Source: Treponema sp. (GTDB lineage: Bacteria; Spirochaetota; Spirochaetia; Treponematales; Treponemataceae). From it: DNA of 38,165 bases. Position 1 is the first letter of the stretch; each line of letters starts with the position of its first letter. The DNA lies in the NCBI GenBank assembly GCA_024693915.1, contig JAILKG010000323.1:1-38165 (forward strand), written 5' to 3'. Both the position numbers and the translations under genes were made by a program. Below the pieces are notes generated by a model that made no database searches, was not told the origin of the DNA, and saw nothing but the letters and a program-made list of their open reading frames with translations. Below are positions 1 to 38,165 of this stretch, piece by piece.

Positions 1-57
1 TTGATTCTATACATAAAAAATTGCAACGGGGAAAGCGTGCTGCGGACAAAAAAGACT

Positions 58-136
58 CTGTTTGTGGCTGCCGCGAAAGCGGCATATAATAGTTCCTCTG
101 CCACAAACAGCGTCTAGCGCAATATTGCGCGTTTTT
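58..136 (+). ncRNA. Candidate structured RNA / terminator cluster: 11-bp outer stem (58-68/100-110), inner GAAA-tetraloop hairpin (69-84), then GC palindrome GCGCAATATTGCGC plus T-run
   Basis: ctgtttgtggc ... gccacaaacag inverted repeat enclosing tgccgc-GAAA-gcggca; followed by gcgcaatattgcgcgtttttt. Confidence 0.4.
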
Positions 137-253
137 TGGACCCTGGCACGCAGACCTTAATACTTTTTTTTTTGCACAGTTTATTTATAATGCGTTTGCC
201 CTAGGGGAAAGCGGAGAGCGGAAAGCAGAGATCGGGTCTCGGTCAAAAGCATA

Positions 254-294
254 TAAAAAAAGCACGAAGGTAACCTGGCTGGCACCCCGTGCTT
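254..294 (-). terminator. Rho-independent terminator downstream of the SGNH lipoprotein gene
   Basis: Minus strand agcacg...cgtgct stem followed by TTTTTTT. Confidence 0.6.
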
Positions 295-370
295 TCATAA
301 GTTTTTCATAACTGATTCAAAGAAGGTCTATAAAATCCCCTTCCCTTCATCAGCTCCATTTTTTTTAATC

Positions 371-1795
371 TTACTCATCACCAGAAGTTTCTACATATTC
401 GTATTCGCCGGCAACTGAAGTATATTTTGTAGCTCCAGTCTTATCAGCGGCAGCAGGTGCAATTGCATGAGCATACTTGTAAGAAAGTTCACTGATCTGA
501 TTCAAGAGGGCTTTATCGTAACTTTCGCTCTTTCCTTTTGATGAATTTGAAACAAAGGAATTGATAAGAGCGCTCATTTTAATAACATCCTTGTCACTGA
601 AAGTAATCTGAGCTTCCTGTGGGAACATTGTATAGAACATTGTGCAGGCAGAAAGGAAAGAACCTACAGGCTGAGGATGGGTATCATCATCGTAATAGCT
701 TTTTCCGTTTGTTTTTGAAAGATCGTAGAATGCTTCACCAGCAGGAGCAATCAGTGCTTCGTACTTCTGAGCCTTGTTCAGATAGCAGATAGTGAACTCT
801 GCAGTTCTTGTTTCTTTTACAGAATTCTTAGGCCATGTTGCATAGTAAACAAGTTTTGCATCTGGATTTGCTTCTTTTACGATTGGAATGATAGCAGCAG
901 AGCCCCGTTCCAGTTTTGCATTTTCAAAAGAACCGCAGATGTCCTGAAGAACTACAAAGTCAAAGTTACCGGCTTTAATTGCAGTTTCTGCATTGTGTGA
1001 AGTCGAATGATATTCAAGGCTCTTTCCACCATAAGTTACAGCAGTTGCATGAACATTTTTTCCCTTGAAGAGAGAAATTCCTTCAAAAAGGTTCCACATG
1101 TTGTTGTAATATGTAAGGGAATTTCCAACGAAAAGCACGTTAATTTCTTTTCCAAGGCTATCAAGACTCTTTGTTGCATCAGGAGCAAAAACAGAAAGTT
1201 CAAGGAGAGCACAGTAATCACCATTGTATTCATCAACAAGGATTCTTACCCAGCGGGAAGCCTTTCTTTCAAAAGAAGTGCTCTTTGAAGAAAGAGTTCC
1301 GTCTTTTACTTCAGCAATTGTAATCCAGTCAAAAGTTGCCACATCATCAGGCTTTGCAGCAGCACTTGTAGTTTTTGACATCTGAATTTTATATTTTACA
1401 GGATAGGCATCAGGATAACTTACATCTGCGTCCTGTCCAGCCCCTGGAGTAACCTTTACCTTGTTAAAACTTTTAACCTCTCCCAAGTCTACTGCAAACC
1501 ATGGATGGGTATCAGGATTACTTGCATCAGTCGTATTTGCAATTATATAAGACTGAACGCTGGTATCTCCGTCTGTAAGGTTTCCTACGGAAACTGGACT
1601 TGTCTTACTCTGTCTGAGATTTGAACTTGCGTATCCTTTTACTGCAGAATAATTTTTGGAATTGGCAAGATCTGAAAATCCTGAAAGTGTTACACCGTCA
1701 GCCTGAGAACTTGATGCATCGCCGCAAGAAGTAAGGCCTGCAGAAAAGATAATTGCGGAACCTAAAGCTAAAAGAGCGAATGGAATCTTTTTCAT
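371..1795 (-). CDS. Lipoprotein with F5/8-type C (discoidin-like) domain and SGNH-hydrolase/esterase-like domain
   Basis: ORF 474 aa; lipobox LTSC; discoidin-like NLTDGDTSVQSY..WFAVDLGEVKSFNKVKV; SGNH blocks FVGNSLTYYN, VVLQD, DDDTHP; upstream gaggt SD. Confidence 0.8.
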   Translation of the reverse strand: MKKIPFALLALGSAIIFSAGLTSCGDASSSQADGVTLSGFSDLANSKNYSAVKGYASSNLRQSKTSPVSVGNLTDGDTSVQSYIIANTTDASNPDTHPWFAVDLGEVKSFNKVKVTPGAGQDADVSYPDAYPVKYKIQMSKTTSAAAKPDDVATFDWITIAEVKDGTLSSKSTSFERKASRWVRILVDEYNGDYCALLELSVFAPDATKSLDSLGKEINVLFVGNSLTYYNNMWNLFEGISLFKGKNVHATAVTYGGKSLEYHSTSHNAETAIKAGNFDFVVLQDICGSFENAKLERGSAAIIPIVKEANPDAKLVYYATWPKNSVKETRTAEFTICYLNKAQKYEALIAPAGEAFYDLSKTNGKSYYDDDTHPQPVGSFLSACTMFYTMFPQEAQITFSDKDVIKMSALINSFVSNSSKGKSESYDKALLNQISELSYKYAHAIAPAAADKTGATKYTSVAGEYEYVETSGDE

Positions 1796-1918
1796 AAAAC
1801 TACCTCGAATATTTTTTTGTTAGTTTAGCGCTAAACTATAAGTATATTAACACGCTTTTCCGTGAAGTCAAGAAAAAAACCACAAAAAGTTACAAAAAAT
1901 TATTTCTTAGCCTTATTT

Positions 1919-2013
1919 TCGAGTTTTATAATTTCAATTCAAAAATTGGCTCTCGGCGTGAACACGCCAGCAAAAAAGGGCAGACCGCTTCGCGGTGGCT
2001 GAGTGTTTTTTTT
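1919..2013 (-). repeat. Truncated second copy (inverted) of the palindromic element at 26042-26205
   Basis: attggctctcggcgtgaacacgccagcaaaaaagggcagaccgcttcgcggtggctgagtgtttttt is nearly identical to the reverse complement of 26102-26172. Confidence 0.85.
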
Positions 2014-2055
2014 CAAAAAAAGTGAAAAAAAAGCAAAAAAAAATAAAAAAAGTAC

Positions 2056-2082
2056 TAAAGTGAATTTCCCTGTATCCGATAT
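2056..2082 (+). promoter_or_regulatory. Sigma-28 (FliA)-type promoter for flaB
   Basis: TAAA-N15-TCCGATAT (compare enterobacterial TAAA-N15-GCCGATAA) 78 nt upstream of flaB ATG. Confidence 0.75.
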
Positions 2083-2159
2083 TTTTAGTAAGGGTGGTGG
2101 AAACCCGTGAATCAGACTTGTATTGGTAATGTCTGAAAAACACACCAAGGAGATACACT

Positions 2160-3020
2160 ATGGTTATTAATCACAATATGAGCGCAATGTTCGCTCAGCG
2201 TTCCCAGGGAATTCAGGATTTGGCTCAGCAGAAGAGTATGGAAAAGCTTTCTTCTGGTTTGAGAATCAACCGCGCAGGCGATGATGCTTCAGGACTTGCT
2301 GTTTCTGAAAAAATGCGCGCACAGATCCGAGGCTTGAATCAGGCTTCTACAAATGCTCAGAATGGCATTTCTTTTATCCAGACAACTGAAGGCTACCTCC
2401 AGGAAACAACTGACATCGTTCAGAGAATCCGTGAGCTTGCAGTTCAGTCTTCAAACGGTATTTACGCAGCAGAAGACCGCATGCAGATTCAGGTTGAAGT
2501 TTCTTCACTCATCGCTGAAGTTGACCGCATCGCTTCTACAGCTCAGTTCAACGGTATGAATATGCTTACAGGTCGCTTCGCTCGTCCAACTGGCGAAAAC
2601 ACAGTTACAGCTTCTATGTGGTTCCACATCGGTGCTAACATGGATCAGAGAACACAGGTTTACATTGGAACAATGTCTGCAGCAGCTCTTGGTCTCCGCA
2701 ATGTTGGTGACGAATCTATCATGAGCCTTGAAACTCCAGACAATGCTAACCAGGCTATCGGAACTCTTGATGAAGCATTGAAGAGAATCAACAAACAGCG
2801 CGCTGACCTTGGTGCTTACCAGAACCGCCTTGAAAAGACTGTTACAGGTCTTGATATCGGTGCTGAAAACCTCCAGGCTTCTGAATCACGCATCCGCGAT
2901 ACAAACATGGCTAACGAAATGGTTGAATTCACAAAAGATCAGGTTCTCAGCCAGGCAGGTGTCGCAATGTTGGCTCAGGCAAACCAGAGCTCACAGAACG
3001 TATTGTCACTTCTCCGCTAG
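2160..3020 (+). CDS. flaB: Flagellar filament core flagellin FlaB
   Basis: 286 aa; [14 protein letters not shown]... [30 protein letters not shown]-terminal and [14 protein letters not shown]-terminal flagellin domains; SD aaggag. Confidence 0.96.
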
Positions 3021-3041
3021 AGGTAGCGTAGCTTAGAAAAA

Positions 3042-3067
3042 AGCGTCACGTTAGTGGCGCTTTTTTT
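3042..3067 (+). terminator. Rho-independent terminator of flaB
   Basis: agcgtcac-gtta-gtggcgct stem followed by TTTTTTT. Confidence 0.8.
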
Positions 3068-3133
3068 GTTTAACGAAATGTTCCTTGAGCCAGATTGTAT
3101 TGTCACTCCTCCTCTAGTAACGGCCTGGTGGCA

Positions 3134-3166
3134 TAAAAAAAGCGCCCTTCCCTAAAGAAAGGCGCT
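3134..3166 (-). terminator. Terminator downstream of the MCP gene (minus strand)
   Basis: Minus strand agcgcc...ggcgct followed by TTTTTTT. Confidence 0.6.
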
Positions 3167-3282
3167 CCTTTGCCTCATGGCACAGGAAAAAGCGCTGAGC
3201 AATCCAATTTTATTTACAAATTGAAAGAGTCGCCGACCCTGGCACAGAGCCAGGTCTGACTTTTTACAAAGCAGCTATTTAA

Positions 3283-5445
3283 TTAAATCTTAAACTTATT
3301 GATTTCATTTGTTACCTGAACGATGGAATCCTTATTTTTCTGGGAAAGTTCGTTTACATCGGAAACGGAACTTGTAATTTCGCTGATTTCACCGGAAATC
3401 TTATCCATTGTATCAGAAATTTCCACGGAAACGCTGGAAAGTTTTTCGATTTCATCCAGAACAGCCTGTCCATCCCTGTTCATCTCTTCAATTCCGCTCT
3501 TTACTCCAGAAGTAAGATGAGTAATATCGTGAATTACATTCAAAATCTGCTGGCTTCCGGCGCTCTGTTCGTCCATGGCAGACTTAATGACAGTCTCCTG
3601 TTCGGAAACCTCCTGAGTGTTATTAAAGATAATTTCAAACTGTTCCTTGATATCCTTAGAAGAAAGGGAAATATCTGTAATCAGATTCTTCAGGCTGGAA
3701 AGGGCATCGGAAATTTTCTTTCCCTGAATATTTGAATCTTCAGCCAGCTTTCTGATTTCTCCTGCAACAACTGAAAAGCCTTTTCCGACTTCCCCGGCAT
3801 GGGAAGCTTCAATTGCGGCATTCATTGCAAGAAGGTTTGTCTGGCTTGCAATATTTGTAATAACCGCAGAAGCCTCCATCAAACCGTCAGAATCCTCAAA
3901 AATTCTGTCAGTAAGTTCAACGGTTTTTCTTACCACTTCCCTTCCCTTTTCTGCGGAGTTAGTAAGTTCCTGAACAGAAAGGGCGTTTTTATCCAGAATG
4001 TCAGTTACCGAACGGATATTTGCAACCATTTCTTCAATTGCACTTGAACCCATGGAAACGCTCTGTGACTGTTCCCCAATATTGGAACTGAGCATTTCGA
4101 TATTCTCAGAAATTCTCTTCATTTTTCCGGAAGTCTGAACAACATCAGTCTTCTGAATTCCAATCTGATTTTTGATATTAAGAACATTTTCGTCAATTTT
4201 CTGAACCGCACCAGTTGTTTCGTTCATATTAATAGAAAGATCTGAAGCAACAGAATCCATTACAGAAGATTCATTCTTTATAGAAGCAACCAGAGCAGAG
4301 ATTTTTTCAATTGTCTTATTAAAGTAGAAAGACATATCAGAAAGTTCATCGTTACCTGTGCTTGGAAGTCTTTTTGTCAAATCTCCGTCACCTTCAGAAA
4401 TATCCTTCAAAATTGAAACAGTAGATTTAAGAGGGTCAGTAATCTTTTTTGCCAGATAGAAAGCAACAAGAATACAGAGAATTACAGAAATTACTGCAAT
4501 AATCAGAATCACTCTGAGTACAATGTTATTTGCCCTATTTATATAAGAAAGTGGAGCTGCAACTATGTAGTCCAGCTGAACATATTTGTTCTGAGAAGGA
4601 ATTGTAGAAAACTCGTAGTCAATTCCATTGTAATTAGTTATAAAAGAAATATTATGTCCGTGTTTCAGCTCAGTTAATTCATCAATTCCAAGAACTTCTA
4701 CCTTTTTGAATTCCGTTTCAGGATTCAGCTGATTCAAAATAATGTTTCCGCTGTTATCAAAAATCATGAATGACAAATCTGTCTCATTTTTTTTGAAAGC
4801 CTTCATCAAAGAATCCAGGTAGTCAAACTTAATATCGGTGGCAACAACACCACGGGGATTTCCATTTATATCATTAAAATATTTTGATGCAACAATTACC
4901 CTTCCACCAAGAGCAGTTGTGTAAACATTGGAAATAAAAGTTTTGCCGTTGTTATTTTTTGCATTCTTGTACCAGGAACGTGTGCGGGCGTCATAATTAT
5001 TTGGTCTTGGTTCATGAGGATAGCGCACATAACCACCGTTAGCTTCCAGTGAGATGGAAATTCCAGTAATTTCCGGTTTTTCCTGGGTGAAAGTTTTTGC
5101 AAGCTCGTAAACTGACCTTTCATAACTTCCAAACTTTTCCGGATCTACAGGAATTTTTCCGCTTGGATCGCTTTTATTCACATAAGAAGTAATGCTGTTG
5201 TCAGGTCGGCTTATCAGTTCAATTTTTGCAAAGGAGTTTGAAAAAGTATCAAAACTTTCAAAATAGTTTTCAATTGCAACATCAACTTCAGAAATAATAT
5301 TATGATAAGAATTTTCAAATGCTTCCTTATCGATTGTTTTCATCTTGTTATAGATAATCGTTCCGAAAATCAAAAGAATCGAAATGGTTGTTGCTGTTAC
5401 ACCAATGATAATCTTAGAAAAAACCGTAACACGAATCTTTTTCAT
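3283..5445 (-). CDS. Methyl-accepting chemotaxis protein (Cache-like sensor, HAMP, MCP signalling domain)
   Basis: 720 aa; N-terminal TM, periplasmic sensor, second TM, HAMP, signalling hairpin [43 protein letters not shown]. Confidence 0.95.
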
Positions 5446-5658
5446 AAAAACCTCAATATTAAAGAAATTGCGCGGATTAAATCAAATCAGTCCGGATTTT
5501 TAATTCTGACAATTTATAAATACAAGTTTATTTTAACATTGAATTCCTGAAAGAGCAAAAATTATTTATTTGATGAAAGGCAAAGTAATTCTCAAAAGTT
5601 TTTTTCAGAAAATGTGGATGTGAAAAATCATAAGAAAGAGAAAGAGAAATTATGAAGA

Positions 5659-7146
5659 TTAGTGGCGTTCCATTTTCTGGTTTATGCGGTCTACAATCAT
5701 TTTAAACTGTTCTTCCGAAGTAATTTTGAACTGAGCAAGAATGCTTCTGTCCACCTGGTAAAAATCACATTCACCGTCAGTATAGTGAACCATCAGGTCG
5801 GCCAGGTAAACGCACATTGAAAGCCTTTTGCAAAACTCAGGAGCACTTTCCGGAGAATGATGATAGCGGATAACTTGGGTAAGAACATCAGGGAAATTCC
5901 ACTTTTCAGCAACCTTAGCTCCGATTTCTCCATGGTTTACACCGCAGAGGATTTTTTCAAAAACCTCTGATTCAATTCCCTTCTGCTGGCAGAGATTTTT
6001 AACCTTTTCCAGATATTTTGGATGGCTGGCCTCAAAAATGATTTTTCCCATATCGTGTAAAAGACCGCAGGTATAGACATTTTCGATAACATCCCTGGAT
6101 CCCTGAAAAAAATTGTAGGCAAGATTAAAAGAATAGAAGGCAACTTTATAAGAATGAGCCCAGAGTTTTTCGGAATTACCCGGCAGCTTTGAAAAAACCT
6201 GCATGGTTCCGATTGTATAGAGCATGTTTCTTACGCCCCGCAAACCCACCATTTTTACCGCATCCGCAATATTGCTGCAAGGCTGATTCAAAGAAAAGGC
6301 CGCTGAGTTTACCTGCTTTAAAAGTTCCCCGGTCAGTGTAGCGTCAGTTCCAATGCTTGCAGCCACTTCCGACATGGAAACTTCCGGGTCAGAAAGGAGA
6401 GAATTAAGATGAGTAATATTTTCCGGGAACTGAGGAAGTACATCGATTCCGTCCTGAAATTCCTGAGTTACGATATCGATGTTTGTTTTAGTGTTGGAAT
6501 AAATTGGCAGACAGAGTCTGGTGATTGTAACACCTTTTTCGCAGACAGTCTGAAAATTATCCTCTGACATACCCAGTTTTCTGAGCATAAGGATAAGAAT
6601 TATAAGTCCAAGACCGGCACCTTCTGATTCATCCAGGACGGAATTTAAAGTATCTTCTATTGAAGTGTACTGCTGGGCACGGCTTATTTTATCCTGAATG
6701 CGTTTGTATTCTGTGTAGGTAAGTTCAGAATTATTATGAATTTCCATGCGGATTACATTGTCCCGAACCTGAATTACCAGTCGGACATACAAACCTTCAT
6801 GTTTCTGATTGGAAAGATAATAATTGATGTTGGACAGGGTATCAACCTTAAAACTCTTCATTCCCTCTTCATAATCTTCGGGATTGTTGATATCCAGCCC
6901 TTTATCCTTAAAATAGACTCGTTTAGTGTTTGCCTTTTTTGCATTGGTAATAAGCTCGTTCTGACAGTAGGTGATATACTGAATCATCTGCTCCTGATGC
7001 AGTTCTTTGAAAAAACAGGTAAGAATTTCGTTCATATATACTTCCATGTTATGAGGAAGTGTATATGTGGTGATAGAAAGAGGTACACCTGAATTTATCG
7101 CCATGCGAATTTTTGCTGTATCAACTGACAGTATTTGCTCATCCAT
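5659..7146 (-). CDS. HDOD domain protein with N-terminal histidine-kinase-like ATPase fold
   Basis: 495 aa; N-box-like NELITNAKKA and G-box-like EGAGLGLIILILMLRKLG; HDOD region VNSAAFSLNQPCSNIADAVKMVGLRGVRNML ... CGLLHDMGK. Confidence 0.75.
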   Translation of the reverse strand: MDEQILSVDTAKIRMAINSGVPLSITTYTLPHNMEVYMNEILTCFFKELHQEQMIQYITYCQNELITNAKKANTKRVYFKDKGLDINNPEDYEEGMKSFKVDTLSNINYYLSNQKHEGLYVRLVIQVRDNVIRMEIHNNSELTYTEYKRIQDKISRAQQYTSIEDTLNSVLDESEGAGLGLIILILMLRKLGMSEDNFQTVCEKGVTITRLCLPIYSNTKTNIDIVTQEFQDGIDVLPQFPENITHLNSLLSDPEVSMSEVAASIGTDATLTGELLKQVNSAAFSLNQPCSNIADAVKMVGLRGVRNMLYTIGTMQVFSKLPGNSEKLWAHSYKVAFYSFNLAYNFFQGSRDVIENVYTCGLLHDMGKIIFEASHPKYLEKVKNLCQQKGIESEVFEKILCGVNHGEIGAKVAEKWNFPDVLTQVIRYHHSPESAPEFCKRLSMCVYLADLMVHYTDGECDFYQVDRSILAQFKITSEEQFKMIVDRINQKMERH

Positions 7147-7230
7147 ACAAAAACACCTATTTTAAATAATTGTAGCATAAAATCCGTAAAAATCAACTTT
7201 TCACAAAAAAATTAGCAATAAAAATCATGG

Positions 7231-7280
7231 TGCCCGCAGTACTATTACCCTTATCAAAATTGTGGTAAAGTCCGCGGGCA
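7231..7280. other. Nested inverted repeat between the HDOD and nuclease genes
   Basis: tgcccgc...gcgggca enclosing ttacc...ggtaa. Confidence 0.4.
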
Positions 7281-7296
7281 GCACTTCAAAACAAGA

Positions 7297-8910
7297 TTAC
7301 AGCTTATATTTTTTTGCTTCCAGAGTGTCTTCCAGGGAATCTTCCAGAATTTCAAGGAAGTCGTAGGAAGTTTTTTCTTCTATATAATCTACATCAGTAA
7401 TATAGGCGTCCCAGGTATTTGCGGCACATTCCTGGTCATTTGGAATAAAGGCTGCAAGAACTTTTGTATTTTCGTTCACCCGAGAAACATCGTTCTTTCC
7501 TTCCGGCAGAATCATGATGATTTTCCAGCAGTGGGAAGGAACTTCAATGTTCATTCCGTTTTTAAGAGGGATTCCCTTAAAAGAACCTCTTTCGCTGGTT
7601 CCACCCCTTCCATATGGGCCTGCAATAATATAAAGTTCATTTCCATCAAGAGCCAGGCTTCTTTCGTAGGCCTCAAGATTTTTCCAGACATTGCGGTTAC
7701 AGTTAGGAGACTGAGGAATCATATTGGTCATCAGGAAGGTTTCGCTGTTATCCTTTGCGCTGGTAGTTCTGTCGGCAGAAGGACAAACGTGACCCCGGTC
7801 AAAACCGTACTTCATATACTGATAATCAGCCTTTTTAACGGCATAGTAGTCTTTTGGCAATGTTTCGTCAGGTCTAAAATCGTTTCCACGCTCTGCCGAA
7901 CCTACGTTCTCTGTGCTTAAGTGCCACATTACCCAGTTTGGAATAAGTTTTTCAGAATTATAGGACATGGAATACTGAACTTTTTCTACCAGATAGTTTT
8001 TGGCATTCTTCACTTCCACCGTGGCATCGCTTGGATTTCCAAAATAAAGGGAAAGATTTTCAGCCGTCAAAGGAGCAGATGCACCGCTTTTACTCAAAAC
8101 TTCTGTTACACCGTCCTGACTCTGGCGAACCTCTTCTGCTTCCTGTCCGTAGGTCTCTTCATCGTCCAGAACAATTTCTACTTCAAGATGAATTCCCATG
8201 TGATAGAGGAAATCGTCAAAGCGGGTTACTCCCTCATTCCAGATATCCGGGCGGAAAAAGTAAATTCCCCCTAGAGAAAGAAGGAGAGCCGCAAGAAGAG
8301 CGTAAACAACAATGAAAGGTCCCTTTGCTTTAGGAAGTTTTTTTACAACTTTACTTACATTTTCCTTATTTACAGTGATTTTTATATTTTTAACCTGGCG
8401 CTGAGGCTCTTCCTTTCTGGATTCTTCCTTCCTGGATTCATCCCCCTGAGACCTGGCAGAAGAAGTTTCCTTTTCCTCATCAATCTTCTTTTCGACTGCA
8501 GCCTTAGGAGAAGCGGCTTTTTCTGAAGAAGCCTTTGAAGAAGCCTTTGAAGAGGCATGAGATTTTTCAGAAGACTCTTTTATTCCTGCAGTTTTTTCTG
8601 ATTTTTTAGAATCTGCTTTGGAAGGAGCCTCTTTTGCCCCTGCCCCTTTTGAGGAAGCCTTTGAGGAAGTTTTTGAAGACTCTGACTTTGCCGATTTTTC
8701 GGCTGCAGTTTTTGAAGCTCCCTCTTTTCCAGAAGAAGATTTTTCAGTGGCCTTTGCAGACTTTTCTGAACTTGCTGATTTAGAAGAACTTTCTGCTTTT
8801 TCAGACTTTTCTGCCTTTACTGTGCTTTTCACAGTCTTAGAAGGGGCTTTCTTTTCCCCTGTCTTAGAATTCTTTGAAGAAGTATTTGAAGCGGCTTTTT
8901 TTTCTGCCAT
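7297..8910 (-). CDS. Membrane-anchored DNA/RNA non-specific endonuclease (NUC family) with N-terminal Lys/Ala/Ser-rich histone H1-like tail
   Basis: Start set to MAEKKAA (SD aaaggaggt upstream) rather than ORF start 8967; DRGHVCPSADR catalytic motif, MTNMIPQSPNCNRNVWKNLE; TM FIVVYALLAALLLSLGGIYFF. Confidence 0.85.
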   Translation of the reverse strand: MAEKKAASNTSSKNSKTGEKKAPSKTVKSTVKAEKSEKAESSSKSASSEKSAKATEKSSSGKEGASKTAAEKSAKSESSKTSSKASSKGAGAKEAPSKADSKKSEKTAGIKESSEKSHASSKASSKASSEKAASPKAAVEKKIDEEKETSSARSQGDESRKEESRKEEPQRQVKNIKITVNKENVSKVVKKLPKAKGPFIVVYALLAALLLSLGGIYFFRPDIWNEGVTRFDDFLYHMGIHLEVEIVLDDEETYGQEAEEVRQSQDGVTEVLSKSGASAPLTAENLSLYFGNPSDATVEVKNAKNYLVEKVQYSMSYNSEKLIPNWVMWHLSTENVGSAERGNDFRPDETLPKDYYAVKKADYQYMKYGFDRGHVCPSADRTTSAKDNSETFLMTNMIPQSPNCNRNVWKNLEAYERSLALDGNELYIIAGPYGRGGTSERGSFKGIPLKNGMNIEVPSHCWKIIMILPEGKNDVSRVNENTKVLAAFIPNDQECAANTWDAYITDVDYIEEKTSYDFLEILEDSLEDTLEAKKYKL

Positions 8911-9064
8911 AATTTTATCAGACCTCCTTTTATTCTTTTCTGATAAAGATTTAGAACATTTTACCATAAAAAAAGGCCTTCCGCATTATAAATACACCAA
9001 TAAAGATTATTATCACGTCTGCCTACTACAGTTCAAAAAAAACTCCCTTAAAAAATCCCCACAA

Positions 9065-9093
9065 TTGAAATTCTTCTATATATTCATTAATAT
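9065..9093 (+). promoter_or_regulatory. Sigma-70-type promoter of prfA, leaderless configuration
   Basis: TTGAAA-N17-TAATAT-7 nt-ATG. Confidence 0.6.
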
Positions 9094-9100
9094 CTTTGCC

Positions 9101-10192
9101 ATGGATTTGATTAAGAAACTCGAAGACTGCGCAAAAAGATACGAAGAAGTGCAGCAGTTGATTTTAGACCCAAACCTTGTAAAAGATCAGAAAAAATACA
9201 AGGACACAATGCGGGAACATGGTTATTTAACAGAGCTCTGCGGACTTTACGATGAATACAAGAAAGTCTTAACCGGCATTCAGGAAGCAAAAGAAATGAT
9301 TACTGCCGAAGACGACCCTGAAATGAAGGAAATGGCCAGAGAAGAGCTGAAAGAACTGGAAGAAAAACAGCCAAAACTGGAAGAAGACATAAAATTAAAA
9401 CTGGTTCCACCGGATCCTCTGGACGAAAAGAACATCATTCTTGAACTCCGCTCGGCAGCCGGTGGTGACGAAGCAAGCCTCTTTGTTCGCGACCTGTGGG
9501 AAATGTATTGTCACCTTGCAGACCGCAAGGGTTGGAAAACTGAAACAATGGAAGCTCAGGAAACTGAAGTGGGAGGTTTTAACAAAATCGTAACTTCCAT
9601 CAGCGGAAAATTTGTTTACGGAACACTTCGCTGGGAATCCGGTGTTCACCGTGTTCAGCGAGTTCCTGTTACAGAAAGCCAGGGACGACTTCAGACTTCA
9701 ACTGTAACTGTAGCCGTTCTTCCTGAAGCAGAAGAAACTGAAATTGAAATCAAGGACGGAGACGTTCGCGTTGACGTAATGCGCGCCGGCGGCCCTGGCG
9801 GACAGTGTGTAAACACAACCGACTCAGCCGTTCGACTTACCCATATTCCAACCGGAATCGTAGTTATCCAGCAGGACGAAAAAAGCCAGATTAAGAACAA
9901 GGAAAAGGCCTTCCGAGTACTCCGTGCCCGACTTTTTGACCTGGAAGAAAGCAAAAAACAGGCAGAAAGAGCCGCCGCCAGAAGCAGCATGGTTGGAAGT
10001 GGTGCCCGAAGTGAAAAAATCCGCACCTACAACTACCCTCAGGACCGTGTTACTGACCACCGAATCAACTACAGCCAGCACAACCTGCCGGCCTTTATGA
10101 TGGGTGACATGGACGATATGCTGGATGCCTTGAACGTTTACGCTAAGGAAGAACAGCTTAAAGCAGACATAACTGGTCTTGGGAGTGACTAA
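9101..10192 (+). CDS. prfA: Peptide chain release factor 1
   Basis: MDLIKKLEDCAKRYEEVQQLI...; GGQ motif RAGGPGGQCVNTTDSAVRLTHIPTG; RF-1 recognition motif not examined in detail. Confidence 0.94.
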   Translation: MDLIKKLEDCAKRYEEVQQLILDPNLVKDQKKYKDTMREHGYLTELCGLYDEYKKVLTGIQEAKEMITAEDDPEMKEMAREELKELEEKQPKLEEDIKLKLVPPDPLDEKNIILELRSAAGGDEASLFVRDLWEMYCHLADRKGWKTETMEAQETEVGGFNKIVTSISGKFVYGTLRWESGVHRVQRVPVTESQGRLQTSTVTVAVLPEAEETEIEIKDGDVRVDVMRAGGPGGQCVNTTDSAVRLTHIPTGIVVIQQDEKSQIKNKEKAFRVLRARLFDLEESKKQAERAAARSSMVGSGARSEKIRTYNYPQDRVTDHRINYSQHNLPAFMMGDMDDMLDALNVYAKEEQLKADITGLGSD

Positions 10193-10216
10193 TTTTTCTT
10201 AAAAGCTCCATAAGGC

Positions 10217-10440
10217 GCGCTTGTGTAAGGGTTGGCCGAAAGGCCAAGGATTTTTGGGGCTTAAGCCACAAAAAGACCAAGCGCAAGCGGGCCCTGAAAG
10301 AAGCGTGGGTGGAAATGTCCGCCCCCAGAATAAAAAAATAAAGGAGGGGGAAGTCTCCCCCTTCGCCCGCACTTCGTTGCAGGCTATCCCCCTCGCCTAG
10401 GGGCTACGCAGCAGGTTGCTCCGCCCCTAAAACCCCGGTT
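10217..10440 (+). ncRNA. Structured intergenic region between prfA and prmC (candidate three-way junction plus additional stem-loops)
   Basis: Outer gcgcttg/caagcgc (10217-10223/10278-10284); ttggcc-GAAA-ggccaa (10232-10247); tttttggggc-TTAA-gccacaaaaa (10251-10274); gggtgga-aatg-tccgccc; aggggga-agtc-tccccct; aggggc...gcccct. Confidence 0.45.
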
Positions 10441-10442
10441 TT

Positions 10443-11426
10443 ATGACAATTCAGCAATTTAAAACTTTTGCAATTAAAGAACTTTCTCTTTCAGAAAAAA
10501 ATGCCGGCCAGACTGAATTAACTTTTGCCTTGTCATCAGAAAAAACTACTTTCCATCCATCTCCTAGTCCAGCCCTGGACGCATCGGTTTTTCTTGAACA
10601 CTGCCTCAAAAAGGACAAAACCTGGCTTTTAATGAACAGCCGCACAGAAATCTCCCAAGAGGATGAAGACTGGCTTAAAGAAGCTGTAAAAAAAAGAAAA
10701 AGGGGTCTTCCGGTGGCCTACATCACCGGCCACAAGGAATTTTACGGTTACGATTTTTTTGTAAGCCCGGCAGTTTTAATTCCCAAACCGGATACGGAAA
10801 TTTTAGTTGAAAAAGCGCTGGATGCAATTTTACAGAAAATGGATGCCCGCCCCGGAATTGTTCTTTCAATCTGCGACATGTGCACCGGAAGTGGCTGCAT
10901 AGGCCTCTCGGTTTTAAAACACCTGCTGGAAGAAGAAAAAATCCCTTCAGGAAGCCTTCCAAAACTCACTCTTGCAGATATAAGCAGCGGGGCTTTAGAA
11001 ATGGCCCGGAAAAATGCCCTGCACCTTTTACCGGCGGAAGAGGCTGAAGAAATCCGCTTTATAAAATCCAATCTTTTTTCTGAAATTGAATACACTTTTG
11101 ATTTAATTTTAACAAATCCGCCCTATATTCCTTCTGCCATGACAGACCAGCTCTTAAAAGACGGCCGCAGCGAGCCACGCCTGGCCCTGGATGGTGACGT
11201 TGGTCTTTTTGGCGAAAAAGCCCCTTCCAGTGACGGACTTGAAATCATCCGCCGCCTGCTTCCTGAAAGTTACCAGCATCTTGCCGGAAACGGAGTTTTG
11301 CTTATGGAAACCGGAGAATACAATGCAGAAGAAGCTTCCCGCCTTGCAAAAGAAGCAGGCTTTAGGAATGTAAGAATCCATAAAGATCTGGAAGGTCAGC
11401 TTAGGGTCACGGAAGGAATCAGGTAA
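10443..11426 (+). CDS. prmC: Release factor glutamine methyltransferase
   Basis: 327 aa; CDMCTGSGCIGLS SAM-binding motif, LTNPPYI catalytic motif; follows prfA. Confidence 0.93.
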   Translation: MTIQQFKTFAIKELSLSEKNAGQTELTFALSSEKTTFHPSPSPALDASVFLEHCLKKDKTWLLMNSRTEISQEDEDWLKEAVKKRKRGLPVAYITGHKEFYGYDFFVSPAVLIPKPDTEILVEKALDAILQKMDARPGIVLSICDMCTGSGCIGLSVLKHLLEEEKIPSGSLPKLTLADISSGALEMARKNALHLLPAEEAEEIRFIKSNLFSEIEYTFDLILTNPPYIPSAMTDQLLKDGRSEPRLALDGDVGLFGEKAPSSDGLEIIRRLLPESYQHLAGNGVLLMETGEYNAEEASRLAKEAGFRNVRIHKDLEGQLRVTEGIR

Positions 11427-11488
11427 GAGAAAAAAAACTTAAAAACCAGCTTTTAACTGCCCAGACTCAAAAAAATAAATTCAGGAAA

Positions 11489-12826
11489 TTAAACCGGAAT
11501 AATAATTCCGCCAAAAAAGTCGCCGTTTCCATCAGAATCGTTTAGAACGAAGTCTCTGAATGTGAGGGTAACGTAACGGCCGTCCGCTCTTTTTGCCCTG
11601 TAAACAAGATTGTGAGGAGCAATTTTCCTTGTCAGCAGAACAGCTTCCAGGCCCTCTTTGTAACTTTCAAGGTCATCTGGATGTATTTTTTGCTGCCAGA
11701 GGCGGCCTGCATGATACATGTATTCCGAAGGCATTGCAAAATCGTCCACGAGGGAAAGTGACCACCTGGAATAATCACAAGTCATATCGCATAGAAAAAC
11801 ATAGCCCCCGCCTGCTACTGTGCACATGGCTCCAAAAAGTGAATCAAGCATTCTTTTTCTTTCTGGTAAAATTGGCAGTTCTATTTTGTCTATATCCCTG
11901 ATAAAAGTCCGGTTTTCTATAGCCTTGATTTCTTTTTTATTTTCATACATCAGTATGTCGGCTCTGTTAAAAATATCAGTTACGCAGGAATCTTTTTCAG
12001 GATCGTAAATGGCAAGTCCAGAAGCTATAACCGGGCCAGACGCAGTCCTTTTATTTAAAAGGGACTCTTTTCTCAGGTTTTTCAAAAGAGTTTCTTTGTT
12101 TTCAAAATCCCTTTCGGTAAGTACGATTACAAATTCATCACCGCCAATCCTGAACACAGGACTATGACAGAAAATACTGCAAATCATACGGCTGGCCCGC
12201 TGGATAGATTCGTCTCCAAAACTGTGTCCTCTAGTATCATTCATCATTTTAAGGTCATTTATGTCGCAAAGAATGATTCCAAAGGGATAATCAAGTTCGC
12301 CACTTTTTATTCTTCCGTCTATGGTCTGGGAATATTCTGTAAAGGCATTTTTGTTTCTGATACCGGTGAGTTCATCAAAGCGTGCCATGCGGTTTGCCGC
12401 CTCAAATTTCTTTTTAGTAACTTCCCTTTTCTGAAAATCTTCTTCGATATTTTCCAGGCAGACAATAACATGCTGATTATCCTGACACATAAACTCAGAA
12501 TGCCGCATGTGAATAATATTTTCATTTATAATAATGCGGTAGTTGGTAATACTTGTATCATTATCTCTCAGGCGTTCCTGCATAACATTTTTATCCAGAG
12601 AGTGCCTTACATTTTCAAGATCGTTTGCGTGAATAAACTGGCTGATAATTCTTTTAAAATCTGAAAAATAATCGCTGCCCGAAGCAGGGAGCTTTATATT
12701 GGAAAAAAGCTTCATGGGCAAAAGGTTGCGGTAACTGCCTGTTGTGCAGTCAACATAATAAACACAGTCATAATGGTTTATTAGAGTAGTTGCAACCTGA
12801 CATATTTCTCTATCATGATTTTCCAT
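11489..12826 (-). CDS. Diguanylate cyclase (GGDEF) with N-terminal PAS-like and C-terminal PAS-like regions
   Basis: FRIGGDEFVIVL active-site motif; DELTGIRNKNAF; C-terminal PAS_3-like IHPDDLESYKEGLEAVL...YRAKRADGRYVTLTFRDFV. Start moved to ATG (MENHDRE) since the ORF start at 12838 is TTG. Confidence 0.85.
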   Translation of the reverse strand: MENHDREICQVATTLINHYDCVYYVDCTTGSYRNLLPMKLFSNIKLPASGSDYFSDFKRIISQFIHANDLENVRHSLDKNVMQERLRDNDTSITNYRIIINENIIHMRHSEFMCQDNQHVIVCLENIEEDFQKREVTKKKFEAANRMARFDELTGIRNKNAFTEYSQTIDGRIKSGELDYPFGIILCDINDLKMMNDTRGHSFGDESIQRASRMICSIFCHSPVFRIGGDEFVIVLTERDFENKETLLKNLRKESLLNKRTASGPVIASGLAIYDPEKDSCVTDIFNRADILMYENKKEIKAIENRTFIRDIDKIELPILPERKRMLDSLFGAMCTVAGGGYVFLCDMTCDYSRWSLSLVDDFAMPSEYMYHAGRLWQQKIHPDDLESYKEGLEAVLLTRKIAPHNLVYRAKRADGRYVTLTFRDFVLNDSDGNGDFFGGIIIPV

Positions 12827-12967
12827 ATTTTCTCTCAATTTAATTGTAACACGGAAAATAGGGAATTAAAAACAATTTTTTTTTTTATGGTGTGGGGAGG
12901 CGTACTTGACTGACGCACTTGAGTGGCGCATGCCTGTAATGGGCTGGCCACTGGACAGCCCCAACTT

Positions 12968-13261
12968 TTAAAGTTCTGCCTCTTCTACGCAGAAAAAGGA
13001 AATTCCTTCTTTAGGAAAACGCAAAATTACCTGACGGACTGCCTCTTTAATTTTTATGGCATTTTCCCGGCTTACATAGGCGAACATAAGAAAATTCTGC
13101 TCAGGCCAGGTATTGCTTCCCAGTTTTTTGGAATGCAAGCCCTTTCCCTGAACGGAAGGAAGAAGTGTGTATTCCAGCCCAGGAATCACTTCTTCCAGAA
13201 GCTCAGTTATATCCTCCTCAACCGACTGGTTTGCAATTATTTCTACTCTATATCTATTCAT
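12968..13261 (-). CDS. Small PII-like / PG0541-type RND-transporter-associated protein
   Basis: 97 aa from MNRYRVEIIANQSVEEDITELLEEV...; start overlaps the RND stop codon; last gene of RND operon. Confidence 0.65.
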   Translation of the reverse strand: MNRYRVEIIANQSVEEDITELLEEVIPGLEYTLLPSVQGKGLHSKKLGSNTWPEQNFLMFAYVSRENAIKIKEAVRQVILRFPKEGISFFCVEEAEL

Positions 13262-16200
13262 CTTTCTTCTCCATAGGTGAGTTAGCAGCTTTACTCTCTG
13301 CGCTGGTGTCCTGGTCTGGTGACTTTTCTGACGATCCTGTTTCAGCAGTTTCTTCGTCCTTGCCACCTAAAACCAGCTGAATGCGGCTTTTCTTTGGCTT
13401 ATCCTTCATCACCAGACTGTATAAAACAGGAATTACAAGAAGTGTTACAAATGTAGAAGAGGTAAGGCCTCCTACAACCGCAATACCTATTGGCTGAACC
13501 ATGGCAGACTGACCTTCGCTGGTAAAACACATAGGAAGCATTCCCAGAATTGTGGTCAAAGTGGTCATCAGTACAGGGCGAAGGCGGCTTACTCCCGCTT
13601 CAAGACAGGCATCCATCATCTTTAAGCCCCTGTCCCTCAAGAGGTTTGTGTAGTCAACCAAAATAATACCGTTGTTTACTACAATTCCTACCAGCATGAT
13701 AAGTCCTACCATGCTCATAATTGAAAGGGGCTGTTTTAAGATTTTATAAATAACTGCAACTCCAATTATAAGGAATGGAATTGTTGCAAGATTTATAAAA
13801 GGAGCCTTAAAGGATTCGTATGTTGCCGCCATTACTCCGAATACCAAAAGAATTGCCATTCCGATAATGGCAAGGTAAAGTTTCATCTGTTTTGTGGTGT
13901 CGCCCCAGGAGCCTTCGTAACTTACGCTCACATTGTCAGGAATGATATAAGTTTCAGCAACCTTATCCCGGATTGCCTCTTCTACAAGGTTAGCATTGTC
14001 CTTGGAAAGAATGCTGGCTGTTACATGAACAATACGGCTCTGGTTTTCCCGGCGGATTGAAACCGGGCCCAGCCCCCTTCTAAGGCTGGCAAAATTTGAA
14101 ACCGAAACCTTGCCGTTTTTGCCGGAAACATACATGGACTCAAGATCTATAACGCTGGCCCTGTCTTCCGGCCGGTACATAACTTCCACACTGTACTCTT
14201 TTCCGTCCTTTCTGTAGCTGGTTGCAGTTACACCGTTTATGGCATAGTTTATTTCCCTGGCAACACTTGTTACATCCACTCCAAAACTGTAGGCTCTTTC
14301 CCTGTCGATTACTACTTCAACCTGAGGAAGTCCTCTGTCCGTATCAACAGAAGTATCCCCTACCACAGAAAGCTCTTCCATGGCTTTGGAGAAAACATCG
14401 GCAACTTCCAGAGCCTTGTCCAGGTCATCGGAGCGGATTGCAATATCCAGGTCACTTCCCATCATCTGTCCCCTGGTACCTGCCTGAAAACTCAGCCGTG
14501 CTCCTGCAAAATCAGAAAAATGGCTTCTCAAAAGTTTCTGGATGTCGGCAGCGCTTTCCACCTGCTCAGATTTGGAAGGAAGGCGAATCTGTACGCTGGC
14601 CCTGTAGCTGGAAGAACCGCCCCTGCCACCTCCTCCGATTGTTGTGGTTAAAGTCTTATAGCCCTTCACCTCTTTTTTGATTATATCTTCAAAAGCCAGG
14701 GCAACCACTCTGGTTTCTGAAAGAGGAGTTCCAATAGGCATAGTTATATTCAATGTTACGCTGTCATCATTTCCCATTGGCATCATGTTCATTCCAAGAG
14801 TTGGAATAATGGCAAAGGAAATTACAAGCAGACAGAGGGCTGCTGTAATTGTAATCAGTCTGTTTTTTAAAGCCAGGCTCAAAAGTTTTCTGTAGCCCCT
14901 GGTGATAAAAAGAATTGCCTTTTCAAAAGCGGAATACAGAGCCTTCATCACAGGATTTGTAACAGGTTTTTCGTTTCTGTTTGAAAGAGGAAGGAATTTT
15001 CCGGCAAGAACAGGAACAAGAAAAATTGCAACAAAAAGTGAAGAAATCAGGGCAATTACGATTGTAAAAATAATTCCCTTGAACATCTGCCCCATCATTC
15101 CAAGATCTTTCATATAGAGGAGGAAAGGAAGGAATACACAGATTGTGGTAAGGTTTCCAGAAAGTACGGAAACTATCATTTCCTGACTTCCCAAAGCGGC
15201 GGCAACTCTAGGCTTGGCACCACGACTTCTGTAACTGTAGATGTTGTCGATCATAACGATAGAAGCATCTACAATCATACCTACACCCAGAATAAGCCCC
15301 GTAAGAGTCATCATGTTCAGTGTGATTCCCGCAAAACTCATACAGAGCAGGGTGATTACAAGAGAAAGAGGAATAGAAATTGCTATTATTATAGTAGATT
15401 TTACATTCTGAAGAAAAACAAAGAGAACAATAACCGCAAGCAAAAGTCCCTGCCAGGCAGATGTTACAAGAGTATTTATGGTTTCCCGGATTGAAACAGT
15501 GGTATCAGAAATTATTTCCATGGAAATATCACCTGGAAGAGTTTTCTTTAACTGCTCCATCTTCTGGTAAACATTGTTTGCAACCGTTACGGAATTTGAA
15601 CCAGACTGTTTTGTAACATTTACATAAACGCCGTGTTCACCGTTAATGAATACTTCCCTCTGACTGTCTTCGTAGCCTAGAAATGCTTCTCCAATATCCC
15701 TGAGTTTTACATCGTAGCCCTTTACAGTTGCAATCAGAGTGTTGTTTATGTCGTCAATGCTGGAAAACTCACCGGTGGTGCGGACAACATAGTCCTTCTG
15801 GCCTTCATTTACCTTTCCCCCTCCCAGTTCCAGATTCTGTTTTGCAAGAGCAGAAGAAACCTGAGCAACTGTAAAACCGTAAGCGGCCAGTCTGTTCTGT
15901 TCCAGTTCTACCCGGACACACTTTGTTTTACCACCCATTACGCTGGCTTCTGCAACGCCGTCCGCCTGCTCTAAAATATCCACAATATTGTCTTCTGCAA
16001 TCTGCTTTACGTCATCTACAGAACGGTTTCCCCGGATGGCGATGCGCATTATAGGCATGGAATCCGCATTCATCCTGAAGATGGTTGGGCTTCCCGCATT
16101 GTCAGGCAGGTTTCTGGTTACCCGCCCCAGCTTATCCCTGATATCGTTTACGGCATCTTCAATATTTGTTCCGTAATTGAACTCCATCTGCACCATGGAA

Positions 16201-16463
16201 GAACTTTCGCTGGATGTTGAATAAAGATTTTTAAGACCGTTCACACTCACAAGGGCGCTTTCCAAAACTTTTGTAACAGTTTTTTCCACGGCCTCAGGAC
16301 CGGCGTTCACATAGGTGGTCATTACCATTACATAAGGTGAATCAACTTCCGGAAAAAGACCGATTGCCACATTTTTTAGGGTGAATAATCCCACTGCGCT
16401 TAAAAGTACAAATACGATGAGGACTAAAATTGGGTGTGAAAGGATTTTTCGCGAAAGGCTCAT
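13254..16463 (-). CDS. RND efflux transporter permease (AcrB/HAE1-like)
   Basis: 1069 aa; 12-TM RND architecture, GVGMIVDASIVMIDNIY and VGIVVNNGIILVDYTN motifs. Confidence 0.95.
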   Translation of the reverse strand: MSLSRKILSHPILVLIVFVLLSAVGLFTLKNVAIGLFPEVDSPYVMVMTTYVNAGPEAVEKTVTKVLESALVSVNGLKNLYSTSSESSSMVQMEFNYGTNIEDAVNDIRDKLGRVTRNLPDNAGSPTIFRMNADSMPIMRIAIRGNRSVDDVKQIAEDNIVDILEQADGVAEASVMGGKTKCVRVELEQNRLAAYGFTVAQVSSALAKQNLELGGGKVNEGQKDYVVRTTGEFSSIDDINNTLIATVKGYDVKLRDIGEAFLGYEDSQREVFINGEHGVYVNVTKQSGSNSVTVANNVYQKMEQLKKTLPGDISMEIISDTTVSIRETINTLVTSAWQGLLLAVIVLFVFLQNVKSTIIIAISIPLSLVITLLCMSFAGITLNMMTLTGLILGVGMIVDASIVMIDNIYSYRSRGAKPRVAAALGSQEMIVSVLSGNLTTICVFLPFLLYMKDLGMMGQMFKGIIFTIVIALISSLFVAIFLVPVLAGKFLPLSNRNEKPVTNPVMKALYSAFEKAILFITRGYRKLLSLALKNRLITITAALCLLVISFAIIPTLGMNMMPMGNDDSVTLNITMPIGTPLSETRVVALAFEDIIKKEVKGYKTLTTTIGGGGRGGSSSYRASVQIRLPSKSEQVESAADIQKLLRSHFSDFAGARLSFQAGTRGQMMGSDLDIAIRSDDLDKALEVADVFSKAMEELSVVGDTSVDTDRGLPQVEVVIDRERAYSFGVDVTSVAREINYAINGVTATSYRKDGKEYSVEVMYRPEDRASVIDLESMYVSGKNGKVSVSNFASLRRGLGPVSIRRENQSRIVHVTASILSKDNANLVEEAIRDKVAETYIIPDNVSVSYEGSWGDTTKQMKLYLAIIGMAILLVFGVMAATYESFKAPFINLATIPFLIIGVAVIYKILKQPLSIMSMVGLIMLVGIVVNNGIILVDYTNLLRDRGLKMMDACLEAGVSRLRPVLMTTLTTILGMLPMCFTSEGQSAMVQPIGIAVVGGLTSSTFVTLLVIPVLYSLVMKDKPKKSRIQLVLGGKDEETAETGSSEKSPDQDTSAESKAANSPMEKKDE

Positions 16464-17548
16464 TTTTTGCCCTCCGGAGCTTTTGTTTTGCCGGCGGAAG
16501 TTTCAGCTGGTTTTGCGTCCCCAGCTCCCGCTCCTTCTCCAGAGGCTGGCTTTGAAGAGCTTTCTTTTACAGGATTTTCATTTCCTTCCCCCGCAGAAGT
16601 CTCCTTCTCTACAGGGCGGGGATTTGCAATATCGTTTACGCTGGAACCATCCGCCAGAGAAAGCATTCCTTCAACAACAGCCCTTTCTCCTTCCATAACG
16701 TTGTCCGTAATCTGTACCCGTGAATCAACTGCTTTTCCAAGTTTTACTGTTCTTTTGGAAACAGTGTAATCGTCGTTCACAATAAAAAGATAGCTCTGCT
16801 GGTCATCCTGAACCACAGCATCTTTTGCAACAGTAACATATCCTGAATACTTTGAAGTGTAGAGTTTTACCTTTGCAAACATTCCCGCATTCACCCGGCT
16901 GTCCTTTTTATCAAAATTCAAAATTACTTCTTTGGTGCGGGAATTTTTATCTACAACAGGGCTGACTCTGCTTACACTGGCATTAAATATTACCCCCGGA
17001 TAGGCTTCGAGGGTAATTTCTGCCTTTAGGCCGGTTTTTAATTCTGCAATGTAGCGTTCAGGAACGCTGGCAGAAATCTGAAGGTTTTCAATATCACCAA
17101 TCATAGTAAAGGCGCTTGTTGTACTTACCTTTGCCCCTACTTTTGCAGGAGAACTTACTATACTTCCGCTGATTGGAGCGACAACCGGACTTTTTGCATA
17201 GTTTGAGCCAGGTTCGCTTGGATCTACATAGGCTATCACATCGCCTTTTTCTACATGGCTTCCCAGTGTTACATTTACGCTGCTGATTTTTCCGCTCATG
17301 GAAGGATAAACTTCAATTGCACTCTGACTTTCAACTTCCCCGTTTGTAATCATAAAGTCGTTCAGGGTTTCAAATTGCAAAAGTTCACTGCGAACAGTTA
17401 CCACGCTGTTTCCACCGGCTCCCCGGCCCCGTCCCATTCCGGCTCCCATCTTGTTGTTAGAACCTGTTTTTTTAATAAGAATGCAGGCTGCCACCGTAAG
17501 CAAAACCAGAACTCCCGCAATAATTGCAGTTTTTACACTTTTCTTCAT
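16460..17548 (-). CDS. RND efflux periplasmic adaptor subunit (membrane fusion protein)
   Basis: 362 aa; lipoyl/barrel-sandwich VNVTLGSHVEKGDVIAYVDPSEPGSNYAKSPVVAPISGSIV; 4-nt ATGA overlap with RND gene; low-complexity C-terminal tail. Confidence 0.92.
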   Translation of the reverse strand: MKKSVKTAIIAGVLVLLTVAACILIKKTGSNNKMGAGMGRGRGAGGNSVVTVRSELLQFETLNDFMITNGEVESQSAIEVYPSMSGKISSVNVTLGSHVEKGDVIAYVDPSEPGSNYAKSPVVAPISGSIVSSPAKVGAKVSTTSAFTMIGDIENLQISASVPERYIAELKTGLKAEITLEAYPGVIFNASVSRVSPVVDKNSRTKEVILNFDKKDSRVNAGMFAKVKLYTSKYSGYVTVAKDAVVQDDQQSYLFIVNDDYTVSKRTVKLGKAVDSRVQITDNVMEGERAVVEGMLSLADGSSVNDIANPRPVEKETSAGEGNENPVKESSSKPASGEGAGAGDAKPAETSAGKTKAPEGKK

Positions 17549-17569
17549 ATTGTACCTTCCTCTTTTCTT

Positions 17570-18877
17570 CTATTTTGTAAGACTTCCAAAATCCAGTCCC
17601 AGAAGATTTTCCAGATCCAGAATGGAACCGATTAAAGAATAAGCCTGCTGCTTTACGCTTACCTGGGCACTCAAAACTGAGTCAGAAGCGTTCTGCAGGC
17701 TGAGTAAATCTGTTTTTCCGTAATTGTAGGCCGTTTGTGTCAAAGAATAAGTCTGCTCCGCCAGCTGCACATTGCTTTTTAACGAAGTAACCTGACTTAT
17801 ACTCTGATTTATTTTTCTAAGATAATTTTCCGTCTTAATCTGAACAGAAGTTCTGGCATTTTCCAGGCTTAATTCCGCAGATTCTACAGATTTTTTTGAA
17901 TTCTGAACCTGAGCAGAAGATGACGACCATGGAAGATATCCGTCTAAAGGAATGTTCACTCCTACTCTCAGGGATTTTTTAAGATCACTCCACTCTCTTT
18001 CCGAAGTGGCAAGTCTTGTTGCTGCATCCACCACATGGGTATTGCTTTCTGTAAGGGTAAAAGATGCAGAAATTGAAGGTCCGTAGGCACTGAACCTGGA
18101 TGCCAGAAGATTATTTTTTGCAATTTCCACAGATTTTTCAGCAGACTGAACTTCAGGAGCGGGTTTCTGGCTGACTGGAAGGCTTTCAAAACTTATATTT
18201 TTAAGGGAAAGCACTTCATCCAGATTTCCGGAAAGTTCAATTTCTACAGACTGGTCAATTCCCAGCACCTGCTTAAAGGAAGAAAGATCGTTTCTGTAGG
18301 TAATTTCAGCAGATTCCACAAGAGGCTTTTTCTGCTCATAGCGAACCCGGCTTGTCATAACGTCCAGCTCGCTTATCTTTCCGTTGGAAAATTTTTCCTG
18401 ATTAGTCTGATACTGCTTGTAGCTGGTTTCAAGCCCCCTTTTCTGAAGTTCGATATTTTCTTTTTCGTACAAAAGTCCGTAAAAAGTCTTTCTTACAGAA
18501 AGTTCAACAGAGCGTTTTGCTTCCGCAAAACTCATAAGGCCGCTTTCATAATTTAATCTTGCTGACCTCATTGTAGAAAAAAGGTTTGTAGAAAGATTGA
18601 GAGAGGCAGTTCCTGTTATTGAAAAAGAGTCGCTGTTTTCTTCCAGGGAAGAAGTATATGTTCCCCCAGCCTGAAAAGAAGGACTTATACTGTTCCAGGA
18701 AAATTTATCTGCAATTTTTGCCTTCTGCAATTCTATTGTAGATTTTTTTATGGAAATATTGTTTTCCAGTGCAATTTCCACTGCTTTATCAACCGTAAGA
18801 TTCAGCAATTCTACTTCCTGACAAAAGAAAGCAAAGGATAAATTTAAAAGCAGCAAAAAGAAGATATTTTTTTTCAT
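17570..18877 (-). CDS. TolC-family outer membrane efflux protein
   Basis: 435 aa; signal peptide; LTVDKAVEIALENNISIKKS; duplicated coiled-coil; operon with MFP/RND. Confidence 0.92.
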   Translation of the reverse strand: MKKNIFFLLLLNLSFAFFCQEVELLNLTVDKAVEIALENNISIKKSTIELQKAKIADKFSWNSISPSFQAGGTYTSSLEENSDSFSITGTASLNLSTNLFSTMRSARLNYESGLMSFAEAKRSVELSVRKTFYGLLYEKENIELQKRGLETSYKQYQTNQEKFSNGKISELDVMTSRVRYEQKKPLVESAEITYRNDLSSFKQVLGIDQSVEIELSGNLDEVLSLKNISFESLPVSQKPAPEVQSAEKSVEIAKNNLLASRFSAYGPSISASFTLTESNTHVVDAATRLATSEREWSDLKKSLRVGVNIPLDGYLPWSSSSAQVQNSKKSVESAELSLENARTSVQIKTENYLRKINQSISQVTSLKSNVQLAEQTYSLTQTAYNYGKTDLLSLQNASDSVLSAQVSVKQQAYSLIGSILDLENLLGLDFGSLTK

Positions 18878-19055
18878 TTTTAATTCCTAAGTTCTCCCCT
18901 TCGATTTTCGGCATTTTCTATATATCATTTTATTTATTTCTTCCTCTCCATGCCGGCTAATGTTGGTATTTGAAAATAAAACAAAGAAATGAGGATTTTA
19001 GTAACCAGTCAAAACAAAAAATTATTTTATAATTTTTTTTATTATAAAAATCCTG

Positions 19056-19084
19056 TTGAATTTTATCTGCAATAAATGTATAGT
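19056..19084 (+). promoter_or_regulatory. Sigma-70-type promoter of hprK, near-leaderless
   Basis: TTGAAT-N17-TATAGT, 9 nt before ATG at 19094. Confidence 0.6.
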
Positions 19085-19093
19085 ATACGCAGA

Positions 19094-20083
19094 ATGGCTG
19101 ACAGAAAATTTACTGTTTTGGACATGATTGAACTGGATCTCCCAGGTCACGACGCCCTTGAATTAAAGTGCATCGGTGGTCGTCGTGGTTTACCACGGGA
19201 AATTTCCGTTCCTGATATTAACAGACCTGGTCTTGCTCTTTCAGGCTTTTTTGACGCCTTTGCCCACAAAAGAGTTCAGCTTTTCGGACGAGGAGAAACC
19301 GCATATCTCCAGAAACTTCATAACGAACACAACAGCGAAAATCTAAAAGCACTTTTTAATTACAATATACCATGCTGCGTTTTTTCCAATAGCCGTGAAC
19401 CTACCGAGGAATTTTTCCAGTTTGCCGAAGAAGCCTGCTGCCCAATCCTTCAGACACCTCTGGATACAACAGATTTTTCCAGCAGGCTTATCCGAGTTTT
19501 TTCAAATATTTTTGCTCCAAGAAAAACCCTTCACGGCGTTCTTGTAGAAGTTTACGGTATCGGTATTCTTTTAACAGGACACTCTGGAGTTGGTAAAAGC
19601 GAAACCGCCCTTGAACTTGTAGAGCGCGGTCACCGTCTTGTTGCAGACGATATCGTAGAAGCCCGCTGTGTAAACGGAAACATGGTTTTAGGCCGGGGCG
19701 CTAACTCCCTTATAAGCCACCACATGGAAATACGAGGCCTTGGAATCATAAACATTTCCCAGCTCTACGGAGTTGGTGCCATCCGCGACCAGAAGGAAAT
19801 CCAGCTGGTAGTTCAGCTTGAAGAATGGGAACAGGATAAAAACTACGACCGCCTTGGAGTAGACCAGAAATATATGGATATTCTGGGAGTAAAGGTTCCT
19901 TGCATCGATATTCCTGTTCGTCCGGGACGAAACCTTCCGATTATTATAGAAGCTGCAAGTATGAACGAACGATTAAAAAATATGGGTTACAATTCAGCCC
20001 GGGAATTCAACCAGAATGTCCTTAAATGGATTGAAACAGGAGAGGCTCAGACAAATTACATGGGAGAAGACGAAAGCTACTAG
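19094..20083 (+). CDS. hprK: HPr kinase/phosphorylase
   Basis: Walker A GHSGVGKSETALELVERGHRLVADD; signature EIRGLGIINISQLYGVGAIR. Start chosen at MADRK because the ORF-track ATG (19076) lies upstream of the predicted -10 box. Confidence 0.93.
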   Translation: MADRKFTVLDMIELDLPGHDALELKCIGGRRGLPREISVPDINRPGLALSGFFDAFAHKRVQLFGRGETAYLQKLHNEHNSENLKALFNYNIPCCVFSNSREPTEEFFQFAEEACCPILQTPLDTTDFSSRLIRVFSNIFAPRKTLHGVLVEVYGIGILLTGHSGVGKSETALELVERGHRLVADDIVEARCVNGNMVLGRGANSLISHHMEIRGLGIINISQLYGVGAIRDQKEIQLVVQLEEWEQDKNYDRLGVDQKYMDILGVKVPCIDIPVRPGRNLPIIIEAASMNERLKNMGYNSAREFNQNVLKWIETGEAQTNYMGEDESY

Positions 20084-20242
20084 ACATCATGCTTTTCAGT
20101 TTTTTCCAAAAAGGTCTGACTGTTTACAAAAAGGCAGGCTAATAAACTTTTAGCCTTCTGCATAAGCAGGTGGGGGCTGTAAGGAACTTCCCAGGAAGAA
20201 ACCAAAACAGCAGAAAATATATTTTTTTATAAGGAACTTTTT

Positions 20243-20509
20243 ATGATTGAGAAATTGCTTACTGTAAAAAACAGAGCTGGAATCCATGCCAGACCGGCAG
20301 CCATTATTGCACAAACCGCAAACAAGTTTTCCTGCGAAGTTTTTCTTTCCAGAGATGACACAACCGTAAATGCAAAGTCAATTATGGGTGTTATTACAAT
20401 GGCAGCAGGCTACAATACCGTCCTCACATTAAAAACAGAAGGTGACGATGAAAAAGAAGCTGCAGAAACAATTGCTGCTCTTTTTGAATCAAAATTTGAG
20501 GAGGAGTAA
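20243..20509 (+). CDS. ptsH: Phosphocarrier protein HPr
   Basis: 88 aa; His site GIHARPA and regulatory Ser site NAKSIMGV. Confidence 0.96.
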   Translation: MIEKLLTVKNRAGIHARPAAIIAQTANKFSCEVFLSRDDTTVNAKSIMGVITMAAGYNTVLTLKTEGDDEKEAAETIAALFESKFEEE

Positions 20510-20511
20510 TA

Positions 20512-21123
20512 ATGAAAGAAATTACTGAAAGACAGAAGGAAGTTCTAACTTTCATTGCTAATTTCACTGAAGAAAATGTCTACCCTCCAACAGTCAGAGA
20601 AATTGGTGAACATTTCAACATTTCTCTCAGAGCTGTTCAGGATCACATTGCAGCACTTCAGAAAAAGGGCTACCTTTCCACAGAACAGAAAAGATCCCGC
20701 TCCATCAAAGTTATCCGTGATGAAAGAGAAAAGGAACCAAAAACCTTTGTTTCTCAGATACCTCTTCTTGGAACAGTTGCCGCAGGAAAACCTCTTCTCT
20801 GCGATGAAAACCTGGACGGATATGTAAACCTCACAGAACCCTTCATCAAACCTGGAAAAAGCTACTTTGCCCTCAGAGTCAGAGGAACCAGCATGATAAA
20901 TGCCGGAATTCTGGAAGGCGATCTTGCAGTTGTAGAACAGACTTCCTGCGCCCAGGATGGACAGATTGTTGTAGCAGTTCTTGAAGACGCAATCACCTTA
21001 AAAAGATATTACAAGGAAGCTACTCGCGTAAGACTTCAGCCGGAAAACCCTGCATTCCAGTCAATTTACTGCCAGGATGTTAGAATTGTAGGCGTCCTCA
21101 CCAGCATAGTACGCACTTATTAA
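20512..21123 (+). CDS. lexA: LexA repressor
   Basis: N-terminal wHTH ITERQKEVLTFIANFTEENVYPPTVREIGEHFNIS; cleavage site VAAGKP; catalytic GTSM Ser and ITLKRYY Lys. Confidence 0.94.
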   Translation: MKEITERQKEVLTFIANFTEENVYPPTVREIGEHFNISLRAVQDHIAALQKKGYLSTEQKRSRSIKVIRDEREKEPKTFVSQIPLLGTVAAGKPLLCDENLDGYVNLTEPFIKPGKSYFALRVRGTSMINAGILEGDLAVVEQTSCAQDGQIVVAVLEDAITLKRYYKEATRVRLQPENPAFQSIYCQDVRIVGVLTSIVRTY

Positions 21124-21132
21124 GGTAGAAAA

Positions 21133-22158
21133 GTGGCACGCCCGGTTTATCTCTACACAGGTCCCGAAGCTGGTGAAAAAAACGATGCAATTTCCGGCAT
21201 CAAATCTTCCCTGGCAAAAAAATACGGAGACGTTGACGAATACCTTTTTTATGCCTCAGAAACCCCTGTTCAGGAGTTCTTAAGCCCTCTGGACAGTGAC
21301 AGTCTCTTTTCAAACGCAAGTTGTGTTGTAGTAAAAAGTGTAGAAAGCATAAAAAAAGCAGATGAACTGGACTACCTTGCAAAATGGATAAATACTGAAG
21401 GACCGGCAAATTCAGTCCTCATTCTTGTTTCCGACGAATACTCTGTAAATACAAAAATCGAAAAGGCGCTTTCTCCTTCAAACAAAAGAATCTTTTTTGA
21501 ACTTTCAGAAAGCCAGAGAAGCAGCTGGATACACAAGTATTTTTCCACAAACGGAATGCAGATTGATCCCGACGCGGTTTCCATGATTCTTGAAATGACT
21601 GAAAGCAATACGGAAGCCTTAAAAAATGAATGCAGGCGTTTTCTTATTCTTTTTGAAAAGGGAAAAACAATCACCACTGATGATGTAGATGCCATTCTTT
21701 TAAGCAACAGAGAAGAAGACGGCTTTTCCCTCTTTGACGCAATGACCAGAACAAAAGAAGGCATTCCCGCCTGTCTGGAACATTCCCTGGAAATACTGCA
21801 GAAAGTAAGACTTTCAAAAGAAAACTCATCGGTAAAGATTCTAAGTGCTCTTTCTTACTGCTTTAGAATGCTTATAAACTATCATAAACTTAAAGATGCA
21901 AGCCTGACAAACGACTTTAACTTAAAGAAAAACGGTTTTTCAAGCAAAAAAAATCAGGCTCTCTATGCAAGAGCCTCAAATGTCTGGACAAGCGGACAGT
22001 GCCAGGGAGTTCTGGCAGCCATCTCAAAAACAGATATGGATATCAGACGTTCCGGAAACGCAGGCGGTTTTTCTTTGGAAGATACCTGCCTCCAGAAATT
22101 AATATACGAGATTGTCACAAAAAAAGGCGGCTCCTCTGCCACTTACGAGGACTTCTAA
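21133..22158 (+). CDS. holA: DNA polymerase III delta subunit (GTG start)
   Basis: 341 aa; PVYLYTGPEAGEKNDAI..., delta-like architecture (SQRSSWIHKYF, TEALKNECRRF); 9 nt after lexA. Confidence 0.85.
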   Translation: MARPVYLYTGPEAGEKNDAISGIKSSLAKKYGDVDEYLFYASETPVQEFLSPLDSDSLFSNASCVVVKSVESIKKADELDYLAKWINTEGPANSVLILVSDEYSVNTKIEKALSPSNKRIFFELSESQRSSWIHKYFSTNGMQIDPDAVSMILEMTESNTEALKNECRRFLILFEKGKTITTDDVDAILLSNREEDGFSLFDAMTRTKEGIPACLEHSLEILQKVRLSKENSSVKILSALSYCFRMLINYHKLKDASLTNDFNLKKNGFSSKKNQALYARASNVWTSGQCQGVLAAISKTDMDIRRSGNAGGFSLEDTCLQKLIYEIVTKKGGSSATYEDF

Positions 22159-22245
22159 GTCTCTAAAAAGTACAAAGGCAGAGAGACAAAAATCCGCCCC
22201 CTACTTCTTTTATAAACTGTTACATTTCAGAGAAAACATTCTTCA

Positions 22246-22290
22246 ATAAAAAGAGCCCGAAAAACCAGCCCGTAAAAACAACCGGGTCTC
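22246..22290 (-). terminator. Terminator of the PC4-like gene
   Basis: Minus strand gagacccg...cgggctc followed by TTTTT. Confidence 0.45.
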
Positions 22291-22311
22291 ACAAGCGATT
22301 TTTAGAAACTG

Positions 22312-22533
22312 TTACAATCCAAGGCCGGAAATCACTTCGCTGAGTTTTTTTAATTCTTCTTCAGAAAGAGTTACGCCTTTTCCCATCTTCTGATGGTCTG
22401 GAGCCCAGCTTCTTAAATCATATTTTGCAGGCCGTCCACCCCATGAAACCTTGTTCAACTCCAGGGTCCAGCCACCCTTAGCCTCAGAAATAACCCCAAC
22501 TTTTTCAGTAATTTCAAAAGAAAAATCTTCCAT
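22312..22533 (-). CDS. PC4/YdbC-family ssDNA-binding protein
   Basis: 73 aa MEDFSFEITEKVGVISEAKGGWTLELNKVSWGGRPAKYDLRSWAPDHQKMGKGVTLSEEELKKL; SD aggagg; ORF-track start 22620 is too far upstream. Confidence 0.8.
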   Translation of the reverse strand: MEDFSFEITEKVGVISEAKGGWTLELNKVSWGGRPAKYDLRSWAPDHQKMGKGVTLSEEELKKLSEVISGLGL

Positions 22534-22631
22534 TTTATCATGCCTCCTGTGATAGGCCGCTGGCGACCTGTATTGAATAGCAAAGTGAAACAAACTTAGA
22601 CTATTTAAATATAACACCATTTTTCTGGAAT

Positions 22632-22659
22632 TTGCATTTTTTTTCTATTCTGATAGAAT
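22632..22659 (+). promoter_or_regulatory. Promoter of PurH-like gene, leaderless configuration
   Basis: TTGCAT-N16-TAGAAT-6 nt-ATG. Confidence 0.5.
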
Positions 22660-22665
22660 AAAAAT

Positions 22666-24270
22666 ATGAAAAAGCGAGCAATCATTTACACAGAAAATAT
22701 GGAACAGCTTCCCCAGCTGGCAGAATTTCTTATCTGCGACGACTGGGAAATTATCTCGGCAGGGGAAACTCTGGCTTACCTCAATTCAAAGCACATCCCG
22801 GTAACAGAAGAAAAAGCTCTTCTTGGCAACACTCCTGCCGACGATTCTTTTTTCCGACTGATTCAACAGGTTACCCAGAACGAAAGCGATTTTTACCACG
22901 ACAGTTTTAACACCAAAGGGGCAATCCGCCTTGTTTGTGTGAATATTAAACCCCGTTACCACCCTCTGGCAGATTTTCTGGAAGAATCCAGCTCCGACAA
23001 CTGCATTAACTTTAAGCACGAAACCTTAATCCGCTGTGCCGCAAAAAACTACAGAAGCGTTCTGATTCTTACCAATCCGGAAGATTATTCAGAAGCTATC
23101 ATTCAGCTTAAAACTGACTCTGTAACAAAAAATTTCCGTCTTGAACTTGCAGGCAAGGCCTTAAACCTCTGCGCTGCCTACGATGCCGCTTCCAGCCTTT
23201 CAATTGCCATGCAGAAAAAGCGCATAGAATTTCCTGAATACTTTGTTGTTCCCTACCACAAGCAAAAAAAACTGGTTCACGGAACAAATCCTCACCAGTA
23301 CGCCTGCCTCTACACCCACAACCACGATACTTCTGCCCTCTCCGGCATGAAGAAAATTCAGGGAAAAGAACTGGACTACATAATCGTCAAAAACTGCTTT
23401 ATTTCCTGGAACATAGTCAGCCTCTACTTCAAAATCATTAAAAATCCTTTTGAAGTACCAAGCTCAGATTCCCAGGGCTATCCATACACAACCCAGTTTA
23501 CACCGGCGGCAGGAAGTGTCTTTACAATCGCAATAAAAAATGAAAACCCTGTTGGAGCCGCTCTTGGTTCAAATGTATGCGAATCCTTTTCCAAAACCTT
23601 AAACTGCAGCCCGGACACCTTTGACGGGGCCACTCTGGCCTGCAGCGCAGTAATCGACAGGGATGCGGCAATTTCTCTTTCACAGTCAAATCTGCTTTCC
23701 ATCGTAGCCCCGGACTTCACCAAAGAAGCAAAGGAAATTTTTTCCCAAAACCAAAACCTTCATCTGATTGTTGCTTCTAAAATGTTCAGCGGCTTTCACG
23801 AAACCTCATCCATAGACGGAGGACTTCTTGTTCAGACTCCGGACAACACCCTTTTCCAGAAATGGAAGGTTGTTACAAACCGCCGCCCTACCCAGGCTCA
23901 GTGTGATGCAATGGCTTTTGGAACAATGATAATCCTTGCCGCAAAATCCGACTCAGCCCTGATTGTAAACAATCTTGCAACCATTGGAATCTCCACCGGG
24001 CAAACCAGCCGCAAAAGGTCCATCCGCTTTGCCCTGGAAGATGCAGAAGATTGTATAAAAAATGGTCTAACCTCCGGGGACACAAATGCCGAAGTATTAG
24101 TTAGTGATACTTCCATTCCATTTGACGAACGCATTTCCAAAGCCGCTGAACTGGGCATAAAAGCAATCATCCAGACAGGCGGTTCGTCCAGCGACCAGGA
24201 GCTCATAGACTTCTGCAACAACAACGACATAGCAATGGTGTTCACAGGAATGAGGCATCTGGCTTTCTAA
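22666..24270 (+). CDS. PurH-like (AICAR transformylase/IMP cyclohydrolase superfamily) protein with altered catalytic motifs
   Basis: 534 aa colinear with PurH: IRCAAKNYRSVLILTNPEDY, GTNPHQYACLY, IKNENPVGAALG, VTNRRPTQAQCDAM, IGISTGQTSR, IAMVFTGMRH. Confidence 0.8.
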   Translation: MKKRAIIYTENMEQLPQLAEFLICDDWEIISAGETLAYLNSKHIPVTEEKALLGNTPADDSFFRLIQQVTQNESDFYHDSFNTKGAIRLVCVNIKPRYHPLADFLEESSSDNCINFKHETLIRCAAKNYRSVLILTNPEDYSEAIIQLKTDSVTKNFRLELAGKALNLCAAYDAASSLSIAMQKKRIEFPEYFVVPYHKQKKLVHGTNPHQYACLYTHNHDTSALSGMKKIQGKELDYIIVKNCFISWNIVSLYFKIIKNPFEVPSSDSQGYPYTTQFTPAAGSVFTIAIKNENPVGAALGSNVCESFSKTLNCSPDTFDGATLACSAVIDRDAAISLSQSNLLSIVAPDFTKEAKEIFSQNQNLHLIVASKMFSGFHETSSIDGGLLVQTPDNTLFQKWKVVTNRRPTQAQCDAMAFGTMIILAAKSDSALIVNNLATIGISTGQTSRKRSIRFALEDAEDCIKNGLTSGDTNAEVLVSDTSIPFDERISKAAELGIKAIIQTGGSSSDQELIDFCNNNDIAMVFTGMRHLAF

Positions 24271-24299
24271 AGCCAACAGCACATTTTTTCGAGGATTAT

Positions 24300-25376
24300 A
24301 TGCTTTATCATCTTGGAAACCTTCTCCAGAGCTTCTGGGGACCGGCCCGACTCCTGCAGTCTTACACCGTTTTAATTGCCCTGGCTCTTTATTCCGGCTT
24401 TTTTCTTACCTTTGGCCTTCTGCCAAAATTCTACTCAAAACTCCCTCACGACCGGGGCAGAGAATTTACTCTTACGGCCACAGCAGAAGCTGCAAAAGGA
24501 AAACCTACCGGAGCAGGAGTGGTTTTCATCACAATTTATGCCCTCCTCTGCATTCTTTTTGTTCCCATGGACATTCTTCAGTGGGGCATTCTTGTTTTAG
24601 TTTACCTTACAATGCTCACAGGTTTTCTGGACGACAGAAGCACAAAAAGCTGGGGGGAATATTTAAAAGGTTTCCTTGACCTAGTTATAAGCCTGCTCAC
24701 AGCACTTTTAATTTATTTTTATGTTTCCCGCCACAACGCAGACGGCAATGTTCACTTCTGGTTTCCTTTCATCTCAAAACCGGTGAATGTTCACCCGGTT
24801 GTATTTGTAATCATAAGCGTAATTCTTCTCTGGGCTTCCATCAACACCACAAACTGCACAGACGGTGTGGACGGTTTAAGCGGTTCCCTGGTTTTGATTG
24901 CCCTTTTAACCCTGGGTGCAATTTTCTACTTTATTCTTGGACACGTTGATATTGCTAACTACCTTCTGGTACCTCACCTTCAGGACGGAGCAAAATGGGC
25001 CTTAATGACCTTTACCCTGTCAGGAGTTCTCATGGGCTACCTCTGGCACAACGCCTACCCTTCCAGCGTTCTTATGGGCGACGCCGGCAGCCGCGCCCTG
25101 GGATATTTTATCGGCGCCATGGTTTTAATCAGCGGAAACCCACTTTTGATAATCGCAACCAGCACCATCATCTTCCTGAACGGGGGAATGGGACTTTTAA
25201 AAGTTTTCCTCCTCCGCTTCTTCAAAATCAAAATCTTCGAAAATGTGCGTTTCCCCCTTCATGACCACATGAGAAAAAACAAGGGCTGGTCAGCAACACA
25301 GGTTCTCTTAAAGTTCATGATTCTTCAGCTTTTGATAACCGTTGCAATTTTAGGAATTTTCTTCAAAGTCCGCTAA
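24300..25376 (+). CDS. mraY: Phospho-N-acetylmuramoyl-pentapeptide-transferase (MraY-like)
   Basis: GFLDDRSTKSW, NTTNCTDGVDGLSG, MGDAGSRALGYFIGA, PLHDHMRKNKGW; multi-TM. Confidence 0.85.
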   Translation: MLYHLGNLLQSFWGPARLLQSYTVLIALALYSGFFLTFGLLPKFYSKLPHDRGREFTLTATAEAAKGKPTGAGVVFITIYALLCILFVPMDILQWGILVLVYLTMLTGFLDDRSTKSWGEYLKGFLDLVISLLTALLIYFYVSRHNADGNVHFWFPFISKPVNVHPVVFVIISVILLWASINTTNCTDGVDGLSGSLVLIALLTLGAIFYFILGHVDIANYLLVPHLQDGAKWALMTFTLSGVLMGYLWHNAYPSSVLMGDAGSRALGYFIGAMVLISGNPLLIIATSTIIFLNGGMGLLKVFLLRFFKIKIFENVRFPLHDHMRKNKGWSATQVLLKFMILQLLITVAILGIFFKVR

Positions 25377-25687
25377 TTTTTTCATTTTTCACACAGGTGG
25401 GGGAGAGCCCTCCCCCTAGCTCCCAAGTCCTCGCGGCGGGAGCCATTTTTTTTTAACACAAAGAGCTTTACCCTTTCTTTCGCTCTAAGTTCTTATAAAA
25501 AACTTTTCCATCTTCTCCCGCCCCTCCGGTCTTGTCCGCTACCCCCTCCAGCGGGGCAAAACTTTTCTACATTCGGCCCCGCAAGGCCCCGGCTTTCTCA
25601 AACAAAGCAAGTGCTGTTTTTTTCAAGCCGTGTACGCTGACGTTTATAACTTCTTTTCACATTTACGCTAATTAACTAAAAGTTAAA

Positions 25688-25716
25688 TTGAAAAACTGTT
25701 AAAAAATTGTTAAATT
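25688..25716 (+). promoter_or_regulatory. Promoter of yhbY-like gene, leaderless configuration
   Basis: TTGAAA-N17-TAAATT-7 nt-ATG. Confidence 0.55.
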
Positions 25717-25723
25717 AAATATT

Positions 25724-26029
25724 ATGGTAGAAATAAACAGTAAAACTCGAAGGCAGCTGGAAAAGCTTGCTCACTCTCTTGACCCGGTTGTAATTGTAGG
25801 TGCAAACGGAGTTACAGAGCAGCTTATCAAAATGGTTCAGACTTCCCTGGAAGCTCACGAACTTTTAAAAATCAAATTCAATGAATTCAAAGACGAAAAG
25901 CATGAGCTCACAGAAAACATCTGTCAGGCCTGCGATGCAAACCTTGTCCGCATAATCGGAAATGTTGCCATCGTCTTTAAGCAGAACAAAGATCCAGAAA
26001 AACGCAAATACAATATTTCATTAGCCTGA
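25724..26029 (+). CDS. YhbY-family (CRM domain) RNA-binding protein
   Basis: 101 aa; KTRRQLEKLAHSLDPVVIVGANGVTEQLIKMVQTSLEAHELLKIKF, IGNVAIVFKQN. Confidence 0.92.
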   Translation: MVEINSKTRRQLEKLAHSLDPVVIVGANGVTEQLIKMVQTSLEAHELLKIKFNEFKDEKHELTENICQACDANLVRIIGNVAIVFKQNKDPEKRKYNISLA

Positions 26030-26041
26030 AATTCATATTAT

Positions 26042-26205
26042 CAGGTTAGATTTCGAGTTATTTGACAACAAATAAAAATTGGCGTAGGCGTGGTTGCGAC
26101 ACAAAAAACACTCAGCCACCGCGAAGCGGTCTGCCGTTTTTTGCTGGCGCGTTCACGCCGAGAGCCAATTTTGAATTGAAATAAAAAATTCGAAATTTAG
26201 CCTGT
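26042..26205. repeat. 164-bp imperfect palindromic element (MITE/REP-like) with about 42-bp imperfect terminal inverted repeats
   Basis: caggttagatttcga...aaaattggc (26042-26083) versus reverse complement of 26165-26205 caggctaaatttcga...aaaattggc; central accgc-gaa-gcggt; inner stems caaaaaac/gttttttg and ggcgtg/cacgcc. Confidence 0.8.
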
Positions 26206-26236
26206 TATACATTAATCAAAATAAGGAGAATATAAA

Positions 26237-27202
26237 ATGATTGAAGTTTCTAACGTCTCCCGTCATTTCGGTACTTTCAAAGCCGTTGACGGTGTTAGTT
26301 TTTCAATTCCAACCGGACAAATCGTAGGTTTGCTCGGTCCAAACGGAGCCGGAAAAACTACAACAATGAGAATGATTACGGGCTTCCTGAAACCCACAGA
26401 CGGTCAAATCAAAATCGACGGTATCGATGTAACAGAAAATCCCGTAGCAACTAAAGCAAAAATCGGCTATATGCCGGAAAGTGCTCCCCTCTACGGAGAC
26501 ATGATTGTAGACGACTACCTGCGTTACATCGCTTCTGTTCACGGACAGGATGCAGACAAAAAAGTTCCAATTCTCTGCAAAGAATGTGGACTTGAAGAAG
26601 TAATGCACAAAAATATTGCGGAACTTTCCCGAGGTTACAGACAGCGCGTAGGACTTGCCCACGCCCTTATGAACGACCCGGAAATCCTCATTCTTGACGA
26701 ACCAACCAGCGGTCTTGACCCTAACCAGGTAGAAGAAGTCCGCGCCCTCATCAAGGAAATCGGAAAAACAAGAACTGTTATTATCTCCACCCATATCCTG
26801 GGAGAGGTTGAAATTCTCTGCAGCCGTGTCATCATCATTTCAGGCGGTAAGCTTGTAGCCGACAGCCCAACAGACCAGCTCAGAACCCGATACGCAAACT
26901 CAGCTATCATCAGGGTTAATGCAGACGCAAGCGAAGCAGAGCTTTCAGATGCCATCCACGGCATAGAAGGAATCGAAAGCATTTCCTTTGAAAAGGCAGA
27001 AAAGGGTTCAACAGCCCTCATTTCAATCAAAGACGGAACAGAAATCCGCCCACAGATTGCAAAAGCTGTCCTTTCAAAGAACTACGACCTCTACGAGCTC
27101 AATCTTCAGAAAAACAGCCTTGAAGATATATTCCATATCCTCACTGCTGATTCTTCAGCTTCTGCTGATGCAAATACTGCTGAACAGGGAGATGCAAAAT
27201 GA
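26237..27202 (+). CDS. ABC transporter ATP-binding protein (GldA-like)
   Basis: Walker A GPNGAGKTT, signature LSRGYRQRVGLA, Walker B ILILDEPTSGLDPNQ; SD aaggag. Confidence 0.93.
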   Translation: MIEVSNVSRHFGTFKAVDGVSFSIPTGQIVGLLGPNGAGKTTTMRMITGFLKPTDGQIKIDGIDVTENPVATKAKIGYMPESAPLYGDMIVDDYLRYIASVHGQDADKKVPILCKECGLEEVMHKNIAELSRGYRQRVGLAHALMNDPEILILDEPTSGLDPNQVEEVRALIKEIGKTRTVIISTHILGEVEILCSRVIIISGGKLVADSPTDQLRTRYANSAIIRVNADASEAELSDAIHGIEGIESISFEKAEKGSTALISIKDGTEIRPQIAKAVLSKNYDLYELNLQKNSLEDIFHILTADSSASADANTAEQGDAK

Positions 27203-27954
27203 ACGAAAATGTAAAAAAGCCCAACATTGCGGCAATCATAATGAAAAGGGAACTTTCTTCCTATTTTTCAAGCCCAATTGCTTACATCGTAATCTGCATG
27301 AATATAATCATTCTTAGTCTGGCTTTCTTCAAAGGCCTCTTTTTGGGATACAATTTCTTCCTTTATAAGAGCGCAGACTTAAGAATTTTATTCCTCTTCC
27401 AGTCAATTCTTCTGACCCTCTTTATTCCTATCATCACAATGAGGCTCTTCAGCGAAGAAAAAAGAACTGGTTCCATGGAAACCCTCATGACCCTTCCTCT
27501 TACAGAGATGAATGTGGTTCTTGGAAAAACACTGGCTGCCTTTGTAACCTCCCTCATCGTAATTGCTCCAAGCCTCTTTATTCCAATTCTTATTTCCTTC
27601 TGCGGAAAACTGGATTTTAACCAGATTATTGCCGGCTATTTAGGACTTATCCTCCTTTCAGCCCTCTTTTCTACCATCGGAGTATTTGCTTCATCTATCA
27701 CAAAACATCAGATTGTTTCACTCTTCATTTCACTTCCTGCATGTGCAGTTCTGATGAGCATCTATGTTCCATTCTCAATTCCAAAAAGCGTTCCTCACTT
27801 TATTGATGAATTCTTTAAATTTCTTTCGACATACGAACACTTCACTTCAATTTCTCACGGAATCGTAGATACCAGAGATATTCTCTACTTTGTATGTCTT
27901 ACAGTTTTCTTCTTCTGCCTTACAGTTGTAACTCAGCAGAAGGAAAGGAGTTAA
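27199..27954 (+). CDS. ABC transporter permease (GldF-like)
   Basis: 251 aa six-TM ABC-2-type; MKRELSSYFSSPIAYIV; ATGA overlap with ATPase gene. Confidence 0.88.
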   Translation: MNENVKKPNIAAIIMKRELSSYFSSPIAYIVICMNIIILSLAFFKGLFLGYNFFLYKSADLRILFLFQSILLTLFIPIITMRLFSEEKRTGSMETLMTLPLTEMNVVLGKTLAAFVTSLIVIAPSLFIPILISFCGKLDFNQIIAGYLGLILLSALFSTIGVFASSITKHQIVSLFISLPACAVLMSIYVPFSIPKSVPHFIDEFFKFLSTYEHFTSISHGIVDTRDILYFVCLTVFFFCLTVVTQQKERS

Positions 27955-27960
27955 AAGAAA

Positions 27961-30012
27961 ATGAAAAAATTTCTGGAATGGCTTAAAAGTCCTAAAAGCG
28001 ACTTTGCCCTTTTAATAATCGTTTTAATTCTTGCCTGCATAGCAGGTCACAACGCTCACCTGCGACTGGACATCACAAGCCAGCGCTCTTACTCTCTTTC
28101 TGAAGCCAGCAAGAGAACAGTAAGAACTTTAACAGAACCTCTTTCAGTAAAGGTTTTCTTTTCGGACAACCTTCCAACCGGCTACAGCAAGGTTCAGACC
28201 TATGTAAAAGATATCCTCATCGAATACAAGGGTGCCGCTAACAAAAACTTCAGCTACACCATCTACGATATGGATAAGCCTGAAAATCAGAAAGTTGCTT
28301 CCAGTTACGGTCTGCGCCAGATTCAGATTCAGGAAGTAAAAAACAACGAAGTAGGCTTCAAACAGGTATGGATGGGAGTTGCCATAACCTACGGAGATTC
28401 CATCGAAGTAATAGATTCCATCACAAACGAAGCAGGCTTTGAATACAACCTGACTACAAAAATTGCAAAGATAATTTCCACAACAGACACTCTTGCAGGA
28501 ATCAGCGATGCAATCACCGTTACCCTCTATGCAACAGATGCCCTTGGAAACTTTAACATCAACGGATTTTCACAGGTTGACGCTGCAGTTCAGCAGGCCT
28601 TTAACGAGGTAAACAAGAAAAATCTGAACAGACTCACCTACCTTAAAAAAGCACCTACTGACGAAGAAGAAATTAACAATCTGGCAGAAAAATACGGTCT
28701 TCAGACAGTTTCTTTAAGAAACAAGGACGGCTCAAACTCACCTGCCATTTTTGGTCTTGTTCTTGAATACCAGGACGCTTTCAGGGTAATTCCTTTGAGC
28801 ATCTACCGCCACCCACTCTTTGGCTTTATGATTACCGGAACTGATGAAATTGAAGAAAACATTTCCGACAGTCTTCAGAACCTTCTTTCAAAGGCCACTC
28901 AGATTGGTTACATCACAGGCCACGAAGAAGCTGCCCTCACTGATGAACAGGGAAACAGCCTTCACTTTGTAACACTTCTTTCAGACATGTATGAACTTAA
29001 AGAACTGAATCTTAAGGATGAAGATATTCCTGTAAACCTCACTTCCATCATCATAAACGGACCAAAGAGCGCTTACAGCCAGGAAGAACTCTACAAAATC
29101 GACCAGTTTGTAATGCGTGGCGGAAATGTAATGATTTTTGCTGACCCATTCAACATGACTCAGGGAAATTACTATCAGCCGGCAACATTTACCCCTATTG
29201 ATTCTGGTCTGAACACTCTTCTGGAAAAATACGGAGCAAAGCTTGAATCAAACTATGTATTTGACGAAAACTGTTATGTTGCACGCCAGCAGGGCTACGG
29301 AAACATCAACCTCTGGTGGGCTCCTCAGCTTTCAGGAAAACAGCTGAACCAGAAAAACCCGATTACAAAGAACTTAGGTTATGTAATTTTCCTTCAGGCA
29401 GGTGGCTTAAACCTCACCGGAGCTAAGGAAAACAAGGACATCAAACTTACAGTTCTTGCAGAAAGTTCAGAAAAGGGCTGGAAAGAAAGCCGAAACATTC
29501 AGCTCAATCCAAACATGACAGCCCCTTACGACAAATCAACAGAAAACAAGCACGAACTTGCAGTTCTTCTTGAAGGAAAATTTGAAAGCGCCTTTGAAAA
29601 GAATCCGGCCGAAGAAGAAAACGCAAATTCAGACAGCAACCTTTCTACTTCAACCCACCTTGCAAAAGCCCGCCAGAGCGGAAAGATTTTTGTAACAGGA
29701 ACAAGCTACATCACTTCAAACCAGTTGATTGATGAAAAAGGCAGCGAACCTGTAAGTATGATGGTAAGAAACGCAGTTGACTACATGAACGGAAATTCCG
29801 ACCTCTGCTCAATGAGGACTAAAGGCGTTTCATTCCAGTCAATTTCCAACACCAGCGGAGTTTATGCTGCAATCGTAGAATACTTCTGCATCATCGGCCT
29901 TGCCCTTATCTGTGCCGCAGCAGGCCTTATCGTATGGAGAAAACGCAGCCTTCGCCGCAGAAAGATTCACGACCGCTACAATCCTGATGACCAGCGCGAA
30001 ATCAAGGAATAA
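27961..30012 (+). CDS. GldG-family ABC-associated protein (ABC_transp_aux-like periplasmic domain)
   Basis: 683 aa; N-terminal TM, LDITSQRSYSLSEASKRTVRTLTEPLSVKVFFSDNLP, C-terminal TM; operon context. Confidence 0.85.
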   Translation: MKKFLEWLKSPKSDFALLIIVLILACIAGHNAHLRLDITSQRSYSLSEASKRTVRTLTEPLSVKVFFSDNLPTGYSKVQTYVKDILIEYKGAANKNFSYTIYDMDKPENQKVASSYGLRQIQIQEVKNNEVGFKQVWMGVAITYGDSIEVIDSITNEAGFEYNLTTKIAKIISTTDTLAGISDAITVTLYATDALGNFNINGFSQVDAAVQQAFNEVNKKNLNRLTYLKKAPTDEEEINNLAEKYGLQTVSLRNKDGSNSPAIFGLVLEYQDAFRVIPLSIYRHPLFGFMITGTDEIEENISDSLQNLLSKATQIGYITGHEEAALTDEQGNSLHFVTLLSDMYELKELNLKDEDIPVNLTSIIINGPKSAYSQEELYKIDQFVMRGGNVMIFADPFNMTQGNYYQPATFTPIDSGLNTLLEKYGAKLESNYVFDENCYVARQQGYGNINLWWAPQLSGKQLNQKNPITKNLGYVIFLQAGGLNLTGAKENKDIKLTVLAESSEKGWKESRNIQLNPNMTAPYDKSTENKHELAVLLEGKFESAFEKNPAEEENANSDSNLSTSTHLAKARQSGKIFVTGTSYITSNQLIDEKGSEPVSMMVRNAVDYMNGNSDLCSMRTKGVSFQSISNTSGVYAAIVEYFCIIGLALICAAAGLIVWRKRSLRRRKIHDRYNPDDQREIKE

Positions 30013-30057
30013 GCGGAAACCTTCTGCAAATATTAAATAGAAAGGACGGAAAATGAT

Positions 30058-30972
30058 ATGAAACCAAGAAAAATAGTACTTTTGTCATGTATCGCTTTTC
30101 TGGCAGTGGTTTGCCTGATTCAGGCAATTCTGGCAGGAAAAAATCCTGTTAAAACATTAAAATTCGACGGCAGCTTTGACCAGATTCTTATTGCAAAAAA
30201 CGGCTCAGAAATAAATCTGACTCTTGACGGCAGCGACTGGTATGTTGGAAATGACGATTTTATTGCAAACCAGAGCGATATCAACTCAATCACAAACAAC
30301 TTGAAGGAAATTAAGGTTCTGGACACTGTAGGACGCCTTTCTTCCGACGATTTTAATGCCCGCTGGGATTTGAACGAAGAAAAAGCAATCACCGTAAAAG
30401 CATTAAAAGCAGGAAGCGAAGTCCGCTCAATCAGAGTTGGAAAAGCTTCTTCAACAGGTTCACAAACTTACCTTACCGTAGGAAACTCAAAAGACGTTTA
30501 CCTTGTAAGCGGAAACCTTGTAAGCCTCTTCTCCAAAACAGAAGATTCCCTCAAAAGCAAGCAGATTTTCACTTTGAACGAAGCAGCTGTATCAGAAGTT
30601 CAGGTTGCTCTTGCAAAATCAAGCTGGGGAGTAACAAAAGCTGCTCCTGTTGATGGAGAAGTTACCTGGGCATTTACAGGCAGCGCAGAAAAAGAAGAAG
30701 CAGATGCCGCAAAAATCTCTGCATGGATCAGACAGATTATTTCTTTAAGCGCAAGCTCCTGGCTGCCGGATAATCAGGCTCTTCCTAAAACAAAGGAAGC
30801 CTCTGTTGAAATTTCCGGCTCAGAAGGAAAAACTACCGTTGAAATCTACTCAGAAAAAGACGGCGACAAAACAAAATACATTGCTGTATCAAGCAAAACA
30901 AAACACAAGGCTGAGCTTTCAGAAAGCAATGCAAAAAAATACATCAAGGATTTTTCAGAACTTAAAAAATAA
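30058..30972 (+). CDS. DUF4340-like membrane-anchored protein
   Basis: 304 aa; N-terminal anchor, ITVKALKAGSEVRSIRVGKASSTGSQTYLTVGNSKDVYLVSGNL; follows GldG-like gene. Confidence 0.75.
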   Translation: MKPRKIVLLSCIAFLAVVCLIQAILAGKNPVKTLKFDGSFDQILIAKNGSEINLTLDGSDWYVGNDDFIANQSDINSITNNLKEIKVLDTVGRLSSDDFNARWDLNEEKAITVKALKAGSEVRSIRVGKASSTGSQTYLTVGNSKDVYLVSGNLVSLFSKTEDSLKSKQIFTLNEAAVSEVQVALAKSSWGVTKAAPVDGEVTWAFTGSAEKEEADAAKISAWIRQIISLSASSWLPDNQALPKTKEASVEISGSEGKTTVEIYSEKDGDKTKYIAVSSKTKHKAELSESNAKKYIKDFSELKK

Positions 30973-31006
30973 TTAGAAAAAAACTGAAAATTCTTGAAAA
31001 TCAAAG

Positions 31007-31038
31007 GCAGCGGATTGTAAAAGTCCGCTGCTTTTTTT
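31007..31038 (+). terminator. Rho-independent terminator of the ABC/GldG/DUF4340 operon
   Basis: gcagcgga-ttgtaaaag-tccgctgc followed by TTTTTTT. Confidence 0.85.
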
Positions 31039-31166
31039 ATCTCGTGTACGGCGGCAATTTGCCACATTTCTTTACTTAGATTGTCTACAATGCCTTTGCC
31101 ATCATTATTTTTCCCGCCTCTATTGACAATTATCTGGTGGCGGTTTAGTTTAACCTACAGTTAAAT

Positions 31167-31835
31167 ATGAAAATCAGTAAAATAATAATTTCAACTTTAT
31201 TTCTTCTTCTCCTTGCACCGGCTTTTTCTCAAGAGCAGGAAGAAAACCAGAATCAGATACAGAATCAAAAACATGAGCAAATCCAGAAAAAGAATTTCTT
31301 TTCAAAAAAGTTTTCAGATGAATTCAGGCTTCAAACAAATGTTGAAATTAGTCCTGCCTATAATTTCACAAAAATTTCAAACTATCCAATGGTAAAAATG
31401 AATATAGACATAGTAGAAGCCTGGTTTAACCGACTTGGAGTCTCTTCAATAATTGGCTTTACCTTTGGACTTCCATATGGCAACGAAAGTCTGATTATTC
31501 CCCAGCTTTTCTGCCCTGGCATAACATTTTCATACGAAATTGGAAGCGGTCTTTCAGCCACAACGGGAATCAGCCTTCAGCACACCTGGTTTGTACTTAC
31601 AGAAAATGCCGACACAGCTGGTCTTGAAACAAAAAATGTTACAACAATCAGAACTTATGGTTTTTCAATTCCGGTAAAAATCCGTTACGCCTTTTCCAGA
31701 CGCTTTAGTGCAATTGCAGAATACACTTTTTCAGCTCATCCATGGATTCCAGCTTCAAAAATCAAAGAAAGCTCATGGATGGTAGAAAATGCCTTATGCG
31801 CAGGACTTTCTATATCCTTCCCCCACAATTTTTAA
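31167..31835 (+). CDS. Hypothetical exported (putative outer-membrane) protein
   Basis: 222 aa; signal peptide MKISKIIISTLFLLLLAPAFS, Q/N-rich linker, beta-rich remainder; TTGACA-N17-TAGTTT upstream. Confidence 0.65.
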   Translation: MKISKIIISTLFLLLLAPAFSQEQEENQNQIQNQKHEQIQKKNFFSKKFSDEFRLQTNVEISPAYNFTKISNYPMVKMNIDIVEAWFNRLGVSSIIGFTFGLPYGNESLIIPQLFCPGITFSYEIGSGLSATTGISLQHTWFVLTENADTAGLETKNVTTIRTYGFSIPVKIRYAFSRRFSAIAEYTFSAHPWIPASKIKESSWMVENALCAGLSISFPHNF

Positions 31836-31850
31836 CCCCCAGAGAAGAAA

Positions 31851-32681
31851 ATGAATCAGATTGATATTAAGTGTAAAAAAAATGCAGAGATTTCGTCAGC
31901 CCTTTCAGTTCCAAAACTTTCAGACTGGAGCATAAAGGCCGGCATTACGCAGGCTAAAAATCAGGCTTCAGACCTGTCTGCAAAAAAAAGCCCTGCCCTA
32001 AAAAGATTAGCGGCCTTTTTTTCCATCATTCTTGCTTTCTCCTGCTTCAGCCCTTGTCTTTCTTCCTGCTCTTTTATGGACAGTCAGTGGGGAAGCGAAG
32101 AAAGCTCTTCCGGCAGCGAAAAAAAGAACAACGCCACTATAACAGCCTACACAAATTCAGAGGGAAAACGTATTGGCATAACCTTAAATTTTATGGTGGT
32201 ATTAAAAGAACTTACAATTCCTGAAACAATAGCGGGAGAAAAGGTCCTTGCCCTGAATTTTGAAGATGTAGCAACAAAAACTTCTACCCAGAAAATCACT
32301 TTTCCAACTTCTGTAATCAAATTTGACAGTCTGGCAGGTTTTACAGCCCTTTCAGAACTTACCCTTTCTGAAAACCTTTCCTCCATAAAGGAAAAATCTT
32401 TTACAAACTGCAAAAACTTAAAAACAATCACCTGCCCCGCAGTAAATCCTCCCCAGATAAACGACAGCAAGTTTTCAAGCGACCTTTCTTCCCTTCAGAT
32501 AATTTATGTTCCCTATTCAAGCCAGGAATTATACAAGGAAAGTCAGGGCTGGGATTCTTTTGCCGAAAAAATTCAGCCAATCGCTAGCACAGTTCCGGAA
32601 GAGGAAAACGAAAACCAGAATGAGAATGAGTCCGGCGATAATGACAATTCTGAAACAGGTGACGGTAATGGCACAGAATAG
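31851..32681 (+). CDS. Leucine-rich repeat (BspA-type, LRR_5-like) putative lipoprotein
   Basis: 276 aa; SSCSFMD lipobox-like; KITFPTSVIKFDSLAGFTALSELTLSENLSSIKEKSFTNCKNLKTITCPA; Glu/Asn-rich C-terminal tail. Confidence 0.7.
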   Translation: MNQIDIKCKKNAEISSALSVPKLSDWSIKAGITQAKNQASDLSAKKSPALKRLAAFFSIILAFSCFSPCLSSCSFMDSQWGSEESSSGSEKKNNATITAYTNSEGKRIGITLNFMVVLKELTIPETIAGEKVLALNFEDVATKTSTQKITFPTSVIKFDSLAGFTALSELTLSENLSSIKEKSFTNCKNLKTITCPAVNPPQINDSKFSSDLSSLQIIYVPYSSQELYKESQGWDSFAEKIQPIASTVPEEENENQNENESGDNDNSETGDGNGTE

Positions 32682-32772
32682 CAGTTGCCACAAGGCGCCT
32701 GCTCAAACAGTTAAATCACAATCAAAAATCTGTTGAATCCAGGCACAAGATAAAGCACTTACTAAAACAACT

Positions 32773-33753
32773 TTACTTCTTCTGAAAAGCCAGACTGTTC
32801 CTCTCCCAGAAAACCCCATCCTTGTAGCCCTGAATAGAGTTTTCGCTTTCTGCCCTTTCCAGACGCTTTTCTGCCCACAGACAGTAGGTCTTATTCTGTT
32901 CAATACCACACCACCTGCGCCCCAGCTTTTTTGCCACCACGCTTGTGGTTCCACTTCCCAAAAAGGGATCAAAAACCAGATCCCCGGGCCTGCTTGAAGC
33001 AAGAATCAGTTTAGCGTACAGTTTTTCAGGCTTCTGGGTAGGATGGTCAGTATTTTCTGGCATAGACCAGAAAGGCACGCTTATATCGTCCCAGAAATTG
33101 GAAGGATAGGTCAACCTGAAATTGCCTTCTTCGCTTTCTTCCCAATCCTTAGGCAGACCTTCCTGCTTGTATGGAGCAAGCACCCGCCTTTTCATTTTTA
33201 CGCTTTCCACATCAAAATAATAGTCGTCCTTGTCCTTCACACCAAACCAGATATCCTCCATGGAGTTTTTCCAGTTGGACTTTGCCCCCCTTCCCTTTTC
33301 CCTCTGCCAGGTGATGCGGTTCAAAACCGTCAGATATTTTTCCATCACCCGCTGCAGGGCGGAAGTGCATTTCCAGTCACCGCATAGGTAGAGGCTGCCA
33401 TTTTTTTTAAGTTTTTTTACAACCTGACAGAACCAGCTTTCAAGATAGTCCTGGTAGTCCTCATCCTTCATGCTTTTAAAAATGTTGCCATTAAAATCCT
33501 TGGAAAGATTGTAGGGCGGGTCAATTATAATTAAATCGAAAATTTCATCCGGAATATAATCAATGCATTTTAAAAGATCGCCGTTAATGGTTTTGTTAAC
33601 AAAAAATTCCGGGCTGGCATTTTGCCCGCTCATCTTTTCACAAAAAAAAGCCAGCTGATCCTGGGTCAAAAGTTTTTTTTCAAGCCTTGCAACGTCATCA
33701 TCATTCAGCACAAGAGTCTGGTTCCGCCCTGCGCGCACTTTTTCCTTTTCCAT
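32773..33753 (-). CDS. Site-specific DNA methyltransferase (amino-MTase, beta-type motif order)
   Basis: DLIIIDPPYNLSKDF before HPTQKPEKL...DLVFDPFLGSGTTSVVAKKLGRRWCGIE; start MEKEKVRAGRN (alternative M at 33780). Confidence 0.88.
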   Translation of the reverse strand: MEKEKVRAGRNQTLVLNDDDVARLEKKLLTQDQLAFFCEKMSGQNASPEFFVNKTINGDLLKCIDYIPDEIFDLIIIDPPYNLSKDFNGNIFKSMKDEDYQDYLESWFCQVVKKLKKNGSLYLCGDWKCTSALQRVMEKYLTVLNRITWQREKGRGAKSNWKNSMEDIWFGVKDKDDYYFDVESVKMKRRVLAPYKQEGLPKDWEESEEGNFRLTYPSNFWDDISVPFWSMPENTDHPTQKPEKLYAKLILASSRPGDLVFDPFLGSGTTSVVAKKLGRRWCGIEQNKTYCLWAEKRLERAESENSIQGYKDGVFWERNSLAFQKK

Positions 33754-33790
33754 AGGCTGATTATATAATAAATCAGTCATAAAAAAAAGC

Positions 33791-33826
33791 CGACCTGCCA
33801 TCTGATGTCGACCTGCCATCTTGAGC
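33791..33826. repeat. Two-copy 18-bp tandem repeat upstream of the methyltransferase
   Basis: cgacctgccatctgatgt|cgacctgccatcttgagc. Confidence 0.6.
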
Positions 33827-34085
33827 ATTTCCTTAAATCAATTTTCGGGCGAACCTTTCCACCTACGGGCCTTCCGGGGCTCCGCCAGGCTCGGCGTCCT
33901 CCGGCACCTCTCCCCCTCTAAGCCATTTTCCCTTAAAAACTTTTCTTCCTTCTTTTTACCCTGTCTTTTAAAAAGCAAAAAGCCCTGCGGTCGCTGGGCT
34001 TTGCCCACCCCTCCACGCCCGCGCAGTTATGGGCTCATAAATATGTATTGTTTTTCCAAAAAACTATCGGTATAAAACTTCTGAA

Positions 34086-34128
34086 CAAAAAATACCGCTC
34101 CAGAACTTTTCATCGCTTTGAAGCGGTA
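34086..34128 (-). terminator. Terminator-like stem downstream of the secreted-protein gene
   Basis: Minus strand taccgct...agcggta followed by TTTTTT; also T-run on the plus side. Confidence 0.5.
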
Positions 34129-34143
34129 AGTTTTTTCAAAAAA

Positions 34144-35037
34144 CTATTCTTCAATTTCCAGGGAATGAATTACATGACTTGAGCTGTACTCACCGGAATA
34201 TATAACTTTTGTTACTTTACCGCTCACAGAAATAGTCTGACCATCCTTTAAGTCCATATACTTATCATTGTTAGAATATACCGTTACCATAATGTTGTTC
34301 ATACTTGTCCCCTGAACATTAAGAAATATTGCAGAAAGCTTATATTCATAACCTTCTCTGTCACTTTCCTTAAGATCTGCAAAGGTAAAGTTTTCTGAAA
34401 TATTTTTTCCTTCAATGCTGTGTGCCTGATACCATTTTTTTGCCTTAAGCTGATTTCCTGCAGAAAATCCCGCCAGCTGCTGAACAGTCAAATCTGAATA
34501 ACACAGGTCACTCCACTTTTGATATTCCCCATCATCAAGGTTTTTTGCATCGTTTACAAGGTCTTTAAGAATGTTACTGGAATTTACCACAAGGGATTTT
34601 GGCTGATTATCATAAGGCTCATTAATTCTTTTCAAATTTTTATCAACTCCGTATACCTGCATTTTTGTGGTAAGGACGGAAATATTTGCATCCTCCTGAC
34701 TTACCGTAAAATAGGATTCCTGGCACTGGAGCCCAATTCCATATTTGTAATAAACCCTCTGAACCATATCAAAGTTTTTCTGGAAAAGATCCATTGATTT
34801 TATTTCAGCCTTAAATGCAATTACGTTTTTTTCAAGAACAGGTTCATTAAAAGCATATTTCCAGAGCAGAGGAAAAATGTCTTTTCCTTCCGGAATGCTT
34901 TCTGTAACCGGACTTGCTTTTGTATTGTCAAAAGCATTGATAGTTTTTGAAAAATTATGCAGAGTTTTTGTAAAATCATCTGCAAAAGAACCAAAGCAGA
35001 AAATAGCTGCCATAAAAACTGTAACAATTTTTTTCAT
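34144..35037 (-). CDS. Hypothetical secreted protein
   Basis: 297 aa; signal peptide MKKIVTVFMAAIFCFGSFA; C-terminal DGQTISVSGKVTKVIYSG suggests an OB-like fold (weak); SD gggag. Confidence 0.6.
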   Translation of the reverse strand: MKKIVTVFMAAIFCFGSFADDFTKTLHNFSKTINAFDNTKASPVTESIPEGKDIFPLLWKYAFNEPVLEKNVIAFKAEIKSMDLFQKNFDMVQRVYYKYGIGLQCQESYFTVSQEDANISVLTTKMQVYGVDKNLKRINEPYDNQPKSLVVNSSNILKDLVNDAKNLDDGEYQKWSDLCYSDLTVQQLAGFSAGNQLKAKKWYQAHSIEGKNISENFTFADLKESDREGYEYKLSAIFLNVQGTSMNNIMVTVYSNNDKYMDLKDGQTISVSGKVTKVIYSGEYSSSHVIHSLEIEE

Positions 35038-35218
35038 TTTTTTCTCCCAACCCTCGTAAGGGGTATATTTGATTTTTGAGCACTTCAGGCTTTTTTCGCC
35101 TCTTTTTTAGCTCACTTTTTATCTAAATATATAGCAGAAAAATTGCCGGGTCATTAAAGCGACACTTGAATTTTATTTCTTCCTATCCACCCCGCGCAAA
35201 ACTTTTCTTTTAATTTAA

Positions 35219-35246
35219 TTGAAAAATCCAAATTTTCTTCTATAAT
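35219..35246 (+). promoter_or_regulatory. Promoter of propeller-cyclase gene, leaderless configuration
   Basis: TTGAAA-N16-TATAAT-7 nt-ATG. Confidence 0.65.
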
Positions 35247-35253
35247 TAACATT

Positions 35254-38165
35254 ATGAAACGACTTTTTTCTGTATTATTCATCTTATCAGCTTTTACTTT
35301 TTCATCATTTTCACAGACAGCCGCAAAAGGTCAGGTTGACCAGGCTTTCTTAAACGACTTTGTCCGCAAGAACTGGACAACTGCAGACGGACTTCCTGAC
35401 ATGACCATCACAGCCCTCCTACAGAACAAGAAGGGATACGTTTACGCAGGAACTTACGACGGTCTGGTTCGTTTTGACGGAGTTGAATTCGTCTGTTACA
35501 ACTCTTCCATTGATCCCAAATACAACTTTACTTCCGTCCGCTCCATTTTTGAGGACTCCTACGGAAATCTCTGGGTGGGCCACAACGACGAAGGTGTAAG
35601 CTGTTTTGCCCCAGACGGTACAATCATACAGTTCACCACAAAAAACGGACTCCCCCACAATTCCATCCGGGCAATCTGCGAAGATTTAGACCACAACATC
35701 TGGTTTGGAACGGCCAGCGGCCTCTGCTACCTGAACAAAGAACACAACTTTGTAGTTCCTAACGGTCTTAAAGAAATAGGCCAGGAAACAATTCAGGTTT
35801 CCCAGCTTTTCTGCGATTCAGCCGGCCGAGTATGGATTACAACTGCTATTGAAAACGAACTCTTCGTTTTTTCCAACAATCACCTTGAACATTTCAATGG
35901 CATCACAAAAATCAAAAATCCAAGCGTAAACACAGTATGGCAGGAAAAAAACGGTGCCCTCTGGTTCGGTATCTCTCCTCACTATGCCGTAAGAATTAAA
36001 GACACAGAAGAAACAGTCTATGACATAGGCCACGACCACACAGAAGGAACTGTAGTAAACGAAATCCTCCAGGACTCTAACGGAAACTACTGGTTCGCCC
36101 TGGACTCAGGTTTAACCGTCATCCACAACGGAAGCTACACCTATTACGACAAAAGAAACGGTCTTGCCGACGACTACATCAACCGCATAATTCAGGACAG
36201 GGAAGGCAACCTCTGGATTGGCTTTAACCGCGGCGGTATAGAAAAACTCAGTCAGGGAAAATTCCGAACCGTAACAATGCCTATCGCCGTAAACGCAATC
36301 TGCGAAGATCCTTTACGAAACCTTACCTGGCTGGGTGCTGACGACGGACTTTACTGTTACAAAGACAACGATTTTGTAAACAATTTCATCACTGAAATTT
36401 GTAAGGGCCAGAGAGTCCGCCATGTGGAATTCACAAAAGACAAGGAACTTCTTGTTTCCTTCTATTCCACCATCAGCCAGCTTTGCGTAAGCCCTGACAA
36501 TAAAATCAAAAGCTGGTCAGTTCCTCAGGGGCTTGCAGGCTTAAAATGCCGTGTAGCAATAAAAACATCGAATAACGATTTTTATGTAGGAACTACCCAG
36601 GGCTTAAGTATAATTGACGGAAAAACAGAAAAAATTACTACCCTAAACCGTTCTAACGGCTTTGACAACGAGTTTATCATGTGTCTTTACGAAGACAAAG
36701 ATGGTCTTATCTGGGTGGGAACCGACGGTGGCGGTATTTTTGTTCTGGAAGACAAAAAAATCGTAAGGCACTACACCACTGAAGACGGACTGGTCGGAAA
36801 CGTAATTTTTAAGATTGCTCCAATTGAGGATAAACTCTGGATTTGTACAGGAGCAGGAATTTCTGCCTTCGATGAAGAAAAAAACAACTTCTTCTGCTTT
36901 AATACCCACAACGGACTGATTTCCGGCGGTATTTTCCAGATGATTTGCGACTATACCCGAACTGTCTGGATGACAACAAACCGTGGTGTATGTTCAATTG
37001 GCTACGAAGATCTTCTGGAAGTGATTGAGGGCAAAAAATCCAGAATATCTGTTAAATTCTACGGAAGCTCAGACGGTCTTATTTCCGGTGGTGTTACTTC
37101 CACATCACTTTCCATGAAAGACAGTCTGGGACGCATCTGGCTTACCCTTATCGACGGCTTTTCCATCTACGACCCTGTCCGCTCCGGCAAAAACAAGGAG
37201 CCTCCAAAAATTGAAATTCAGGAATACACAATTGATACTGTAAAAAAAGACTACAATGGAGAAAACATCATCATTCCTCCATCCGGTAAGCGTTTGAACA
37301 TCAAATTTACAGGCTTAAGCTTTATTTCTTCAGACAGCATGACTTTCAGCTATAAACTGGCAGGCTTTGATAAAGACTATTCTGAATGGAACAACAACCG
37401 CATGGTTTCCTACACAAACCTTAGGCCTGGAACTTACCAGTTTACTGTTCGCTCCCAGAACAGTGATGAAATAAAGAGCGACCCTTGCGAACCGATTATC
37501 ATCATCAAAAAACCTTACATCTGGCAGGAAGCCTGGTTCTGGATTGTAATTGCCTTTACTCTTGCAGGAACTATTACTCTTGCAGTTTTAAGCAAAATCC
37601 ACAAAATGAAAAAATACCAGATCGAGCTTGAACAGAAGGTTGAAGAAAGAACCCACGACCTTATGACAGAAAAGGATAAAACTGAAAAACTTCTTTTGAA
37701 CATTCTTCCAAAGGACGTTGCAGAAGAAAAAAAGGAACATCCTGATAAACCTATCGCTAAGAAAATCAAGAATGTAACAGTTCTTTTTACGGATATCGTT
37801 GGCTTTACAAAAATCAGTGATGGGCTTTCTGCTGACCAGGTAGTTGCCATGTTAAACGGAATGATTGACCGCTTTGACATCCGTGCTCAGAACGAAGGAA
37901 TCGAAAAAATCAAAACAATTGGTGACGCCTACATGGCAGCCTGCGGTTTTGAAGATGACGAAGGAAGTGCCGGTGCCCTGAAAATGGTTAAATACGCCCA
38001 GGGAATTATGCAGGACGTTATGGAATACAACAGAAGCAGCCAGATCCAGGTTCAGATTCGTCTTGGAATCAATACTGGTGATCTTGTTGCGGGTATCATC
38101 GGAAAAACAAAGTGGATTTACGATGTTTGGGGCGACACTGTAAACGTTGCCAGCCGAATGGAAAG
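35254..38165 (+). CDS. Two-component-regulator-type beta-propeller + Y_Y_Y domain + TM + class III adenylate cyclase (3' end truncated by window)
   Basis: Own translation: MKRLFSVLFILSAFTFSSFSQ...; repeated GNLWVG/GNLWIG-type propeller motifs; FSYKLAGFDKDYSEWNNNRMVSYTNLRPGTYQFTVRSQN; VTVLFTDIVGFTKISD, EKIKTIGDAYMA, YDVWGDTVNVASRME. Not in ORF track because it has no stop in the window. Confidence 0.92.
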   Translation, partial: MKRLFSVLFILSAFTFSSFSQTAAKGQVDQAFLNDFVRKNWTTADGLPDMTITALLQNKKGYVYAGTYDGLVRFDGVEFVCYNSSIDPKYNFTSVRSIFEDSYGNLWVGHNDEGVSCFAPDGTIIQFTTKNGLPHNSIRAICEDLDHNIWFGTASGLCYLNKEHNFVVPNGLKEIGQETIQVSQLFCDSAGRVWITTAIENELFVFSNNHLEHFNGITKIKNPSVNTVWQEKNGALWFGISPHYAVRIKDTEETVYDIGHDHTEGTVVNEILQDSNGNYWFALDSGLTVIHNGSYTYYDKRNGLADDYINRIIQDREGNLWIGFNRGGIEKLSQGKFRTVTMPIAVNAICEDPLRNLTWLGADDGLYCYKDNDFVNNFITEICKGQRVRHVEFTKDKELLVSFYSTISQLCVSPDNKIKSWSVPQGLAGLKCRVAIKTSNNDFYVGTTQGLSIIDGKTEKITTLNRSNGFDNEFIMCLYEDKDGLIWVGTDGGGIFVLEDKKIVRHYTTEDGLVGNVIFKIAPIEDKLWICTGAGISAFDEEKNNFFCFNTHNGLISGGIFQMICDYTRTVWMTTNRGVCSIGYEDLLEVIEGKKSRISVKFYGSSDGLISGGVTSTSLSMKDSLGRIWLTLIDGFSIYDPVRSGKNKEPPKIEIQEYTIDTVKKDYNGENIIIPPSGKRLNIKFTGLSFISSDSMTFSYKLAGFDKDYSEWNNNRMVSYTNLRPGTYQFTVRSQNSDEIKSDPCEPIIIIKKPYIWQEAWFWIVIAFTLAGTITLAVLSKIHKMKKYQIELEQKVEERTHDLMTEKDKTEKLLLNILPKDVAEEKKEHPDKPIAKKIKNVTVLFTDIVGFTKISDGLSADQVVAMLNGMIDRFDIRAQNEGIEKIKTIGDAYMAACGFEDDEGSAGALKMVKYAQGIMQDVMEYNRSSQIQVQIRLGINTGDLVAGIIGKTKWIYDVWGDTVNVASRME

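Follow-up and report, generated by a model that had tools for sequence, protein, structure and literature searches.

The window analysed here is a stretch of 38,165 nucleotides from a fragmented Treponema MAG (2.6 Mb in 332 contigs; host genome G000). On its plus strand a CRM/YhbY gene (PF01985, 25724–26029) is followed by a hairpin element and then by an ABC transporter ATP-binding gene (PF00005, 26237–27202). The element begins 12 bp beyond the YhbY stop codon. It runs from CAGG to CCTG at 26042–26204, 163 bp, one base shorter than in an earlier note that described a near-complete palindrome ending at 26205. The palindrome itself is real. The RNA fold of the plus strand has an energy of −72.4 kcal/mol, against −38.9 ± 3.8 for shuffled sequences (z −8.9, reached by 0/200 shuffles), and the DNA fold has −41.6 (z −6.8). 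Because the complementary strand folds clearly worse (RNA −58.6, DNA −35.1), the structure shows a strand preference, and plus is the structure-forming strand.

The whole length takes part in the fold, which turns at a GAA loop (26123–26125), as the note had anticipated. The left outer arm, or terminal inverted repeat (26042–26077, beginning CAGGTTAGATTTCGAGTT), was delimited by copy alignment and pairs with the right outer arm (26170–26204, ending TTCGAAATTTAGCCTG), delimited by fold and copy alignment. Internal to the arms, copy alignments show a conserved asymmetric internal loop with GTA on the 5′ side (26084–26086; GNA in the family) and GAGA on the 3′ side (26160–26163; GNNA in the family). 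The segment that the note read as a mini-stem does not pair with itself in the full fold, but across the element, GGCGTG (26087–26092) with CACGCC (26154–26159). A fixed G.T/TxT/T.G step follows (26093–26095 with 26151–26153), and the hairpin is closed by the apical module CAG-CC-ACCGC-GAA-GCGGT-CTG (26113–26133), which carries a C-GNA-G triloop. The covariance model R1 scores 84.7 bits at 26072–26175. The element is flanked by TTAT at 26038–26041 and 26205–26208, which we read from the sequence as a possible target duplication; it is 4 bp only, where the family norm is 5 bp, and this copy scores 0 in the 5-bp direct-repeat test given below.

A second, truncated copy comprising one arm and the apical part lies on the minus strand at 1908–2011, recognized by sequence match, outer-arm motif and R1. 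The inverted copy reported earlier is thus confirmed, with 70 nt at 97% identity to the first (1942–2011 versus 26103–26172). One of its outer arms is intact, with TAGCCTTATTTTCGAGTTT at 1908–1926, and the other is lost. The mini-stems attributed to copies A and B in the earlier note were interchanged: copy A, read on the minus strand, has GGCGTGAACGCGCC, and copy B has GGCGTGAACACGCC.

A BLAST search of the element against the host genome gave 42 matches at E ≤ 10, of which 30 cover most of its length, so the family is not confined to the two copies in the window. Host copies, once aligned, share about 98 bp of conserved core within arms whose ends are TARCCTNAANTTCGAGTT. The outer-arm motif TARCCTNAANTTCGAGTTW occurs at 81 sites in the host, against five for a reversed-pattern control. 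The arms measure 35–40 nt and enclose the structured core; elements are 140–290 bp long (paired elements 70–290 bp in the sister species G133) and have no coding capacity. R1 matches 70/146 Treponema genomes, with up to at least 27 copies in a genome. In a phylum-wide sample of 296 genomes it matches 18, in four genera, all within the Treponemataceae. Named matches to the apical motif are all Treponema or Spirochaetaceae MAGs from rumen and gut. A viral origin was rejected, as the apical pattern had no match in IMG/VR. The window element has no match above the gathering threshold among Rfam families, including TD-2. In gut and rumen Treponema the repeat has reached dozens of sites per genome.

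The copies follow a common hairpin plan: a GNA/GNNA internal loop, the fixed G.T-TxT-T.G step, a 3×2 loop and the apical C-GNA-G triloop. We tested a 104-position structure on an alignment of 17 diverse copies. Paired cells make up 97.8%, and 27/42 pairs show change on both sides. Covariation reaches 0.536, compared with 0.144 after shuffling and 0.06–0.09 with slid partners, and 0/500 shuffles were as high. Over 62 copies the middle-stem positions are almost without sequence information and the loops are fixed. The TxT mismatch is flanked by adjacent G.T and T.G pairs in 79/88 and 79/89 cases, respectively, as counted over 89 copies. Terminal inverted repeats are common to the copies within the host genome, and the terminal sequence differs between species. 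Across species it is the internal fold with its fixed non-canonical motifs that is conserved, rather than the ends.

Several observations bear on mobility. Among the 24 copies having both flanks, eight carry exact 5-bp direct repeats (ATTTA, AATTA, ATATA and ATGTA were seen), where permutation gives a mean of 1.2 and a maximum of 6 in 20000. Direct repeats are weaker in G133, with at most 5/57 elements at any one 5-bp register; this is expected of older copies, but is no proof. At the window locus G133 has no element. Its sequence there is AATATAGAAAAATAAGGAG, the YhbY and ABC genes lie within a few bases of each other, and its flanking DNA is 79% (YhbY) and 92% (ABC) identical to that of the host. 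A further site, L019, is likewise empty in G133. With many dispersed copies, terminal inverted repeats, direct repeats above chance and empty sites in the sister species, the suggestion of a MITE-like non-autonomous element held up.

The same arms also enclose other cores. Family B carries a different core inside the arms of family A, the type in the window, and folds with z −8.6. It is a branched core of about 130 nt containing GCGAAGC, found in the host at L047–L050, L058, L070 and L077 and in G133 at about 25 sites of about 193 bp. Among the paired elements of G133, family B is as frequent as family A. In G133 (the CAMHMJ MAG) A-type elements at L101, L102, L125, L136 and L139 have a conserved extra domain of about 75 nt inserted into the middle stem, on its left strand. 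G142 and G155 (L182–L187, L192, L193) hold elements of about 240 bp with yet another branched core that retains the GGA/GAAA loop and the GGTT/GGTT step, which suggests a larger superfamily. At the apparently orthologous site L024 both species have the same diverged arms, with a core of type A in the host and of type B in G133. This is most simply read as core exchange, the alternative being independent insertions at a hot spot. One B element interrupts the arm of an A element and has an ATTTA repeat. Internal deletions are common, and two core-less copies of 68 bp, at different further sites, have one deletion joint in common. Either they moved after loss of the core, or the core was lost twice between the same short repeats.

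We consider it likely that the window element is a copy of a new non-autonomous, MITE-like mobile family of the Treponemataceae, with an exchangeable core and a recombinase supplied in trans. From ordinary MITEs it differs in that, across species, its internal fold is conserved rather than its ends, and in that its cores are exchangeable. A putative recombinase acting in trans would insert copies at A/T-rich sites, mostly just beyond stop codons, duplicating 5 bp. What the copies conserve is a folded strand, and the reason is probably that a protein recognizes its fixed non-Watson-Crick features, whether in single-stranded DNA or in RNA. The stems diverge freely yet stay complementary, for which hairpin template switching between the arms would be the simplest cause, presumably accompanied by purifying selection on the unpaired motifs. 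Judging by its position, an inserted element is probably transcribed, and would form a strong hairpin at the 3′ ends of mRNAs.

That position was examined in 2.29 Mb of G133 (76% of the genome), with ORFs called by a simple script, so that distances are approximate. None of the 57 paired elements lies inside an ORF of at least 130 aa, and most begin −10 to +25 bp from a stop codon. Where the spacer measures at least 80 nt, 53% of elements lie within 25 nt of a stop, against 17% under uniform placement (n = 19). Part of this 3′ preference may reflect selection against elements that land in promoters and ribosome-binding sites. Several copies, L008 for example, coincide with terminators or directly follow them. 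Targeting of terminators was tried as an explanation and rejected, as T-tracts adjoin the ends in only 10/75 cases on each side, not clearly above the expectation for A/T-rich spacers. Orientation relative to the neighboring gene is strongly biased in G133 (sense:antisense 32:3, p 4e-7).

This adjacency to stop codons, together with the G133 sense bias, the strand preference of the fold, and the strong covariation around fixed unpaired motifs, is also what a structured 3′-UTR RNA family would show. Such a family would be selected as RNA (an mRNA stabilizer, an RNase III/E processing site or a small RNA), its mobility being secondary. There is a precedent in ERIC, which at Yersinia gene 3′ ends alters transcript levels (PMC10969869). 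However, G118 has no sense bias (7:8), the bias is weak when A-type copies from every species are counted (32:17, p 0.04), no Rfam family matches, and the direct repeats and empty sites require a DNA insertion step. We regard this alternative as unlikely, though still to be taken seriously.

A more specific proposal within the mobile reading is that the folded single strand is itself the unit of mobility. A hitherto unrecognized recombinase that is neither HUH nor reverse transcriptase would read the GNA triloop, the G.T/TxT/T.G step and the GNA/GNNA loop and leave the stem sequence free; the cores would be cassettes exchanged between arms, and complementarity would be renewed by hairpin-templated copying. 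We offer it as speculation, and it is improbable in this full form.

The stems could also belong to decaying, functionless DNA palindromes, kept complementary by replication template switching alone, with conserved parts that are merely young. G.U intermediates are few: over 3543 cells beyond the two fixed positions, G.T accounts for about 2% and A.C for 0.9%. Between copies, two-sided Watson-Crick exchanges are about tenfold more frequent than one-sided G.T changes at larger distances, and concerted exchange of this kind has been proposed as a mark of template switching (PMC8794818). The frequent internal deletions also fit decay. Yet template switching would erase the asymmetric loops as well, and GTA/GAGA, GTT/GTT and ACT/CC stay constant among species with little stem sequence in common. 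We find the decay account quite improbable and infer that the arms change in concert, as template switching predicts, with selection holding the unpaired motifs.

For the preferred reading, a mobile family served in trans, we looked for the mover. The 2.29 Mb of G133 yielded neither a multicopy transposase-like gene nor a version of the element with a gene between its arms. Candidates for an autonomous version, long G133 spans between arm motifs, proved to be half elements beside unrelated resident genes and were rejected. We did not find a parent transposon with the same ends in that 76% of G133 or among pairs of element ends in the host MAG, itself fragmented; a multicopy insertion sequence could be hidden in incomplete assemblies. 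Genes traveling with the elements were also rejected, as the ORFs surrounding 60-odd copies, compared all against all, gave no recurrent transposase. PF12784 (PDDEXK_2) ‘transposase’ genes are a candidate by family name, which is not in itself evidence. Several divergent PD-(D/E)XK (PF12784) genes occur in one genome, G133 (C1:130417, C13:5241 and C26:10140).

A mobile RNA hairpin, raised in the earlier note, would be a folded transcript that is reverse transcribed and then inserted. The structural conservation it implies is very strong, and both the strand preference of the fold and the sense orientation in G133 would suit it. A search of five copy-rich genomes (G000, G133, G118, G091 and G114) detected no reverse transcriptase (PF00078), and the enzyme is absent from 11/14 genomes tested, so we give this version very little credence. 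Repeats of the REP/REPIN type moved by a RAYT transposase, likewise suggested there, would suit a palindromic, intergenic, many-copied element with a conserved hairpin. They are strongly disfavored, since Y1_Tnp (HUH/RAYT, PF01797) was not detected in the same five genomes and exceeded the cut-off in only 3/14, and since the elements, at 140–290 bp with 5-bp direct repeats, are far longer than REPs.

With its architecture kept in nearly half of the sampled genomes of this large genus and its stems drifting almost without constraint, the family is a natural library in which to ask which features of a fold are recognized by a recombinase or an RNA-binding protein. The family is also a clear setting in which to test template switching as a source of concerted base-pair changes. 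It carries a warning, too: mobile DNA of this kind can look just like a textbook case of a covarying RNA. We found no description of this Treponema hairpin family in open-licence papers.

Among known systems, integron attC sites are, like the Treponema elements, imperfect palindromes in which the stems vary and extrahelical features are conserved. The Treponema elements are dispersed singly with 5-bp direct repeats, however, and an attC/integron reading was considered and set aside, cassette arrays being absent. TD-2 RNA (Rfam RF03162) is a structured RNA of Treponema whose middle hairpin, CGAGTTTTGC/GCAAAACTCG, is similar to the motif of the outer arms, but it consists of three short hairpins in a different architecture. 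As a parent family it is not supported, as it has no match to the window element and no host site above its cut-off. In the complete genome G432, about 130 bp separate a TD-2 RNA (L188:723–817, 58 bits) from an element matched by R1. REPs and REPINs are likewise palindromic intergenic repeats recognized as hairpins, but REPs are 20–40 bp (PMC3733652) and depend on a Y1 HUH protein, which our searches did not detect in the copy-rich genomes; the copy alignment has no GTAG-like tag. Correia/NEMIS elements of Neisseria and other bacterial MITEs are short, non-coding and intergenic, with terminal inverted repeats, A/T-rich direct repeats and deletion derivatives. The Treponema family differs in that no parent insertion sequence of matching ends was found and in that, genus-wide, it conserves internal structure and not terminal sequence.

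Closest in architecture and behavior are YPAL and ERIC of Yersinia and other enterobacteria. YPAL is 168 bp long, and ERIC copies lie partly at gene 3′ ends (PMC2267715, PMC10969869). Both resemble the Treponema elements in size, intergenic position, a long RNA-capable hairpin and tens to hundreds of copies. A sequence link is not expected. The host phylum is another one, and in Treponema the stems are nearly free, with fixed non-canonical motifs between them and cores that vary within the same arms. Most known bacterial mobile hairpins are recognized by their sequence, and a parent transposase can be assigned to them; what the Treponema family conserves is its architecture.
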